Positions 1 through 64,000 of a stretch of DNA of 64,000 bases are shown here, one piece after another. Source of the stretch: Edaphobacter lichenicola (GTDB lineage: Bacteria; Acidobacteriota; Terriglobia; Terriglobales; Acidobacteriaceae); the NCBI RefSeq assembly GCF_014201315.1, contig NZ_JACHDY010000003.1:62001-126000 (forward strand), read 5' to 3'. A program made the translations under genes and the position numbers. The stretch's first letter is position 1; each line of letters starts with the position of its first letter. Below the pieces are notes generated by a model. The model did not search any database. It worked only from the letters and a program-made list of their open reading frames with translations, and was not told where the DNA came from.

Positions 1-433
1 CTTCGGTCCAGGCTCCGCGGAGGATCTTCAAGAGGACTGTTTCGGATTGGTCGTCGAGGGTGTGGGCGGTGAGGATGGTGTCGGCGTGGCCTGAGGTTAG
101 GAGAGTGGTGAAGATTTCGTAGCGGAGGTTGCGGGCGGCCTCTTCGATGGTCTCGTGTGTTTGAGCGACACGGTTGGGGACGCTGGCTTGGTGGAGATGC
201 AGGGGGATGTCGTGGGCGATGCAGAGGTCTTCGACGAAGCGTTGGTCGGCGTCGGCCTCTTCGCCGCGGAGGCCGTGATGGACGTGGACGGCGGAGAGGC
301 CGATGCCGAGGGACTCGCGTGCGGCGTGGAGGGTCAGGAGGAGGGCTACGGAGTCTGCTCCGCCGGAGAGGGCTGCGCAGAGACGGTCACCGGGTTGGAT
401 TTGGGAGCGGTCGAAGGGGAGGGTGGGGGGCAT
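1..433 (-). CDS. tilS: tRNA(Ile)-lysidine synthase, N-terminal part (cut by window edge)
   Basis: Only the first 144 residues are present; the gene continues beyond the left edge. TilS uses ATP to attach lysine to C34 of tRNA-Ile(CAU) in the cytosol so that it reads AUA. The PP-loop signature SGGADS is at residues 23-28, VHVHHGLRG at 49-57 and AHTLDDQSET at 123-132; these are the N-type ATP-pyrophosphatase motifs of the family in the right order. The ATG at 433 starts directly before the basic/PP-loop segment as expected. It is divergent from the acetyltransferase at 588, with a partial palindromic repeat in between. Confidence 0.95.
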   Translation of the reverse strand, partial: MPPTLPFDRSQIQPGDRLCAALSGGADSVALLLTLHAARESLGIGLSAVHVHHGLRGEEADADQRFVEDLCIAHDIPLHLHQASVPNRVAQTHETIEEAARNLRYEIFTTLLTSGHADTILTAHTLDDQSETVLLKILRGAWTE

Positions 434-464
434 TGTGTCTATGTTAGTTGCCTGGAAGGATCAT

Positions 465-562
465 GTCCTGCCGGATGGGCCCACTACGCGTGGGGCGGCC
501 ACTTCGTGGCGTGTATACCTTGTCTTGGTGAAGGATAGATAGCGGTCCTTCCGTTGGTCGGA
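465..562. repeat. Interspersed palindromic element, truncated copy (R1)
   Basis: Left half of the window's repeat family. It starts with GTCCTGCCGGA, followed by a hairpin CCCAC-TACGC-GTGGG (480-494), a hairpin GCCAC-TTC-GTGGC, GTATACC and the central CCGTTGGTCGG. The right half is missing. It lies between the divergent tilS and GNAT genes, and its central sequence appears to supply the -35 of the GNAT promoter. Confidence 0.85.
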
Positions 563-581
563 GGAATGATCTTTTTATACT
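554..581 (+). promoter_or_regulatory. Promoter of the GNAT gene, probably leaderless
   Basis: TTGGTC (554-559), a 16-bp spacer and TATACT (576-581). Only six bases separate the -10 from the ATG at 588, so transcription should begin at or next to the start codon. There is no room for a ribosome binding site. The -35 lies inside repeat R1. Confidence 0.5.
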
Positions 582-587
582 GGATGC

Positions 588-1046
588 ATGTTCGAGACGA
601 GGTTGGCTACGGTTGAGGATGCGGAGTTGATTGCTCGGCAGCGGCGACAGATGTTTGTGGATGCGGGGCAGGCGGAGGACGCAGGGCTGCAGGCGATGAT
701 GGAGAACTTTGTGGCCTGGGTTCGGCCTCGGTTGAGGGATGGCAGCTACGTTGGGTGGATGGTGGAGGATGCGGGCCGCGTGGTGGCGGGGGCGGGGATG
801 TGGATGATGGAGTTTCCTCCGCACTGGATGGATGCGCAGCCGATGCGGGCGTATCTGCTGAACTTTTATGTGGAGCCGGAGGCGCGCGGGAAGGGGTTGG
901 CTTATCGGCTGCTGAAGACTTCGGTGGAGGCGGCGCGGGGGCGGGGAGTGAAGGTGGTCTCGCTGCATGCTTCGAAGTTCGGCAGGCCGATCTATGAGCG
1001 GAATGGGTTTGAAGAGTCGACTGAGATGATGCTGCGGCTGGAGTAG
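588..1046 (+). CDS. GNAT family N-acetyltransferase
   Basis: A 152-residue protein of the usual single-domain GNAT size. The acetyl-CoA binding motif A is visible as YVEPEARGKGLAYRLLK at about residues 96-112 (R-x-x-G-x-A type), preceded by the strand YLLNFYV and followed by VVSLHASKFGRPIYERNGFEE, the usual C-terminal 'iYerlGF' segment. The substrate cannot be told from sequence. It is followed closely by ispD on the same strand. No Shine-Dalgarno sequence precedes ATG 588, which agrees with a leaderless transcript. Confidence 0.85.
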   Translation: MFETRLATVEDAELIARQRRQMFVDAGQAEDAGLQAMMENFVAWVRPRLRDGSYVGWMVEDAGRVVAGAGMWMMEFPPHWMDAQPMRAYLLNFYVEPEARGKGLAYRLLKTSVEAARGRGVKVVSLHASKFGRPIYERNGFEESTEMMLRLE

Positions 1047-1074
1047 TGCGCGCATCTTGTATACTTCGCAGGTT

Positions 1075-1791
1075 ATGCGAGTCTTTGTGATTCTTCCAGC
1101 AGCAGGTATCGGGACGCGGATGGCCGCGGGGGGTGCGTCGACGCCGGCGCCGAAACAGTTTCTTGCCATTGGCGGAGTGCCGGTGCTGGTGCGGTCGGTG
1201 CGGGCATTTCTTGCGGTGCCGCGCGTGGATGCGGTTTGTCTCGCCGTACGGGCGCATGAGCGGGAGCGAGTGGAGGCGCAGATGGTGGAGTACAAGCTGG
1301 GGCCGCGCGTGCATATGGTGGAGGGCGGGGATGATCGGCAGCATTCGGTGGGGAATGCGCTGGCTGCGCTGGAGTGCGACGTCGACGATGTGGTGCTGGT
1401 GCATGATGCGGTGAGGCCGCTGATCGATCCGGCGACGATTGAGCGGACGATCGATGCGGTGGTGAGGCATGGGGCGGCGATTGTGGGGCTGCCGGCGGTG
1501 GATACGATCAAACAGGTGGAGCGGACGGCGGATGGGGCGATTGTGACGGCGACGATTCCGAGAGAGCGGATTGTGCAGGCGCAGACGCCGCAGGGCGCTC
1601 GATTTGGGCTGCTGAGGGCGGCGTTTGTGGAGGCTGAGGCCGATGGGTTTTCGGGGACGGACGAGGCTAGTCTGCTGGAGCGGGCCGGGGTGGAGGTGGC
1701 TGTGGTGCAGGGATCGGCGAGGAACTTCAAAATTACGCAGCCGGGGGATATTGAACTGGCGGAGTTTTATTTGGGGCAGGGGAAGGCTTGA
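1075..1791 (+). CDS. ispD: 2-C-methyl-D-erythritol 4-phosphate cytidylyltransferase
   Basis: Third enzyme of the MEP isoprenoid pathway: joins MEP and CTP to give CDP-methylerythritol. The nucleotide-binding start ILPAAGIGTRMA leads to PKQF; VHDAVRPLID, RIVQAQTPQGARF and TDEASLLE are the other family motifs. At 239 residues it has the normal length. An in-frame TTG at 1057 would add six residues, but the ATG at 1075 places the glycine-rich loop at the usual distance from the N terminus. A TATACT box at 1060-1065 lies nine bases before this ATG. ispF follows 59 bases downstream, so two MEP enzymes are made together. Confidence 0.95.
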   Translation: MRVFVILPAAGIGTRMAAGGASTPAPKQFLAIGGVPVLVRSVRAFLAVPRVDAVCLAVRAHERERVEAQMVEYKLGPRVHMVEGGDDRQHSVGNALAALECDVDDVVLVHDAVRPLIDPATIERTIDAVVRHGAAIVGLPAVDTIKQVERTADGAIVTATIPRERIVQAQTPQGARFGLLRAAFVEAEADGFSGTDEASLLERAGVEVAVVQGSARNFKITQPGDIELAEFYLGQGKA

Positions 1792-1850
1792 CGGATCTGC
1801 GTTGCGTTTGTCGTCACTCCGCGATTTTGGGAAGCATGGGAAGATAGCTT

Positions 1851-2462
1851 ATGGGTATGAGGATTGGTTACGGGTTTGACTCGCATGCGTTCACGGCGGG
1901 TGTGCCGCTGGTGATTGGCGGACTTGCGATTGAGCATCCTGAGGGGCTGGCTGGGCACTCGGATGGCGATGTGCTGCTGCATGCGATTACGGATGCGCTG
2001 CTGGGCGCGGTGAGCGCGGGGGATATCGGCACGTTCTTTCCGCCGAGCGATCCGCGGTGGAAGGGTGCGGCTTCGAGTGTATTTCTGCAGACCGCGCTCG
2101 AAGAGGTGGCGACGGCTGGGTACAAGATCGTGAACATCGATACGGTGCTGGTGATGGCTAAGCCGAAGATTGTGCCGATTGCGGGGGAGTTGCGGGAGAG
2201 CGTTGCGGCGCTGCTGGGCGTGAAGCCGGGTGAGGTGGGGATCAAGGCGAAGACGCCGGAGGGTTTGAACCAGGATAACGTTGCGGTGGCGCATGTGACG
2301 GTGCTGCTGGAGAGTCTGGGGATTCCGGAGCCGGTGGGGGCTATGGCTGCTTCGGCTGAGAGTGAGATCGATGTGGTGGTGAAGACGCTGGTGGGGGAGT
2401 CGCGGGGTGTTTCGGCGCTGGGCCGGAAGGTGACTCCGTTTGATACGGATGATCTGACGTAG
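1851..2462 (+). CDS. ispF: 2-C-methyl-D-erythritol 2,4-cyclodiphosphate synthase
   Basis: Converts CDP-methylerythritol 2-phosphate to the cyclic diphosphate in the MEP pathway. RIGYGFDSHAF carries the Asp-x-His zinc ligands, and HSDGDVLLHAITDALLGA has the second metal/active-site part. Two things are odd. At 203 residues the protein is about 40 longer than typical IspF. The usual segment after TPEGL, normally like GFTGRxEGI, reads NQDNVAVAHVTVLL, so the C-terminal cavity motif is altered and an extra tail follows (about residues 160-203). The fold and metal site are intact, so I expect it to be active. Confidence 0.92.
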   Translation: MGMRIGYGFDSHAFTAGVPLVIGGLAIEHPEGLAGHSDGDVLLHAITDALLGAVSAGDIGTFFPPSDPRWKGAASSVFLQTALEEVATAGYKIVNIDTVLVMAKPKIVPIAGELRESVAALLGVKPGEVGIKAKTPEGLNQDNVAVAHVTVLLESLGIPEPVGAMAASAESEIDVVVKTLVGESRGVSALGRKVTPFDTDDLT

Positions 2463-2496
2463 CAAACGAGGCGTTGAAGAAAGCTCAGGTGATGCA

Positions 2497-3300
2497 ATGA
2501 AGGGTGAGAAGAAAGATCCGAACAGTTCGATGATCGAAGGCCGAGTGGCGAAGGCGAAGGGGGAAACTCGACTGGAGGTACTGGCGTCGATTTGTACTAT
2601 GGTTGCCGTCTGGATGTTCGGGATTACCTACGGGTTTCAAAACTTCGTGATTCCATCGTCGTCGATGGCGAGTACTTTGCTTGTTGGGGACCATGTTCTG
2701 GTCGATCGCATCAATGTGGCACCGTCGTCGAAGTGGGCGCCATTTGTCTCGCACGATTCGGTCCATCGCGGGGACGTGGTTGTGTTCTACAGACCGGCTG
2801 CGGCAGCAAATGGCGAACATGAGATTCTGGTGAAGCGGGTGATTGGCGTACCTGGAGACAGGGTCCATCTTCGGCGCGGGATCGTTTTTTTGAACGGAGT
2901 TGCGCAGAGTGAGCCGTGGGCGGCAAAACCGACGTTGGAGAACTACGACGGCTATCGGGATGACTTTCCGCTGGTGCCGCCCCCTGAGAATGTGCGTGTG
3001 ACTGCGGAGTGGTCTGTCGAGCTCCCCGGCCATATCGAAGGCAATGACCTGGTGGTGCCTGAAGGTCGATATTTTGTGATGGGCGACAACAGGACGAACA
3101 GCCTGGATGGCCGTTACTGGGGACTTGTGCCGAGAGCCAATATCCTGGGACGGCCGCTATTCGTCTACTGGTCTTTTCCTACGCCGGAGGATCAGATGTA
3201 TAAGACAAAGATGTCGGAGCAAGCCAGCTTCGCGCTTCGCGAGGCCATTCACTTCTTTGATGAGACGCGATGGAGTCGGACCTTTCACGTTGTGAAGTAA
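2497..3300 (+). CDS. lepB: Signal peptidase I
   Basis: Membrane-bound type I signal peptidase that removes signal peptides on the periplasmic side. An N-terminal charged stretch is followed by one membrane helix (about residues 29-48). The catalytic serine is S56 in IPSSSMAST and the general-base lysine is K113 in LVKRVIGVPGD; GDNRTNSLDGRYWG is the conserved box near residues 190-204. At 267 residues with a single helix it is of the Gram-negative/mitochondrial type. It lies 34 bases after ispF on the same strand and could share its transcript. GGTGATGCA upstream is only a weak ribosome binding site. Confidence 0.95.
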   Translation: MKGEKKDPNSSMIEGRVAKAKGETRLEVLASICTMVAVWMFGITYGFQNFVIPSSSMASTLLVGDHVLVDRINVAPSSKWAPFVSHDSVHRGDVVVFYRPAAAANGEHEILVKRVIGVPGDRVHLRRGIVFLNGVAQSEPWAAKPTLENYDGYRDDFPLVPPPENVRVTAEWSVELPGHIEGNDLVVPEGRYFVMGDNRTNSLDGRYWGLVPRANILGRPLFVYWSFPTPEDQMYKTKMSEQASFALREAIHFFDETRWSRTFHVVK

Positions 3301-3335
3301 CAACTTTCGAATCCTGGATTTTTGAGTCCTGGATG

Positions 3336-4004
3336 TTATGAGGTGACTATGGCTATGGCGAATCCGTCGTAGCCCTTGCTGCCTACGGTCTGGAGCGCGG
3401 TGGCGTCGAGACGGGGATTGTCTCCGAAGCGCTCGAGAAAGGTGCGGGTGCCTGAGACTGCGGGGTCGGTACTCTTTGGATCGAGGATGGCGCCGTCGCG
3501 GATTACGTTGTCTCCTATGATGACGGTGCCGGGGCGTGAGAGCTTGACCGCCCACTCCAGGTAGGAGGGGTTGTTGGGTTTGTCCGCGTCGAGGAAGATG
3601 AGATCGAAGGGTGCGGCTTTTTGGGAGTGCAGGGTGGCCAGAGATTCGAGCGCATTGCCGACTCTGAGGTCGACTAGTGAGGACAGCCCTGCGCGTTTGA
3701 TGTTTGCCGCAGCTACGCTGGCGTGGGTGGGATTGAGCTCGAGCGTGATGAGGGTGCCGTCTGGCGGTAGAGCGCGCGCCAGCCAGATAGTGCTGTATCC
3801 GCCGAGGGTTCCTACTTCCAGAATGCGGTTGGCTTTATGGATGCGGGCGAGCAGATGAAGAAACTTGCCCTGGTTGGGAGCTACGTCGATGGCGGGAAGC
3901 CCGGCGTCTGCGTTTGCGCGCACGGCTTCGTTGAGTGGTTGATCGGGATGAACGAGAGTGTCTGTGAGGAAGTGGTCGACTGAGGTCCAGAGGTCCTGAT
4001 TCAT
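3336..4004 (-). CDS. Class I SAM-dependent O-methyltransferase (Methyltransf_3/COMT type)
   Basis: A 222-residue cytosolic methyltransferase. The SAM-binding motif I is ILEVGTLGGYSTIWLA (about residues 58-73), an acidic strand end follows (ITLELNP), and FDLIFLDADKPNNPSYLEWA plus IIGDNVIRDGAI provide the aspartates that bind the divalent metal in this family. Caffeoyl-CoA and catechol O-methyltransferases belong here; bacterial members are often broad-range, so the substrate is not assigned. It is convergent with lepB (36-base gap) and divergent from the M14 peptidase. Confidence 0.9.
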   Translation of the reverse strand: MNQDLWTSVDHFLTDTLVHPDQPLNEAVRANADAGLPAIDVAPNQGKFLHLLARIHKANRILEVGTLGGYSTIWLARALPPDGTLITLELNPTHASVAAANIKRAGLSSLVDLRVGNALESLATLHSQKAAPFDLIFLDADKPNNPSYLEWAVKLSRPGTVIIGDNVIRDGAILDPKSTDPAVSGTRTFLERFGDNPRLDATALQTVGSKGYDGFAIAIVTS

Positions 4005-4117
4005 ATGGTGATGAGGATAACGGTGTGTGGCTGGAGAGGCAAATTGGTGCTGAGTTTGGTTGCGTTCGAGGGAGTGTTAGCGTGTTCGTAGAGAGTTGAT
4101 CGTGCGAGGAGTTTGAG

Positions 4118-6016
4118 ATGCGAGTTGGTTCCAGCGTTGGTCTGGTTTTTGTGGCGGCTTTGGTTTGGGGTGCAGTGGCGCGGGGGCAGACCGTGGCCGA
4201 TGTAAGTTTGCAGCCGCACGCTGTGGGTAGCGTGCCTTGTGCTCCAAGCGGTGATGCGACTTGGATGACGCCGGCGGAGAAGAGTTGCTATGCAACTACT
4301 CCTGACTATGCGGAGACGATGGCTTATTTGAATCGCGTGCAGAGTGCGGCGCCGGGGCAGGTGAAGATTGAGGCGTTTGGGAAGACGGGTGAGGGCAGGG
4401 AGTTGGATGTGGTGGTGGTTTCGCGGGATGGGGTATTTGATCCTTCTGAGTTACATAAAGCGAAACGCCCGATTGTGCTGGTGCAGAACTCAATTCATGC
4501 CGGGGAGATGGATGGGAAGGATGCTTGCCTTGCGCTGCTGCGGGATATGGTGATCTCGAAGACGAAGGCGAGCCTGCTGGAGCGGGCGGTGTTTGTGTTT
4601 ATCCCGATCTATAACGCGGATGGGCATGAGCGGAGGAGCGCTTATAACCGAATCAACCAGGCTGGGCCGGCGGAGATGGGCTGGCGGGGCAATGGGACGA
4701 ACCTGAATTTGAATCGCGATTATCTGAAGTTGGATACGCCGGAGGCTCGAGCGTTCAACTCGATGTTTCATCGCTGGCTGCCGGATTTTTTTGTGGATGA
4801 CCATGTAACAGATGGTGCGGACTATCAATATGACGTGACGTTCACGATTGATGATGGGCCGAATGTGCCGAGGGGAACGGCGAAGTGGGTGGATGAGGTC
4901 GCGACGCCGACGCTTGAGAAGTATGTGGACTCGCATGGGCATCTGGCTTCGCCGACTTATATCAATTTTGTGAATGACAACGATCCGGGGGAGGGGTTGG
5001 GTTTCAACGATGATCCGCCGCGGTTCTCGACAGGCTATGTGATTCTTGAGGGCCGGCCGGGGATGCTGGTTGAGCTGCATATGCTGAAGGACTATAAGAC
5101 GCGCGTGACGGGGAACTACGAGATTCTTGCGGGACTGATGGAGCTGATGAATCGCGATGCGGATAAGGTGATTGCGCTGAATGCGGCGGCGGATAAGGAG
5201 GCAGAGGCGCTGGGCGCGCATCCGCTGGGGAATGTGATGTATCCGCTGGCGTTGGGATGGAGCGGGGATACGACGCCGTTTTTGTTTCGCGGATACAAGT
5301 ACACGCGGGAGTTGAGTGCGGTTTCGGGGGCGATGCGGGTGGAGTATTCGCATGAGCCGTGGAATGTCTCGCTGCCGTTTCAGACTGGGTTCAAGGTGAA
5401 GGCGGAGACGAGGGTGCCGGCTGCTTACATTATTCCGGCGCAGTGGGTGAAGGTGATTGATGTGCTGGCGGCGCATCAAGTGGAGATGGAGCGGACGACG
5501 GCGGTGTGGACGGGTGATGTGGAGACGTATCAGTGTGCTGGGATGGCGTGGCAGGAGCCTCCGTTTGAAGGACGGCATCCGACGTTCAATGGCGAGGCGA
5601 TGCATGATCCGGGGAAGTATGGGAGCTGCGTGCTGGTGCGGGAGAAGAGGACGTTTCCGGCGGGGTCGGCGGTGGTGCGGCTGAATCAGCGGCTGTCGAA
5701 GGTGGCGTTGGAGTGGCTGGAGCCGGCGGGGCCTGACTCGGCGCTGCAGTGGGGGTTCTTCGATTCGATCTTCGAGCAGAGGGAGTATGGCGAAGCGTAT
5801 GTGCTGGAGTCGCTGGCGCGGGAGATGATGGCGAAGGATCCGAAGCTGAAGACGGAGTTTGAGAAGAAGGTGGCGAGCGATCCGGTGTTTGCGGGGAACG
5901 CGTATGCGCGGCTGGAGTTTTTCTATGAGCGGACGCCGTGGTTTGCGGCGAATCGGGTGGGACAGTATCCGGTGGGGCGTTTGCTGAGCGTTGATGGGGT
6001 ACCGGTGGCGCGATAG
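4118..6016 (+). CDS. Secreted M14-family zinc metallopeptidase
   Basis: A 632-residue exported peptidase. Residues 1-23 form a signal peptide ending near ARGQ. The zinc ligands are H127 and E130 in SIHAGEMDG and H229 in VDDHVTDGADY; E319 in GMLVELHML is the likely catalytic glutamate, and the substrate arginine/asparagine region GNGTNLNLNRDY is at about 191-202. This is the carboxypeptidase-A fold with a long C-terminal extension (about residues 340-632) of unknown role. GAGGAG precedes the ATG by eight bases. It probably degrades peptides in the periplasm or outside the cell, as do the other peptidases in this window. Confidence 0.9.
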   Translation: MRVGSSVGLVFVAALVWGAVARGQTVADVSLQPHAVGSVPCAPSGDATWMTPAEKSCYATTPDYAETMAYLNRVQSAAPGQVKIEAFGKTGEGRELDVVVVSRDGVFDPSELHKAKRPIVLVQNSIHAGEMDGKDACLALLRDMVISKTKASLLERAVFVFIPIYNADGHERRSAYNRINQAGPAEMGWRGNGTNLNLNRDYLKLDTPEARAFNSMFHRWLPDFFVDDHVTDGADYQYDVTFTIDDGPNVPRGTAKWVDEVATPTLEKYVDSHGHLASPTYINFVNDNDPGEGLGFNDDPPRFSTGYVILEGRPGMLVELHMLKDYKTRVTGNYEILAGLMELMNRDADKVIALNAAADKEAEALGAHPLGNVMYPLALGWSGDTTPFLFRGYKYTRELSAVSGAMRVEYSHEPWNVSLPFQTGFKVKAETRVPAAYIIPAQWVKVIDVLAAHQVEMERTTAVWTGDVETYQCAGMAWQEPPFEGRHPTFNGEAMHDPGKYGSCVLVREKRTFPAGSAVVRLNQRLSKVALEWLEPAGPDSALQWGFFDSIFEQREYGEAYVLESLAREMMAKDPKLKTEFEKKVASDPVFAGNAYARLEFFYERTPWFAANRVGQYPVGRLLSVDGVPVAR

Positions 6017-6078
6017 TTGCTGGTCGATGTTCGCAGGTCGATGGGCTATGATGGGGACCTTCCGAAGAGAGGTGAGCT

Positions 6079-6510
6079 ATGCATGATCTTGTCGTCGATC
6101 TTGTGGCTGTTGCGGTGTGCGGAGCTGTGGGCGGCTTCGTCAATGTGTTTATTGGGGATTCTGGACTTCACCTCCCGACGATAGAAGAAGGGGTCTTTCG
6201 TCCGGGATACATCGGTGTGGTGCTGGTGGGGATCGTTGCGGCGGTTGGGGCGTGGCTTGCAACGCAGGGTTCGGCGCTGACGAGCGGCTTCGTGCCATCG
6301 CCTCCGGTTACGTTGAGGCTGTCTGAGTTGAGCACCGCGATTCTGGTAGGTTTTGGCGGGGCGCGATGGTTCAAGTCGGAGGGAGAGACGACGATCTTTC
6401 GCAGGACGGCGGCGGTTGCAGCGAGCAAGTCGGCCGATAGTGAGGCCGCGGCCACGATCGCTGCAGGGACGCCGATTCAGGCGCTGACGGCTGCGATCAG
6501 GATGCGGTGA
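6079..6510 (+). CDS. Hypothetical small inner-membrane protein
   Basis: A 143-residue protein not recognised as a named family. Two hydrophobic segments are visible, about residues 5-24 (glycine/valine-rich) and 44-63, followed by a hydrophilic alanine-rich C-terminal half (about 95-143), suggesting a membrane anchor with a soluble tail. A good ribosome site, GAGAGGTG, precedes the ATG at the right distance, which supports it as a real gene. It lies 62 bases after the M14 peptidase on the same strand. Confidence 0.65.
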   Translation: MHDLVVDLVAVAVCGAVGGFVNVFIGDSGLHLPTIEEGVFRPGYIGVVLVGIVAAVGAWLATQGSALTSGFVPSPPVTLRLSELSTAILVGFGGARWFKSEGETTIFRRTAAVAASKSADSEAAATIAAGTPIQALTAAIRMR

Positions 6511-6633
6511 GTGCTGGTGCTTCATGGGATTCGGGAGAAGCTGCGTATGTTTGCGGGAATGTGAGATATCGTATGTCAGTGGCCGGTTGCCGCGATAGAC
6601 TTCCTCTATCCTGTTTCTCCTTCGAGGGTTTTG

Positions 6634-8547
6634 ATGAAAAGAACGATCGCGCTTGTGGTGTGTTTTCTGACAGTGGTTAGTGGCGGAGTGCTGGCGCAGG
6701 CTCCGGGGGCGAGCCAGGAAGAGTTCATCAAGTCGCACTATGCGAAGTTTGAATATCGCATTCCGATGCGGGATGGGGTGAAGCTGTTTGTGTCGGTGTA
6801 TACGCCGCAGGCAGGGGCGTTCAAGGATGCGGGGCCGTATCCGTTTTTGATGACGCGGACGCCTTATAGCTGCGGGCCGTATGGCGAGGACAAGATGCCG
6901 ACGCGGCTGGGAGTGAGCCAGGAGCTGCTGGAGTCGGGCTACATCTTTGTGTGCGGGGATGCTCGTGGGCGGTATGAGAGCGAGGGTGTGTTTCAGGAGA
7001 TGAGTCCACATATCGAGGACAAGAAGTCGAATAAAGATGTGGATGAGTCGACGGATATGTACGACACGGTGGAGTTTCTGCTGAAGCATGTGGAGAACAA
7101 TAACGGCAAGGTGGGGATTACCGGGATTTCTTATCCTGGGTTTTATACGTCGGCGAGCATTATTGATTCGCATCCGGCGATCAAGGCGGCCAGTCCGCAG
7201 GCTCCGATGACGAATCTGTTCTTCAACGATGATGGGTACCATGGCGGGGCGTTTATGCTGTCGGCCAACCATGGGTTTTATGTTTTCTTCAAACCGCAGA
7301 AGAATCCGACGCTGCCGGATAAGCGGGAGTACTCCGAGCCAGGTACCCCGGATAGTTACAAATTTTATTTGAAGGCCGGGCCAACGGGGAATCTGGATAA
7401 GGCGTTCGATGGGTCGAACTTCTTATTCCACGACCAACTGGTTCATACGACCTATGACGATTACTGGAAGAAGCGTGATCTGTCGCTGCATATGAAGAAT
7501 GTTCATGCGGCGGTGATGACGGTTGGCGGGTGGTTTGATGCGGAGGATCTGTCGGGGCCGTTCAAGACGTTTCATGCGATCGATGAGTTCAATCCCGGTG
7601 CGGTGAATACGCTGGTGGTGGGGCCGTGGACGCACGGTGGCTGGTCGAGGTCAGATGGAGACAGGCTGGGGGATGTTAGTTTCGGTTCGAAGACGGGAGT
7701 GTTCTTTCTGTCGCAGATTCAGTTTCCATTTTTCGAGCACTATTTGAAGGGACATGATGGCGGAGTGTTGCCAAAGGCCTATGTGTTCGAGACGGGCAGC
7801 AATGTTTGGAGGAAGTATGATGCGTGGCCTCCGAAGTCGGCGGCTGCGAAGACGCTTTACTTTCGCGAGGGTGGGAAGTTGAGCTTTGATGCGCCTGCGG
7901 AGAAGGCTGGGGTGGATGAGTATGTGAGCGATCCGGCGCATCCTGTGCCGTTTGTGAATTACACGACGGACACGGTGCCGCAACGGTATATGGACGACGA
8001 TCAGCGGTTTGCTTCGCGGCGGCCGGATGTGCTGACGTATGAGACCGAACCGCTGACCGAGGATGTGACGATTGCGGGGCCGGTGCGGCCGAAGCTGAAG
8101 GTGGCGTCGTCGGGGACGGATGCGGACTTTGTGGTGAAGTTGATTGATGTCTATCCGAATGATTTTCCGGATCCTCCGAATGACGCTGTGGGCAAGCGGG
8201 TGCTTGGGGCGGCGCCGGTTTTGATGGGTGGATATGAGCAGCTGGTTCGGGGTGAGCCGATGCGGGCGAAGTTTCGGGATAGCTGGGAGAAGCCGACGGC
8301 GCTGACGCCAGGAAAGATGGTTGAGGTGAATGCGGAGATGCCGGATGTGAACCACACGTTCCGCGCGGGACATCGGATTATGGTGCAGGTGCAGAGCTCA
8401 TGGTTCCCGCTGGTGGATCGGAATCCGCAGACGTTTGTAGATATTCCGTTTGCAAAGCCGGAGCAGTTTGTGAAGGCTACGGAGAGTGTGTATCGGAGTG
8501 CAGGCGCAGCGAGTGGGGTTGAGGTTCTGGTTGTGCCGCAGAAGTAG
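6634..8547 (+). CDS. Secreted CocE/NonD family alpha/beta hydrolase (X-Pro dipeptidyl-peptidase/acylase type)
   Basis: A 637-residue exported serine hydrolase. The signal peptide is residues 1-21 (cleavage after LAQ). The nucleophile elbow is GISYPG with S166, the acid is D302 or D305 in GWFDAEDLSGP, and the histidine is H334 in GPWTHGGW, which is the characteristic CocE/PepX triad layout. The C-terminal half has the jelly-roll/galactose-binding-like domain of this family, ending near AGHRIMVQVQSSWFP. Members include cocaine esterase, glutaryl-7-ACA acylase and X-prolyl dipeptidases; which applies here is not clear. A TTG codon lies just before the chosen ATG. Confidence 0.88.
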   Translation: MKRTIALVVCFLTVVSGGVLAQAPGASQEEFIKSHYAKFEYRIPMRDGVKLFVSVYTPQAGAFKDAGPYPFLMTRTPYSCGPYGEDKMPTRLGVSQELLESGYIFVCGDARGRYESEGVFQEMSPHIEDKKSNKDVDESTDMYDTVEFLLKHVENNNGKVGITGISYPGFYTSASIIDSHPAIKAASPQAPMTNLFFNDDGYHGGAFMLSANHGFYVFFKPQKNPTLPDKREYSEPGTPDSYKFYLKAGPTGNLDKAFDGSNFLFHDQLVHTTYDDYWKKRDLSLHMKNVHAAVMTVGGWFDAEDLSGPFKTFHAIDEFNPGAVNTLVVGPWTHGGWSRSDGDRLGDVSFGSKTGVFFLSQIQFPFFEHYLKGHDGGVLPKAYVFETGSNVWRKYDAWPPKSAAAKTLYFREGGKLSFDAPAEKAGVDEYVSDPAHPVPFVNYTTDTVPQRYMDDDQRFASRRPDVLTYETEPLTEDVTIAGPVRPKLKVASSGTDADFVVKLIDVYPNDFPDPPNDAVGKRVLGAAPVLMGGYEQLVRGEPMRAKFRDSWEKPTALTPGKMVEVNAEMPDVNHTFRAGHRIMVQVQSSWFPLVDRNPQTFVDIPFAKPEQFVKATESVYRSAGAASGVEVLVVPQK

Positions 8548-8554
8548 GCTGAGT

Positions 8555-8758
8555 GTCCTGCCGGACGGGCGCCCTGCGCGGGCGGCGGTCACTTCGTGAC
8601 GCGTGTACCCCTTCGGTTGGCGCTCCCGTTGGTCGCGAGCCATCTTTCTTTCCGACCAGCGGGAGGACCTACGCACCTCACCTACCAAGACCGGTATACA
8701 CGTCACGAAGTGACCGCGGCGAACCGGGGTCCCCGCAAACAGGTCTTCGTTTGCGGGG
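8555..8758. repeat. Interspersed palindromic element with altered right end (R2)
   Basis: Left arm starts GTCCTGCCGGACGGGC and contains hairpins GCCC-TGCGC-GGGC and GTCAC-TTC-GTGAC. The centre has CTCCCGTTGGTCG and CGACCAGCGGGAG-like halves, then GGTATACACGTCACGAAGTGA. The right terminus seen in other copies is missing; in its place is a perfect 10-bp stem CCCCGCAAAC (8731-8740) / GTTTGCGGGG (8749-8758). It lies between the convergent 3' ends of the hydrolase and the SDR gene. Confidence 0.85.
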
Positions 8759-8797
8759 TGGCCACGCGCATGGCGCACTTCGCGATCGCCCGGTTTT

Positions 8798-9571
8798 TTA
8801 GCCGCGGAAGGCTGGTCCGCCGAAGGGTGTGCCTACTGCTCCGCCGTCGACGAAGAACTCGACTGCGTTGACGTAGGAGGAGTCGTCGGAGGCGAGGAAG
8901 AGGACTGCCTTTGCAAGCTCGTCTGCTTCGCCTAAGCGGCCTAGCGGAATCGTCGAGGCGATGCGCTTTGAGAGTGCATCGTTCTCTTCGCTGGTGCGGG
9001 TGTTGCGGGTCCAGATGGGTGTCTTGATTGGTCCGGGAGCGACGACATTGACGCGAATGCCGCGTGGAGCGAGATCGGCGGCCATGGAGCGGGAGAGGCC
9101 ACGGAGGCCGGCTTTGCTTGCGGCGTATGCGGCGTAGCCTGGTTGACCCAGCGATCCGATGATGGAGCCGTTGAAGATGACGGACGAACCGTCTTTGAGA
9201 ATGGGAAGAGCCTCCTCGACTGTGAAGAAGGCGCCAGTGAGGTTGATGCGGATGATGTTTTCGAAGATCGCCTCGTCCGTCTTGCCGGTGGTTGTTTGTC
9301 CGGCGATGCCGGCGTTGGCGAAGACGATGTCGAGATGGCCGAAGTCTTGTTTGATCTTGGCGAAGAGATCTTTGCGTGCGGCCGAGTCGGCTACATCGGC
9401 GCGGTAGGCGGTGGCCTTCGGGCCAAGGAGTTTGGCGGCCTCATCAAGGGTCTTCTGGTCGCGGCCGGTGATGGCCACTTGTGCGCCTTCCTGAATGAAG
9501 AGCTGGGCTGTGGCGAGGCCGATGCCGCTGTTGCCGCCGGTGATGAGTGCCTTTTTGCCTTCGAGTTTCAT
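8798..9571 (-). CDS. Short-chain dehydrogenase/reductase
   Basis: Classical NAD(P)-dependent SDR of 257 residues. TGGNSGIG is the dinucleotide-binding motif near residues 10-17, NAG lies in the FANAGIAGQ segment, and the catalytic Ser...Tyr-x-x-x-Lys set ends in YAASK. An in-frame start at 9643 exists, but the ATG at 9571 begins exactly at the Rossmann strand and is preceded by AAGAGGAAAA. The gene is divergent from a TetR regulator, with two matching operators in the gap, so it is the likely target of that repressor. Substrate unknown; such pairs often respond to reactive carbonyls or quinones. Confidence 0.93.
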   Translation of the reverse strand: MKLEGKKALITGGNSGIGLATAQLFIQEGAQVAITGRDQKTLDEAAKLLGPKATAYRADVADSAARKDLFAKIKQDFGHLDIVFANAGIAGQTTTGKTDEAIFENIIRINLTGAFFTVEEALPILKDGSSVIFNGSIIGSLGQPGYAAYAASKAGLRGLSRSMAADLAPRGIRVNVVAPGPIKTPIWTRNTRTSEENDALSKRIASTIPLGRLGEADELAKAVLFLASDDSSYVNAVEFFVDGGAVGTPFGGPAFRG

Positions 9572-9653
9572 GGTGTTTTCCTCTTGTCCTGTCGCTGTCT
9601 TTGATTGCGGACTGCATGGGTTTGGTGCAGTCATAATTTTCAAAAGTCCTAAG

Positions 9654-9669
9654 CATGATGATTGTCATG
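9654..9669. promoter_or_regulatory. TetR operator 1 (CATGA-N6-TCATG)
   Basis: The palindrome CATGATGATTGTCATG, extended by G/C on each side. It has the same half-sites and the same six-base spacer as operator 2. It lies in the SDR 5' region, where it would overlap the upstream part of the SDR promoter. Confidence 0.7.
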
Positions 9670-9679
9670 CTCTACTGTG

Positions 9680-9708
9680 TTTTAAGCATGACGTGTATCA
9701 TGTATAAA
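9680..9708 (+). promoter_or_regulatory. tetR promoter containing TetR operator 2
   Basis: TTTTAA (9680-9685), a 17-bp spacer and TATAAA (9703-9708). The spacer is almost entirely occupied by the palindrome CATGACGTGTATCATG (9687-9702). Binding here would block tetR transcription, which suggests autorepression. The two operator centres are 33 bp apart, close to three helical turns. Confidence 0.65.
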
Positions 9709-9727
9709 GTCAAGCGAGGAGGTTGGG

Positions 9728-10282
9728 ATGAGATATCCGGCAGCAGAGACAGCGGAGAAACATGCGCGGATTCTGGAAGAGGCGTCTCGTTTATTTCGCG
9801 AGAGGGGATTTTCCGGTGTGAGCGTCAGCGAGATTATGAAGGCGACTGGATTGACGCATGGCCCTTTTTATAATCACTTCGACTCGAAGGAAGAGTTGAT
9901 GGCCGAAAGCGTGCTGCATGGTTTCAAGAACACGCTGGATGGATTGAATGCGACGAATGAGACCGCGAAGGGTAGAGCGGAGTATGTGAAGAGGTATCTG
10001 AGTGCGGCGCATCGGGATGCTCCCGGTATGGGATGCACGATGGCGAGCCTTTCGGCGGAGACTCGGCATGAGCCGCAGGTAAGGGGTGTGTTCACGGACC
10101 GGCTGAAGGCTGTGATTGAGGCCGTGGCGACTCACTTTCCCTGGCCTTCCAGAAGGTCGGCGCGGGGAGATGCGATTCGGATGATGGCTTCGATGGTGGG
10201 GGCGATGATTCTGGCGCGGGCGGTGGAGGATGAGAGGTTCTCTGACGAGATTCTGAGTGAGGTGCGGAAGGGTTTGGTGTAG
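9728..10282 (+). CDS. TetR/AcrR family transcriptional repressor
   Basis: A 184-residue regulator. The N-terminal helix-turn-helix is visible at about residues 10-55 (RILEEASRLFRERGFSGVSV ... LTHGPFYNHFDSKEELM), the standard TetR_N pattern. The C-terminal helical ligand domain is short and not diagnostic. A strong AGGAGG site precedes the ATG. Its position opposite the SDR and the paired CATGA-N6-TCATG sites suggest that it controls both genes and is released by a small molecule handled by the SDR. Just downstream, CAACTTCAGATTT occurs twice (around 10302 and 10321), near a short CCCCTCAGGGG palindrome. Confidence 0.93.
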   Translation: MRYPAAETAEKHARILEEASRLFRERGFSGVSVSEIMKATGLTHGPFYNHFDSKEELMAESVLHGFKNTLDGLNATNETAKGRAEYVKRYLSAAHRDAPGMGCTMASLSAETRHEPQVRGVFTDRLKAVIEAVATHFPWPSRRSARGDAIRMMASMVGAMILARAVEDERFSDEILSEVRKGLV

Positions 10283-10325
10283 AGCCTTCCCCTCAGGGGC
10301 AACTTCAGATTTAGATGAGGCAACT

Positions 10326-11633
10326 TCAGATTTTTCCGAAGGGGTGTTCGAGCGAGGGGCTTTGCGGGGTGAACATCTTGCCGCCGTCTTCGGTGACGTG
10401 CCAGTCGTCTTCGAGACGGACGCCGAACTCGCCGGGGAGGTAGATGCCGGGTTCGTCGGAGAAGCACATGCTTGCGGCGAGTGGCGTGGTGTTGCCGCGG
10501 ACGAGGTAGGGCCACTCGTGTCCGTCCATGCCGATGCCGTGGCCGAGGCGGTGGGTGAAGTACTTGTAGTCGGGACCGTAGCCGGCGGCGGCGATGAGGT
10601 CGCGTGCGGCGGCGTCAATGGTGTGGCAGGGTGCTCCGGGATGAGCGGCGGCGAGGGCTGCGGATTGCGCCTTCAAGACGATGTCGAAGACCTTGCGGGC
10701 TTTGTCGAGTTTGGGGATGGTGGGGTCGCCGAGGACGAAGGTGCGGGAGATGTCGGACTGATAGCCTTCGACGGTGCAGCCGTCGTCGATGAGGATGATC
10801 TCACCTTCTTGGATTACTTGAGGTTGTAACGATCCGTGGGGGAGCGCGGAGTACTCGCCGACCTGACAGCTGGCGTCGCCGGTGACGCCGCAACGGGTGT
10901 AGGCGAGGTCGACCATCTGGCTGAACTGGCGGTTGGTCATGCCGGGTTGTGCGGATTGATAGCAGGCTTTGTAGACAGCGAGGGTGATGTTGTTGGCGAG
11001 TTGCATGAGGGCCAGCTCGGCGGGGGATTTGATGCTGCGGCAGCCAGAGGTGACGGGGGTGGCGCTGGTGATGGTGAGGGCGGCGCTGGCGTGAGCGATG
11101 CCGTCGGCGAAGACGAACTGGGTGCGCTCCTCGATGCCGATCTTGCAGGTGGCGAGGCCGGATTCGTTGAGCGCTTTGGCGAGGAGTTGGTAGGGATCTT
11201 CGTCTTCGTTCCAGGTGTAGACGCGGGTGGTGGAGGCGGAGGGGAGGGTTGCGGGTTTGGACTCCATGCGCTCGCGAACGCGGCCCTCTTCGAAGACGGG
11301 GCAGACGATGAAGGGCGCGCCGGTGGCCGGGAGGGTCCAGGCGAAGAAGCGCTCGGACTGGCCCCAGCGGAGGCCGGTGAAGTACGTGAGAGAGGTGCCG
11401 GTGGTGATGACGATGGCGTCGATGTTGTTCTGGTGCATGAGGGCTCGGGCGCGTTCGAGGCGCTGCTCGCGTTCGGCGAGGGTGATGGGGACGGCTTCGG
11501 CGTGGCGGTTGGTGAGGGCGGCGATGGCGGGTGGGAGTTTTTCGGGTTGTGAGGATTGGGCCGCGAGTGCGAGGGTGGGGGCGGCAGCTGCTGCGGCGGC
11601 TGAGGATAGGAGGAAGTTGCGGCGGGTTGGCAT
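10326..11633 (-). CDS. Tat-exported M24 family Xaa-Pro aminopeptidase-like protein
   Basis: A 435-residue metallopeptidase of the aminopeptidase P/creatinase fold. The start MPTRRNFLLSS is a twin-arginine signal, followed by an alanine-rich hydrophobic stretch to about residue 25. The five metal ligands are found in order: ILIDDGCTVEGYQSDISRTF (two Asp), HRLGHGIGMDGHEWP (His), SDEPGIYLPGEFGVRLED (two Glu). Export by Tat fits a cofactor-loaded enzyme, and tatBC is present at 54831-56157. It probably cleaves X-Pro bonds in the periplasm. Divergent from fbp. Confidence 0.9.
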   Translation of the reverse strand: MPTRRNFLLSSAAAAAAAPTLALAAQSSQPEKLPPAIAALTNRHAEAVPITLAEREQRLERARALMHQNNIDAIVITTGTSLTYFTGLRWGQSERFFAWTLPATGAPFIVCPVFEEGRVRERMESKPATLPSASTTRVYTWNEDEDPYQLLAKALNESGLATCKIGIEERTQFVFADGIAHASAALTITSATPVTSGCRSIKSPAELALMQLANNITLAVYKACYQSAQPGMTNRQFSQMVDLAYTRCGVTGDASCQVGEYSALPHGSLQPQVIQEGEIILIDDGCTVEGYQSDISRTFVLGDPTIPKLDKARKVFDIVLKAQSAALAAAHPGAPCHTIDAAARDLIAAAGYGPDYKYFTHRLGHGIGMDGHEWPYLVRGNTTPLAASMCFSDEPGIYLPGEFGVRLEDDWHVTEDGGKMFTPQSPSLEHPFGKI

Positions 11634-11715
11634 GGGTGGGAATAGTGTACGGGGAATCGTTCCTGGTGAGGGTGATCTGGGTCGTGAACTAAGATTGGTG
11701 TGAGGAATTCGGACG

Positions 11716-12741
11716 ATGGCGATGATTACGACGGTGCAGCAGCATATTTTGCAGCAGCAGCAGGCTGCCTTGAAGGCTACGGGGCGTGAGCCTACGGGGA
11801 CGTTCAGCTGGTTGCTGAGTGGGATTACGCTGGCCGCGAAGATGATTGAGGCAAAGATTCGCTCGGCTGGGTTGAGTGATGTGTATGGTTCTTTTGGTGC
11901 TGAGAATGTGCAGGGGGAGCAGCAACAGAAGCTCGATGTGTATGCGAATCAAGCGCTGCTGCATTGCCTGGGGCTGCGGGATAGCGTGGCGGCGCTGGTG
12001 AGCGAAGAGGATGAGGAGCCGGTGACGTTTAACCGGGATGCGGAGACGGGGAAGTACATTATTGTGTTCGATCCGCTGGATGGGTCGTCGAACATTGATG
12101 TGAATGTGAATGTGGGGACGATCTTCAGCGTGCTGCGGAGAATGCCGGCAGAGCTGGGGACGCTGGAGGAGTCGATTCTGCAGCCGGGGTTTCGGCAGGT
12201 GGCGGCGGGGTATGTGGTGTATGGGCCGTCGACGGTGCTGGTGTATACGACGGGAAATGGGGTGCATGGGTTTACGCTCGATCCGACGATTGGGGCGTTT
12301 GTGCTGAGCAACGAGAGGATGATGATGCCGGAGCAGGGAAGCTACTACTCGGTGAATGAGGCGAATGCGGCGGGGTGGCCGGAGGAGTATCGCGGGTATG
12401 TGGAGATGCTGCGGACGGGTGGGTTGAAGAAGGAGTATAGCTCGCGGTATATCGGGAGTCTGGTGGCGGACTTTCATCGGACGCTGCTGAAGGGTGGGGT
12501 GTTTTTGTATCCGCCTACGTTGAAGCAGCCGAAGGGGAAGCTGCGGCTGCTGTATGAGGCGAATCCGCTGGCGTTTATTGCGGAGCAGGCGGGTGGGATG
12601 GCCACCGGGGGTGCGGGGCGGATTCTGGATATCAAGCCGGAGGGGATTCATCAGCGGACGCCGTTTTGTGTGGGGAGCAAGCGGGAGATGGAGGCGCTGG
12701 TGGCGGCGGTGAGTCCGGCGGCTTCGGTGAGTGCGCGATGA
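11716..12741 (+). CDS. fbp: Fructose-1,6-bisphosphatase class I
   Basis: Gluconeogenic phosphatase that makes fructose 6-phosphate from fructose 1,6-bisphosphate. At 341 residues it has normal class I length. SEEDEE and IIVFDPLDGSSNID are the metal-binding motifs; the first falls at about residues 96-101. FHRTLLKGGVFLYP and LRLLYEANPLAFIAEQAGG are the substrate/active-site segments near the C terminus. A second in-frame ATG at 11722 is an alternative start. Its stop codon overlaps the start of the next small gene by four bases (ATGA), so the two are translationally coupled. Confidence 0.95.
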   Translation: MAMITTVQQHILQQQQAALKATGREPTGTFSWLLSGITLAAKMIEAKIRSAGLSDVYGSFGAENVQGEQQQKLDVYANQALLHCLGLRDSVAALVSEEDEEPVTFNRDAETGKYIIVFDPLDGSSNIDVNVNVGTIFSVLRRMPAELGTLEESILQPGFRQVAAGYVVYGPSTVLVYTTGNGVHGFTLDPTIGAFVLSNERMMMPEQGSYYSVNEANAAGWPEEYRGYVEMLRTGGLKKEYSSRYIGSLVADFHRTLLKGGVFLYPPTLKQPKGKLRLLYEANPLAFIAEQAGGMATGGAGRILDIKPEGIHQRTPFCVGSKREMEALVAAVSPAASVSAR

Positions 12742-13001
12742 GTTCGTTTGCTGCTGAGGTGATTGATATTCGCGAGGAGTCGCGCGTGGCGGGGCGGCAG
12801 CGATGGCAGATGGCGCTGGATCGGACGGAGTTTGTTGCGGGCGATGTGGGGGTGCTGGAGGCGGTGGCTCGGAGTGGAGCTCGGCTGGTGGTTCCGGTGC
12901 TTGGGGTGGTGATGGATGCTGGGGAGGTGTGGCATGTGGTGGAGAAGCCGCTGGCTGCGGGGACGGCGGTGATGGGGCGGGTGGGTGTGTCGGTGGAGTG
13001 A
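12738..13001 (+). CDS. Small hypothetical protein coupled to fbp
   Basis: An 87-residue soluble protein, family not recognised. It begins at an ATG inside the fbp stop (ATGA overlap). The sequence has an acidic N-terminal part (residues 5-20) and short alternating hydrophobic strands (LVVPVLGVVMD, VWHVVEKPL), suggesting a small beta-rich domain. No signal peptide or membrane helix. The overlap with fbp implies a function linked to that enzyme or at least shared expression. The tRNA-Ala gene follows. Confidence 0.6.
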   Translation: MSSFAAEVIDIREESRVAGRQRWQMALDRTEFVAGDVGVLEAVARSGARLVVPVLGVVMDAGEVWHVVEKPLAAGTAVMGRVGVSVE

Positions 13002-13111
13002 TGCGGATTGGAGGCTCGTGGTTGAGCCGGAGTGTGGTTGCTGATACACTCGGAGATGTTGTTTCGGCTGCGTTGGGCCTGCGAAAGCGGTGCGCGATGC
13101 GGGTTTGGTGG

Positions 13112-13187
13112 GGGGCTGTAGCTCAGTTGGGAGAGCGCCTCGTTCGCAACGAGGAGGTCAGCGGTTCGATCCCGCTCAGCTCCACCA
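13112..13187 (+). tRNA. tRNA-Ala (anticodon CGC)
   Basis: The full cloverleaf is visible: acceptor GGGGCTG paired with CAGCTCC (one G-T pair), D arm GCTCAGTTGGGAGAGC, anticodon stem CCTCG/CGAGG with loop TTCGCAA, T arm with GGTTCGATCCC, and an encoded CCA end. The anticodon CGC is at 13145-13147 and reads GCG, a frequent alanine codon in this high-GC genome. Confidence 0.97.
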
Positions 13188-13312
13188 TAGAAACACTTTC
13201 ATCATAAAATTGATGAGTTTGCATCGGGTTCTGGCAAGATGGCCAATTCCGCTGGCTCCTCCAAACTGTATGGGAGTAGACTTCGTTTCAATTCCGATGT
13301 GTTCGGAGAGTG

Positions 13313-13549
13313 ATGAGTCCAAAGAGAAAAAGAAAACGAATCAGGGCGATGACTCTTGGTCTCATCATCGGAATGACGATTGGAATCGTCGGCGGGTTAT
13401 GGCAGCGAAATCTCGCCCTTGGCGTGATGATTGGATTAGGCCTTGGCGCGGTACTCGGGAAGGTGATTTCGAAGTATCACCTGAGGTCATCGCTCAGAGC
13501 GGCGCTGCAGGGTGGTTCACGTCCGGAGTTCGACGGCCGACGAGAGTAG
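13313..13549 (+). CDS. Small basic membrane protein
   Basis: A 78-residue protein with a very basic N terminus (KRKRKRIR) followed by two glycine-rich hydrophobic helices (about residues 14-29 and 34-49) and a basic tail. A GTG directly before the ATG is an alternative start; GGAGAG lies just upstream. The region (13190-13560) is lower in GC than its neighbours. Family not recognised; glycine-zipper-like helices suggest a small membrane oligomer, but this is inference. Confidence 0.5.
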   Translation: MSPKRKRKRIRAMTLGLIIGMTIGIVGGLWQRNLALGVMIGLGLGAVLGKVISKYHLRSSLRAALQGGSRPEFDGRRE

Positions 13550-13568
13550 TGAATCAGGTCGCTTTTGG

Positions 13569-14399
13569 CTATGACTTGCGGGTCTTTTCTTGTTGCAGCA
13601 AGCGGAAGGTTACGAAGACTGCTGGGACGAGGAAGATGAGCGAGCCTAGAACCCACATGATGACGGCTCCTGCGCGCTGGTCGGCGATGGGGTCGATGTG
13701 GAAGGGGTTGGGGCGCTCGAGGTAGTAGGTGTAGACGGGACGGTCGCAGAAGGCCAGGAAAGCGGAGAGTGCCGTGTTGACGATGTCCGCTAAGACGAGA
13801 TAGGGCAGCATGATCCAGCCGGGGTAGCGAGCGGTAGTGGGCCAGGGGCGGATGAGCGGCCACCAGAAGAGGATGGAGGAGGCGAGGAAGCAGATGTGCT
13901 CGAACTCGTGCCAGTGCTCGTGCTCGAGGGCGAAGTCGTAGGCGGCGGGGATGTGCCAGAGGAGGAAGGTGAGGTTCATCGCGAGCCACGCTACGACGGG
14001 GCGGGTGAGAAAGTGGCCGAGGGTGCGGAGCCACTTCATGCGCAGGAAGGGGGAGAGCAGATGGACAGTTACGCCGTGGGGGAGACCTCGGAGGAGTGGG
14101 ACTTGCGGGTAGCCGAGGAGGAGGAGTGGGGGGACAAAGGACATGAGGAGGAGGTGTTCGACCATGTGGGCGCTGAGGAGCGCGTCGGCGAAGCCGTCCA
14201 TGGGGGAGGCGATGGAGAGCCAGATGGTCGCGATGCCGAGGTTGAAGCAGACGAGGCGCCAGGTGGGGAAGAGTGCGGGCCTGGTCTTGCGGATGGCGTA
14301 CCAGCCGCGTGTGTAGAGGATGACGCTGAGGAGCAGCGCTGTGGTGAGGAAGAGCGGAGGGGACCATTCGTCGAAGATGGCCCTATATTCAGGTGGCAT
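13569..14399 (-). CDS. ctaG: CtaG-type cytochrome c oxidase assembly protein (caa3_CtaG family)
   Basis: A 276-residue polytopic membrane protein starting at the ATG at 14399 (MPPEYRAIFDEWS); an upstream in-frame start at 14507 runs into the repeat zone and is unlikely. Several membrane helices carry the conserved histidines of the family: SAHMVEHLLLMSFVPPLLLLG, FLLWHIPAAYDFALEHEHWH and EFEHICFL. In Bacillus, CtaG is needed for the caa3 oxidase, probably for copper delivery. The caa3 oxidase genes lie just upstream on the same strand (19232-22057), which fits. Confidence 0.9.
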   Translation of the reverse strand: MPPEYRAIFDEWSPPLFLTTALLLSVILYTRGWYAIRKTRPALFPTWRLVCFNLGIATIWLSIASPMDGFADALLSAHMVEHLLLMSFVPPLLLLGYPQVPLLRGLPHGVTVHLLSPFLRMKWLRTLGHFLTRPVVAWLAMNLTFLLWHIPAAYDFALEHEHWHEFEHICFLASSILFWWPLIRPWPTTARYPGWIMLPYLVLADIVNTALSAFLAFCDRPVYTYYLERPNPFHIDPIADQRAGAVIMWVLGSLIFLVPAVFVTFRLLQQEKTRKS

Positions 14400-14480
14400 T
14401 TGAGTAGGGTATGGAGTTGATTCTTGTTTGGCGAATTGTTGCGGTGCTGAACGGATCTTTGGCTGGGATAGGAAGGCATA

Positions 14481-14738
14481 CCCCAGGGGCTGAAGCCCCC
14501 ACGTCAATGGCTGATTGAGAGACCCAAGGCGAAAGCCTTGGGGTACCTAGATCCAAGATACTGGCTACCCGGATGCGAAGCCACGGCTTACTGGATCAAA
14601 ATCCTGGCTTACTCAATGCAAAGCCTCTGTGTGTACCTGGATGCGAAGCCTCGGCGTACCTCGATGCGAGGCCTTGGCTTACTGGATCAAAACCTTGACG
14701 TACCAGGATCAAAGCCTCGGCGTAGTGGATGCAAAGCT
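14481..14738. repeat. Hairpins and degenerate about 22-bp tandem array
   Basis: This fills the gap between the cytochrome b/c gene and ctaG. Two clean hairpins stand first: GGGGC-TGAA-GCCCC (14486-14499) and CCCAAGGC-GAAA-GCCTTGGG (14523-14542). After the second come eight or nine imperfect units of 21-24 bases of the type GATGCGAAGCCTCGGCGTAC, up to 14738. The units resemble the 3' half of the second hairpin plus GTACCT. No ORF or CRISPR-like constant spacing is present. It lies directly downstream of a long respiratory operon. Confidence 0.85.
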
Positions 14739-14755
14739 CTTTTTTCTCGTGCGGT

Positions 14756-16252
14756 CTATGGGACGCTGGATGGCAGTGTGTGCTCCGTGGTGAGAGCCAG
14801 GTGCCGTGAGGCGTCGATGGCGGGTTGGAGATCGTTGCCGCGGAGGGTGGTTAGGAATTTGACGAGTGCGGTGGTCTCGGAGGGGTTGAGGGCGTTGCCG
14901 TAGGCTGGCATGTTGCCGCCGCCCTGCAGGACCTGGCGGATAATCTGGTCTTCGGTCATGTGTCCCGCTACGGCGTCGAGCGCGGGGCCGCGGAGACCGC
15001 CTTCGCCGCCGATGGAGTGGCAGTTGCGGCATTGCTTGTTCTGGAGGACGAGGGCGCCTTCGCGTTCGAGCGGGGTGCGGTTGCGGAGGTAGGAGACGGG
15101 GATGGGATCGCTGGTCCAGGCGTTCATGATGGGGCTCCACGGCGTGTAGGTGCCAAGGTGCGTGAAGACGCCGAGCGAGACGGCGATGACGGTGACGATG
15201 AGGACGGCTGCGGGGCGGCGGGAGACATGTTTTTCGCCTTCGCCGGAGAGCAGCGGGAGGAGGATCATCGCGGCGATGCCGAGGACCGGCATGATGAAGA
15301 GGACTGGGGTTTCGAGGGCTGGCGGGAGATAGGCGAGGACGGCGTAGAGCCAGAGGAAGAAGTAGTCGGGCTTGGGCGCGGTCTCGATGATGGTGGGGTC
15401 GGGCTGGCCGGAGGGGCCGAAGGGGCCGAACCAGAGGGCGCAGGCGATGACGGCGAGCATGATGGCTGCGGCGAAGGCGGCGTCCTTCCAGGCGGCGTCG
15501 GGGACGAAGGGGATGCCGGTTTTTTTCTCTAGCTCGTGGTACTCGCGCTGGTAGGTGGATTTTTTGACGAGGCGGCCGGGCATGGGCCAGTCGTTGATGC
15601 CGAGACGGAGGACCATCCAGACGTGCATGCCGACTAGGGCGAGCAGGATGCCGGGGATGACGAAGACGTGGAGGGCGAAGAAGCGGGAGAGGGTGTTGCC
15701 GGCGATGATGGGGCCGCCGAGCATGAGGCCGACGAGTGGGCCCCCGATGAGCGGGACGCGGCTGAGGATGGAGGCGCCGATGCCGAGCCCCCAGTAGGCG
15801 TCCTGGTCGAAGCGCAGGACCTGGCCGGTGAAGGCCATGCCGAGGGTGAGCAGGAGGAGGAAGACGCCGATGATCCAGGTGAGTTCGCGGGGGAACTTGT
15901 AGGCTCCGAAGAGAAAGACCTGCACCATGTGGATGAGGACGATGGCGACCATGAAGTCTGAGCCCCAGCCGTGCATGGCCCGGAGGAACCAACCGAGTTT
16001 AACGTTGTGGTCGAGGAACTGGAGGCTGTTCCACGCGTTGCTGGCGGTGGGGGCGTAGACGAGCGCGAGCAGGACGCCGGTCATGATCTGCAAGACGAGG
16101 ATGACGGTGGCAGCGCTGCCGAAGACGTACCACCAGCTGGCAGTGTTGGCGGGGACTTCATGCTCGGCTACTTCGATGAGGGGTGTGCCGAGGCCGAGAC
16201 GGGATTCGAACCAGTTATAGACCTCGAGGCTGCGTTGTTTTAGGTCTGGCAT
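14756..16252 (-). CDS. Cytochrome b/b6 fused to a C-terminal cytochrome c domain (bc complex)
   Basis: Quinol:cytochrome c reductase core subunit of 498 residues. The haem b ligands are H94/H108 and H195/H210; the 15-residue spacing of the second pair is of the b6 type. After the cytochrome b6-like half (about residues 1-240) comes a subunit IV-like part with PDYFFLWLY at the Qo-site position (about 295-303), two more helices, and then a cytochrome c domain with CRNCH at 408-412 and a candidate Met ligand at M448 (GGNMPAYG). The start overlaps the Rieske stop by 13 bases. The fusion puts haems b and c in one chain, as in some Gram-positive and acidobacterial bc complexes. Confidence 0.93.
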   Translation of the reverse strand: MPDLKQRSLEVYNWFESRLGLGTPLIEVAEHEVPANTASWWYVFGSAATVILVLQIMTGVLLALVYAPTASNAWNSLQFLDHNVKLGWFLRAMHGWGSDFMVAIVLIHMVQVFLFGAYKFPRELTWIIGVFLLLLTLGMAFTGQVLRFDQDAYWGLGIGASILSRVPLIGGPLVGLMLGGPIIAGNTLSRFFALHVFVIPGILLALVGMHVWMVLRLGINDWPMPGRLVKKSTYQREYHELEKKTGIPFVPDAAWKDAAFAAAIMLAVIACALWFGPFGPSGQPDPTIIETAPKPDYFFLWLYAVLAYLPPALETPVLFIMPVLGIAAMILLPLLSGEGEKHVSRRPAAVLIVTVIAVSLGVFTHLGTYTPWSPIMNAWTSDPIPVSYLRNRTPLEREGALVLQNKQCRNCHSIGGEGGLRGPALDAVAGHMTEDQIIRQVLQGGGNMPAYGNALNPSETTALVKFLTTLRGNDLQPAIDASRHLALTTEHTLPSSVP

Positions 16253-16917
16253 GAGCTGCACCTCGGCTGGGGTTGGTCGATTGCGTTGAGGCGGGCGGCG
16301 GGGCTGCCTTCGATTTGGGTTAAGGGAGTGACGGTCTTTGCTTCGTTGGCGAGAGTTGGCATTCTGCCGGCGCTGATCATGAGGGTGCCGTTGCTGACTT
16401 TGTGTTGGTACTCGAAGAGGCCGCGCTCTGGTGGGCCGGAGGCGCGGGAGCCGTCGGCGTAGTAGGCGCCGCCGTGGCAGGGGCAGAGGAAGAGCTTGGA
16501 CTGGGCGAACCAGCGAACGGGGCAGCCGAGGTGGGCGCAGTTGATGGCGAAGACCTGGAAGGTGTCGCCGGAGACGCGGCGGACCCAGCAGGGAATGTCG
16601 CCGGTCTGGCCGTCCCACTCGTTGGTGATGGGGTTGCGGTAGTTGACGAGGCGGGTCTCGCCTTCGGGGAAGTCGGCGAGCGGGCCGAGGTTGATCCAGG
16701 AGTTGTCGTCGGAGGTCTTCTTGAGCGTGGGGCCGAGGAGATAGCCGACGATGGGGATGGCGAGAACGACGCCGACTAGTCCGTTGACCGCAAGGGCGAG
16801 CTTGAAGAGGAAGACGCGGCGGGAGTGGCCTGCGGCGATGCTCGGGTCTTTGGCCGAGTCGGGGTGCGGCTCGGTTAAGGGTTGATCGGTTGTTGGGAGC
16901 TGCTCACTCGGTGTCAT
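16240..16917 (-). CDS. Rieske iron-sulfur protein of the bc complex
   Basis: A 225-residue subunit that passes electrons from quinol to cytochrome c. A hydrophilic N terminus leads to SRRVFLFKLA (twin-arginine-like) and one membrane helix (about residues 36-60). The [2Fe-2S] ligands are in CAHLGC and CPCHGG (about 126-150). PPERGLFEYQHKV follows, as in the Pro-loop region of the family. It overlaps the fused cytochrome b/c gene by 13 bases and lies 66 bases after the diheme cytochrome. AGGAAG precedes the ATG. Confidence 0.95.
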   Translation of the reverse strand: MTPSEQLPTTDQPLTEPHPDSAKDPSIAAGHSRRVFLFKLALAVNGLVGVVLAIPIVGYLLGPTLKKTSDDNSWINLGPLADFPEGETRLVNYRNPITNEWDGQTGDIPCWVRRVSGDTFQVFAINCAHLGCPVRWFAQSKLFLCPCHGGAYYADGSRASGPPERGLFEYQHKVSNGTLMISAGRMPTLANEAKTVTPLTQIEGSPAARLNAIDQPQPRCSSCQT

Positions 16918-16983
16918 TGCTTCCTGCTCCTGGGTTGCACTTCGTTTTTCACTGCGTCTTGTCTTCTGTGGTGAGAGCGCTGT

Positions 16984-17733
16984 TTAGTGGGAGTGATAGG
17001 GCTGGCCGGGTTCGGCGATGCGTTTGGAGGCCAGCCAGGCGATGATGTCGGTGATCTGCTGATCGGTGAGGGGCTGGGCGGAGTCAGAGCGCCAGTCGGG
17101 CATGCCCTCGTCGGGACGGCCTGCGATGACTATGCTGCGCAGGTCCTGATTGCTGATGAGTGCGAGATAGGACGGGTTGACGATGGAGCCGAGCTTGCCG
17201 GCGCCGGTCTTTGGATCGCCGGGGGTGCCTTCGCCGTCTGCTCCGTGGCATCGTGCGCAGGCTGCGGCGTAGGCTTGCTGGCCGCGGTTGGCATCGCCCT
17301 GCGAGGTGGCCGCGTAGGGTGGAGGAGTTACTCCTGCGAGTTGATCGGGGGCGCTCCACTGCTGCAGGATGCCCTGTGACAAGATGGTGACCTGCTTGTC
17401 GGTGAGTGATCCGCCGGAGGATCTTGCGAAGGCAGGCATCAGGCCGCCGGGTACGCCTTTGGTGATGGTCTGGTGGATGGTCTGCTCTCCGGCTACTGCG
17501 ACGTAGACGGGGTTGGCGAGCGCGATGGCTGCGCCGTTTTTGCCGTTAGCTCCATGGCAGGCTGCGCAGTTCTGTTTGTAGAGGGTGGGGAAGTCGAGGA
17601 CTTCATCGGGTCGTAGGACCTCGGGGCCTGGTCCGGGGCGGCCGTGGATGCTGCTGCATCCGATGGTCGCGAGGCAGGCAGTCAACAGCATGAGGGTGCC
17701 AAACACTTTAAGCCTGTGAGGGACTACGCTCAT
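16984..17733 (-). CDS. Diheme cytochrome c lipoprotein
   Basis: A 249-residue exported cytochrome. The N terminus has a lipobox LLTAC (residues 16-20). Two haem-binding motifs, CAACH and CARCH, each start a class I cytochrome c domain; candidate Met ligands are in GGLMPAF and EGMPDW. It probably carries electrons between the bc complex and the caa3 oxidase, whose genes flank it. Its ATG overlaps the stop of the preceding membrane protein gene (ATGA), so the two are co-translated. Confidence 0.93.
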   Translation of the reverse strand: MSVVPHRLKVFGTLMLLTACLATIGCSSIHGRPGPGPEVLRPDEVLDFPTLYKQNCAACHGANGKNGAAIALANPVYVAVAGEQTIHQTITKGVPGGLMPAFARSSGGSLTDKQVTILSQGILQQWSAPDQLAGVTPPPYAATSQGDANRGQQAYAAACARCHGADGEGTPGDPKTGAGKLGSIVNPSYLALISNQDLRSIVIAGRPDEGMPDWRSDSAQPLTDQQITDIIAWLASKRIAEPGQPYHSH

Positions 17734-18599
17734 AGTTCGTCGTCTTTCGTAAGAGGTACATCGCTGTGAATACCGGCGCGAACGGCGAAGGGCAGAGATC
17801 GAAACTGCGGAGTGCGCACCTTGACCTGGAGGTTGACGATGAAGCCGCAGACAAGACCGAAGGCGATCTGCGAGATGACGAACCATAGCCAGTTGATGCG
17901 GGCGTTGAGGACGGGGCTGATGACGCCTAGCGCGGAGTAGAGAAGGCCGGTCCAGAGCAGGGGAGCGACAAAGCCTGCGGTGAGGATCGGTTTCCGGGGG
18001 AACATCGGCAGCATGGCTCCGTAGAGAAGGCCGATGAGGACGGAGGTGAAGGCGTGGATGCCGGTGGCGGCTAAGAGGCCCTCGAGGTGAAACTGGCAGA
18101 GGAAGGCCGTGCTCTCGCTCGCCCAACGGACGAAGCCACCTGCGGCCAGAAGATTTACGGCATACCAGATGCTGTGAAATTTGATGAGGCCGAAGAGAGC
18201 TGCGGGGATGATCATCGCGATGCCGCCTACAATGCCACCCTTGATCCCGGAGGTGACGCTGAAGGTTTCGACCGGCAGCAGCGTGCGATGGCTTGCGCTG
18301 ACGGGAAGCTGTTCGCGTGTGGTGCGGGTGCTGGCGATCTTCATGACGCCGGTTTGTACAGGGACGGCGACGTGAAGCTCGTGCGGGAAGATGTCGAAGA
18401 ACCAGCCGAAGATGGCGCGCAGAGTCAGGATGAGTCCCAGGAGGCTGATGACCCAATGGGTGACCATGCCGGTGATCATGAGCGAGAGGCCGAGCGCGAG
18501 GACCATGGGCCAGGGCGTCGGCGCGGGAAGGATGACGGTGTCGGACCGGTGCTCGTGCTGATGACCTTGTGCGGATTGCGTGATCTGTTCTTCCTGCAT
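17730..18599 (-). CDS. Polytopic membrane protein of the respiratory operon, function unknown
   Basis: A 289-residue protein. After a His-rich hydrophilic N terminus (QGHQHEHRSD, about residues 11-20), two helices are visible (about 30-70), then a soluble loop (75-115) and five or so further helices with glycine-rich repeats (GGIVGGIAMI and similar). I do not recognise the family. It occupies the place where a small oxidase subunit IV would be expected and overlaps the diheme cytochrome gene by four bases, so a structural or assembly role in the bc-caa3 chain is likely but not shown. GGAGAGGAGGAG precedes the ATG. Confidence 0.8.
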   Translation of the reverse strand: MQEEQITQSAQGHQHEHRSDTVILPAPTPWPMVLALGLSLMITGMVTHWVISLLGLILTLRAIFGWFFDIFPHELHVAVPVQTGVMKIASTRTTREQLPVSASHRTLLPVETFSVTSGIKGGIVGGIAMIIPAALFGLIKFHSIWYAVNLLAAGGFVRWASESTAFLCQFHLEGLLAATGIHAFTSVLIGLLYGAMLPMFPRKPILTAGFVAPLLWTGLLYSALGVISPVLNARINWLWFVISQIAFGLVCGFIVNLQVKVRTPQFRSLPFAVRAGIHSDVPLTKDDEL

Positions 18600-18620
18600 G
18601 GTGCTCCTCCTCTCCGGAAG

Positions 18621-19232
18621 TTATCTGCCTATGACGTAGACGACGAGAAATACGACGACCCAGACTGCGTCGACGAAGTGCCAGTAGAGGGAGAGGACTT
18701 CGAGCTTCTCGGAGTGCTCTTCTTTTACGTGGCCGGTTAGCGAGAGCCCGAGGGTGAGAGAGAGCATGATGAGGCCAACGACTACGTGGGTCGCGTGCAG
18801 GCCGACCAGAGAGTAGTAGGTGGTGCCGAAGAGGTTGGTCTTGATGGTGAGGCCCTCGTCGTGGATGAGGTGATACCACTCTTGCGCTGTAGTGGCGAGA
18901 AAGATAGTGCCGAGAAGGACGGTGGCGGCGAGGTTGAGGGTGCAGCCTCGGAGGTTATCTTTGCGCAGATTGTTGACGGCGAAGTGAACGAAGATGCTGC
19001 TGGAGAGCAGACAGATGGTGCCGAAGATGGGAAGCTCGAGCACCTGCGCGGGGGTTGGGCCGCTGAGGCTCTTGCCGATGTAGTAGATGTACGCGACGAC
19101 GAAGATGATGAAGATCGCGGACTCGGCGATGATGAGGCATGCCATGCCGACGTTGCCGCGATAGGGCAGCTTCCATGGGGTTTCTACCGGGCCGTCGATT
19201 GGGATTCTGCTTGCAGTCGTTATGGTTGTCAT
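18621..19232 (-). CDS. ctaE: Cytochrome c oxidase subunit III
   Basis: A 203-residue, five-helix subunit of the haem-copper oxidase. The typical pattern is visible: MACLIIAESAIFIIFVVAY, TAQEWYHLIHDEGLTI, GLHATHVVVGLIML and the ending LYWHFVDAVWVVVFLVVYV. The short five-helix form lacking the first two helices is usual for bacterial caa3-type enzymes. Its start overlaps the ctaD stop by one base (TAATG), so expression is tightly linked. Confidence 0.96.
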   Translation of the reverse strand: MTTITTASRIPIDGPVETPWKLPYRGNVGMACLIIAESAIFIIFVVAYIYYIGKSLSGPTPAQVLELPIFGTICLLSSSIFVHFAVNNLRKDNLRGCTLNLAATVLLGTIFLATTAQEWYHLIHDEGLTIKTNLFGTTYYSLVGLHATHVVVGLIMLSLTLGLSLTGHVKEEHSEKLEVLSLYWHFVDAVWVVVFLVVYVIGR

Positions 19233-20914
19233 TATTCGTAGTCCGCGTCTGGATCTTCAGGGTGCTTGATATCCCATAGGGGGCGGCGACTGCTCACAGT
19301 GGGCTCAATGGCGAAGTTGTAGGACGGAGGCGGCGACGGGACCGACCACTCGAGGGTCCATGCGTCCCAGGGATCGTGGCCGGCCTCTTTGCCTTTGTAG
19401 TAGGAGTGGATCATGTTGTAGACCAGAACCAGCGTGCCTGCGGCCTGGAAGATGGCTCCGACGCCGACGATGAAGTTCAGAGTGTCCCAGCCGCGGCCCG
19501 CTTCATAGGTGTAGATACGTCGCGGCATGCCGAGGATGCCGGGGACGTGCATGAAGTCGAAGGTAAGGTGGAAGCCGATGAGGAAGAGCCAGAAGTGCCA
19601 CTTGCCGAGGGTCTCGCTCATCATCCTGCCGGTGACCTTGGGGTACCAGAAGTAGAAGGCGCTGAAGAGCGAGAAGACAATCGCTCCGACGAGCACGTAG
19701 TGGAAGTGAGCGACGACAAAGTAAGAGGCGCTGAGCTGCCAGTTGAATGGCGCGGCGGAGAGCATGATGCCGGTAAGGCCGGCGATGAGGAACTGGAAGA
19801 GAAAGGCGATCATGAACATCATGGGGACAGCAAAGATGATCTTGCCGCCCCAGATGGTTGCGAGCCAGTTGAAGATCTTGATGCCGGTCGGCACCGAGAT
19901 GACCATGGTGGCGAAGACGAAGAAGGTGTTGCCCGCGGGGCCGAGGCCAGCGGTAAACATGTGGTGCGCCCAGACGCTGAGGCTGATGAAGCCGATGGAG
20001 ACCGAGGCCGCGACCATCGCGGGGTAACCGAACATGGCCTTGCGGGAGAAGACGGGGATGATCTCGTTGGCGAAGGCGAAGGCTGGGAGGACGAGGACGT
20101 AGACCTCGGGGTGGCCGAAGATCCAGAAGAAGTGCATCCAGAGGATGGCGGAGCCGCCGGCTTGCGTGTCGAAGAAGTGAGCGCCGAGGTAGCGATCGAG
20201 GGTGAGCATGATCTGCGCTGCGGTGAGCGGGCTGACGGCGACGAAGACGAGGCCGGACATGACGAGGTAGAGCCAGGGAAGCAGCGGCATACGGCTCATC
20301 TTCATGCCCTTGCAACGCATGCAGAGGATGGTGGTGACGATGTTGAGGGCGGTTCCGATGCTGCCTACGCCGCTGAGGAAGACGGCGAGGGTCCAGTAGT
20401 CGGTGCTATGGCCGGGGGAGAAGACCTTGGAGGTGAGTGGTGCGTAGGCGAACCATCCGACGTCGGGCGCAGAGCCTGCGGCGTAGAGGCCGCTGCCGCC
20501 GATGTAGCTGAAGTAGAGCAGGAGGCCGGCGAAGGCGGAGATCCAGAAGCTGAAGGCGTTCAGCCGCGGGAAGGCCATGTCGCGCGCGCCGATCATGAGG
20601 GGGACCAGATAGTTTCCCATACCGAAGAGGATGGGCATTCCCATGAAGAAGACCATGGTGGTGCCGTGCATGGTGAAGAGCTGGTTGAAGACCTGGGGTG
20701 AGACGAAGTGGTTATTGGGAATGGCGAGCTGAATGCGCATCAGGATCGCTTCGAAGCCAGCGATGACCAGAAAGATGAGGGCGTAGACGATGTACATCAG
20801 CCCGATCTTTTTATGATCGACGGTGGTCAGCCACTCGTAGATGACGTTGAGCGGCGGGCGACCCTGCGTCTCCAGTGTCTCGTCGATTGCTTCCAATACA
20901 GGAGTTGTGGTCAT
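19232..20914 (-). CDS. ctaD: Cytochrome c oxidase subunit I (caa3 type)
   Basis: Catalytic subunit (560 residues, 12 or more helices) that reduces O2 and pumps protons. The haem a ligand region is FTMHGTTMVFF; the CuB/haem a3 site is in WIFGHPEVYVLVLPAF (with the His-Tyr cross-link pair), VWAHHMFTAGL supplies two His, and VAHFHYVLVGA carries the last ligands. HPEVY at this position marks an A-type oxidase with the full K channel. It stands between ctaC and ctaE in the usual order. Confidence 0.97.
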   Translation of the reverse strand: MTTTPVLEAIDETLETQGRPPLNVIYEWLTTVDHKKIGLMYIVYALIFLVIAGFEAILMRIQLAIPNNHFVSPQVFNQLFTMHGTTMVFFMGMPILFGMGNYLVPLMIGARDMAFPRLNAFSFWISAFAGLLLYFSYIGGSGLYAAGSAPDVGWFAYAPLTSKVFSPGHSTDYWTLAVFLSGVGSIGTALNIVTTILCMRCKGMKMSRMPLLPWLYLVMSGLVFVAVSPLTAAQIMLTLDRYLGAHFFDTQAGGSAILWMHFFWIFGHPEVYVLVLPAFAFANEIIPVFSRKAMFGYPAMVAASVSIGFISLSVWAHHMFTAGLGPAGNTFFVFATMVISVPTGIKIFNWLATIWGGKIIFAVPMMFMIAFLFQFLIAGLTGIMLSAAPFNWQLSASYFVVAHFHYVLVGAIVFSLFSAFYFWYPKVTGRMMSETLGKWHFWLFLIGFHLTFDFMHVPGILGMPRRIYTYEAGRGWDTLNFIVGVGAIFQAAGTLVLVYNMIHSYYKGKEAGHDPWDAWTLEWSVPSPPPSYNFAIEPTVSSRRPLWDIKHPEDPDADYE

Positions 20915-20938
20915 GCTTCGCTTCTTTCCGGTAGAGGG

Positions 20939-22057
20939 TTAGTGAAGCTGAGAGAGATAAGCGGTGATGACGTCGAGATCGTGATCGTTCAAGTGCATCG
21001 CCGGCATCAGCGAGCCGGGCTTCATGGTGTTTGGATCTTCGACCCACTTCCTTAGATTCTCGGGCGTGTTTTGAATCGGGCCGGAAGCTATGGTGTCGCG
21101 GCTGGCGAGGTGGGTCAGGTCGGGGCCGAAGCGGCCGGTGGCGACGGTTCCTTTGACGGTGTGGCAGTTGATGCAGGCGTTCTTCATGAAGACGGCCTGG
21201 CCTTCGGTGGCGGCGGCGTTGCCGGGAAACTCCTGCTGTGCGGGCTTGTTCTGTTGCTCGATCCATGCGGCGAAGTCCTGCGGGGATTGCGCGTAGACGC
21301 GGAGGAGCATCTTTGCGTGCTGGGTTCCACAGTATTGGGCGCACTGACCGAGGTAGAGGCCCGTCGCTTCAGGGTCGATCCACATGGTGTTGACGCGGTT
21401 TGGAATCAGGTCCATCTTGCCGGCGAGACGAGGCACCCAGAAGCTGTGGGAGACGTCGGCGGAGGACATGGTGAGATAGGTTGGGGTCGGCGATGCAGGA
21501 TCGCTGATGGGGACGTGGAGCTCGTTGGCGGTGACGACGCCGGACTTGGGATAGCGATACTCCCACCAGAACTGATGGCCGATGATGGTTACGTCCATAG
21601 CGCTTGCGGGCTTGGGGATAGCCTCGGTTCCGAGGATGACGCGCGTGGTGGTGAGGAAGAGGGTGACGACAATCAGAATGGGGATGACGGTCCAGGAGAG
21701 CTCGATCTGGTTGCTGCCGTAGATCTGGGCGGGCTCGCGATTGGAGTCTGTGGAGCGGTGGCGGAAGCGGATCAGCGCATAGAGCAAGAGGCCGGCGACG
21801 ATGAGAAAGATGGCAAGCGTGATGGACAGGACCAGCATCGACAGGCCAAAGGCAGAGCGCGCCGGGGTTCCCGCGGGATCGAAGATGTTGGTGGGGGATT
21901 GCGCGAAGGCCGTGCCGGCGATCAAAGACACGCTGCACACCACTCCCCGCAAGATCCATGCAGGCACGCTTCTGATTTGCGGGGCGCCTGTCGGCGAATG
22001 TCTGGTGAAAGGAGACAAGGCGGTATGACCTCGATACGCAACAGGTTGAAAGAGCAT
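20939..22057 (-). CDS. ctaC: Cytochrome c oxidase subunit II with fused cytochrome c (caa3 type)
   Basis: A 372-residue subunit. A signal sequence and two membrane helices (about residues 35-120) are followed by the CuA domain; GQCAQYCGTQHAKM holds the CuA ligands (two Cys, His, Met). A C-terminal cytochrome c domain has CINCH and a Met near GSLMPAMHL, which defines a caa3 oxidase. The first gene of the minus-strand respiratory operon. The ATG at 22057 gives a long basic n-region; an in-frame GTG at 21967 would give a compact signal peptide and remains possible. Confidence 0.95.
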   Translation of the reverse strand: MLFQPVAYRGHTALSPFTRHSPTGAPQIRSVPAWILRGVVCSVSLIAGTAFAQSPTNIFDPAGTPARSAFGLSMLVLSITLAIFLIVAGLLLYALIRFRHRSTDSNREPAQIYGSNQIELSWTVIPILIVVTLFLTTTRVILGTEAIPKPASAMDVTIIGHQFWWEYRYPKSGVVTANELHVPISDPASPTPTYLTMSSADVSHSFWVPRLAGKMDLIPNRVNTMWIDPEATGLYLGQCAQYCGTQHAKMLLRVYAQSPQDFAAWIEQQNKPAQQEFPGNAAATEGQAVFMKNACINCHTVKGTVATGRFGPDLTHLASRDTIASGPIQNTPENLRKWVEDPNTMKPGSLMPAMHLNDHDLDVITAYLSQLH

Positions 22058-22303
22058 CACTAAAGCCAAGGATCTGAAAAGATGTTAAACCAATCCAGCA
22101 CGGTTGATTGAACTTGCGAAACATTTTGTTTCGTTTATGACATTCACCGCGTTAGATGGGGATCATATGCAAATGGCGGCAGCTTTATAAAAAAAAATTG
22201 GAGATGCAAGGCTGCTGGTTGCGAGGTGGTTTATAGCGGCTAACTCAAGCCAGGTTGAGAGAACGCTGCTGGACGCAGCCATGCTGCCGGGCTTGAGGTG
22301 GAT

Positions 22304-23362
22304 CTAGTCGAACAGAGGCGATTGCAGGCCTTCGGCGTCTCGAAAGTTGCTTAGGCCGACGCCCACCAAACGAAAACGCTGAGTGGATTTGAGATGGATA
22401 CGCTCTCGGAGGAGTAGAGCGATCGCGAGGAGTTCTTCGCACGATTCGGGAGGGGTGGAAGGGGTGTGGCTGCGGGTGAGGATGTTGAAGTCGCTCGTCT
22501 TTAGTTTTAGAACGACGGTGCGAGCCACGCGGCCGTCTTTGCGGGAGGCGGTCCAGACTTTTTCTGCGAGACGACGGATTAGCTCCTCGGTTTCGGAGAG
22601 GGGGATGTCGCGTTCGAAGGTGTCTTCGGCGGAGATGGATTTGGTTGGCCTGTCTGGGACGACCTTGCTGTGATCGATCCCTCGGGCTAACTCGTGGAGG
22701 CGTGCTCCGTAGCGACCGAACTGTGCTTCGAGCGCGCTTGATTCCAGGGCTAGCAGGTCCGCGATGGTGAGGACGCCGATCTGCTTCAGCCGGTTCTCGG
22801 TGACTTTTCCGACGCCGGGGATGCGAGCGACGGGCAGAGGCGGGAGGAAGGTTTGAACATCTTCGGGTTGAATGACGAAGAGACCGTTTGGTTTGCGCCA
22901 GTCGGAGGCGATCTTGGCGAGGAACTTATTCTGCGCCACGCCGGCGGATGCGGTCAGATGCAACTCGTCGTGAATCTGCTGCCGGATGGTGATGGCTACT
23001 CGCGTTGCGGTGGGCAGGCCGGTCTTGTTTTCGGTGACGTCGAGATATGCCTCGTCGAGGGAGAGGGGCTCGATCAGATCGGCGTGGCGCTGGAAGATCT
23101 CGCGCACGGCACGGGAGACGGCGCGGTAGCGAGTGAAGTCGGGCGGAACGAAGATCGCCTCTGGACACAGCCGTTCGGCATGGATTGCAGGCATTGCGGA
23201 GTGGACACCGAAGCGTCGTGCCTCGTAGGAGGCCGCACAGACCACGGATCGCTTGCCGCGCCAGGCGACGACGACGGGTCTTCCGCGCAGCGCCGGATCA
23301 TCACGTTGCTCGACCGAGGCATAGAACGCGTCCATATCAACGTGAACGATCTTGCGAACCAT
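22304..23362 (-). CDS. dinB: DNA polymerase IV (Y family)
   Basis: Error-prone translesion polymerase of 352 residues. VDMDAFYASVEQRDDP (about residues 8-23) carries the first catalytic aspartate, and PLSLDEAYLDVT has the second Asp-Glu pair; ASAGVAQNKFLAKIASDWRKPNG is the family fingerprint of the palm/thumb. The little-finger domain follows to the C terminus. No obvious LexA-type palindrome is visible upstream. It is divergent from the tRNA-Gly gene. GGAGCTGAATC precedes the ATG. Confidence 0.95.
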   Translation of the reverse strand: MVRKIVHVDMDAFYASVEQRDDPALRGRPVVVAWRGKRSVVCAASYEARRFGVHSAMPAIHAERLCPEAIFVPPDFTRYRAVSRAVREIFQRHADLIEPLSLDEAYLDVTENKTGLPTATRVAITIRQQIHDELHLTASAGVAQNKFLAKIASDWRKPNGLFVIQPEDVQTFLPPLPVARIPGVGKVTENRLKQIGVLTIADLLALESSALEAQFGRYGARLHELARGIDHSKVVPDRPTKSISAEDTFERDIPLSETEELIRRLAEKVWTASRKDGRVARTVVLKLKTSDFNILTRSHTPSTPPESCEELLAIALLLRERIHLKSTQRFRLVGVGLSNFRDAEGLQSPLFD

Positions 23363-23527
23363 GATTCAGCTCCATGATAGGCCTCGGGGTTGAGATTGAA
23401 GAGGAAATGTCGGCGGCGATCTTTTGATGCGGGCGCGATGTGTGCGATTACTGTGGCTTGCGCATTCTGTTTGAGTAAAGCTGCAGTGAAGCGGGGGAGG
23501 CGTTCGAGTCTCACCTGAATCTTTGCG

Positions 23528-23533
23528 TATAAT
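23528..23533 (+). promoter_or_regulatory. -10 box of the tRNA-Gly promoter
   Basis: A perfect TATAAT nine bases before the mature tRNA 5' end. A convincing -35 is not visible at the standard spacing. Confidence 0.6.
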
Positions 23534-23542
23534 GGACTCGAT

Positions 23543-23617
23543 GCGGGAGTAGTTCAGTGGCAGAACGTCAGCTTCCCAAGCTGAATGTCGCCGGTTCGAT
23601 CCCGGTCTCCCGCTCCA
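23543..23617 (+). tRNA. tRNA-Gly (anticodon CCC)
   Basis: Acceptor GCGGGAG pairs fully with CTCCCGC. The D arm contains AGTTCAGTGGCAGAACG, the anticodon arm is TCAGC-TTCCCAA-GCTGA with CCC at 23575-23577, the T arm has CCGGTTCGATCCCGG, and TCCA ends the gene. It reads GGG. A perfect -10 lies upstream and a strong terminator hairpin 18 bases downstream, so it is transcribed alone. Confidence 0.97.
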
Positions 23618-23634
23618 GAGTTTTGAAGCATGGG

Positions 23635-23668
23635 AAAAGGCGTTCAAGCTTGTGCTTGAACGCCTTTT
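23635..23668. terminator. Bidirectional intrinsic terminator
   Basis: A perfect 15-bp inverted repeat AAAAGGCGTTCAAGC / GCTTGAACGCCTTTT around the loop TTGT, with a T run on each strand. It ends the tRNA-Gly transcript and, on the other strand, that of the S41 protease ending at 23690. Confidence 0.92.
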
Positions 23669-23689
23669 CTATCGACGGTGAGTTGAAGT

Positions 23690-25306
23690 TCAGCGGCTGG
23701 CGGTGTTGGTCTTCTGGGCCAGCCTGGAGTGATCTTCGAGGGTCTGGGCTTCGGGCAGGAAGGTGACCGCCTTGGCGATCTGGGGGTCCCACTCGGCGCG
23801 GACCTTGAGACCTTCGAGTTGACCGAACTGCGAGGTGAAGAGCTCGCTCTTGATGCTCTCCTTTACCCATTCGCTAACTCCTGCGATGTCGGAGTCGGTG
23901 TAGTCGACCTGATTGTCCTTGAGGAAGGCTTTGAACTGCTGAAGGACTGCGTCGTCGACCGCGAAGTCTTTGGTGACGGTGTGGGTGGCGAGGTAGTGCT
24001 TGCTGAAGTTGAAGAAGGCGTAGTGGATGAGGAGACTGTCCTGGAAGTGATTGAGCTTCTGGTTGTCGATCTTCTCGTCGGGGGTGATGCCGCCGCCGCC
24101 GTAGACGGTGCGTCCCGAGTCGGTGAGTTTGACTTCGAGGTTGCTCTTGTCCTTCGCCTTGTCGGAGTCGTCGCGGACGTAATAGTAGTCGTAGAGGGAG
24201 ACGTGGTCGTAGTTGCGCTGGATGAGGCGGCCCGACGGCGTGTAGTAGTGATAGGTGGTGAGGGCGAGGCCGGTGTTCTCGGTGATCTGGAAGACGGTCT
24301 GGACGAGGCCCTTGCCGAAGGTGGTCTCGCCGACGATGAGGGCGCGGTCGTGATCCTGCAGGGCGCCGGAGACGATCTCGGCGGCTGAGGCGGTGTTGCG
24401 GTTAACCAGGACGACGATGGGGAACTTGGGACCCTCTTCGCCGCGGGTAGCGCGGTAGACCTGGTCGGGGAAGGCGCGACCGCGCTGGGAGACTACGATC
24501 TGTCCCTTTTGCAGGAACTTGTCGGACATATTGACGGCTTCGTTGAGCAGGCCGCCGGGGTTGCCGCGCAGGTCGAGGACGAGGCCGTGGATGTCGCCGA
24601 ACTTGTCGAGTGCGTCGCCGACCTCGTGGCTGGTGGTTTCGATGAAGCTGGAGACGTGGATGTAGCCGACGCCGGGGCTGAGCAGGAAGGCCAGGTCAAC
24701 CGAGGGGCGTGGGATTTCGTCGCGTACGAGATCGAAGACCAGAGGACGGGCAGCGCCTTCGCGAACCATCGTGACGGAGACGTGGGTGCCACGGGCGCCT
24801 TTGAGCAAGGTGGCGACTGCGGTGGAGTCCATGCCTTCGGTGGACTTGCCGTCGACGTTGAGGATCTCGTCGCCGGGGCGTATGCCGGCTTTATAGGAGG
24901 GAGTTCCTTCGAAGGGATAGAGGACGACGATCTTGGTCTTGCCGCTGGCGGTGGGCTGGGGCTGGATGGTCATGCCGACGCCGTAATACTTGCCGTGCTG
25001 GTCTTCGCGCATTTGGGCGAAGGCTTTGGGGTCGTAGAAGTTCGAGTGGGGATCGAGGACGTGGAGCATGCCTGGGATCGCGCCGTCGTAGATGGCCTTG
25101 TCGGTCTTGTCGGTGTTGAGGGGTTCGGCGTAGTTCTGCTCGACCAGGGAGTAGACGTTGGTGAAGGAGTGGAGGGAGTCGCGCAGGGTGGACTCATCGC
25201 TGGCGGACTGGGCGGCGACCTTCTGGTTGATGAAGGAGCCGATGACGGCGCAGGTTGCCAGAAAGACGGTAGCGGAGAAGAGTGCGCGGCGGGTGCGGGG
25301 AGCCAT
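23690..25306 (-). CDS. ctpA: S41 family C-terminal processing peptidase with PDZ domain
   Basis: A 538-residue periplasmic serine protease. A signal/anchor helix (residues 8-33) is followed by the cap region, a PDZ domain (about 110-195, with GIRPGDEILNVDG) and the catalytic domain. VNRNTASAAEIVSGAL holds the nucleophile Ser and GETTFGKGLVQ the Lys of the Ser/Lys dyad. A roughly 150-residue C-terminal helical part follows. It trims or degrades exported proteins from their C termini. It is convergent with tRNA-Gly through a shared terminator and divergent from the SurA-like gene. Confidence 0.93.
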   Translation of the reverse strand: MAPRTRRALFSATVFLATCAVIGSFINQKVAAQSASDESTLRDSLHSFTNVYSLVEQNYAEPLNTDKTDKAIYDGAIPGMLHVLDPHSNFYDPKAFAQMREDQHGKYYGVGMTIQPQPTASGKTKIVVLYPFEGTPSYKAGIRPGDEILNVDGKSTEGMDSTAVATLLKGARGTHVSVTMVREGAARPLVFDLVRDEIPRPSVDLAFLLSPGVGYIHVSSFIETTSHEVGDALDKFGDIHGLVLDLRGNPGGLLNEAVNMSDKFLQKGQIVVSQRGRAFPDQVYRATRGEEGPKFPIVVLVNRNTASAAEIVSGALQDHDRALIVGETTFGKGLVQTVFQITENTGLALTTYHYYTPSGRLIQRNYDHVSLYDYYYVRDDSDKAKDKSNLEVKLTDSGRTVYGGGGITPDEKIDNQKLNHFQDSLLIHYAFFNFSKHYLATHTVTKDFAVDDAVLQQFKAFLKDNQVDYTDSDIAGVSEWVKESIKSELFTSQFGQLEGLKVRAEWDPQIAKAVTFLPEAQTLEDHSRLAQKTNTASR

Positions 25307-25582
25307 GGGCTTGGGTTACCTCAGAGGTGGAGACGGCGCTTGAAATATGCGCTGGGACAGACGTCCTATCTTGGACGGAGTATAGCATCTTGAGGTGAGC
25401 CAGGGCTGCGCGCGAAAGAGGGATTCGCTTGTTCGGGGCGGGGCAGTTAGAATTGGGTACGGATACCGTCCAATCCTTGGTTGAGTCTAAAAATCAGGGC
25501 GGACGTGTTGGGCGATAAGGGTTCGGACCCGGGCAGTGGCTGGGATTTTGATGTTGGGATGTTGATAAAGATACGAGTGACG

Positions 25583-27544
25583 ATGACCTTGAGAATTTCG
25601 CAGTTTGCGGTGGTGTGTGGGCTGGGTTTGCTGACACTGCCGGGAGTGGTGCAAGCACAAGCGCCGCGGTACCAGAGCCCTTTGAGCGTTCCGAACGCGC
25701 CGCAACCTGTGTTGACGCTGCCAGTGACTCAGCCGATTACGCCGAATGGGACCGTGGTGGAGGATGTGGTCGTGCATGTGAACGACCAGATCATCAGCCG
25801 GAGCGATGTGGAGCGGGCGGATCAACAGCTTGCCGAAGAGGCCCGGCAGACCGGGGTAAGCGCTGCTGACGTTGCCGACAGGCAGAAGAATCTGTTGCGC
25901 GACATGATCGATAAGCAGTTGCTGCTCTCGCGCGGCAAGGAGCTGGGGATCAACGCGGACGCTGATGTGATTCGGCGGCTGGACGAGATTCGCAAGCAGA
26001 ACCATATGGACACGTTGGAGGACCTTGAGAAGGCGGCGCGGCAGCAGGGCGTCTCTTTTGAGGACTTCAAGGCAGGGATTCGCGATAACGTGATTACCCA
26101 GCAGGTGGTGCGGGATGAGGTAGGCCGGCGTCTGCAGATCACGCAGGGTCAGGAACAGGCTTACTACGACGCGCATAAGCAGGAGTTTGTTCAGCCGGAG
26201 CAGATCAAGCTGAGCGAGATCTTGATTCCTACGGCTGCCGATGCGGATGATGCCGCAGTCGCCCAGGCGAAGGCGAAAGCGGACGGTATTGAGGCGAAGC
26301 TGAAGGATGGAGGGAACTTCGAGGAGTTGGCGAAGGCGAACTCTGGTGGGCCGACTGCTGATAAGGGCGGGGATCTGGGACTTTACAAGCGTGGGGCGCT
26401 GGCGAAGGTTCTGGAGGACCAGACGTTCGATCTGAAGGCAGGGGAGTGGACGGCACCGATTCGGACGCGGCAGGGATTTGTGATTTTGAAGGTTACCGAC
26501 CATGTGGCTTCCGGTGTGCCGCCGCTGAAGGACGTTGAACAGCAGATTCAGGAGGCGATGTATTCCGAGCAGATGCAACCTGCGCTGCGCGCGTACCTGA
26601 CGAAGCTGCGGGAAGAGGCTTATATCGACATCCGCGCTGGATATGTGGACTCGGGCGCGAGTGCGAAGCAGACCAAGCCGGTGTTTACGGCGTATGCTCC
26701 GCCGGTCGTGAAGAAGAAGACGGTTCAGCAGAAGAAGAGATTTGATCGTGGCACGAAGTTCTCTACCGTTGCGAAGGCGACGGCTGCGCCTGTGGCTAAG
26801 CCGGTTGCTGCGGTGGCAACTCCGACTCCGACTACGACGAAGAACGGGAAGCCTGCGAAACCGAAGAAGCTGAAGCGGGAGAAGGTTCGATTTGGACAGG
26901 CTCCGCGGAACTCCTTGCCGGCAGGGCCTGAGGAGACGGCTTCGGGGAGTGATATAGGCGCTGGTGCGGCTTCGGCTTCGTCTGCTCCCGCTCAGACGGC
27001 TGCTCCGGGAACGGCGATTGCACCGCTGGAGACGGCGCAGGAGTCGAGCTCCGATACGGGCCCGAATCCCCTGGCAGCGACGGCGCCTGTGGTTGGAAAG
27101 ACCCGCTTCAGTGATCGCGCGAAGGTTGATGCTGCGGCGAAGAAGACGGCAAAGGTGAAGAAGGTGAAGGAGAAGGCGGCCGCTGCTCCTGCTCCTGCGA
27201 GTGCCGAAGAGAAGGCGACTCAGCAGACTCAGGCTGCACCGCTGGGGCTGAACGGCGATACGGCCAAGAAGAAGAAAAAGAAGAAAGTGAAGGGCGCGAA
27301 GAAGGAGCGGTTGCAGAATCAGCCGCCGGCTCCTCCGAAGGCTCCGCTGGAGGAGACGCCGTCGAAGGCTCCTGACCGGGGAACTCCGTTGGAAGGAGTT
27401 CATGGAACGGGAACTCCTGCACCGAAGGCTAGCGATAAGACGACGGTCCCTCCGGCGACTGCGCCCCCTGCCAGTAATCCTCCGGCTGCGGGGCAGCCTC
27501 CCGCTACACCGGGTTCGCCGATACCGACTCCTCCTCCGCAGTAG
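25583..27544 (+). CDS. SurA-like periplasmic peptidyl-prolyl isomerase with long basic tail
   Basis: A 653-residue protein. The start at 25583 gives a clean signal peptide ending VVQAQA; in-frame starts further upstream do not. A SurA N-terminal chaperone domain (about residues 55-185, VNDQIISRSDVERADQQL onward) is followed by one parvulin/rotamase domain (about 190-300, KLSEILIP ... FEELAKANSGGPTADKGGD ... PIRTRQGFVILKV). SurA helps fold outer-membrane proteins. Unusual is the last about 300 residues: low-complexity Ala/Pro/Thr/Lys-rich sequence with a run of seven lysines, longer than the folded part of most relatives. Followed by an HD-domain gene on the same strand. Confidence 0.85.
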   Translation: MTLRISQFAVVCGLGLLTLPGVVQAQAPRYQSPLSVPNAPQPVLTLPVTQPITPNGTVVEDVVVHVNDQIISRSDVERADQQLAEEARQTGVSAADVADRQKNLLRDMIDKQLLLSRGKELGINADADVIRRLDEIRKQNHMDTLEDLEKAARQQGVSFEDFKAGIRDNVITQQVVRDEVGRRLQITQGQEQAYYDAHKQEFVQPEQIKLSEILIPTAADADDAAVAQAKAKADGIEAKLKDGGNFEELAKANSGGPTADKGGDLGLYKRGALAKVLEDQTFDLKAGEWTAPIRTRQGFVILKVTDHVASGVPPLKDVEQQIQEAMYSEQMQPALRAYLTKLREEAYIDIRAGYVDSGASAKQTKPVFTAYAPPVVKKKTVQQKKRFDRGTKFSTVAKATAAPVAKPVAAVATPTPTTTKNGKPAKPKKLKREKVRFGQAPRNSLPAGPEETASGSDIGAGAASASSAPAQTAAPGTAIAPLETAQESSSDTGPNPLAATAPVVGKTRFSDRAKVDAAAKKTAKVKKVKEKAAAAPAPASAEEKATQQTQAAPLGLNGDTAKKKKKKKVKGAKKERLQNQPPAPPKAPLEETPSKAPDRGTPLEGVHGTGTPAPKASDKTTVPPATAPPASNPPAAGQPPATPGSPIPTPPPQ

Positions 27545-27632
27545 GCGTGGGGTTTTCTTTATGGCGCGAGGGCTTCGGCTCTCGCGCTGTTGTTTGTGGT
27601 GATGGCAGGTGGTGCGGGGTATTCTGGTTGAG

Positions 27633-28613
27633 ATGAAAGATTTCTTTGTTGAAGATGCGGCGCGATTTGATAACGCGACAGTGACGACTTATTTTGTTTT
27701 GACGTCGATGCAGGTGAGAGACAAGAAGCAGGGTGGGCAGTTTCTTGCGTTGACGGTGAGTGATAAGACGGGGTCGCTTGAAGCGCGTATGTGGGATGAA
27801 GTGGCGGAGGCGATTGCGACCTGTGACGAAGGTTGCTATGTGAAGGTGCAGGGGGATATCTCCAAGTATCAGGGGAAGTTTCAGATCACGTTGAAGAAGC
27901 TGCGGTTGGCGGCGGAGTCGGAGATCGATCCGAAGGACTTTCAGCCTTCGACGAAGTTCGATGTGGAGCAGATGTGGGGGGAGTTGCGCGGATATGTCTC
28001 TGCTTTCAGGAACGTAGAGCTGCGGCGGCTGGTGTTTGCGTTTCTTGATGATGAGCAGATTGGGCCTGCGTTCAAGGCGGCTCCTGCGGCGAAGCGGTTG
28101 CATCATGCGTGGCTTGGGGGGTTGCTGGAGCATGTGTTGACGCTGGTGCGGGTGTGTTTGGGGACGGCTCCGTTTTATCCGGAGGTGGATGCGGATCTGC
28201 TGGTTACGGGGGCGATTTTGCATGATATCGGGAAGATTCGCGAGTTGGAGTGGAGGTCGAGCTTCAGCTATACGCTGGAGGGCCAGATGATTGGCCACAT
28301 CAGCATTGCGCAGGGGATGTTGCGGGAGAAGGTGCAGCAGCTGGCGCCGTTTCCGGAGAAGCTGCGGGTGCTGGTGGAGCATATGATTCTGAGCCACCAC
28401 GGGAAGTATGAGTTTGGTTCGCCGAAGCTGCCGATGACGCCGGAGGCTATTCTTTTGAGTGCTTTGGACGATCTGGAGGCGAAGATGCAGGCGATGCGGA
28501 ATGAGTTTGCGGCTGCGGTGGCGAGTGGGAAGAGCAGCGGCGAGGTGACCGATTGGGTGAGGAGTATGGATCGGCCGCTGCTGAATACCCAGGGGTATTT
28601 GAAGGACGAGTAG
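27633..28613 (+). CDS. OB-fold/HD-domain 3'-5' exoribonuclease, YhaM-like
   Basis: A 326-residue cytosolic protein. The N-terminal OB-fold (about residues 12-100, FLALTVSDKTGSLEARMWDE) precedes an HD metal-dependent phosphohydrolase domain: LLEHVLTLVRVC, AILHDIGKIRELEW, and LSHHGKYEFGSP supply the metal ligands. This pairing of domains is that of YhaM/Cbf1, a 3'-5' exonuclease acting on RNA and ssDNA. An in-frame GTG at 27609 is possible, but the ATG at 27633 (MKDFFVEDA) matches the family start. It follows the SurA-like gene by 88 bases. Confidence 0.85.
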   Translation: MKDFFVEDAARFDNATVTTYFVLTSMQVRDKKQGGQFLALTVSDKTGSLEARMWDEVAEAIATCDEGCYVKVQGDISKYQGKFQITLKKLRLAAESEIDPKDFQPSTKFDVEQMWGELRGYVSAFRNVELRRLVFAFLDDEQIGPAFKAAPAAKRLHHAWLGGLLEHVLTLVRVCLGTAPFYPEVDADLLVTGAILHDIGKIRELEWRSSFSYTLEGQMIGHISIAQGMLREKVQQLAPFPEKLRVLVEHMILSHHGKYEFGSPKLPMTPEAILLSALDDLEAKMQAMRNEFAAAVASGKSSGEVTDWVRSMDRPLLNTQGYLKDE

Positions 28614-29131
28614 GTGGTTTTTTTCGATTTGAGTCGGGAAAAAATTGGGAACGTGGTGGAGTGGCGTTTTTGCTGGGGTTTTTGCGAAAAATGGGTGTTT
28701 TGATGGTGGTAAATCGTGGTGTGGTTGTGGTGGATTGGTGGTGAGAGCGTGGTGTTTCGCCGTCAATTTTCTGGCTGCTGAAAACGTGCCACGGTTTTGA
28801 AGTTTATTTTTGACCCGGCTGGCTGAGGGTGAGCCGGCACCAGCGACCTTGCTTGCCCGGCAAGGTTCGGCGGGGCGACAGGGGCAGTGGGCCTCGGTGC
28901 AGATCTGGCTCATGACTCCGGCCTGGTTCCTGCCGATTCTCCGGTTGGGGCCGGCCAAAAGACGAGGGCAGGGCCGGAAGAGAGTTCTGAGTTTTTGGGA
29001 GGCTGCTCTTAGGCGATCGGGCGGTCAGCGGTCCTGCAAATAAACAGTTCGGCAGATCAGGGGTCCAGCTATTAAGCGATCCGGCAAATGGGCTAAGTGA
29101 TGGGGCCATAGACGATCCGCAGACTTTTTTG
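28614..29131. other. Long intergenic region with a G/T-rich block
   Basis: No convincing gene. From 28614 to about 28800 the plus strand is strongly G/T-rich with repeated GTGGT/GTGGTAA words, including 28680-28760. From about 28800 the composition returns to GC-rich, with a small hairpin CCTTGC-TTGCCCG-GCAAGG (28849-28867) and several irregular GATC-containing words around 29010-29120. It could hold a small RNA or decayed DNA; neither can be shown here. Confidence 0.4.
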
Positions 29132-29160
29132 TTTACACCGGACTTTGACTGCGGTAGCAT
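29132..29160 (+). promoter_or_regulatory. Promoter of the TonB-dependent receptor gene
   Basis: TTTACA (29132-29137), a 17-bp spacer and TAGCAT (29155-29160), giving a 5' leader of about 105 bases before the ATG at 29274. Confidence 0.45.
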
Positions 29161-29273
29161 CACCGGCACTACCTACATCGTCATCTTTTTGGGTCCACGG
29201 ACCTAAGGAGAACCCCTTTTCCCGACTACGGCTTAATTTGAGCCGGCGTTTGCTTTTCTTTATCCGGAGGAAG

Positions 29274-32200
29274 ATGCATATCAGATATCAGCGCCTCGTC
29301 GTTTTTCTAGTCATGATGTTCGCGACCGCAGCGGTCTTTGGTCAGGCGACCAGTACCGGAAACATTATAGGAATTGTTACCGATGCGACTGGAGCCGCTG
29401 TGTCTGGCGCTTCGATCACCGCGATCAATAAGGGGACGAACTCTCAACGTACGGTCACCACTAATCGCGCAGGCGAGTATCGGTTCGACCTGTTGGCGGT
29501 TGGCACGTACTCGGTGAAGGTTGAGGCACAGGGATTCAGTTCTGGGCTGGCTGCCAATCTTGAGCTGATTGTGGGGACGACGCTGAATGCGAATTTTCCG
29601 CTGATTGCCGGCCAGGTGGCGACCTCAATCGAGGTATCGACCGTGAACCAGCTGGTGAATGCGGAGAAGACGGACAGCTCGACGGCTGTGACTCCCCAGG
29701 AGATCAACAATCTGCCTTTGAACGGGCGCGACTTTGCGAACCTTGCGATTCTGGCGCCGGGGGTGAAGCAGGTCGACAGCTACGATCCGACGAAGAATCG
29801 GTATGCGGTGTATGCCGTGAACGGGTCGAGCGGCCGGAATACGAATACGACGGTCAACGGGGTGGATAACAAGGACAACACGGTGGGCGGAGCGGTGATG
29901 CAGCTTCCGCTCGAGGCGGTCGAGGAGTTCAACATCAGCACGAGCCGGTTTTCCGCCGAGAATGGACGGAGCGAAGGTGCTGCGGTGAACGTTGTGACCA
30001 AGTCGGGGACCAACCAGTTTCACGGTGCGCTCTACGGCTTCTTCCGCAGCCAGGCGATTCAAACCAACAACGCGATCAGCGAACAGGCTGGGCAGCCGAA
30101 GCCGGACTACAGCCGTCAGCAGTATGGCGGGGCGATCGACGGTCCGATTCGCAAGGACAAGGACTTCGGTTTTTTTGCGTACGAGGGATTGCGGGAGCGT
30201 TCGAGCCTTGCGGTGACCGACCTTTCGTACAGCGAGCTGGTGCTTGCGGAGCCGCTGGGTGCAAAGCCGACGCATACGATTGCGACTCCCTTCGATGAGA
30301 AGAGGTATAACGGCCGGCTGGACCACTACTTCAGCGACCGGGAGAAGTTTTACGTCAGCTACACGGCGCAGGACAACAAGAGCAATAACGATCAGTCGAC
30401 GGGACAGGTGGACACTACCGAAGGCAACTTCACGATCAACGATCTGATTATCGCCAATGCGACGCTGACCTCGATTCTGTCTTCGAGGTCGATCAATAAC
30501 TTTACGCTGGGGTTCCAGTACTGGAATAACCTGATCGATTCGACGACCCGGACGCCGTACTTTCTGTTTCCCGACGGGACGAGCTTTGGGACGAATATCA
30601 ACGTGCCGCAGAAGTCGAGCCAGCACAAGTTTCAGTTCCGCGATGATTTTTCGCAGACGGTTGGCAAACACACTTTGAAGATGGGCTTCGACTTTCTGTA
30701 TGAGCCGCAGGTTGGCGGATTCTTTGAGAACAATCCGACTCCGGAGTTCGATTTCTTCGACTCGGCGGCGAATCTTCTGGACCCGAGCAAGTATCCGAAC
30801 GGGTTCTCCTCTCCGGGGGCGATTCAGGCTTCGACCGGCACCTCGGGCGATCCGAGCTTCAATCTCTCTCCGAAGATGCTTGGCCTCTACTTCGAGGATG
30901 ATTGGCGAGCGACGCCGCGGCTGTTTCTGAATCTTGGGATTCGGTACGATCGCGACATCGATACGTATGGACTGGACAAGCAGGCGAACAGCCGCACGCA
31001 CCAGGAGCTGGTGGCTGCGGCTGCGACGCCGGTGCCAACGCTTCCGACGACTCCTCCTGTAACCCAGGCAGGCGTTGGCTATACGCCGAGCCTGGATTTC
31101 CTTGGAGGGATCTACACGGGCCTGCCAAAGAACGACAATCTGGATATTAGTCCTCGCATTGGGTTTTCCTACGATGTCTGGGGCAATGGGCGGTTTGTGC
31201 TTCGCGGGGGTTACGGCTTGTACTTTGGTCAGACCTTCGAGAATATTCCTCTGTTCATGATTCAGCAGGCGAACAGCACGGTGTTTGCGAATACGTACAG
31301 CATCAGCTGCGCGGGCCCAACGGATACGACCTGCGGGTCGGCCAACAATGTTCCGGGGACGAACATACCGCTGAGCCAGTACCGTTATGGTGTCGATCCG
31401 GCGCCGGTGATTCCACCTGCGAGCTTCAATCTTGCGGCGGGATCGACGGGACGCCTGATGGATCCTGGCTACCGCAATCCTTACACGCAGCAGATCAACC
31501 TGGGGATTCAGTATGCGTTGACGACGCACTCGGTGTTTGAGGTGGAGTACAACCAGTCGCGCGGCATTCACGAAGACAAGACGGTGAATATCAATCCGAC
31601 GGAGTACTTCAACGGCGGGATTCGTCCGTTCTCTGCAGCGTTCAAGGCAGCCGGGGTACCGGTGCTTGGCCGGTTCGGCGCGGAGAAGTCGCTGGGGCGT
31701 TCGTACTACGATGGGCTGAATCTGAGCTATCGTCAGTCGTTGAATCGTCACTTCAGCGCGATTGTGAACTACACATACGCGAAGGCGCTGGCGTTCGAGG
31801 GCAATCCTGCGGCGTTCCGCAACACTGCGACGAATCCGTTTCTCGGGCAGTTCCGGAAGCCGGACTATGGGACGGCGCCAAACGACGAGCGGCATCACAT
31901 CACGGCGGCTGGAACGATTTCGTTGCCGTGGCGGATTGATATCTCGCCGATTCTGTCGGTGGGCTCTGCGCGGCCGCTGGATGTTGTCGAGTCGAGCAGC
32001 GATCTATGGGGGGTAGGCAGCGGCCGCAGCAACCCTCATGCGCTGATCTTAAGCGGAGCGAAGGAGAGTCCGCAGGCTTATGCTGACTATCTGAATGCAG
32101 CGAAGGCGGCGGTGGCGGCAGATTCCTCAGGGAAGACGACGCGGGCGAGCTTCTACAAGAACTGCCTGGTGTCGGGTCAGTGCCGCGAGGTCTCGTATGA

Positions 32201-32453
32201 CTCGTATCACGGTCAGACGTTTGCACAGCTGGATGCGCGGTTCAGCAAGACGATCTCGATCAAGGATCGTTACAACGTGGCGCTGTTCTTCCAGGGGTTC
32301 AACCTGACGAATCGTGCCAACTACGGCAACAACTACGATGGCATCGTATCGGACGGGTCGAGTTTCCTGACGCCGAAGGGTTTCATCAATCCGAGCAGCA
32401 CGGTGATCCCGCGATCGTTTACTGGGGAGTTCGGCGGGAGGTTTTCCTTCTAA
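29274..32453 (+). CDS. TonB-dependent receptor, Oar-like, with carboxypeptidase-regulatory domain
   Basis: A 1059-residue outer-membrane protein. GGAGGAAG directly before ATG 29274 decides the start; signal peptide residues 1-22. A carboxypeptidase-regulatory beta-sandwich (about residues 28-110, GNIIGIVTDATGAAVSGASI) precedes the plug (about 125-240, with LPLNGRDFANLAILAPGV and TTVNGVDNKDN) and a large barrel ending in the aromatic GEFGGRFSF. This is the abundant acidobacterial receptor type, thought to import oligosaccharides or similar polymers, but the ligand is unknown. It stands alone with its own promoter and terminator. Confidence 0.93.
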   Translation: MHIRYQRLVVFLVMMFATAAVFGQATSTGNIIGIVTDATGAAVSGASITAINKGTNSQRTVTTNRAGEYRFDLLAVGTYSVKVEAQGFSSGLAANLELIVGTTLNANFPLIAGQVATSIEVSTVNQLVNAEKTDSSTAVTPQEINNLPLNGRDFANLAILAPGVKQVDSYDPTKNRYAVYAVNGSSGRNTNTTVNGVDNKDNTVGGAVMQLPLEAVEEFNISTSRFSAENGRSEGAAVNVVTKSGTNQFHGALYGFFRSQAIQTNNAISEQAGQPKPDYSRQQYGGAIDGPIRKDKDFGFFAYEGLRERSSLAVTDLSYSELVLAEPLGAKPTHTIATPFDEKRYNGRLDHYFSDREKFYVSYTAQDNKSNNDQSTGQVDTTEGNFTINDLIIANATLTSILSSRSINNFTLGFQYWNNLIDSTTRTPYFLFPDGTSFGTNINVPQKSSQHKFQFRDDFSQTVGKHTLKMGFDFLYEPQVGGFFENNPTPEFDFFDSAANLLDPSKYPNGFSSPGAIQASTGTSGDPSFNLSPKMLGLYFEDDWRATPRLFLNLGIRYDRDIDTYGLDKQANSRTHQELVAAAATPVPTLPTTPPVTQAGVGYTPSLDFLGGIYTGLPKNDNLDISPRIGFSYDVWGNGRFVLRGGYGLYFGQTFENIPLFMIQQANSTVFANTYSISCAGPTDTTCGSANNVPGTNIPLSQYRYGVDPAPVIPPASFNLAAGSTGRLMDPGYRNPYTQQINLGIQYALTTHSVFEVEYNQSRGIHEDKTVNINPTEYFNGGIRPFSAAFKAAGVPVLGRFGAEKSLGRSYYDGLNLSYRQSLNRHFSAIVNYTYAKALAFEGNPAAFRNTATNPFLGQFRKPDYGTAPNDERHHITAAGTISLPWRIDISPILSVGSARPLDVVESSSDLWGVGSGRSNPHALILSGAKESPQAYADYLNAAKAAVAADSSGKTTRASFYKNCLVSGQCREVSYDSYHGQTFAQLDARFSKTISIKDRYNVALFFQGFNLTNRANYGNNYDGIVSDGSSFLTPKGFINPSSTVIPRSFTGEFGGRFSF

Positions 32454-32545
32454 CGTCGATAGAGGCCATGATCACGGTAGTTTGAGGAGTGGACGTCTTG
32501 CGTCGCTCCTCAGACCGTGAGTGGTAATCTTTGGGATTGCAAAAA

Positions 32546-32582
32546 AAAGAGACATCTCGCCTGATGCGGGAGATGTCTCTTT
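32546..32582. terminator. Bidirectional intrinsic terminator
   Basis: Inverted repeat AAAGAGACATCTC / GAGATGTCTCTTT around an 11-base loop, with A and T runs on the flanks. It ends the receptor gene on the plus strand and the Gly/His-rich gene (stop at 32610) on the minus strand. Confidence 0.92.
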
Positions 32583-32609
32583 TCTTTTGCTGGGAGGGCT
32601 GATTCGATT

Positions 32610-33098
32610 TTAGTGGTGACCGCCGCCGTGATCTCCGCCGCCGTGATCTCCGCCGCCGTGGTTGCCTCCGCCGCCGCCGGGATGGCCGCCGCCCTGGTAG
32701 CCGGCGCTGTGTTCGTTGGTTGGCTCGTGGCCGGCGTTGCCTACGTGGCCTTGTGGGTCGCGGGCTTCGTTACCGTGGAAGTGGTTGAAGGCCTGCTCGT
32801 TTCGCTCTGGCATTGGTCCGGCGTAGCCGTGACGCGGGTCGTAGCGGTTGTCAACGTGGCCGTAGAAGTTACCTCGGCCGTGGTACCAGGGGCCGGCGCC
32901 GATGAAGATTCCACCGGTGAACCAGTCTGGTCCGTAGTAGCCATAGGGAGCGCAGGGGTACGGGGCGTAGTCAAAGTATCCGTAGGGGCAGTAGGGAGCC
33001 GCTCCAATGCTGACGGAGACCTGAGCGGGGGCCGGGGATACGGTGCTAACCAGCGCGACGGCGAGAGCAGAGAGGGCGAACGACTTGCTGAGGGACAT
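32610..33098 (-). CDS. Secreted Gly/His/Tyr-rich protein
   Basis: A 162-residue exported protein. Signal peptide residues 1-25 (cleavage near PAPAQ). The middle (about 32-75) is rich in Tyr, Pro and Gly with three cysteines or so (YCPYGYFDYAPYPCAPYGYYG); the C terminus (about 130-162) is a tandem GGGDH/GGGNH repeat ending HH. Family members are common in soil bacteria but uncharacterised; the His-Gly tail could bind metals. The strong site CAGGAGAAGTT precedes the ATG. It shares a terminator with the receptor gene. Confidence 0.8.
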   Translation of the reverse strand: MSLSKSFALSALAVALVSTVSPAPAQVSVSIGAAPYCPYGYFDYAPYPCAPYGYYGPDWFTGGIFIGAGPWYHGRGNFYGHVDNRYDPRHGYAGPMPERNEQAFNHFHGNEARDPQGHVGNAGHEPTNEHSAGYQGGGHPGGGGGNHGGGDHGGGDHGGGHH

Positions 33099-33217
33099 AA
33101 CTTCTCCTGAATCACTTCGGTTTGATTCTTCAGGAGCGAGGCAGGTTGTTTTGCGGTATGGATTTCGTAATGAATGAGAGATCTTTCGTGTGGGATGTGA
33201 GATTGTGCCGTGATGGG

Positions 33218-34321
33218 TTACTCATAGAGCGGATAGTCGGTGTAGCCGAGGGCGTCGAAGGTGTAGAAGGTGTCGCGCTGGTAGGGGTTGAGGGGGAGGG
33301 ACTGCTGGATGCGCTTTGGCAGGTCGGGGTTGGCGATGAAGTGACGCCCGAAGGCTACGAGGTCGGCGTCGCCGGATTCGACGATCTGTTCGGCGGAGTC
33401 GGGTTCGAAGCCACCTGCGGCGATGATTTTGTTGTTGAAGATCTTTCTGATTTGCGCGGCTGCGATGGGTTTTTGACCTTCGTTGATGACGATGTTTCCT
33501 TTGACCCTGGGCTCGAGAACGTGGAGGTAGGCGAGGTCGAAGCGGTTGAGCTGCTGGGCGACGTAGGTGAAGAGGGCTTCGGTGTCGGAGTTGGACATGC
33601 CGTTGAAGGAGCCGCCGGGGCCGATGCGGACGCCGGTGCGGTCGCCTCCCCAGACCGAGGTGATGGCTTCGACGACTTCGAGGAGGAAGCGGGAGCGATT
33701 TTCGATGGAGCCGCCGTATTGGTCGGTGCGGTGGTTGCTGCCGTCCTGGAGGAACTGGTCGACGAGGTAACCGTTGGCGGCGTGGAGCTCGACGCCATCG
33801 AAGCCTGCGGCTTTGGCTCGTTGGGCGGCGTGGCGGTAGTCTTCGACGATGAGGGGGATCTCGTCGAGGTTGAGGGCGCGGGGAGGTGTGGTGGGGAGCC
33901 AGCCGGTGGGGGTGGAGGCGACGCCCTCGAAGGGAATGGCGGAGGGTGCGACGGGAGCGCCGCCGCCGTTGACGCTGGAGTGCGAAGCGCGGCCGGTGTG
34001 CCAGAGCTGGAGGAAGAGGAGGCCGCCTTTGGCGTGGACGGCGTCGACGATCTTCTTCCAGCCTTCGACCTGCTGGTCGGTGAAGATGCCGGGAGCGCCG
34101 TACCAGCCGCGGGCGTTGAGGGAGATGCTGGTGGCTTCGGTGATGATGAGGCCGCCGTCGGAGGCGCGCTGGGAGTAGTACTCGGCCATGAGGTCGTTGG
34201 GGATTTGGCCGGGCTCGGTGGAGCGGGAGCGGGTGAGGGGGGCCATGACGATGCGGTGTTTGAGAGAGAAGGGGCCTAGTTGCAGGGGGGAGAAGAGAGC
34301 TTGGGTGGTTGCGGTGGTCAT
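33218..34321 (-). CDS. Alkene reductase of the Old Yellow Enzyme family
   Basis: A 367-residue FMN-dependent oxidoreductase that reduces activated C=C bonds with NAD(P)H. LFSPLQLGPFSLKHRIVMAP is the FMN-binding start, the substrate-binding pair is in VELHAANGYLVDQFL (His-x-x-Asn), and QYGGSIENRSRFLLEVV and VAFGRHFIANPDLP are family signatures. It is closest to NemA/XenB-type class I enzymes. Divergent from aroC, with a 254-base gap between the two genes. Confidence 0.94.
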   Translation of the reverse strand: MTTATTQALFSPLQLGPFSLKHRIVMAPLTRSRSTEPGQIPNDLMAEYYSQRASDGGLIITEATSISLNARGWYGAPGIFTDQQVEGWKKIVDAVHAKGGLLFLQLWHTGRASHSSVNGGGAPVAPSAIPFEGVASTPTGWLPTTPPRALNLDEIPLIVEDYRHAAQRAKAAGFDGVELHAANGYLVDQFLQDGSNHRTDQYGGSIENRSRFLLEVVEAITSVWGGDRTGVRIGPGGSFNGMSNSDTEALFTYVAQQLNRFDLAYLHVLEPRVKGNIVINEGQKPIAAAQIRKIFNNKIIAAGGFEPDSAEQIVESGDADLVAFGRHFIANPDLPKRIQQSLPLNPYQRDTFYTFDALGYTDYPLYE

Positions 34322-34575
34322 GTGTCTCCTGTGTCGGGTGGGCGTGTGGATCCCGAGGGTGCTGCCGATGTGTGAACTGCGGAGCGCTTGAGAATTAGAG
34401 TGGGCGAAGTGCCTCGGGGATTCATTGTAGGGCGATAAGGCGATAAATCGGTGGGAGTGCGGGATGGGGCGGCGGGTTTGCGTGGAGAGGGTGCGGCTCG
34501 CGCGCGCGGAGAAGGGTCGGGCTCGGTTGTTACAATTTAGGTTTGCGGCGTTGTTTTCGAAGGGATTGATACGGG

Positions 34576-35787
34576 ATGTTGCGATTTTCTACGGCGGGAG
34601 AGAGCCACGGGGAGAGCCTGGTAGCGATGGTGAGTGGGATGCCTGCGGGTGTGGCTGTGGATCAGGAGTTTGTTGATCGTGAGCTGTGGCGGCGGCAGAA
34701 GGGATATGGACGCGGTGGGAGGATGCGGATTGAAAAAGATACCGCGCATATTCTGAGCGGGGTGCGGCATGGGAAGACGATCGGGTCGCCGATTGCGATG
34801 GTGCTGGCGAATAACGATTGGAAGAACTGGACTGAGATTCTGCCTGTGGAGGCGGGAGATGCTACGAAGCATAAGGCTGTTGCTTCGCCGCGGCCTGGGC
34901 ATGCGGATCTGGCGGGGAGTTTGAAGTATGACTTTCCGGATGCGCGGTATGTGCTGGAGCGGGCGAGTGCGCGGGAGAGTGCGGCTAGGGTGGCGGCGGG
35001 TGCGATTGCGAAGTTGTTGCTGAGGGCTTTGGGGGTTGAGGTTGCGAGCCATGTGATTCGCGTGGGGAAGGCGGAGCTTGGGCGGGCGGCGACTTGGGAG
35101 GAGATTGCGGCGCTGCAGTTGAAGGAGGAGGTTTTGTTGAACTGCGTGGATGCTGAAGCTGAAGCTGCGATGAAGGCTGAGGTGGATGCGGTGTTGCGGA
35201 CGGGAGATACGGTGGGTGGGGTTTTTGAGGTGGTGGTGCATGGGCTGCCGCCGGGGGTGGGGACGCATGCGAACTGGGATGAGCGGATGGATGGGCTGCT
35301 GGCGCAGGCGGTGATGAGTCTGCAGGCGGTGAAGGCGGTGGAGCTGGGGCGGGGAGTGACGGCGGCGGAGTCGGTGGGGTCGGCGGTGCATGATGCGATT
35401 GGGTATGAGAAGGAGCAGGGTGTAGGGGGTAGGGAGCAGGGTGTAGGAAAGGCGGTGCGGTTTACTGGGTTTACTCGGGAGCAGAATAATGCTGGGGGGA
35501 TTGAAGGCGGGATCTCGAATGGCGAGGATGTGGTGGTGCGGGGGTATTTGAAGCCGATTTCGACGTTGAGGCGGCCGCTGGGGTCGGTGAGTTTTGAGAC
35601 GCGGGAGCCGGTGAAGGCTGCGTATGAGCGGAGCGATGTTTGTGTGGTTCCGGCGGCTGGTGTTGCGGCGGAGGCGATGGTTGCGCTGACGGTGGCGCGG
35701 CTGGTGGTGGAGAAGTTTGGTGGGGACTCGCTGCGTGAGATGCAGCGAAATTTCAATGGCTATTGTGAGCAGATTCGAGCGTATTGA
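34576..35787 (+). CDS. aroC: Chorismate synthase
   Basis: Final enzyme of the shikimate pathway: makes chorismate from EPSP with reduced FMN. LRFSTAGESHGESL, RRQKGYGRGGRM and AASPRPGHADLAGSLKY-like segments at the expected positions, and FTREQNNAGGIEGGISNGED near residues 298-317. At 403 residues it is slightly long because of an in-frame insert of about 20 residues (about 279-293) with the repeat EQGVG twice. The insert lies in the variable segment before the conserved FTREQN box and should be tolerated. A TACAAT at 34531-34536 is a possible -10. def begins at the base after the stop. Confidence 0.95.
   Translation: MLRFSTAGESHGESLVAMVSGMPAGVAVDQEFVDRELWRRQKGYGRGGRMRIEKDTAHILSGVRHGKTIGSPIAMVLANNDWKNWTEILPVEAGDATKHKAVASPRPGHADLAGSLKYDFPDARYVLERASARESAARVAAGAIAKLLLRALGVEVASHVIRVGKAELGRAATWEEIAALQLKEEVLLNCVDAEAEAAMKAEVDAVLRTGDTVGGVFEVVVHGLPPGVGTHANWDERMDGLLAQAVMSLQAVKAVELGRGVTAAESVGSAVHDAIGYEKEQGVGGREQGVGKAVRFTGFTREQNNAGGIEGGISNGEDVVVRGYLKPISTLRRPLGSVSFETREPVKAAYERSDVCVVPAAGVAAEAMVALTVARLVVEKFGGDSLREMQRNFNGYCEQIRAY
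35411..35447 (+). repeat. G-rich direct repeat inserted in frame in aroC
   Basis: GGAGCAGGGTGTAGG occurs at 35412-35426 and again at 35433-35447, exactly 21 bases (seven codons) apart. The same core AGCAGGGTGTAGG appears at the start of rsmB (37478-37490). This looks like a small mobile or slippage-derived repeat that has entered coding sequence. Confidence 0.75.
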
Positions 35788-36327
35788 GTGACGACAAAGG
35801 CGAGCGAGAAGAAGACGAAGATTCATGAGGTGGTGAAGTGGCCGGATCCGGTGTTGGCGAAGCCGGGTGAGACGGTGACGGTGTTTGACGCGAAGCTGAA
35901 GAAGCTGACTGAGGAGATGTTCGAGAGCATGTATGCGGCGCAGGGGATTGGGCTGGCGGCGCCGCAGATTGCGATCTCGCAGCGGATTACGGTGATCGAT
36001 GTGAGCTTCAAGAAGAATCCGGAGGAGAAGATTGTGCTGATTAATCCGGAGATTATTGAGCGTGAGGGCAAGCAGGTGGAGGAGGAGGGGTGCCTGAGTC
36101 TGCCGGAGATTCGGGAGAAGGTTTCGCGGGCGGAGTGGGTGAAGGTGAAGGCGCAGGATGTGACGGGGAAGTGGTTTGAGATTGAGGGGACGGAGTTGCT
36201 GGCACGTGCGATGCAGCATGAGATTGATCATCTGGATGGTGTGCTGTTTATTGATCGGCTGAGTCGGCTGAAGCGGGATCTGGTGATTCGGAAGATTAAG
36301 AAGCTGATTAAAAACGGTGAGTGGTAA
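35788..36327 (+). CDS. def: Peptide deformylase
   Basis: Removes the N-formyl group from new polypeptides. A 179-residue, GTG-started gene that abuts the aroC stop. The three motifs are GIGLAAPQ (about residues 54-61), EGCLSLPE (about 98-105) and QHEIDHLDG (about 140-148), giving the Cys/His/His metal site. The N-terminal dozen residues are basic and not conserved. fmt follows, but 214 bases downstream with palindromic element R3 in the gap, which is unusual for this normally tight pair. Confidence 0.95.
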   Translation: MTTKASEKKTKIHEVVKWPDPVLAKPGETVTVFDAKLKKLTEEMFESMYAAQGIGLAAPQIAISQRITVIDVSFKKNPEEKIVLINPEIIEREGKQVEEEGCLSLPEIREKVSRAEWVKVKAQDVTGKWFEIEGTELLARAMQHEIDHLDGVLFIDRLSRLKRDLVIRKIKKLIKNGEW

Positions 36328-36331
36328 TGGT

Positions 36332-36527
36332 GTCCTGCCGGACGGTCCCGCTGCGCGCGGGGCGCCCACTTCGTGGGGCGTATACCTTGTCTGGGTGGGA
36401 TGAGCTGCTTGGGTCCTCGCGATGCTCGGGCCGACCAGCGGGAGGACTTACGCGGATCACGGTGCCTTGACCGGTATACGCGTCACGAAGTGACCGCCCT
36501 CCGCGCAGGAGGCTCGTCCGGCAGGAC
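36332..36527. repeat. Interspersed palindromic element between def and fmt (R3)
   Basis: A complete 196-bp copy: GTCCTGCCGGAC at the left, GTCCGGCAGGAC at the right. Left hairpins are CCCGC-TGCGC-GCGGG-like and CCCAC-TTC-GTGGG; right hairpins are GTCAC-GAA-GTGAC and CCTCC-GCGCA-GGAGG. The centre is CCTCGCGATGCTCGG followed by GACCAGCGGGAGGAC. It begins four bases after the def stop and ends 14 bases before the fmt start. Confidence 0.92.
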
Positions 36528-36541
36528 AGAGGGTTATCAAA

Positions 36542-37474
36542 ATGAGATTAGTTTTTTGTGGCACGCCGGAGTTCGCAGTACCTACGCTCGAGGCCGTGAT
36601 TGCGGCTGGGCATGAGATTGCGCTGGTGGTGACGCAGCCGGACCGTGCGGCGGGGCGCGGGCTGGAGGTGCATGTGCCTCCCGTAAAGCAGGCGGCGTTG
36701 CAGCATGGCTTATCGGTGGTGCAGCCGGAGAAGATCAAGAACAACCTTGAGTTGCGCGGGCGGCTGGAAGAGATTAAGCCTGATGCGATTCTTGTTGTCG
36801 CGTATGGAAGGATCATTCCGCAGTGGATGCTGGAGCTGCCGCGGTTTGGGAATATCAATCTGCACGGATCGTTACTTCCTAAATACCGAGGTGCTGCTCC
36901 CATTCAGTGGGCAGTGGCTTGCGGCGAGTTGGTGACGGGCGTTACGACGATGCGGTTGGATGCGGGGCTCGATACGGGCGATATGCTGCTGGCGGCGGTG
37001 TGCCCGGTGGGGTTGGAGGAGACGGCGGTGGATGTGTACGGGTGTCTCGCCCCGTTGGGCGCGGAGTTGATGGTGGAGACGCTGAAGAGGCTGGAGGCAG
37101 GAACGATCTGTCCCGAGGTGCAGAACCACTCGCTGGCTACGCTGGCTCCGATTTTGAAGCGTGAGGATGGGCTGGTGGATTTTTCTCGCTCGGCGAAGCA
37201 GATTTACGACCGTTGGCGAGGGTTTCAACCTTGGCCGGGGGCGCACACGACGCTGCGGGGGAAGAAGCTGATTGTGTCGAAGATGAGGATTGGCGGAGCG
37301 CGTTCGGTTGCTGTGGGGGAGTTGCTGGTGGATGGGGAACAGATGTTAGTTGGGTGCGCGGGTGGGACGGTGGCGGAGTTGCTGGAGGTGCAGATGGAAG
37401 GGAAGAAGCGGATGAGTGCGGCGGAGTTTTTGCGGGGGTATCAGGTGAAGAGTGGCGAACGGTTGGGGATATGA
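36542..37474 (+). CDS. fmt: Methionyl-tRNA formyltransferase
   Basis: Formylates initiator Met-tRNA using 10-formyl-THF; its product is later acted on by Def. A 310-residue protein with LVFCGTPEFAVPTLEAV at the start, the catalytic segment NLHGSLLPKYRGAAPIQWA (Asn/His plus SLLPKYRG) and the C-terminal OB-like tRNA-binding domain (about residues 205-310, starting near FQPWPGAHTTL). GGACAGAGGG upstream, partly from the right end of R3, may serve as ribosome site. Its stop overlaps the rsmB start (ATGA). Confidence 0.96.
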   Translation: MRLVFCGTPEFAVPTLEAVIAAGHEIALVVTQPDRAAGRGLEVHVPPVKQAALQHGLSVVQPEKIKNNLELRGRLEEIKPDAILVVAYGRIIPQWMLELPRFGNINLHGSLLPKYRGAAPIQWAVACGELVTGVTTMRLDAGLDTGDMLLAAVCPVGLEETAVDVYGCLAPLGAELMVETLKRLEAGTICPEVQNHSLATLAPILKREDGLVDFSRSAKQIYDRWRGFQPWPGAHTTLRGKKLIVSKMRIGGARSVAVGELLVDGEQMLVGCAGGTVAELLEVQMEGKKRMSAAEFLRGYQVKSGERLGI

Positions 37475-38832
37475 AGAAGCAGGGTGTAGGGCCCAGGGGG
37501 CAGGGAGTAGAAGGGGCGGCGAAGGCGGTGGTTGCGCGGAAGAGGCCGGTGTCGGCTGGGCCTACGGCCTCGGTGGAGGCTGCGGTTGCGAAGATAACGC
37601 CCGCTCGGCTGGCTGCGTTTGAGATCTTGAAGCTGGTGGGGGAGAACAAGGGGCATAGCGATGAGTTGTTGCATTCGGCGCGGGTGGATGGGTTGTCGCC
37701 TGAGGATCGGAATCTGACGACGGCTCTGGTGATGGGTGTGCTGCGATGGCAGATTGCTCTGGATGCGCGGGTACGCGGGTTGTTGCAGAGGCCGGAGCAG
37801 AGGCTGGCGGAGCCGGTGGCGATTGCGCTGCGGATGGGGGCGTTTCAGTTGTTGCATCTGGAGCGGATTCCGGCGCATGCGGCGCTGAGTGAGAGTGTGG
37901 AGCTGTGCAGGGCGGCGGGGGAGCCACATGCGACGGGGATGGTGAATGCCGTGCTGCGGAAGTTGGCGGCGGCGCAAAAGCCGGGAGTGAGAATACATGA
38001 GTCGGTTGCGGCGTTTGCGGAGAGGCTGGGGCATCCGCGATGGCTGGTGGAGCGATGGGTGGCGGCGTATGGGCGGGATGCGGCGTTGAAGATCTGTGAG
38101 GCGGATCAGCAGGAGCCGGTTGAGGGTGGGATGTTCGTGGAGCGGGGTGGGGATTGGCCGGTGATGGATGATGGGTCGCGGCTGGTGGGGGAGATTGCTG
38201 CGGCGGCTGTGCCGGGGGCGAAGAGAGTTTGGGATTGTTGTGCTGCTCCGGGTGGGAAGACGCTGGTTCTGGCGAAGCGGTTGGGCGGGGCGGAGGGCGG
38301 ACCTGAGATCCTGGCGAGCGATGTGAGTGCGAAGCGGCTGGCACAGACGGAGGCGAGGCTGCGGCGGTATGCGTATGCGGAGCGGGTTGGGTTTGCGGTT
38401 GCCGATGCAGCGGAGGCTAAGGGTGTTGCGGGGGAGTTTGATTTGATTTTGTGCGATGTGCCTTGCTCGGGGACCGGGACGATGGCGGGGAATCCGGAGA
38501 TTCGGCATCGGTTGAAGGTGGAGGAGTTTGCTCGGCAGGCGGAGAGGCAGAGAGCGATTTTGAAGGGGGCGCTGAAGCGGTTGGGGCCGGGTGGGAGGTT
38601 GGTTTATTCGACTTGCTCGCTGGAGGCGGAGGAGTGTGAGGTGGTGGTGGATGCGGTTGTTGGTGCGGGTGGAGTGGTGCGGGTGCCGGTGGATGGGGTG
38701 ATGGCGGAGCTTGCTGAGCGTGGGGTTTTGAGTGGGGAGATGGGTTCGGCTGTGCGGGATGGGGCGCTGCGGACGCTGCCTGGAGTGCATGGGGGCGATG
38801 GGTTTTATGCGGTGATTCTGGAGCGGGCTTAG
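37471..38832 (+). CDS. rsmB: 16S rRNA (cytosine(967)-C5)-methyltransferase
   Basis: A 453-residue SAM-dependent rRNA methyltransferase. The NusB-like domain starts near ARLAAFEILKLV (about residue 46) and includes HAALSESVELCR; the catalytic domain has WDCCAAPGGKTLVLAKRL (motif I), DLILCDVPCSGTGTM (motif IV Cys) and LVYSTCSLEAEE (motif VI). The first about 40 residues are extra and not conserved; they begin with a KKQGVGPRGQGVE segment encoded by the same G-rich repeat found in aroC. The ATGA overlap with fmt supports the chosen start. Confidence 0.94.
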   Translation: MKKQGVGPRGQGVEGAAKAVVARKRPVSAGPTASVEAAVAKITPARLAAFEILKLVGENKGHSDELLHSARVDGLSPEDRNLTTALVMGVLRWQIALDARVRGLLQRPEQRLAEPVAIALRMGAFQLLHLERIPAHAALSESVELCRAAGEPHATGMVNAVLRKLAAAQKPGVRIHESVAAFAERLGHPRWLVERWVAAYGRDAALKICEADQQEPVEGGMFVERGGDWPVMDDGSRLVGEIAAAAVPGAKRVWDCCAAPGGKTLVLAKRLGGAEGGPEILASDVSAKRLAQTEARLRRYAYAERVGFAVADAAEAKGVAGEFDLILCDVPCSGTGTMAGNPEIRHRLKVEEFARQAERQRAILKGALKRLGPGGRLVYSTCSLEAEECEVVVDAVVGAGGVVRVPVDGVMAELAERGVLSGEMGSAVRDGALRTLPGVHGGDGFYAVILERA

Positions 38833-38833
38833 G

Positions 38834-38939
38834 ACAACAGCAACGACATCAGCAACCGCAACGACAACCGCAACGACAAAGGCTTGCTGGGGAGAGGAGT
38901 ACGTTCCCACCCATCGCGATGAGGCTGCGATGGATGGGG
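38834..38939. repeat. Simple CAACGA repeats and a C-rich hairpin
   Basis: 38834-38879 consists of CAACAGCAACGAC / CAACCGCAACGA units on the plus strand. 38906-38939 is a separate hairpin CCCACCCATCGC / GCGATGGATGGG (one mismatch, nine-base loop), followed by GCACCC. No ORF. The hairpin may terminate rsmB, although no T run follows. Confidence 0.6.
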
Positions 38940-38990
38940 CACCCGATGGCTTTGGGCTGGTTGGGATTTCAAGAACAGGCAACAGGAGGA

Positions 38991-39830
38991 TTAGTCGGTG
39001 AGGGTGATGTGGACTGGGTCGCCTTTGACTACGCGGTGGCCGGCGGGTGGGGTTTGCGCGATGACGGTGCCGATGGAGGAGACGGTGTGGGCGATGGGCT
39101 CGGTGAAGGCTGGGGTGGTGGCGCTGGGTGGGGATTGCGGCGTGAGTGGGGCGGCTTCTGTTGAGGCTGAGTTGAGGTTTAGGTCTTCGGCGCTGGCGAT
39201 GTGGAGGCCGGCGGATGCTGCTCTTGCTGCGGCGGCGGCGAGGGTGAGGCCGGCGAGGGAGGGCATGACGAAGGCTTCGGCGGAGTTTGCGCTCACGGGG
39301 TCGCTGAGGAGGAGGCTGACGCGAGGGCGATCGACGCCGATGGCGTTGGGGGTGGGGGTTTGGGCGATGACGACGCCGGGTTCGCCGGGGGCGGCGATGT
39401 GGGAGACGGCGCCGAGTTCGAGGCCGAGGCGGCGGATGTTGATGGTTGCGGTGCGCTCGGTTTGGCCGAGGAGGTCGGGGATGGCGACTTGCTGGGCGCC
39501 GAGGCTTTCGGTGACGCGGACGGGCCACTCGCGACGGACGGTGAGGCCGGGGGCGGGGGATTGGGCGAGGACGCGGCCGGGTGGGGTGTTGGGGGAGTAA
39601 AAGCGGTTTTCGAGGCTGAGGACGAGGCCGAGGGAGCTGGTTTTTTTGCTGGCTTCGGAGAGGGTGAGACTGGTGAGGTCGGGGACTTTGACCTCGTGGC
39701 CGTGGATGGCGAGGCGCATGGTGATGAAGGCGGAGACGAGCGCGACGGTGAGCATCGCAAGGGCGCCCAGAACGATGTTGAAGAAGCGGTTGATGCTTCG
39801 GGTGACTTTTCTGGGGATGCGGGGCTTCAT
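38991..39830 (-). CDS. PASTA-domain protein with N-terminal membrane anchor, no kinase domain
   Basis: A 279-residue protein. A short basic cytoplasmic start (MKPRIPRKVTRSINRFF) and one helix (about residues 18-40) anchor three PASTA modules (about 45-115, 116-190 and 195-279), each with the V-P-x-L ... GRVLAQSPAPG-like ending that marks the family. PASTA domains in PknB/StkP and PBPs sense peptidoglycan fragments. In many bacteria a PASTA kinase lies after def-fmt-rsmB; here a PASTA protein without kinase faces rsmB convergently. An upstream in-frame start would read into repeat R4 and is rejected. Confidence 0.88.
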   Translation of the reverse strand: MKPRIPRKVTRSINRFFNIVLGALAMLTVALVSAFITMRLAIHGHEVKVPDLTSLTLSEASKKTSSLGLVLSLENRFYSPNTPPGRVLAQSPAPGLTVRREWPVRVTESLGAQQVAIPDLLGQTERTATINIRRLGLELGAVSHIAAPGEPGVVIAQTPTPNAIGVDRPRVSLLLSDPVSANSAEAFVMPSLAGLTLAAAAARAASAGLHIASAEDLNLNSASTEAAPLTPQSPPSATTPAFTEPIAHTVSSIGTVIAQTPPAGHRVVKGDPVHITLTD

Positions 39831-39849
39831 GCGTTTTCTGAGTATATCT

Positions 39850-40045
39850 GTCCTGCCGGACGGGCCTCCTGCGCGGAGGGCGCCCACTTCGTGGGGCGTA
39901 TACCTTTTTTTGGTGGGATGAGCGGCTGGGGTCCTCGCGATGCTCGGGCCGACCAGCGGGAGGACCTTGGCTGATGACGGTGCCTCGACCGGTACACGCG
40001 TCACGAAGTGACCGCCTCCCGCGCAGGGAGCCCGTCCGGCAGGAC
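39850..40045. repeat. Interspersed palindromic element (R4)
   Basis: A complete 196-bp copy with ends GTCCTGCCGGACGGGC / GCCCGTCCGGCAGGAC. Hairpins: CCTCC-TGCGC-GGAGG (39865-39879), CCCAC-TTC-GTGGG, then on the right GTCAC-GAA-GTGAC and CTCCC-GCGCA-GGGAG. The centre is the TCCTCGCGATGCTCGG type. ATATCT stands directly on both sides (39844-39849 and 40046-40051), a possible six-base target duplication. It separates the receptor gene stop from the PASTA gene start. Confidence 0.93.
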
Positions 40046-40058
40046 ATATCTTCTCTTC

Positions 40059-42380
40059 TCAGTATTTGAAGCGGTAGCGTAGTTCGGCGAAGATCTCGCG
40101 GGGGTCGTTGTAGTGGAAGCCGCCGAAGGTGAGGCTGTTGTCGAGCAGGACGCGGCGATTGGCTACGTTGGTTGCGGTGACGGAGGCGGATAGTTTTTCG
40201 TTGAAGGTTTTGCCGATGGAGAGGTCGAAGGTGGTGTGCTCGGGGAGGTAGGGATTGGGGTAGCGTGGGTCGGCAGGTGGGCCGTCGGGATTGAAGCCGC
40301 CGTTGACGAAGCCGGAGCCGTAGTAGAGGTTGGTGGACGCGGTGGTTCGCCAGGGGAGGGTGGCGTTGAAGCCCACGTTGAGGGTGTCGCGCTGGTCGTG
40401 GTCGACGGGGGTGTAGTTGGGGTCGACGTCGCACTCGGCTGAGGTGGGAGGAGAGCAGATGAGGCCGCCGGTGATGGCTCCGCGCTGCTCGGCGATCTGG
40501 TTGGAGTAGGCGAGGTGGGCCTGGCCGAAGTTCCAGAGGCGCGGGCTGCGGAGGCTTAGCTCCCAGGCGCGGACGAGGGCGCCGTCGACGGTGACGGGGA
40601 AGTAGATGCTGGAGTCGCCGATGTTGGAGTGATCGAGGAAGTTGTTGATGCGGGTCTTGAAGGTGTCGGCGTCGAGGAGCCAGCCGCGGAGGGGGATTTG
40701 GACGCCGAACTGATGCTCTTCGTCGCGCTCGCCGTGGAGTGGGGCGAAGCTGGTTCCTGTGCTGAGGGCGAAGTTTTGCAGGCTGCAGGTTCCGGCGGCG
40801 ATGGCTGCGGTGGTGCAGCCGAAGGTGAGTAAAGGTGGCGGTTGGTAGAAGCGGCCGTAGAAGCCGCGGAAGACCCAGTTGAGTTTGGGGATGCGGAGGG
40901 CCACGCCGAAGCGTGGGGCGATTACGTTCTCGGTGAACTCGGCTTGAAAGTGAGTTTGGCGGAGGCCGGCGATGAGGGTGAGCCAGGAGGTGGGTTTGTA
41001 GTTGTCGGAGAGGTAGGCTTCGATGACTCCGCCTGAGGCTGAGTCTGGCGTGCGGAAGGCGGGTGTGTTGGTGCCGTCGTTGAAGATGGCGCCAAAGAGG
41101 TAGTTGTCGTGCTGGCCGAAGGAGTAGAAGCCGGCCTGAATGGTGTTGCGGGCTACTTCAGTGGTGATGTTGGCTTGTGCTCCGGCGTAGGTGGAGCTGC
41201 GGTCGGAGGTGGTGGCTACGGGGATGTCGCTGGGGTTGGATTCGTAGTCGGCGCGGTTGTAGTGGAAGAAGGGTGAGACTTGCAGGACCGTCGCGGGGTT
41301 GAAGGTGTGAAGCCAGGAGAAGGCGACGGTGCCGTCGAGCTCGTGCTGGCCGTCGCGGAGGCCGCTCGATTGGAACTGCTGGTTGCCGGGGCTGTTGGGG
41401 TCGGGGTCGTAGGGGATCTGGAAGTAGTCGGCGCGGAGCTGGGTGATGAGGCGGAGCTGGTCTTTGGGCGTGCGGTTGTAGAGGAGGGATGCGAAGCCGC
41501 CGTAGCCGTTGGCGGCGTCGTGAATGACGACTCCGGTGGGTGGGGAGAGGCCGTAGTCGCTGCGGTTGCCGGTGAGGCTGGCGTAGTAGGCGAACTTTTC
41601 GGTGTGGTTGCCGAAGTTGAGCTGGTCGTTGGTTTGGAGGAAGCTGCCTGCGCTGAGGATGAGCTCGGCCTGGCGGTTGCGCTCGAAGCCGGTGCGGGGG
41701 ACGACGTTGAAGACGCCGTAGGTGCGGTCGCCTACGTCGGAGGTGTAGCTGCCGCGCTGGACTTCGATGTAGTCGATGTCTTTGGGGTCGATCTGCGCGC
41801 CGAGGTTGGAGGCGATGTTGGTGTTGGGGATCTGGACGCCGTCGAGGAGCCAGGAGACTTGATGGCCGCCGCGCATATGGAGCATGTCGTGGGTGATGTA
41901 GGCGCCGGGGACGTAGTCGGTGATCATGGCCATGCTGTTGGTGCGGTCGGCCCCCGGGGTTTGGGCGATGTCGTCGCGGCTGATGAGGGTGGTGGGGGTT
42001 ACGGTGTTGACGTTGGCGGTGTTGAGGTCGGTGGTGACGTTGGTGGTTTGTTCGATGGTGCCGATTTGGAGCTCGATGTGGAGGACGGGTGCGGTGTCGG
42101 AGGCTAGCGTGATGGATTGCTTTGCGGTGTCGAAGCCGGGTTGCGAGATGGTGATGGTGTAGTCGCCGAGGGGGAGAGAGGGGATGGTGAAAGAGCCGTC
42201 CTGCGCGGTGGTGGAGGATCGGGTGAAGGCGGAGTTGGCGGCGTGGAGCTCGATGCGGGCGTTGGCGATGGGGCGGTGCTGCGGGTCGTGGACGACTCCG
42301 TGGAGCTGGCTGAAGATGGTGGCTCGGGCGGTGATGGCGCTGACGAGCGACAGGAGACAGAGTAGTGCAAGCTTGCGCAT
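40059..42380 (-). CDS. TonB-dependent receptor with carboxypeptidase-regulatory domain
   Basis: A 773-residue outer-membrane receptor, shorter than the one at 29274. Signal peptide residues 1-20; regulatory beta-sandwich about 24-105 (LHGVVHDPQHRPIANARIEL); plug about 125-215, with HDMLHMRGGHQVSWLLDGVQ; barrel to the C-terminal FAELRYRFKY. The plug segment is rich in His and Met, which could suit a metal complex. The preceding gene encodes a Cys/His-rich exported peptide and the next upstream a CDF exporter, so a role in metal uptake is a reasonable inference but not proven. Confidence 0.92.
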   Translation of the reverse strand: MRKLALLCLLSLVSAITARATIFSQLHGVVHDPQHRPIANARIELHAANSAFTRSSTTAQDGSFTIPSLPLGDYTITISQPGFDTAKQSITLASDTAPVLHIELQIGTIEQTTNVTTDLNTANVNTVTPTTLISRDDIAQTPGADRTNSMAMITDYVPGAYITHDMLHMRGGHQVSWLLDGVQIPNTNIASNLGAQIDPKDIDYIEVQRGSYTSDVGDRTYGVFNVVPRTGFERNRQAELILSAGSFLQTNDQLNFGNHTEKFAYYASLTGNRSDYGLSPPTGVVIHDAANGYGGFASLLYNRTPKDQLRLITQLRADYFQIPYDPDPNSPGNQQFQSSGLRDGQHELDGTVAFSWLHTFNPATVLQVSPFFHYNRADYESNPSDIPVATTSDRSSTYAGAQANITTEVARNTIQAGFYSFGQHDNYLFGAIFNDGTNTPAFRTPDSASGGVIEAYLSDNYKPTSWLTLIAGLRQTHFQAEFTENVIAPRFGVALRIPKLNWVFRGFYGRFYQPPPLLTFGCTTAAIAAGTCSLQNFALSTGTSFAPLHGERDEEHQFGVQIPLRGWLLDADTFKTRINNFLDHSNIGDSSIYFPVTVDGALVRAWELSLRSPRLWNFGQAHLAYSNQIAEQRGAITGGLICSPPTSAECDVDPNYTPVDHDQRDTLNVGFNATLPWRTTASTNLYYGSGFVNGGFNPDGPPADPRYPNPYLPEHTTFDLSIGKTFNEKLSASVTATNVANRRVLLDNSLTFGGFHYNDPREIFAELRYRFKY

Positions 42381-42489
42381 GGGGCTTCGGACTTCCCTCG
42401 TCAGAGACGCTGACGGAGTTGGAGCTGCGGAATGGACGGCAGTGCTCCCGTTTTGTTGCGGGAGGTGGGTTGGCTGCTGGTCGGGTCGC

Positions 42490-42873
42490 TTAGAGGGAGA
42501 AGGAGGGAGGGCCGCGTTTTTGGCGGGAGCGATCGAGAGCCACGCGGGCGCGGGCTTCGGTCTGGGTCTTTAGGGAGGGGTGGCTGACGATCCCGGCGAA
42601 GAGGAGGGATGCAGCGTTGCAGGAGAGATCTCCGTGCTGGATCTGAGTGACGGCCGCTGGGTAGGAGGGGCACTTCTGCGGGATCGTCGAGACGTTGATG
42701 CCGGAGGAGTCCGGCTGCTGCATGTTCTCCATGCAGTGATGCGCGCCGTTCCGTCTGCAGCAGGCCGGGAGATTCGCCTGGCTGCTGGCGGTAAGGGCCA
42801 GTAGGGGCGAGATCAGCGGCGAACTGAAGAGGAGAAGTAACGTGATGCTGATGAGGCGTCGCACGGTTTTCAT
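42490..42873 (-). CDS. Small exported Cys/His-rich protein
   Basis: A 127-residue protein, not a family I can name. It starts at MKTVRR (42873), with a signal peptide to about residue 32 (ALTASSQA). The mature start has CCRRNGAHHCM at 38-48 (C38, C39, H45, H46, C47, M48), plus C68 and C85; the C terminus is basic. Such a cluster is suited to copper, nickel or zinc binding. It lies 109 bases upstream of the TonB receptor on the same strand and probably forms an operon with it. Confidence 0.7.
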   Translation of the reverse strand: MKTVRRLISITLLLLFSSPLISPLLALTASSQANLPACCRRNGAHHCMENMQQPDSSGINVSTIPQKCPSYPAAVTQIQHGDLSCNAASLLFAGIVSHPSLKTQTEARARVALDRSRQKRGPPSFSL

Positions 42874-42958
42874 TGTAGCGGAGGTTTGTTGGCGGGATGT
42901 CACTGAGTGTTGGGTGCGATGGCAAAGTGCGACGACTAAGACAAAGGCGAAATACGGG

Positions 42959-42983
42959 GATCCTTCGCTGCGCTCAGGATGAC
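42959..42983. repeat. Short palindromic intergenic repeat (ATCCT...AGGAT type)
   Basis: ATCCT (42960-42964) and AGGAT (42976-42980) enclose TCGCTGCGCTC. The word is of a kind I have seen often in intergenic DNA of soil bacteria; only one copy is present here. Confidence 0.35.
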
Positions 42984-43033
42984 GACTTCCACACCTTGAT
43001 GACGACTGCCGTACCGCCTTATGGATCGCGCTG

Positions 43034-44488
43034 TCAGCGGCGGTTGTCGGTGGCGGGCTCGGGGTGGATGAGGAGGCGGGAGACCTCGGGGCAGTCTAGT
43101 TTGAAGGCGTTCTCGAGGGCGGTGATGATCTCGTGGACCTTCGACATGGGGAGATCGTCGGGGAGGGTGCAGTGGCAGTTGACCTGGATGCGGTCGGCTC
43201 CGTTGTTGTGGGCGCGGGTGACGAAGACCTCGTGGATGTCGAGGATCTCGGGGAAGGCCTGGGCGGCACGGCGGAGACGGACTTCGAGCTGGCGGTCGCG
43301 CTCGAGGGAGGCGGGACGCTCGATGGTGGCGGGTTCGCTTTCGATGTGGGTGAGGATGGTGGAGATCTCGGGGATCTCGCGGCGGATGTCGGACTCGAGT
43401 TGGGTGACGAGGGCGTGGGCGGCGCTGAGAGACATCTTCTCGTCGACTTCGAGGTGCTGTTCGACATGGAGTTCCTGGTTGTACTCCTGCACGGCGACGT
43501 CGTGGATGGCGAGGTTGGAGCGGGCGGCTACGGCGCGGATGCGGTCGTGGAGGCTTTCGGCGGTGGAGGCGGTGGGGATGGAGTGGACGACGACGTCGGC
43601 GCCGGGGAGGTGACGGCGGACGGCGGCGGTGGCGGCCATGGTGATCTGCTCGGAGCGTTGGAAGGTGAGGTTGCGGGGTAGGCCGAGGGTGAGGTCGGCG
43701 AAGTAGTTGGGGCCGGCGCGGCGGGTGCGGATGCGGTCGACGGAGAGGACGCCGTCGATGGCGGCGATGTCGCGGGTCATGTCGCGGGCCTGGGAGCGTG
43801 TTTCGATGGGGGTGGCGTCGGTGAGGGCGTCGATGGTGCGGCGGGCGAGATTCCAGGTGACGTGGAGGATGATGCCGGAGACGATGATGGCGGCGATGGG
43901 GTCGGCTAGTTCGAGTTGAGGGATCTGGAAGCGCTGGCCGATGTAGCTGGCGGCGAGGCCGAGGAGGACGGCGATGGAGGACCAGATGTCGGTGCGGAAG
44001 TGGATGGCGTCGGCTTCGAGGGCTTCACTTTTTGTTTCGTCTGCGATTTTTTGGAGCTTGCCGGAGCGGGTGTAGTCGACGGTGATGGAGAGCAGGAGGA
44101 CGAGAAAGGGCCAGATGGAGAAGTTGAGGGCGAGGTGCTGGCGGTGGGCGATGCGGCGGACGGCTTCGGTGAGGATCCAGACGCAGGAGCCGAGCATGAG
44201 GACGGACTCGATGGCGGCGGAGAGGCTTTCGATCTTGCCATGGCCGTAGGTGTGGTCGGCGTCGGCGGGGCGGTCGGAGACCTGGACGGAGAAGAGGGTG
44301 ATGGCGGCGGCGATGAGATCGATGCCGGAGTGGGCGGCCTCGGAGAGCATGCCGAGGGAGCCGGTGAGGAGGCCGGTGAGGAGCTTGAGGAGGGTGACGG
44401 CGAAGGCGGCGAGGACGGAGAAGAGCGCGGCGGAGCGCTTGGCGCTGTGTGGGGTGGCGGCTTGTTCGGGCTGGGCCGTGGTGCTCAT
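43034..44488 (-). CDS. Cation diffusion facilitator with an extended, repeated C-terminal domain
   Basis: A 484-residue metal/proton antiporter, far longer than the usual about 300. The membrane domain (about residues 18-215) has the two metal-site motifs SEAAHSGIDL and DAIHFRTDIW, both H-x-x-x-D, the arrangement linked to zinc selectivity. After it come three tandem copies of the cytoplasmic ferredoxin-like dimer domain (about 225-310, 311-395, 396-484), each ending in an IHxEP-like strand (VHSIPT, THIESEPA, IHPEPA). One copy is normal. The start overlaps the MFS gene stop (ATGA). Confidence 0.92.
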   Translation of the reverse strand: MSTTAQPEQAATPHSAKRSAALFSVLAAFAVTLLKLLTGLLTGSLGMLSEAAHSGIDLIAAAITLFSVQVSDRPADADHTYGHGKIESLSAAIESVLMLGSCVWILTEAVRRIAHRQHLALNFSIWPFLVLLLSITVDYTRSGKLQKIADETKSEALEADAIHFRTDIWSSIAVLLGLAASYIGQRFQIPQLELADPIAAIIVSGIILHVTWNLARRTIDALTDATPIETRSQARDMTRDIAAIDGVLSVDRIRTRRAGPNYFADLTLGLPRNLTFQRSEQITMAATAAVRRHLPGADVVVHSIPTASTAESLHDRIRAVAARSNLAIHDVAVQEYNQELHVEQHLEVDEKMSLSAAHALVTQLESDIRREIPEISTILTHIESEPATIERPASLERDRQLEVRLRRAAQAFPEILDIHEVFVTRAHNNGADRIQVNCHCTLPDDLPMSKVHEIITALENAFKLDCPEVSRLLIHPEPATDNRR

Positions 44489-45867
44489 TGAGAAGATGGT
44501 ACAGGGTTTTCGGGGCTGAGGGTTGGGCTTCGGAGGCGCGTTTCGGCGCGGAGATAGAACATGATGAGGGCGCCGAGGAGCATGGGGATGCTCATAAGGA
44601 GGAGGCCGCGTTGATAGTCGCCGGTGAGATCTTTTGCGAAGCCTACGAAGTAAGGGCCGAGAAAGCCGCCGATCATTCCGATCATATTGAGGGTGGCTAT
44701 ACCGGCGGCTGCGGATCGCCCCTGAAAGAAGCTGCCGGGGAGAGACCAGAGAGGGCCCTGCATCGCGTTGTAGGCGATGATAACTGTGCCTATGGAGATG
44801 ATTACGTTGATTGGATTTGTTGAGAGACCGCAGGCGAAGAAGCCGACGGAGATGAGGAAGGCCCACGGGATGATGTGCATGTAGCGAGGATAGTTGCTGT
44901 GTGGCGTTCGACGCTGGACGCGGTCAGAGTAGATGCCGTTGAGGAGCATGGCGGCTGCTCCGAGAAGACTGAGCGCAGCGACGAGGTAGCCGACCTTTGA
45001 CGTGCTGAGGTGGGTTGCTCGCTGGATGACGTCGGGAGCGACAAAGGTGTAGGCGTAAGAGGAGCCGAGCATCAACATCATAAAGAGGCCGAGCTGCCAG
45101 ACGCGTGGATCGAGGAGGGCTGCGCTGAGATTGTGGCTGCGCTGGCCGCTTAGAGAGGGGTCGTTGTGGACGTGGTGGATGATCCACGCGCGCTCGTCTT
45201 CGGTGAGCCACTTGGCCTGCTGGGGACCGTCGGGGAGCAGGTAGAGGAAGGCGATGCCTAGCAGGATGGGAGGGATGCCTTCGACGAGGAAGAGCCATTG
45301 CCAGCCGCGGAGGCCGAGGTTCCCGTCGAGATTGAGGAGTGCGCCGGCGATGAGGCCCATGAAGACGAAGCTGAGCGGCAGGGAGATGTAGAAGCGGCTG
45401 ATGGCGCGGGCGCGGAGTTCCTGCGGGAACCACTGCGTGAGATAGAAGATGACTCCGGGAAAGAATCCGGCTTCGGCGACACCGAGGAAGAAGCGCGCGG
45501 TGTAGAACTGCCAGGGGGTGCGGACGAAGAGCATGGCCATGGCGAGGATTCCCCAGGTGACCATGATGCGGGCGAGCCAGCGACGTGCTCCGAAGCGGTA
45601 GAGGAGGAGGTTTGAGGGGATCTCGCAGGCGGCGTAGCTGAGAAAGAAGAGGCCGGCGCCGAAGCCATAGACTGTGGAGCTGAAGTGGAGGTCGCGGTTC
45701 ATCTGGAGGGAGGCGAAGCTGATGTTGACGCGGTCCATGTAGGCTGCGCCGTAGCCGAGGGCGATGAGGGGGATGAGGCGCTGGGTGGCTTTGCGCATGG
45801 CGGATGCGCCGATGGCTGCGCTGGCTGCGGTCGAGTCATTGAGGACCGGGGTGGAGGGCGCGGCCAT
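44485..45867 (-). CDS. MFS transporter of the ACS (anion:cation symporter) family
   Basis: A 460-residue transporter with 12 predicted helices. GYGAAYMDRVNISFASL in helix 1 and FFLGVAEAGFFPGVIFYLTQWFP in helices 4-5 are typical of the ACS family, which takes up organic anions such as glucarate, galactonate or tartrate. The central loop holds LPDGPQQAKWLTEDERAWI, another ACS mark. The substrate is not predictable. It is translationally coupled to the CDF gene by an ATGA overlap, an odd partnership. Confidence 0.92.
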   Translation of the reverse strand: MAAPSTPVLNDSTAASAAIGASAMRKATQRLIPLIALGYGAAYMDRVNISFASLQMNRDLHFSSTVYGFGAGLFFLSYAACEIPSNLLLYRFGARRWLARIMVTWGILAMAMLFVRTPWQFYTARFFLGVAEAGFFPGVIFYLTQWFPQELRARAISRFYISLPLSFVFMGLIAGALLNLDGNLGLRGWQWLFLVEGIPPILLGIAFLYLLPDGPQQAKWLTEDERAWIIHHVHNDPSLSGQRSHNLSAALLDPRVWQLGLFMMLMLGSSYAYTFVAPDVIQRATHLSTSKVGYLVAALSLLGAAAMLLNGIYSDRVQRRTPHSNYPRYMHIIPWAFLISVGFFACGLSTNPINVIISIGTVIIAYNAMQGPLWSLPGSFFQGRSAAAGIATLNMIGMIGGFLGPYFVGFAKDLTGDYQRGLLLMSIPMLLGALIMFYLRAETRLRSPTLSPENPVPSSQ

Positions 45868-45967
45868 CTGGATGCCACCTCTGGGAGCAAGGAGTTGCAG
45901 TGGATCGTTGAAGCTGAGGGAACGATATCACTGCCGGGGCGGAGAGGCGTGGGGTGCGCGGCGGTGT

Positions 45968-46741
45968 TCAGGGTTTGGTGGCGTGGTAGAGGCCGACGAC
46001 GCCGAAGGTGTAGCTGGTCCAGGTGGCGTCGGTGAAGCCTGCGGCTTTGAGGAGTTGGAGCATGCGGGGGGGGCGGGGGAAGCGCTCGACTGAGGCGTTG
46101 AGGTAGCTGTAGGCGCGTTCGTTGCCGGTGATGAGGCCGCCAAGACGGGGCAGGATGGACTTGAAGTAGATGTTGTAGAGGGCGCCGGTGAGGCCTTCGG
46201 GCTGGTTGCACTCGAGGATGCCGAGCTGGCCGCCGGGGCGCAGGACGCGGAGGATCTCGGTGAGGCCTTCGTGGTAGTTGGCGAGGTTGCGGAAGCCGAA
46301 GGCGGAGGTGACGAGGTCGACGGAGGCGTCGGCTATGGGGAGATGGAGGGCGTCGGCTTCGATGGGGACGACGTTGTGGGAGCCGAACTTTTTTATGCCT
46401 AGTGAGAGCATCTGGTGGGAGAAGTCTACGGCGAGGATGGGCGCGGCTCCGGGGGTGGTGGGGCGGTGTTTGAGGAGGGCCATGGTCATGTCGCCGGTGC
46501 CGCAGCAGAGGTCGAGGGTGACGGCTTCGGGATGCTGGAGGATGGGGCGGAAGAGGCGGGCGGTGCGGGTCCACCAGGAGTGGTCGATGCCGGCGGAGAG
46601 GAGGTGGTTGGCGCGGTCGTAGGCGGGGGCGATGGTGTCGAACATCTGCTGGACGTTCGCTGCTGCGGCTTGCTCGGTGGTGATGCCGGCGGGGCGGGCT
46701 CCGGTGGAGCGTTCGTGTTCGGGTTTGGTTTCAGAAGTCAT
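45968..46741 (-). CDS. ubiE: Demethylmenaquinone/2-methoxy-6-polyprenyl-benzoquinol methyltransferase
   Basis: C-methyltransferase of quinone biosynthesis, 257 residues. FDTIAPAYDRANHLLSAGID is the family N-terminal signature, LDLCCGTGDMTMALL is SAM motif I, and TSAFGFRNLANYHEGLTEILRVLRPGG the conserved C-terminal part. With a bc complex and caa3 oxidase that would use menaquinol in acidobacteria, MenG activity is most likely. Upstream in-frame starts are ignored because ATG 46741 places the signature normally. It overlaps the preceding small membrane protein gene by 11 bases. Confidence 0.95.
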   Translation of the reverse strand: MTSETKPEHERSTGARPAGITTEQAAAANVQQMFDTIAPAYDRANHLLSAGIDHSWWTRTARLFRPILQHPEAVTLDLCCGTGDMTMALLKHRPTTPGAAPILAVDFSHQMLSLGIKKFGSHNVVPIEADALHLPIADASVDLVTSAFGFRNLANYHEGLTEILRVLRPGGQLGILECNQPEGLTGALYNIYFKSILPRLGGLITGNERAYSYLNASVERFPRPPRMLQLLKAAGFTDATWTSYTFGVVGLYHATKP

Positions 46742-47156
46742 TATTGTTGAAATCTTTGTTCGAGCCAGGGCTCTTTGTTTGAAAGGCGGTGGAATGGCCG
46801 GGGAAAAGCATGTTCCTGGATAGGAAAAAGACGCACAGTTCCAACCAAATTCCCACAAAAAAAAGAACTGGTTTCACCTTTTCGACATGCTCGCAAACGA
46901 TGGTCAGAGCGAAGCCGTGAAGCATAAGTAGTGTGAATGTAAAAATCCAGAAAGATCTACTTTTCCAAAGCGTGCGGCTGTCTGTGACGAAGTACCAGAA
47001 GACGAAGAGAATCGAAACTACGGTGTAGAGCCATTGGAATAATGTGTTCCGGCTCACGCCGGCTACGGAAATGGCAACCACTACGCCTATGAGGGCCGCG
47101 CTAATTCCGAAATACCACATCAGATCTTTAGGGCGTTTGTAGAGAGGTGTTCGCAT
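46731..47156 (-). CDS. Hypothetical four-helix membrane protein
   Basis: A 141-residue protein with four hydrophobic segments (about residues 13-33, 40-58, 69-87 and 96-113) and a short polar tail rich in Asn/Asp. Family not recognised. The region is clearly lower in GC, with more AAA/ATT codons, than ubiE and aroB on either side, suggesting a later acquisition. The C terminus overlaps the ubiE start by 11 bases, so the two may be co-translated. Confidence 0.6.
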   Translation of the reverse strand: MRTPLYKRPKDLMWYFGISAALIGVVVAISVAGVSRNTLFQWLYTVVSILFVFWYFVTDSRTLWKSRSFWIFTFTLLMLHGFALTIVCEHVEKVKPVLFFVGIWLELCVFFLSRNMLFPGHSTAFQTKSPGSNKDFNNNDF

Positions 47157-47251
47157 AATGGCATCCGTCGAAATTGTTTACTGCTGCGGCAACTTGATCT
47201 TGTTATGAAGGTCTTCAATGGTATTCGGTTATGTAGGTGGTTTTAGGACGC

Positions 47252-48373
47252 TCAGGTTCCAGTACGCATGAGAGTGAGCATGGATTGCGTCGCGGCTAGG
47301 AGTTCGGGTTCGGTTACGTCGTGGACTATCTCTACTTTGCCGATGGCGGTGGGGAGGACGAAGGAGCGGATGCCGCTGCGGTTTTTCTTGTCGCGTGCGG
47401 TGAGGGCTACTAGTTCTTCGGCGGTGGCTTTGAAGGTGGGGAGTGGGCCGTAGCGGAGGATCAGGTTTACGATGCGGTTGGCATCTTTTTCGACGATGGT
47501 GTTGCGAGCTACAGCGAGGCTGAGGGCGGCGATGGAGCCCCAGGCCACGGCTTCGCCGTGGAGGAGCTGCTTGTAGCTGGTGGCGGCTTCGATGGCGTGG
47601 CCGATGGTGTGGCCGAAGTTGAGGATCATGCGGAGGCCGGACTCTTTTTCGTCCTGGCTGACTACTTCGGCTTTGACTCGGACGGAGGCGGCTACTACTT
47701 TGGCCAGGGCTGCGGTGTCGGCGTTTCGTTTTGCGGGGGCGCTTGCGCTCAGGATGGCTTCGGCGTTTTGTTCCATGTAGCGGAAGAGCCTGGCGTCGTA
47801 GATGACGCCGGCTTTGATGGACTCCTGGAGGCCGGCGCGGAGTTCGGCGGGGGGGAGGGTGCGGAGGAGGTCGGTGTCGGCGAAGACGGCTTGCGGATGG
47901 TGGAAGCTGCCGATGAGGTTTTTGCCTGCAGCAAGGTTGACGCCGGTCTTGCCGCCGATGGAGGAGTCAACTTGCGCTAGGAGGGTGGTGGGGATTTGGA
48001 CGTAGCGAATGCCGCGCATGTAGATGGCGGCGAGGAAGCCGGTGATGTCGCCGATGACGCCGCCACCGAAGGCGAGGAGGAGAGCGTCGCGGTCGGCTCC
48101 TGCGGTGGAGAGTTGCTGGGCGAGGGATTCGACGCTGGCCATGCGCTTGTGGCGCTCGCCTGCGGGGTGGAAGAGGACGGTGGGGGGTTCTTTGAAGCTG
48201 GCGAGGAAGGGCTTGGACCAGAGGGCCCAGATGTTGGGCGAGGTGATGATGAAGGGGCGGAAGGGGCGGCCGGGGTTTAGTTTGCGGAGGCGGGGGTGGA
48301 GGGTGGGGAGGAGGTTTGGGGCTATGGTGACGTTGTAGGTTGCGGAGGGCGTGTTGATGGGGATTACGGGCAC
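47252..48373 (-). CDS. aroB: 3-dehydroquinate synthase
   Basis: Second enzyme of the shikimate pathway (DAHP to 3-dehydroquinate, NAD+ and Zn dependent). A 373-residue protein with [48 protein letters not shown] split over two motifs, and the zinc ligands in [13 protein letters not shown] and [10 protein letters not shown]. The GTG at 48373 ([15 protein letters not shown]) is chosen; a longer frame to 48454 is encoded by repeat R5 and its flank and is not conserved. Divergent from nadB. Confidence 0.95.
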
Positions 48374-48416
48374 GGTTTCTTCATCGTATCGTACCTGTTC
48401 TTTTTGAAAGACAGGC

Positions 48417-48596
48417 GTCCTGCCGGACGGGCCCACTTCGCGTGGGGCGGTCACTTCGTGACTTGTATACCCCTTCGGTTGGCGCTCCCGTTGGTCGCGG
48501 GTTTGGATCTCGTGCCGACCAACGGGAGGACCACGCGAAGCTTTAAAAAGGCGTGCGAACGCCCGCCCTCCGCGCAGGAGGCCCGTCCGGCAGGAC
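48417..48596. repeat. Interspersed palindromic element (R5)
   Basis: A 180-bp copy with ends GTCCTGCCGGACGGGC / GCCCGTCCGGCAGGAC. Left hairpins are CCCAC-TTCGC-GTGGG (48432-48446) and GTCAC-TTC-GTGAC; the centre pairs CTCCCGTTGGTCG with CGACCAACGGGAG. The right inner hairpin is replaced by CTTTAAAAAGGCGTGCGAAC; the outer one, CCTCC-GCGCA-GGAGG, is kept. It lies between the divergent aroB and nadB starts. Confidence 0.92.
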
Positions 48597-48626
48597 CTAT
48601 CCTTTCAACTCCGGTAGCATTGAAGG

Positions 48627-50198
48627 ATGGAACGGTTCGACTTTTTGGTGATTGGGGCAGGGATTGCAGGGCTGAGTGCGGCGATTCGGTTGGCGGAGAC
48701 GAGCACGGTACTGGTGGTGACCAAGGAAGAGCTGGCGGAGTCGAATACAGCTTATGCGCAGGGTGGAATCGCGGTGGCGATGGGGGGCGAGGAGGATGTC
48801 GCACTGCATCTGGAGGACACGATGGCGGCTGGGGATGGGCTGGTGAATCGTGAGGCTGCGGCAGTGTTGGTGACCGAGGGGCCGAAGCGGGTGGAGGAGC
48901 TGCTGGAGTGGGGGACGGCGTTCGATCGCTATCCGAAGGGCAAGGAGGGGGTAGAGGGCGAGTTGATGCGGACGCGCGAGGGGGCGCATAGCCTGTCGCG
49001 GATATTGCATGCGAATGGAGATGCGACGGGGAAGGAGATTGCGGTGTCGCTGCTGCGGCATGTGCGGGAGGCTGGGGACCGTGGGGGGAGGATCGAGTTG
49101 ATGGAGTGGGCTACGAGTGTGGATCTGCTGGTGGAGGGTGGGCGCGTGGTGGGGGCTACGCTGCTGGATGGTGAGGGTGGGCTGAGGGTGGTTCGGGCTG
49201 GGGCTGTGCTGCTGGCCAGTGGTGGGGCGGGGCAGGTTTATAGCGACACGACGAATCCTGCGGTGGCTACCGGGGATGGGATTGCGATGGCTTACCGGGC
49301 GGGTGCGGCGGTGAGCGATATGGAGTTTTATCAGTTTCATCCGACGGCGTTCAGTGAGGCGGGGGCCCCGCGGTTTTTGCTGAGTGAGGCGCTGCGGGGC
49401 GAGGGCGCTACCCTGGTGAATGCGAAGGGGGAGCGGTTTATGGAGCGGTATCATCCGCTGCTGGAGCTTGCTCCGCGGGATGTGGTGGCGCGGGCGATTA
49501 CGCGGGAGGGGATGGATGGGGCGGTTTATCTGGATATGCGGCATGTGAAGGTCGACTTGCATGCGCGATTTCCGGGGATCTCGAAGTTTCTGGCGAAGTA
49601 TCGGCTGGAGTTGGGGAGGGATCTGATTCCGGTGCGGCCGGCGGCGCACTATCTGATGGGTGGGGTGAAGACGGATGTGCAGGGAAGGACGACGCTGCCA
49701 AGGTTGTATGCGGCGGGCGAGGCGGCGTGCACGGGGGTGCATGGAGCGAATCGGCTGGCGAGCAACTCGCTGCTGGAGGGGCTGGTGTTTGGGGCGCTGG
49801 CTGCGGAGACGATGGTTGCGGAGAGGTCGTTGACGGAGCTTGATGCGTGTGCTTCGGTGGTGGCTTCTAGTGGGGGTGTGACGCCGGAGGCTGCGACGGA
49901 GAGATGGATCAAGGAGCTGCGCGATCTGATGTGGAAGTACGCTGGCCTGCTGCGGGATAAGGATGGTTTGGAGCAGGCTAAGCGCGGGTTGGATGCGCTG
50001 GGCGCGGCTATGCCGAAGGGGCTGACTCGGCGGGCGGTGGAGGCGAGGAATCTGCACGTGGTGGCGGAGCTGATTGTGGCGTCGGCTCTGGGGCGCGAGG
50101 AGAGCCGGGGAGCACATTTTCGGAACGATTTTCCGCTGCGGGATGAGGTTGCGAAGCACTCGGTGATGCAGGAGGGGAGGCTTGAGTTTGTTGCTTGA
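48627..50198 (+). CDS. nadB: L-aspartate oxidase
   Basis: FAD enzyme that oxidises L-aspartate to iminoaspartate, the substrate of NadA. A 523-residue protein: FLVIGAGIAGLSAAIRLAE is the FAD-binding Rossmann motif, SNTAYAQGGIAVA follows, then EFYQFHPTAF, RDVVARAI and CTGVHGANRLASNSLLEGLVFG near residues 372-393. nadA is 6.3 kb away on the same strand with its own riboswitch, so the two steps are not in one operon here. No NAD riboswitch is visible before nadB. Confidence 0.96.
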   Translation: MERFDFLVIGAGIAGLSAAIRLAETSTVLVVTKEELAESNTAYAQGGIAVAMGGEEDVALHLEDTMAAGDGLVNREAAAVLVTEGPKRVEELLEWGTAFDRYPKGKEGVEGELMRTREGAHSLSRILHANGDATGKEIAVSLLRHVREAGDRGGRIELMEWATSVDLLVEGGRVVGATLLDGEGGLRVVRAGAVLLASGGAGQVYSDTTNPAVATGDGIAMAYRAGAAVSDMEFYQFHPTAFSEAGAPRFLLSEALRGEGATLVNAKGERFMERYHPLLELAPRDVVARAITREGMDGAVYLDMRHVKVDLHARFPGISKFLAKYRLELGRDLIPVRPAAHYLMGGVKTDVQGRTTLPRLYAAGEAACTGVHGANRLASNSLLEGLVFGALAAETMVAERSLTELDACASVVASSGGVTPEAATERWIKELRDLMWKYAGLLRDKDGLEQAKRGLDALGAAMPKGLTRRAVEARNLHVVAELIVASALGREESRGAHFRNDFPLRDEVAKHSVMQEGRLEFVA

Positions 50199-50245
50199 GA
50201 TGGGGCTGGTTTGGGGACGCATTCGGAGTGGGCGGAGGTTCCGGC

Positions 50246-50497
50246 TTGAGTCGTGATCGGGGTCTTCAGGGATTGGTTACATCGATTGTGGGGGCGATGT
50301 TGTGCTTTTGCGTGGCGGCGATGGCGATCTACTGCAAGGTTGCGGATGTCAGGGCGAATGGATTCTTCCATAGTGGCCCGGCCGCTCTGGCAGCGGCTAT
50401 GGCTGGGCTGTTTGGGGGCGGGATCGTCGCGGTGATGGTGTTGGTGTTTCTGCTGCGGTGGGGGAGTGACCGCGAACGACAGGAGTTGGAGCCGTGA
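50246..50497 (+). CDS. Small two-helix membrane protein
   Basis: An 83-residue protein beginning at TTG 50246; GGCGGAGG eight bases upstream decides this start over the TTG at 50195, which overlaps the nadB stop. Two hydrophobic segments (about residues 8-28 and 43-70) are joined by a short polar loop, with a charged tail RERQELEP. Family not recognised. It follows nadB by 47 bases and may be co-transcribed. Confidence 0.55.
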   Translation: MSRDRGLQGLVTSIVGAMLCFCVAAMAIYCKVADVRANGFFHSGPAALAAAMAGLFGGGIVAVMVLVFLLRWGSDRERQELEP

Positions 50498-50553
50498 GGG
50501 GGCAGCGACTTTGGAGCTCTTCGGTAGAAGCGGGATCGTGATTAAAGGATTAA

Positions 50554-51099
50554 TTAAAGGATGGTCAGGAGAATGGGAAGGATGACGCCGGCGATCAGGA
50601 TGGTCGTGATGAGAGCTCTGTTGCGGATGTACTTGTAGGACATGTAGATGCCTGAGATGGTCGAAACAAACAGACCGATGGAGACCAGGAGAAAGAAGAT
50701 CTTCAGGGGTAGTGCGTTGTGTGGCTTAGGGGCGGGCGTGTCCGATGATTGGGGCGATGGGCTTTGTGCCGGCTGTGGGGTGGTTGTGGCGGCGGATTGA
50801 GATTTGTCCGGCTGCTTATCGGAGCTCTTATTTGAGGGCTTGTCTGTTGATCTGTCTGGGGACCTGTCGGGCGGCGGGAGTTTTCTTACGGGGACGGCGG
50901 TGGTTTGCTTCTTATGAATCTGTCCGAGGATGACGGCCCAGCCGGGTGGTTTGTAGCTGCTGCCGCGCGTGGTTTCGTGGAGGCTGAAGGTCTGGAGCGC
51001 TCCGGTAAAGGCGAAGAAGAGCAGGGCAGGTGCGATGAAGACACCAAGATAGAGGTGGACGAGCCGGGTGTACTTCAGGAGGGTGTGCGAAGAGGACAT
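50554..51099 (-). CDS. PepSY-type transmembrane protein with disordered linker
   Basis: A 181-residue protein starting at MSSSHTLLKY. LKYTRLVHLYLGVFIAPALLFFAFTG (about residues 8-34) is the first helix pattern of PepSY-associated membrane proteins. A Pro/Ser/Asp/Lys-rich linker (about 65-125, with DRSPDRSTDKPSNKSSDK) leads to two C-terminal helices (about 128-181). Full PepSY proteins are longer and often reduce siderophore iron; this short form lacks the soluble PepSY domains, so its role is open. Confidence 0.7.
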   Translation of the reverse strand: MSSSHTLLKYTRLVHLYLGVFIAPALLFFAFTGALQTFSLHETTRGSSYKPPGWAVILGQIHKKQTTAVPVRKLPPPDRSPDRSTDKPSNKSSDKQPDKSQSAATTTPQPAQSPSPQSSDTPAPKPHNALPLKIFFLLVSIGLFVSTISGIYMSYKYIRNRALITTILIAGVILPILLTIL

Positions 51100-51662
51100 T
51101 AAGTCTTTTTTACACAATGAATTGATATACGACAAGTTCGGTCTTATTTGGAGGGCGGCTTTTGGGCGAGTCTGTGTTTTGTTCGGTCGATTTGCCAGGG
51201 CGGAGGAGATCTGATCGCGTGGTGAGGGGATTGTTGGTGAAAAAAAGCGGGCCGCCAGACTTCGACGGCCCGTAGTGTGCCTTGAGCGAACGTTTGTTTT
51301 GTCGTCAGAAAATCCAGGTTGCCGTCGCAAGTTTGCGGCGGAGGACCTTGACGGCTCCAAGTAGTGCAAGTGGCACGCCAAAGGGTGTCGTTCGCTGAAG
51401 ATTTTGTGAAAGCGGACTTTTGCGGAATTTTGGGAGGGAGTTTTCTGAACTCTGCAGAACGAAGCTGGATTGAAGACGGATTTAAACTTTATGAATTAAT
51501 AAGAGGCTTCGACCTTCTGCTCCAGGAGGAAGAAACTCTTTTCCACGAGAGATAGGTAATGTTGTTTCTTGAATTTTGTCTCTTGGCTGTTGGCTTCTTC
51601 TGCTGGCTCGCTGGCGCGGAGTCCCTCCGATGGGGGTCGGAGGCGATTGGTGAGATTGGAAC
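51100..51662. other. Intergenic region with a minus-strand terminator
   Basis: No supported gene in 563 bases; small ORFs on either strand lack ribosome sites and recognisable sequence. The hairpin at 51248-51272 (listed separately) is the main structure. The stretch 51380-51560 is clearly richer in A/T than its surroundings. A small RNA ending at the terminator is possible. Confidence 0.4.
51241..51272 (-). terminator. Intrinsic terminator, minus strand
   Basis: CGGGCCG (51248-51254) and CGGCCCG (51266-51272) form the stem; on the minus strand it is followed by CTTTTTT. The nearest upstream gene on that strand, terC, ends 390 bases away at 51663. Confidence 0.8.
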
Positions 51663-52595
51663 TTACCGGTTCAGGACCGCTGGCTGGTTTCTTTTTGAGA
51701 GAAGCGAGAGGGCGATGGTGATTCCCAGGATGGCTACGATCACCGCGAGCGAGAGCAGAGGGCCGATCTCGATCCAGTGGGCGGCGAGCATCTTGAAGGC
51801 TGCGAAGGCGAGGACCGCGGCGAGGCCGTAGTGGAGAAAACGCAGCTTGGCGAGCAGGTGGGCGAGGAGGAAGTAGAGCGAACGGAGGCCCATGACGGCC
51901 ATGATGTTCGAGGTGTAGGCGAGGAAGGGTTGGCGGGTGATGGAGAGGACGGCGGGGATGGAGTCGAGGGCGAAGACGACGTCGGTGAGCTCGATGGCGA
52001 TGAGGGCGAGGAAGAGGACGGTGATCATGCGCTGGCCGCTCTCGAAGACGAAGAACTTGTCCTGACGGAGGCTGACGGGGTGGAGGCGGGAGAGCCAGGC
52101 GATCCAGCGGGGCGTTTCGATTTGTGGTTTTTCGGCGCCTGGGAGGACGAGGCGGATGGCGGCGATGAGCAGGATCGCGGCAAAGAGGTAGCTGATCCAC
52201 TCGAAGCGGGCCAGGAGGCCGAGACCGGCGGCGATGAAGGCTCCGCGCATGAGGATGGCGCCGAGGACGCCCCAGAAGAGGGCCTTGGGCTGGTGGGCGG
52301 GTTCGATCTTGAAGACGCGGAAGAGGAGGAGGAAGAGGAAGAGGTTGTCGATGGAGAGCGACTCTTCGATGGCGTAGCCGGCAAGGTACTGGGTTGCGGC
52401 CAGGCCGCCCATGGAGCGAAGGAGGAAGAGGGCGAAGGCGAGGGCGGCGGCGACCCACAGGATGGTGGCGGCGACCGAGGTGGATTGAGTTTTGGAGGGG
52501 CCCTGGTGGCGGACGTAGAGGAGTTCAGCCCCGAGGAGGATGAGGATGAAGAGGTGAAAACCTATCCAGTGGGTGATGGGGGTCGCGGCGAGCAT
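51663..52595 (-). CDS. TerC family integral membrane protein
   Basis: A 310-residue protein of the TerC/Alx family with about nine helices. The two conserved acidic membrane motifs are EESLSIDNLFLFLLLF (about residues 77-92) and AIELTDVVFALDSIPAVLSIT (about 198-218). Family members export manganese or help load it onto exported proteins; the tellurite link is historical. I looked for a yybP-ykoY manganese riboswitch upstream and saw none. Confidence 0.93.
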   Translation of the reverse strand: MLAATPITHWIGFHLFILILLGAELLYVRHQGPSKTQSTSVAATILWVAAALAFALFLLRSMGGLAATQYLAGYAIEESLSIDNLFLFLLLFRVFKIEPAHQPKALFWGVLGAILMRGAFIAAGLGLLARFEWISYLFAAILLIAAIRLVLPGAEKPQIETPRWIAWLSRLHPVSLRQDKFFVFESGQRMITVLFLALIAIELTDVVFALDSIPAVLSITRQPFLAYTSNIMAVMGLRSLYFLLAHLLAKLRFLHYGLAAVLAFAAFKMLAAHWIEIGPLLSLAVIVAILGITIALSLLSKRNQPAVLNR

Positions 52596-52755
52596 CTCAC
52601 TTGGATCCTACAGGGCGCGGGTTGGAGCTTGCCTGGAGGGGAGCTGATCGGCGGGAGGTTGGATTCGTCTGGCTCGACTGGCTGGGCTCGTCTGGGGAGG
52701 ATTTGACGGAGCTGTTGCTTGTTGCAACTTGCGGCACTATTGATCGGAGTGCTGG

Positions 52756-52959
52756 TTAGCGTGCGCCGGCGACCATGGAGTAGACCGTGTAAACGATGAT
52801 TGCGAGCGCCATCCACAGGAGGGAGGACAGGAAGAGGCTGCGCGCGATATCGAGTACATGATGGGTCTCGAGGAAGCCGTCTGCATTGTTTTGACGAGCG
52901 GTTCGGGTGGTGAGTTCTGTGTAGCGGTTGTGTATGTCTGCGTACGTTGGTGTCTGCAT
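52756..52959 (-). CDS. Small single-helix membrane protein
   Basis: A 67-residue protein. A strong ribosome site AGGAGGGACC lies directly before the ATG, which supports a real gene. A charged N-terminal half with an amphipathic pattern (about residues 5-35) is followed by one C-terminal helix (about 42-63). It is probably tail-anchored in the inner membrane. Family not recognised. Confidence 0.65.
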   Translation of the reverse strand: MQTPTYADIHNRYTELTTRTARQNNADGFLETHHVLDIARSLFLSSLLWMALAIIVYTVYSMVAGAR

Positions 52960-53164
52960 GGTCCCTCCTATCGGCTAAGACTAGGGGGAGCATTAGCCAG
53001 GTGCTATCCCTCGAATGCAGTAGTTTGTAACTCGTTTGGGTGACAATTGGTTTGTTTTTTGAGGCAATGGAACGGGTTTTCGCGGTTTTTGGTGACAGGT
53101 CAGGCCGGATGGGATAGGATTTGGCGGTATTCGGACACCCTAAATTGAACCTACAGGAGATTTT

Positions 53165-53692
53165 ATGAAGATTTCGATGTGTTTAATGGCGGTTGCAGTG
53201 GGGCTCGTCGGCGCACAGATGGCTGTGGCCCAGGCAGCGGCACCAGCGGGATCTACAGGAATGTGCAAGGACGGAACCTACTCGACGGCTGCGAGTAAAG
53301 CGGGGGCTTGCCGGGGACACCAGGGGGTGAAGGAGTGGTATGCCGCTTCGACGGCGAAGGCGCCTGCTGCTGCTACTGCACCTGCTGCCGCACCGGCTGC
53401 GGCTGCTAAGACAGCTCCAGTTGCTGCGCCTGCGGCTGCTGCGGCTACTGCACCAGCGGCGGCGGCGGGGGGTGGGACGTCGGGAAAGCTGTCTCCCTCA
53501 CAGAAGGCTGCTGCTCGTCCGCAGGCTGCTGGTGGCGGTCCTGGACTGGTGTGGGTGAATACTTCGAGCAACGTCTACCACTGCTATGGGTCGGACTTTT
53601 ACGGGAAGACGAAGGAAGGCTCTTATATGTCTGAGGCTGATGCCAAAGCCAAGGGCGCTCACGGGGACCACGGAAAGAGCTGCACCAAGTAA
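53165..53692 (+). CDS. Secreted DUF3761-like protein with Ala/Pro-rich linker
   Basis: A 175-residue exported protein. Signal peptide residues 1-23 (MAVAQAAA). The N-terminal module CKDGTYSTAASKAGACRGHQG (about residues 34-54, two Cys) is DUF3761-like. A pure Ala/Pro/Thr linker follows (about 62-103), then a second module, VWVNTSSNVYHCYGSDFYG ... GSYMSEADAKAKG ... KSC, seen in many small periplasmic proteins. No enzymatic role is known. CAGGAG precedes the ATG. Confidence 0.8.
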   Translation: MKISMCLMAVAVGLVGAQMAVAQAAAPAGSTGMCKDGTYSTAASKAGACRGHQGVKEWYAASTAKAPAAATAPAAAPAAAAKTAPVAAPAAAAATAPAAAAGGGTSGKLSPSQKAAARPQAAGGGPGLVWVNTSSNVYHCYGSDFYGKTKEGSYMSEADAKAKGAHGDHGKSCTK

Positions 53693-53697
53693 ATAAA

Positions 53698-53891
53698 GTC
53701 CTGCCGGACGGGGCCCGCTACGCGCGGCGCGGTCACTTCGTGACTTGTATACCTTTCCAGGCAGGATGATCTGCATAGGGCCTCCCGTTGGTCGGCGCGG
53801 AATCCGGCTTGCGACCAACGGGAGCACCACGCGAAGCAATTACAAGTCACGAAGTGACCGCTCTCCGCGCAGGAGGCTCGTCCGGCAGGGC
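53698..53891. repeat. Interspersed palindromic element (R6)
   Basis: A 194-bp copy, five bases after the DUF3761-like stop and seven before the cyclotransferase stop. Left: GTCCTGCCGGACGGGG, hairpin CCCGC-TACGC-GCGG, hairpin GTCAC-TTC-GTGAC then TTGTA; right: TACAAGTCACGAAGTGACC, a perfect 18-bp partner of the left arm, then CTCC-GCGCA-GGAG and GTCCGGCAGGGC. The centre pairs CTCCCGTTGGTCG with CGACCAACGGGAG. Confidence 0.93.
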
Positions 53892-53898
53892 ATCATCT

Positions 53899-54834
53899 TT
53901 ATGGGCGCTGGTTGATTAAGCGGATCATCTCGAGGAAGATGTCGCCGGAGATCTGCAGGGAGTGGGCGCTGATCTTGTCGAGGGTGTCCTTGTCGGTGTG
54001 GTGATAGCCGTCGGGCATGGCGTCTGTGGTGGGGCCATAGTGGGCGTCGATCACGTCTAGAACCGGTACGCCGCGCTGCGCGAAGGGGAGATGGTCGTCT
54101 TCCTCGGCCTCGCGGTACTTGAAGATGTTGGCGGAGTGGCCGGTGTTCTTTGCGGCGACTTTTAGCAGGTCGAGCAGCCACGGGGTGGAGTTTTCTACAT
54201 AGTCGATGTTGAGGTCTTTGTCGGCGATCATGTCGGCGACGAGGAGGGCTTTGATTTTCGCGAGGGTGCCATCCTGAGACCATTTCGCGGCGAGATGGCG
54301 GCTGCCGTAGAGAGAGTCAGCGCCGGACCATTTGCCGCTGACGGACTCTTCGCCGTCGTCGAAGACCAGCCAGACAGAGTAGCCTTCGGGTGGGTGGGCG
54401 CGGAGGATGTTGCCTATTTCGATGAGGAGCGCGGAGGTGGCGGCACCGTCGTTCGCGCCGTAGAAGTTGATGTCGCGGAGGTAGTAGTTGGTCTCGTAGT
54501 GAGAGGCGAGGACGATGATGCCGTCTTTTTTGCCGGGATATTTGACGAGGTAGTTGGTCATCGTCTGGAGGCCGGCGGGGGTGGTGGCGGTGAAGGTGTC
54601 GGCGATGAAGTTTCCTTTCGCGGCTTCGGGAGCGAAGTGCTGCTTGAAAAACTCTTCGGCTTTGGCGTGGCCGGGAGAGCCGTTGAAGCGCTTGGGGGCT
54701 ACGTCGAGGAGCTGTTTGGTGAGGTTGTAGGCAGCTTGTCCGCTGAACTGAGTGGATGTGGCTCTTTGGGCGTTGATCGCAGGTGCAAGGAGGGCGAGAA
54801 GCAGCGCGAGGAGGAGGGGTTGGCGTCGGGTCAT
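53899..54834 (-). CDS. Glutaminyl-peptide cyclotransferase-like M28 family protein
   Basis: A 311-residue exported zinc protein; signal peptide residues 1-22. It has the M28 metal-site order: LASHYET, GANDGAATSALL, VFDDGEES and YHHTDKDTLDK. The segments DSLYGSRHLAAKW and DDHLPFAQRGVPVLDVI match those of animal-type glutaminyl cyclase, which forms N-terminal pyroglutamate on secreted proteins, better than those of aminopeptidases. Its ATG overlaps the tatC stop (ATGA), so it is made with the Tat translocase and may modify exported proteins. An aminopeptidase role cannot be excluded. Confidence 0.85.
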   Translation of the reverse strand: MTRRQPLLLALLLALLAPAINAQRATSTQFSGQAAYNLTKQLLDVAPKRFNGSPGHAKAEEFFKQHFAPEAAKGNFIADTFTATTPAGLQTMTNYLVKYPGKKDGIIVLASHYETNYYLRDINFYGANDGAATSALLIEIGNILRAHPPEGYSVWLVFDDGEESVSGKWSGADSLYGSRHLAAKWSQDGTLAKIKALLVADMIADKDLNIDYVENSTPWLLDLLKVAAKNTGHSANIFKYREAEEDDHLPFAQRGVPVLDVIDAHYGPTTDAMPDGYHHTDKDTLDKISAHSLQISGDIFLEMIRLINQRP

Positions 54835-55619
54835 GCGGCTTTACTGGCCTCTTTGGGTTTGCGACGGGATGGATGGACGAAGTACGCGACGCCTACGCCG
54901 AGGAGATAGAGAACGAGCATGGGGCTGGCGAAGAGGATCATGCTGAAGGGGTCGGGCAAAGGACAGATGATGGCCGAGATGAGGAAGATAACGAGGATGG
55001 CGTAGCGGATGTGCTTGATGAGGAATTTGGCGTCGACTATGCCGAAGAGCGAGAGGAAAAAGATGAGGATGGGCAGTTCGAAGCAGATGCCGAGGCCGAG
55101 GATTACGGCTAGGAAGAACTGGGTGTAGTCCTCGATGGTGAGGATGGGGTGGAATCTTTTGCCGAAGTCCAGGACGAGGACTTTGATGGCGCCGGGGAGT
55201 ACCCAGTGGTAGCCGAACCAGGCTCCTGCCATGAAGAGTCCGATGGTTGCGGCCATGAAAGGGACGACGTAGCGCTTCTCGTTGGCGTACATGCCGGGCG
55301 AGATGAAGAGCCAGAGCTGGTAGAGGATGAAGGGAGAGGCGAGGATCGCACCACCGAGGAGGGCGGTTTTGAGGTAGAGGTTGAGGCCGTCGGTGGGGTG
55401 GGTGAAGTTGAGTGCGATGTGGAGATCGTCGAGCGGTTTTTGGACGAGGCCGTAGAGTCGCTCGTGAAACGCGTAGGCAACGGCGAATCCGATGAGCAGA
55501 TAGACGGTGGCGTGGATGAGGCGTTTGCGGAGCTCGGTGAGATGCTCCATCAGGCTCATGCCTGGGAGTTCGGCGCGGTCGGTGACGGCGGCACGAACGC
55601 TGTCGACCAGATCAGCCAT
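54831..55619 (-). CDS. tatC: Twin-arginine translocase subunit TatC
   Basis: A 262-residue, six-helix receptor subunit of the Tat pathway that exports folded proteins. SLMEHLTELRKRLIHATVYLL (about residues 22-42) is the conserved first cytoplasmic loop/helix, and FELPILIFFLSLFGIV lies in the fourth helix region. The start overlaps tatB by eight bases and the stop overlaps the cyclotransferase gene by four. The M24 protein at 10326 and the Rieske protein are likely Tat substrates in this window. Confidence 0.96.
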   Translation of the reverse strand: MADLVDSVRAAVTDRAELPGMSLMEHLTELRKRLIHATVYLLIGFAVAYAFHERLYGLVQKPLDDLHIALNFTHPTDGLNLYLKTALLGGAILASPFILYQLWLFISPGMYANEKRYVVPFMAATIGLFMAGAWFGYHWVLPGAIKVLVLDFGKRFHPILTIEDYTQFFLAVILGLGICFELPILIFFLSLFGIVDAKFLIKHIRYAILVIFLISAIICPLPDPFSMILFASPMLVLYLLGVGVAYFVHPSRRKPKEASKAA

Positions 55620-56157
55620 GGTGGGTGGCCTCGCTGGTGACTACTTCGGATGGTGATTCGGGCTCGGTTGCGTGGGGGATGGCGTCGAGGACCGGGGAGA
55701 GGGCCGAGTTACTGACGGGGAGGCCGGTGGAGGGTGGCATGAGGTTGAGGTCACCGGAGGTTGCGATGGGTAGAGGCGTGGAGGGCGGAGGCGGCATGTG
55801 TGGATGGTCTTCCACCAGCTCCTGGGTGAGTTGGGCGATGCGTTCGGGGGTTACGTCTGAGGCGGAGGCTTCGGTAAGTGCGGGCGGTGCGATGGAGTTT
55901 TCACCAGCGTCTATGGCTGGCGTTGCTATTGCTGGTGTGACGGGCGCAGCGGCCTCCATGGCGGCGATCTTTTTGCGCTGCTCTTCCTGGTCGGCGACGC
56001 GGAGTTCGTCTTCCATCTGCATGCGGAACTCGTTGGAGGCGCGGCGGAACTCGGCCATGAGCTTGCCGAGTTGACGGGCGAGCTCGGGCAGCTTCTTCGG
56101 GCCGAAGAGAAGCAGGGCGAGGAAGAAGATGACGGCGCTGTCCTGAAAGCTAGGCAT
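55612..56157 (-). CDS. tatB: TatA/TatB-type translocase subunit
   Basis: A 181-residue protein with a short N-terminal helix (about residues 7-19) followed by FGPKKLPELARQLGKLM, the TatA/B hinge and amphipathic helix, then a charged coiled region to about residue 66 and a long Pro/Ala-rich disordered tail. The length and position before tatC favour TatB, but the KKLPEL hinge also suits TatA, and in some bacteria one protein does both jobs. It is divergent from nadA, with the riboswitch region in between. Confidence 0.85.
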   Translation of the reverse strand: MPSFQDSAVIFFLALLLFGPKKLPELARQLGKLMAEFRRASNEFRMQMEDELRVADQEEQRKKIAAMEAAAPVTPAIATPAIDAGENSIAPPALTEASASDVTPERIAQLTQELVEDHPHMPPPPSTPLPIATSGDLNLMPPSTGLPVSNSALSPVLDAIPHATEPESPSEVVTSEATHHG

Positions 56158-56339
56158 AAGTCAGTCCCATGATACGGCTTACGAGTTGACGGAACAAATG
56201 GATGGAGGGCGTTGATGCTGTTGTAAGATTTCTAGTGTAGGCAGCAGGATCGTTCGAAGAAAAGCGCACCTTTTGATTACAGCGTGTGTCTAATTGTACG
56301 AACGAGTGATCTGACGGATCACAAGTGATGAAGTGGTAG

Positions 56340-56497
56340 GAGTTGCAACATCCCCGTGGGTTGGGTGGCGGTTGAGGCCGGCACAGTGAATCCACTGCAA
56401 CTCAAGCAGTGCATGCTTTCAACATCCCCGTCTCAGAGGCGAAAAGACGGTATCGGCTTAGCCGCTGCCATATGACCTTTTGAGACTGAAGGCGGAG
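56340..56497 (+). promoter_or_regulatory. NAD+-I riboswitch (nadA motif), two tandem domains
   Basis: Domain 1: outer stem GAGTTG (56340-56345) / CAACTC (56398-56403), the conserved CAACATCCCCGT (56346-56357), inner stem GTGG (56356-56359) / CCAC (56392-56395), with GGGTTGGG and CAGTGAATC at the expected places. Domain 2: CAACATCCCCGT again (56420-56431), inner stem GTCTC/GAGAC (56430-56434 and 56482-56486) and outer stem GCTTTCA (56415-56421) / TGAAGGC (56487-56493). The last stem overlaps the ribosome site GGCGGAG (56491-56497), so binding of NAD+ should block nadA translation. This motif class is described from Acidobacteriota. Confidence 0.93.
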
Positions 56498-56501
56498 TAC
56501 C

Positions 56502-57656
56502 TTGAACGGACTATTGGAGATCGCACCGGCTGCGGCCGTGGCGGAGAACGTTGCAGATTCGTGTTCCTTAGACAACTACCTTGCGCAGCCGGACCATACT
56601 ATGGATGCCCGGATTGCCGCTGCACGCGAGAAGCTCGGCACCGATGTGGTTCTGCTGGGACATCATTATCAGCGGGACGAGGTGATTCGGTTTGCCGACT
56701 TTACCGGGGACAGCTACAAGCTTTCGAAGGTGGCGGCCGAGACGGATGCGAAGTACATGCTGTTTTGCGGCGTGCACTTTATGGCGGAGACGGCAGATGT
56801 GCTGGGGCGGCCGTGGCAGCAGGTGATTCTGCCGGATCTGAATGCTGGCTGTTCGATGGCGGATATGGCGGAGATTGGGCAGGTGGAAGACTGCTGGGAT
56901 TCGCTGGAGCGCGCGGGGGTTACCGATGAAGCGTCGGGTGGGATGATTCCGCTGACCTATATGAACTCGGCTGCTGCGATCAAGGCTTTCTGCGGCGAGC
57001 GGGGTGGATTGGTGTGTACGTCTTCGAACGCTCGTGGGGCGTTTGAGTGGGCGTTTGCGCGTGCGGGGAAGATCTTGTTTTTGCCGGATCAGCACCTGGG
57101 GCGGAATACTGCGTTTGCGATGGGGATTCCGCTGACCGAGATGGTGGTCTGGGATCCTTATCAGATTAATGGTGGGGTTAGTCCTGACCGGTTGAAGGCG
57201 GCTAAGGTGATCTTGTGGAAGGGACACTGCTCGGTGCATCAGCGGTTTCTGCCGGAGCATGTTGATCGGGTGCGCCGGGAGGAGCCGGGGATGCAGGTGA
57301 TCGTGCACCCGGAGTGCCGTTGGGAGGTTTGCCAGAAGGCGGATGATGTGGGTTCGACCGAACACATTATTCAGGCGATTGAGCGCGCACTGGAGGGTTC
57401 GAGCTTTGCGGTTGGGACGGAGATTCACCTGGTGAACCGGCTGGCGAAGCGGTTTGCGCCGCTGGGCAAGCGGGTGATTACGCTCGATGACTCGGGGTGC
57501 CTGTGCACGACGATGTACCGGATCTCTCCGCAGCATCTGGCGTGGGCTCTGGAGAATCTGGTTGAGGGACGGGTTGTGAATCGCATCAAGGTGGACGATG
57601 ATGTGAAGCAGTGGGCGCGCGTTGCGCTCAACAGGATGCTGGAGATCAGGATTTGA
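56502..57656 (+). CDS. nadA: Quinolinate synthase
   Basis: [4Fe-4S] enzyme that condenses iminoaspartate with DHAP to quinolinate in NAD synthesis. A 384-residue protein with LLGHHYQRDEVI, FCGVHFMAETADVL, PDLNAGCSMADM, HPECRWEVC and DSGCLCTTMYRI; three cluster cysteines are expected among these. It starts at TTG 56502, eleven bases after GGCGGAG begins, which fits translational control by the riboswitch. nadB lies apart at 48627. The next gene overlaps the stop (TTGA). Confidence 0.96.
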   Translation: MNGLLEIAPAAAVAENVADSCSLDNYLAQPDHTMDARIAAAREKLGTDVVLLGHHYQRDEVIRFADFTGDSYKLSKVAAETDAKYMLFCGVHFMAETADVLGRPWQQVILPDLNAGCSMADMAEIGQVEDCWDSLERAGVTDEASGGMIPLTYMNSAAAIKAFCGERGGLVCTSSNARGAFEWAFARAGKILFLPDQHLGRNTAFAMGIPLTEMVVWDPYQINGGVSPDRLKAAKVILWKGHCSVHQRFLPEHVDRVRREEPGMQVIVHPECRWEVCQKADDVGSTEHIIQAIERALEGSSFAVGTEIHLVNRLAKRFAPLGKRVITLDDSGCLCTTMYRISPQHLAWALENLVEGRVVNRIKVDDDVKQWARVALNRMLEIRI

Positions 57657-58084
57657 GTAAGACGTTTACGTTGGGCGAGGCACAGACGCTGTTGCCAGTA
57701 GTAGAAGCTCTGCTGAGAAAGGCTCGGGAGGGACAGGCCCGGGCCGCGGAGTTTGAGTACGAGATGCAACAGTTGAGTCACAGGATCTTTCTGTCTGGTG
57801 GGATGCATGTGGATGTGAGCGTTGCGGCTCGACGCCGGGCGGAGCGGGATAAAGCAGTGCAGTTGGCGAAGGATACGGTGGCTGAGATCGACTCGATCGG
57901 GGTTCAGGTGAAGGATCTCGAGGAGGGACTGCTGGACTTTCCTTATCTAATGGATGGGAGAACGGTGCTGCTTTGCTGGAAGCTGGGCGAGCCGGCGATT
58001 ACGCACTGGCATACCGAGGAAGAGGGTTTTGAGGGGAGAAAGCCTCTGGATTCGAGGTTTGGCAAGACGGAGCGGCTGAACTAG
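57653..58084 (+). CDS. DUF2203-type hypothetical protein
   Basis: A 143-residue cytosolic protein starting at TTG 57653, inside the nadA stop (TTGA overlap). It begins MSKTFTLGEAQTLLPVVEAL and has a helical heptad pattern to about residue 75, then VKDLEEGLLDFPYLMDGRTVLLCWKLGEPAITHWHTEEEGF (split over two conserved blocks), which is characteristic of the DUF2203 family. Function unknown; the coupling to nadA may just reflect shared expression and would place it under the NAD riboswitch. Confidence 0.85.
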   Translation: MSKTFTLGEAQTLLPVVEALLRKAREGQARAAEFEYEMQQLSHRIFLSGGMHVDVSVAARRRAERDKAVQLAKDTVAEIDSIGVQVKDLEEGLLDFPYLMDGRTVLLCWKLGEPAITHWHTEEEGFEGRKPLDSRFGKTERLN

Positions 58085-58122
58085 ATTTGGGTGGAAGCCT
58101 GATCTTCTGTGGATAACTAAAC

Positions 58123-58153
58123 TTATCGGACGATAATCTTTATCGTTTATACT
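58123..58153 (+). promoter_or_regulatory. PerR/Fur-type operator and promoter of perR-katA
   Basis: TTATCGGACGATAA (58123-58136) is a 6-2-6 palindrome; TTTATCGTTTATAC follows (58139-58152) as a looser second repeat. The -10 TATACT (58148-58153) lies six bases before the perR ATG, so the mRNA is probably leaderless. The operator covers the -35 zone, as expected for autorepression. Confidence 0.65.
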
Positions 58154-58159
58154 TCTCTC

Positions 58160-58588
58160 ATGTTGGTGAACGAGGCCAGAACGTTTCGCAAACTCTGCCA
58201 GGAGAATGGCATTGCTGTGACTCACCAACGGCAGGTCTTGTACGAAGTTATGAAGACGATGCATGGCCATCCGAGTCCGGAAGAGGTCTATGCGCAGGTA
58301 AAGAAGAAGGTGCCAGCAATCTCGCTGGCTACCGTTTACAAAAACATACATCTGTTTGTGGAGAGCGGCGTCTTTCGCGAGGTGAGCATGCACCATGGCT
58401 CGCTGCGCGTAGAGATGAATGATGAATCGCATCACCATATGGTGTGCTCGAAGTGTAAGGCGATTACCGACATTGGAGAAAAAGAGCTTGGGCTGGTGTC
58501 GAAGCAGGACAAACTGCCCGGCGGCTTTCTGGTGGAGCGGTATGCAGTGGATGTGATTGGCATTTGTGCGAAGTGCCATCAGGCTTAG
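58160..58588 (+). CDS. perR: Fur-family regulator, PerR-like peroxide sensor
   Basis: A 142-residue metalloregulator. The winged helix (about residues 1-80) contains VTHQRQVLYEVMKTMHGHPSPEEVY and ISLATVYKNIHLF. The structural zinc site is CSKC (about 96-99) and CAKC (about 136-139). The regulatory metal site includes HHHM and, after CKAIT, an Asp where Fur has Glu; Asp at this point is the mark of PerR. The catalase gene 33 bases downstream agrees with a peroxide response. No ribosome site precedes the ATG. Confidence 0.9.
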   Translation: MLVNEARTFRKLCQENGIAVTHQRQVLYEVMKTMHGHPSPEEVYAQVKKKVPAISLATVYKNIHLFVESGVFREVSMHHGSLRVEMNDESHHHMVCSKCKAITDIGEKELGLVSKQDKLPGGFLVERYAVDVIGICAKCHQA

Positions 58589-58621
58589 GGCGATTTTCCT
58601 AACGAGTGTAAGAGGTGAACT

Positions 58622-60115
58622 ATGGCAGAAGACTTGAAGAGCAAGCAAATGACTACCGATGCCGGACGACCGGTTGGCGATAACCAGAACTCGATCACGG
58701 TGGGTAATCGTGGACCGATCGTGTTTGAGGATTATTTGCTGTTTGAGAAGATGGCGCACTTCAACCGTGAGCGTGTTCCTGAGCGTGTGGTTCATGCGAA
58801 GGGTTCGGCGGCGCATGGCACCTTTACCTGTACTAATCCGGATATGGCGAAGTACACGACCGCCAAAGTATTTGAGAAGGGCAAGAAGACGCCGACGTTT
58901 CTGCGGTTTTCGACCGTTGGCGGCGAGAAGGGTTCGGCTGATTCTGAGCGCGATCCGCGTGGGTTTGCGCTGAAGTTCTATACGGAAGAGGGGAACTGGG
59001 ACCTGGTGGGCAACAATACGCCGGTGTTCTTTATCCGCGACCCTTTGAAGTTTTCGGACTTCATTCATACGCAGAAGCGTGATCCGGAGACGAACCTGAA
59101 GTCGCCGAAGATGATGTGGGATTTCTGGTCGCTTTCGCCGGAGAGCCTGCACCAGGTGACGATTCTGTTCTCGGATCGCGGCACTCCCGATGGATATCGC
59201 CACATGAATGGGTATGGCAGCCACACGTTCTCGCTGATCAATGCGAAGAACGAGCTGTTCTATGTGAAGTACCACTTCAAGACGAAGCAGGGGATTAAGA
59301 ACTTCACTCGCGAAGAGGCCGACCACATGAAGTCTGTGGACATGGATCACTCGCAGAGCGATCTCTTCAGCGCGATTGAGAAGGGCGACTTTCCAAAGTG
59401 GACGGTGCAGATCCAGATCATGCCGGAGGCTGAGGCGGAGACGTACCACATCAATCCGTTTGACCTGACGAAGATCTGGCCTCATGCGGATTATCCGATG
59501 ATCGAGATCGGCGAGCTGGAGTTGAATCGCAACCCGAAGAATTACTTTGCTGAGGTTGAGCAGGCGGCGTTCGATCCGAAGAACGTTGCTCCGGGCATGG
59601 GTTTTTCGCCGGACAAGATGCTTCAGGGCCGATTGATCAGCTATCCGGATGCACACCGGTATCGCATCGGGGTGAACTATAACCTGCTTCCGATCAATGA
59701 GGCGAAGTGCCCCTACAGCACGTACAACCGTGATGGCAGCATGCGTTACGGAGAGAACGGTGGCAGTGGTCCGAACTACGAGCCGAACAGCTTTGGCGGA
59801 CCGACGCAGGATAAGAAGTACCTTGAGCGTCCTGTGACGTACAACACGGCGACCGTGGGACGGTATGACCATCGCGAGCATGATGGCGACTACTACACGC
59901 AGCCGGGAAACTTGTTCCGTCTGATGACACCGGATGCGCAGGAGCGGCTGTGCGGGAATATCGCGGCCGGCCTGGGGCAGGTGGAGACGCGGATTCAGGA
60001 CCTGCAGATCAATCACTTCTACAAGTGCGATCCGAAGTATGGCGAAGGCGTTGCCAAGGCTATCGGACGCAAGATTGAAGAGATTGTGAAGAAGGAAGAG
60101 CTGGTTGGTGCGTAA
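58622..60115 (+). CDS. katA: Monofunctional haem catalase
   Basis: Breaks down H2O2 to water and O2. A 497-residue small-subunit catalase: [23 protein letters not shown] has the catalytic His, [23 protein letters not shown] split over the Asn site, and [17 protein letters not shown] the proximal haem Tyr. GAGGTG precedes the ATG. It is co-transcribed with perR and should be induced by peroxide when PerR leaves the operator at 58123. A terminator follows. Confidence 0.97.
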
Positions 60116-60137
60116 GTAACTATTTTAGTTACATAAA

Positions 60138-60170
60138 GGGCGGCCCTTTGCGGGCCGCTCTTTTCTTTTT
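60138..60170 (+). terminator. Intrinsic terminator of katA
   Basis: GGGCGGCCC (60138-60146) pairs with GGGCCGCTC (60152-60160), followed by TTTTCTTTTT. It lies 22 bases after the katA stop and just before repeat R7. Confidence 0.93.
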
Positions 60171-60179
60171 GGAGGATAT

Positions 60180-60387
60180 GTCCTGCCGGACGGGCTCGCT
60201 GCGCGCGAGGCGGTCACTTCGTGACTTGTATACCTTGTCTTGCTGGGTCCAATTGCATGGGTCCTCGCGATGCTCGGAGGAAAGATCGTGCCGACCAACG
60301 GGAGGAGCAATGCTCATGACCCTGCCTTGACCGGTATACGCGTCACGAAGTGACCGCCCTCCGCGCAGGAGGCCCGTCCAGCAGGAC
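60180..60387. repeat. Interspersed palindromic element (R7)
   Basis: The longest copy, 208 bp. Left: GTCCTGCCGGACGGG, hairpin CTCGC-TGCGC-GCGAG (60195-60209), hairpin GTCAC-TTC-GTGAC, TTGTATACCTTG. The centre carries both variants, CCTCGCGATGCTCGG and CCGACCAACGGGAGGA. Right: GGTATACGCGTCACGAAGTGACC, CCTCC-GCGCA-GGAGG and CCCGTCCAGCAGGAC. It lies between the convergent katA and M28 genes, next to the katA terminator. Confidence 0.93.
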
Positions 60388-60390
60388 GTC

Positions 60391-61467
60391 TTAAGGCGTT
60401 GGGCCGGTGGGATTGGCTTCGGGCCTTCGGCCCCGGTTCCATTCGGGCTTCCACGAGGTGTCGGCCAGCCAGCGGATGGGATTAATCATGGCGGCGATGG
60501 CGTTGGTCATGTGGGTGAAGTCGATGGTGCGGATCTCGTCGCTGGGCTGGTGGTAGTCCTTGTGCAGGCCGTAGCTGGAGACGGTTTGAGCGACGATGCC
60601 TTGCTGAGCCAGCGCGTAGTTGTCGGAACGGCGGAAGAAGTTTTCTTTGGGGTGAGGATCGTTGACCAGGTGGGCACCGTGTTTTGCCAGCTCGGGGCCG
60701 AGATTGGAGCGGTCGAAGCCGGTGAGCCAGAGGGTTCCGGCGGGGACGGCCGGGTCGGGGCGGCCGATCATCTCGAACTCGAGGTTGGCGACCATGCTGG
60801 CCAGTGGCACAGGTGGGCGGGCGAGGAAGGCACGGTTGCCGAAGCCGCCGAGCTCTTCGGAGCCGAAGAGCGCGAAGACGATGGTGCGTTTGGGGCGTGG
60901 GCCGTTGGCGAGGATGTGGGCCAGGGTCAACACGGCGGTGGTGCCGGATGCGTCGTCGTCGGCTCCGTTGTAGTTGGTGTCGCCGGCTGCGTTGGCGGGA
61001 CCGATGCCGAGGTGATCGAGGTGTGCGGTGAGGAGGATGACCTCGTTAGGTGAGGTGGTTCCGCGCAGGATGGCGATGGCGTTCCAGGTCTCTTTGCGGG
61101 GGATGTCCTGAAACTTTGCGATGCGCTGCTGGGTTCTTGCTGGTAGAGGATCGGGGAGGGGGGACTTCTGGAGGAAGGTGCCGTTGTCTCCGCCGGGGTC
61201 GAGGCCGAGGGATTGGAGTTGGGAGGCTACGAAGAGGGCGGCGATGTGCTCGTCGCGGGTGGCTGAGCCGCGGCCGTGAAGTTCATCGTCGGCGAGGAAG
61301 TTCATATCTGCGTGAACTTCCTGTTGCAGTGCGACGGAGAGCGATGCTGTTTGCCGGGCTGCTGCGTCGAAGGAGTGAGCCGGTTGTGCTTGTGACTGAG
61401 AGGGAAGAGTTTGTATGAGCAGGAGTGCGGCCAGAGGCAGAGGATGTAAAAGCTTCGAGGGGTGCAT
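60391..61467 (-). CDS. Secreted M28 family metallopeptidase
   Basis: A 358-residue exported aminopeptidase-type enzyme. Signal peptide residues 1-27. The two-zinc site is seen in LLTAHLDHLG (His, Asp), NGADDDASGT (bridging Asp), FGSEELGGFG (catalytic and zinc Glu), FEMIGRPDP and DYHQPSDE (last His). The C-terminal 25 residues are Pro/Arg-rich. Unlike the M28 protein at 53899 it lacks the glutaminyl-cyclase segments, so a true aminopeptidase is more likely. Confidence 0.92.
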   Translation of the reverse strand: MHPSKLLHPLPLAALLLIQTLPSQSQAQPAHSFDAAARQTASLSVALQQEVHADMNFLADDELHGRGSATRDEHIAALFVASQLQSLGLDPGGDNGTFLQKSPLPDPLPARTQQRIAKFQDIPRKETWNAIAILRGTTSPNEVILLTAHLDHLGIGPANAAGDTNYNGADDDASGTTAVLTLAHILANGPRPKRTIVFALFGSEELGGFGNRAFLARPPVPLASMVANLEFEMIGRPDPAVPAGTLWLTGFDRSNLGPELAKHGAHLVNDPHPKENFFRRSDNYALAQQGIVAQTVSSYGLHKDYHQPSDEIRTIDFTHMTNAIAAMINPIRWLADTSWKPEWNRGRRPEANPTGPTP

Positions 61468-61551
61468 TGCGAAAATTATAGAGGAACGTTTATTGAATTA
61501 ATTCTGCGTTGGCTGCGGCTGCTGCGAAGATAGAGATGAGGCTTTGTGACG

Positions 61552-62706
61552 ATGGAACGACGGGGAAGTTTCGTGCGTTGGGCAGTGGTGGGCGCTGCGT
61601 TGATGTTGCCGGTCTTTACGGGATGTACGGGATTCTTTCCTCCGGTCAATAACTCTGGTGGCGGGACCGGAGCGACTGGGAATCAGGTGTATGTGGTGAA
61701 TCAGACGACGAAGTCTGTGAGTGGATTTGTGGTGGGGACGGCGACCTTGACGGCGGTGAGTAACTCGCCGATCGCGCTTGGGTCGCAGCCTTTTGCTGAG
61801 GTTGTGACTCCGAATGATGCGTTTCTTTATATCGCGGGGCAAGCGTCGATCAGCTTGTATCTGATCAACTCGAATGGATCATTGAGCGCACCGAGCGGCG
61901 GCGCGGTGCAGAATCTGGTGACGGCGGCTTCGCTGGCAGTTTCGCCGGATGGGCAGTGGCTGATTGCGCTGGATAGTTTTACCCAGCAACTTGATATCTA
62001 CCAGATCAACTCCACGACGGGAGCGTTGAGTGACGTGGGGTCGCCTACGTATTCACTTCATGCTGGGGCGGGGCCCTGGCAACCTTCGATGGTGAAGGTG
62101 TCGCCGGATGGGACGCTGATCTTTGCGGCGCTTGGAACCGGTGGCGATGTTGTGTTCTCGTTCAACACAACAACAGGTCTTGCAACGCAGGTGCAGAGCC
62201 TGGTCAATGTGAATGCGAGCACGGGCGATTTTGGGCTGGCGGTCGATCCCAAGACTGCTTATCTCTACATTGCGCGAAGTGGGACCAGTGGGGGAATTGG
62301 TGTCTACGCGATTGGATCGGGGGGAGTGTTGAATTCGGTTACGGGGTCGCCGTTTGCGGCGGGGAGCGGAACTGTGTCTATAGTGCTGGATGGTACGGGC
62401 ACCTATGTCTACGCGGCGAATCGTACCGATGGCACGATCTCTGGTTACACGATTGCCGCGGGGGCTACTCCTGCGGCTTTGTCGTTGACGCCCCTGAGCG
62501 GGTCGGCCTATCAGAGTGGGACGTCGGTGCAGTCGCTGGGGATCGATCGAACCGGCAAGTATCTGCTGGCGGCATCGGTGGGGGGTAGTCCGGATCTGAC
62601 GATGTACAGCTTCGATATTACGACGCCGGGCAAGCTCGATCGGGCGACCAGTATCGCCACCGATGCCGATCCTGCTGGGGCTGTCGCGGTTGCGCTGACA
62701 CACTAG
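61552..62706 (+). CDS. Seven-bladed beta-propeller lipoprotein, lactonase family
   Basis: A 384-residue exported protein. The lipobox is near FTGC (about residues 22-25), followed by a Gly-rich spacer. The remainder is made of repeats of the form ...VSPDGxxLxxAxxxxxxVxxFxxxxxTG (for example AVSPDGQWLIALD, KVSPDGTLIFAAL, IVLDGTGTYVYAAN, GIDRTGKYLLAAS), the pattern of the 6-phosphogluconolactonase/YVTN group. A GTG at 61546 is an alternative start. Enzymatic activity is not assured; many lipid-anchored members are uncharacterised. Confidence 0.85.
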   Translation: MERRGSFVRWAVVGAALMLPVFTGCTGFFPPVNNSGGGTGATGNQVYVVNQTTKSVSGFVVGTATLTAVSNSPIALGSQPFAEVVTPNDAFLYIAGQASISLYLINSNGSLSAPSGGAVQNLVTAASLAVSPDGQWLIALDSFTQQLDIYQINSTTGALSDVGSPTYSLHAGAGPWQPSMVKVSPDGTLIFAALGTGGDVVFSFNTTTGLATQVQSLVNVNASTGDFGLAVDPKTAYLYIARSGTSGGIGVYAIGSGGVLNSVTGSPFAAGSGTVSIVLDGTGTYVYAANRTDGTISGYTIAAGATPAALSLTPLSGSAYQSGTSVQSLGIDRTGKYLLAASVGGSPDLTMYSFDITTPGKLDRATSIATDADPAGAVAVALTH

Positions 62707-62797
62707 TTGTTCCCGATATGGACAGAGGTGTTGGAGTTGATGCCGCGATGCTATGGATTTAGCGAGGCCGCCGTTAGTATGGAGGAAGTGGTGCGTT

Positions 62798-64000
62798 GTG
62801 ACGCGGAGTTTCAAGGCTATCGTTTCTTCATCTGGACAATTCGGTTTCGTGCGGTGCTTTTCGCGGATTTGCGGCTTTGTGGCGGTCTCGGTTCTTTTGG
62901 TGGGCGGGAGCGGGTGCTCGCGGCTGCGGCCTAAGCCGGCGGCTCAGTATGTGTACGTGACGGCGAAGCAGACGTTTCTGCGCGACCGGGTGGCGGCGGT
63001 CTCCAATCGGACGGCTACGGTGGAGAACGGCGACCGGCTTGAGGTGCTCGATCATGGACGGCGGTTTGTGAAGGTCCAGACGGCCAAGGGGGAGCAGGGC
63101 TGGATCGACGAGAAGGTGGTTGCGACCCAGGATGTCTTCGATCAGTTTGAGAAGTTGAAGCAGGATCATAAGGCTGATCCGGTGGTTGCCTCGGCGGTGG
63201 TGCGGGATGAGGTTTATATGCACGCCAAGCCGGGCCGCGACACGGAGAGGTTTTTCCGGCTGGCGGAGGGTGAGAAGCTGAAGCTGCTGGCTCGCGCTAC
63301 GCTGGCCAAGCCTCTGCCGCCGGGAACTCGGGTGGCGAAGGCTGCACCTGTTCCAGTTCCAGCGACTGCGACCACAACTGGTTCGGCGGGGAAGGGTGTG
63401 AAGGCTGTTGCTCCGGCAGTGCCGGACGAACCTGCGGCGCCGGTGATGGAGGACTGGTGGCTGGTGCGCGACTCCAAGGGCGATACGGGGTGGCTTTTTA
63501 GCAGGATGATGGATGTTGACGCTCCCGATGCGATTACGCGGTACTCCGAAGGGCAAAGGATTGTGGGTTCGTATGTTCTTACTACGGTGAACGATCCGGA
63601 GGCGGAGCAGGATGACAAGAATATTCCGATCTACGTGACGGTGTTGAGTCCGTATAAGGCAGGGCTGACCTATGACTTCGATCAGGTGCGCGTCTTTACG
63701 TGGAATGTAAAGAAGCATCGCTATGAGACGGGGTATCGCGACAGGAATATTGAGGGATATCTGCCGGTTACGGTGACGACGGCTACTGATCCTTATGGCA
63801 AGTTGCCAGCGGCTACTACTCCGGCGCCGACGTTCTCGTATCGTGTGCTGTCGGATGATGCCGGGCCGGTGGTTCCTGATCCTGTGACGGGTGCGATTGT
63901 GCCGGGCAAGACGGTGGTGAAGACGTATCGGCTGGAGAGCAATCTGGTGCGGCGAGTGATACAGCCGGGAACGACAGCGCCTGGGGAGGCTCATCCGGAG
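62798..64000 (+). CDS. SH3-domain lipoprotein-like protein, cut by window edge
   Basis: A 401-codon open frame runs from GTG 62798 past the right edge; GGAGGAAG nine bases upstream supports this start. A hydrophobic signal region and a possible lipid-attachment Cys near GGSGCSR (about residues 42-48) are followed by two bacterial SH3-like modules: YVTAKQTFLRDR ... EQGWIDEKVV and a second starting DEVYMHAKPGRD with an Ala/Pro/Val-rich loop and ending DTGWLFSRMM. A further beta-rich domain follows (about 255-401). SH3 modules of this kind bind cell-wall peptides. The full protein cannot be judged here. Confidence 0.8.
   Translation, partial: MTRSFKAIVSSSGQFGFVRCFSRICGFVAVSVLLVGGSGCSRLRPKPAAQYVYVTAKQTFLRDRVAAVSNRTATVENGDRLEVLDHGRRFVKVQTAKGEQGWIDEKVVATQDVFDQFEKLKQDHKADPVVASAVVRDEVYMHAKPGRDTERFFRLAEGEKLKLLARATLAKPLPPGTRVAKAAPVPVPATATTTGSAGKGVKAVAPAVPDEPAAPVMEDWWLVRDSKGDTGWLFSRMMDVDAPDAITRYSEGQRIVGSYVLTTVNDPEAEQDDKNIPIYVTVLSPYKAGLTYDFDQVRVFTWNVKKHRYETGYRDRNIEGYLPVTVTTATDPYGKLPAATTPAPTFSYRVLSDDAGPVVPDPVTGAIVPGKTVVKTYRLESNLVRRVIQPGTTAPGEAHPE

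Follow-up and report, generated by a model that had tools for sequence, protein, structure and literature searches.

The RNA most closely related to the leader studied here is the NAD+-I riboswitch, which has been reported from acidobacterial nadA leaders in more than 100 sequences, each built of two domains (PMC7297122; PMC7708056; PMC10702441). In the published model, domain 1 binds the ADP part of NAD+, domain 2 is drawn without an internal loop and holds the ribosome site in its helix P1', and repression is described with both domains present (PMC7297122; PMC7708056; PMC10702441). The number of ligands per RNA, one or two, is disputed in print (PMC7708056; PMC10702441). Moreover, ITC data given in PMC10702441 show that NAD+ binds no better than ATP or ADP, with no discrimination against ATP, so that NAD+ is only a candidate for the ligand in the cell. 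Nucleotides conserved above 97% are marked in a figure of PMC7297122, Edaphobacter aggregans is named in the glossary of PMC10702441, and a paper of 2026 refers to NAD+-I a single time, in passing. Two other systems are close enough to be compared. The ubiB variant of the nadA motif, as presented in PMC7297122, also has two domains, and its P1' ends on the 3' side in a putative ribosome site, but its domain 2 is an uninterrupted stem-loop, whereas the present locus has nadA downstream and an 8-nt bulge in domain 2. The NAD+-II riboswitch (pnuC motif) likewise senses compounds of the NAD+ family and is tied to NAD+ metabolism genes, but it is described as a distinct RNA, found with pnuC, whose fold includes a long-range pseudoknot and which has two pockets for ligand.

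An earlier note on the window, i.e. the whole stretch of 64,000 nucleotides analysed here, had proposed a two-domain NAD+-I riboswitch before nadA and suggested scoring it against the Rfam model. The Rfam gathering search of the 64 kb gave this result: besides tRNA, the only matches were two tandem copies of RF03013 (nadA / NAD+-I) on the plus strand, of 63.5 bits (E 1.2e-12) for domain 1, the ADP/NAD+ aptamer, at 56341-56402, and of 44.3 bits (E 5e-7) for domain 2, the expression-platform domain, at 56415-56493, both exceeding the gathering cut-off of 37.5 bits. Such tandem scores are far beyond chance. Both alignments span the model from position 1 to 62 of 62, each with the CAACAUCCCCGU core; domain 2 is the weaker match, its distal stem being partly skipped and several model pairs being non-standard. 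The core that the note had seen in both domains was found as CAACATCCCCGT, which occurs twice on the plus strand of the window (56346-56357 and 56420-56431) and is absent from its minus strand, and the GGTTGGG and GAATC parts of domain 1 lie at 56359-56365 and 56388-56392. A search of the organism's own genome returned no third RF03013 copy among its matches, only the two window domains. The family, the two-domain layout and the overlap of domain 2 with the nadA ribosome site match the published model, and this comparison is supported by the observations given below. The element is thus an ordinary, well-placed member of an already described class and not a new one; as a find, it is one further instance of a described riboswitch.

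The leader comprises the 344 bases between a divergent tatA-type gene (minus strand, start 56157) and nadA (start 56502), and all its parts lie on the plus strand. In domain 1, the covariance-model alignment places the 5' strand of P1 at 56341-56347, pairing with 56396-56402 at probabilities of 0.92-0.96. The bulge J1, ACAUCCCC, follows at 56348-56355 and corresponds to the ACANCCCC bulge of PMC7297122. The internal loop is represented by J2, AGUG at 56385-56388, aligned to the model and including the two guanines for which published structures show contacts to J1 (PMC7708056; PMC10702441). An interdomain linker (56403-56414), for which no selected pairing was shown, separates the two matches. 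Domain 2 opens with the 5' strand of P1', GCUUUCA at 56415-56421, continues with the aligned bulge J1', again ACAUCCCC, at 56422-56429, and closes with the 3' strand of P1', UGAAGGC at 56487-56493, so that the outer stem GCTTTCA/TGAAGGC drawn in the earlier note was recovered both by the alignment and by the comparison of leaders. In sum, the locus agrees with RF03013 in that both domains exceed the gathering score and carry the ACANCCCC bulge, domain 1 has J2, the 3' side of P1' bears a ribosome site, nadA follows and the host is acidobacterial; nothing was found in the leader that falls outside the range of its relatives. A scan of 56100-58200 revealed no sigma-70-like site near the leader and no terminator-like site; its two promoter-like matches lie at 58059-58137, where 0.7 would be expected by chance in the scanned stretch.

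The gene downstream, nadA (56502-57656, plus strand), starts with TTG and encodes a quinolinate synthase of 384 aa (PF02445, E 1.2e-96; TIGR00550 over cut-off), 98% identical to NadA of Edaphobacter lichenicola M8US30. Its ribosome site, AAGGCGGAG at 56489-56497, is divided by the end of P1': AAGGC (56489-56493) lies inside the helix and GGAG (56494-56497) outside. The genome's 16S tail reads ...CACCUCCUUUCU, with an end point set by analogy and not mapped, and the mRNA pairs with it as GAAGG-C-GG (56488-56495) at -7.9 kcal/mol, while the helix strand alone reaches -4.0 and the GGAG past the helix, a good ribosome site by itself, -5.9 kcal/mol. Therefore, the earlier claim that the domain 2 stem takes in the beginning of GGCGGAG (56491-56497) holds for the overlap, but the sequestration is partial by sequence, since GAAGG is within the helix strand and GGAG is just outside it. 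In the window ensemble, the P1' pairs form with a probability of about 0.8. Even in the ligand-free RNA, some 5.7 kcal/mol are needed to open 56489-56497 (-78.05 to -72.31), so that a large ligand effect is not obvious on thermodynamic grounds alone. When P1' is taken together with the 8 bases that follow it, the energy of the duplex with the anti-SD falls below -4 kcal/mol in all 118 leaders compared; with the bases after P1' alone this holds for 62, and with the P1' strand alone for 11. An NTG-opened frame follows the riboswitch in each of these distinct leaders (48 TTG, 43 GTG and 27 ATG, called as the first open NTG within 40 nt, so that rows such as L019, L055 and L104 are possibly miscalled), and its position 8 nt past the helix in 65 of the 118 supports the TTG start at 56502 that the earlier note had chosen.

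The 118 distinct leaders comprise 78 from a NadA search, 39 from RF03013 matches and that of the window. The NadA search gave 80 nadA loci, 78 of which were parsed as tandem; L087 came without upstream sequence. Leader L123 was excluded, both of its domains being present with cores 141 nt apart, just over the limit (53 to 106 nt in the parsed leaders), and its domain 1 carries a long extra distal stem. The comparison showed that none of the 118 leaders has lost any of the seven pairs of P1'. The 5' strand reads GCUUUC, and with its last base GCUUUCA, in every one, although the core was searched as CAACANCYCC, which makes the conservation of the core, including the last two bases of this strand, a matter of construction and leaves GCUUU free. 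The 3' strand, searched as CTGA, two G/A and then GC (or close variants), a pattern that every pair of cores passed, is GAAGGC in 107 leaders, GAAAGC in nine and GAGAGC in two, so that only a G/A exchange opposite U occurs. Two-sided covariation in P1' was not found among the 118 leaders, both strands being nearly fixed, so that the support for this helix comes from its pairing and from the one-sided G/A exchanges. In contrast to P1', P1 and P1a of domain 1 and P1a' of domain 2 show changes on both sides that preserve pairing, as at pair 4 of domain 1 P1, with 52 C-G, 42 U-A and 17 U-G among 112 leaders (six rows with an unanchored 3' strand were dropped from the domain 1 counts, L076, L079, L081, L084, L091 and L092), and the outermost counted pair of this helix forms in only 66 of the 112. 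The mean P1' pair probability given by RNAfold exceeds 0.5 in only 70 of the 118 leaders and 0.9 in 43, with a median of 0.68 and values of about 0.001 in several.

The distance from the domain 2 core to the end of P1' is 74 nt in the window and 31 to 109 nt (median 55) in the set; beside P1a', the window has CCUUUUGAGAC, found once in the set, and CCUUGUGAGAC is found in seven leaders. At the variable position of the bulge, U stands in 114 of the 118 second domains but in only 76 of the 118 first domains. Five leaders (L115, L121, L125, L128 and L130) have GGAUGGUU, GGGUGGUU or GGGUAGUU past the domain 1 core and then a quite different internal loop, and leaders with such a divergent loop are possible variants of ligand preference.

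In the host family, RF03013 was found in 190 of 299 genomes. In a sample of 396 genomes of the phylum, 38 have a match at E<=0.001 and 36 a match over the cut-off, all 36 in the host family; searches over 40 genomes ran with stricter filters, by which weak matches are lost. The two matches outside the family (G404 and G545, 27.7 bits) do not reach the cut-off and run antisense within other coding frames; they look like chance and were rejected. No second domain lacking a first was encountered, either among these out-of-family matches or in the three single-match family genomes inspected, which were those for which a position was given (G101, G122, G153, G184 and G195 were left out). In these three, the second domain is present at 33.6 bits, below the cut-off (L138, G007), begins and then loses its 3' part at two N bases (L139, G096), or is cut by the end of the sequence (L140, G145). 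In one family genome (G086), RF03013 matches four times, with at least two contigs involved, possibly through redundancy of the assembly.

We consider that the best explanation for this locus, with a probability of about 0.93, is a NAD+-I riboswitch in which ligand binding to domain 1 promotes the folding of domain 2 and lowers the translation of nadA and of the DUF2203 gene that follows it. By homology with the published relatives, domain 1 would bind the ADP part of NAD+. The occupied domain would then help domain 2 to fold, with tertiary docking between them as the most likely means, and P1', which holds the AAGGC of the ribosome site, would lower the translation of nadA; here the helix and its overlap come from the sequence and the repression from printed work on relatives. 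Through translational coupling, the translation of DUF2203 would probably be lowered as well. The view that the whole element is a chance resemblance without function could appeal to its fold energy, whose z is just -0.88 (56335-56530) to -2.18 (56340-56510), and folding energy is thus weak evidence taken alone. However, two matches with the E-values given above stand in tandem directly 5' of nadA, and the arrangement is preserved in 118 distinct leaders with covariation in P1 and P1a of domain 1 and P1a' of domain 2; the covariance-model scores and this conservation already refute chance, whose probability we regard as negligible.

The comparison bears on a question raised in print, namely by what route the binding of ligand to domain 1 acts on the ribosome site in domain 2. 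Strand exchange would be one answer: in the ligand-free RNA, a strand of domain 1 or of the linker would pair with the 5' strand of P1' and free the ribosome site, and the ligand would remove this competitor. Among the folds of the window that leave the SD open, the one of lowest energy does tie up the 5' strand of P1' in a hairpin of the linker, in which AAGCA (56404-56408) pairs with UGCUU (56414-56418). In some leaders domain 1 ends in GGAGCC, and there this strand can pair with GCUUUC. Nevertheless, across 99 distinct pairs of domain 1 end and linker (four rows, L076, L081, L091 and L092, dropped and repeats merged), real linkers perform no better than shuffled ones, with a mean ensemble energy of -4.12 against -4.22 and an engagement of the 5' strand of P1' of 0.50 against 0.56. 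Nor does the leader contain stronger complements of this strand than its shuffles do; at -5.33 against -5.94, they are if anything the weaker ones. More generally, in 99 representatives of the 118 leaders, no conserved competitor of P1' or of the SD was detected in the leader, the domain 2 loop or early nadA beyond what dinucleotide shuffles give. We therefore judge strand exchange to be very improbable, less so than chance resemblance and more so than the model of PMC7708056, in which NAD+ at millimolar levels would occupy domain 2 as well and close P1' directly. That model, which we hold to be unlikely, draws on the NAD+ contained in the published crystal structure of domain 2 (PMC7708056) and on the conservation of the bulge J1' in domain 2 as in domain 1, which the search pattern mostly fixes. 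Yet the J2 pattern CAGYGNA appears in only 2 of 118 second domains, while the slightly looser AGYGNA appears in 82 of 118 first domains and is absent from 36, and in PMC10702441 the full-length RNA is reported to bind a single NAD+, with no binding detected for domain 2 by itself.

As the search turned up no competitor, the best account of how the signal would pass is the tertiary docking proposed in PMC10702441, although weak or lineage-specific competitors may exist. A more specific form of docking is suggested by the seven pairs of P1' and its GCUUUCA being kept in 118 of 118 leaders while the helices of domain 1 drift and no competitor was found: P1' may be read by its sequence, beyond pairing, in a tertiary contact with ligand-bound domain 1, so that NAD+ occupancy would be relayed by docking and not by strand exchange. 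We put this forward tentatively, as a proposal somewhat more apt to fail than to hold. In any case, the comparative data argue against a switch of secondary structure and point to P1' as the most constrained helix to mutate.

Two additional helices were considered and rejected. In the minimum-energy fold of the window, GUGC of the linker pairs with GUAC of the start region to form a further helix, P0'; in 44 leaders with linkers of 9-14 nt its match of 8.33 is no better than the 8.18 of permuted and the 8.20 of shuffled linkers, the observed value being reached by 111 and 165 of 500, respectively. The other candidate, pairing the end of domain 1 (CACUGC, 56393-56398) with the linker (GCAGUG, 56406-56411), has a match of 13.8 in the 44 leaders against 8.96 (sd 0.31) for shuffled linkers, the top of 500 shuffles being 10.05, and GCAGTG is present in 21 of the 44 linkers. 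However, 357 of 500 swaps of linkers between species reach the observed value; as swapping does not lower the match, there is no covariation, and the helix, whose pair probabilities are below 0.005 in the window ensemble, was not accepted as a working part.

The gene next to nadA, a DUF2203 gene (57653-58084, plus strand; PF09969, E 1.1e-38), has a TTG start that overlaps the nadA TGA (57654-57656), and from this overlap of start and stop a co-control of DUF2203 by the riboswitch through translational coupling may be proposed. A DUF2203 homologue lies downstream of nadA on the same strand in 71 of 80 relatives (in fetched DNA of at most ~2 kb), starting no more than 60 nt from the nadA stop in 46 of the 71 and with a stop/start overlap like that of the window in 26. 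Among the nine relatives without it, the sequence past nadA ended after 47 bases in L111 and after 492 in L124. In a sample of 60 genomes of the phylum, DUF2203 was found in 31 and nadA in 54. According to a reading of the two lists, the 22 genomes outside the family with both genes have them on different contigs in 21 cases and ~2 Mb apart in one, while inside the family four of five sampled genomes have them close together and the fifth (G008) lacks a match to DUF2203. The association with nadA may point to a function of DUF2203 near NAD+ synthesis; a literature search on this domain yielded just a Leptospira proteome. Right after DUF2203, at 58160-60115, the window carries two genes, the first for a Fur-family (PerR-like) regulator and the next for a catalase.
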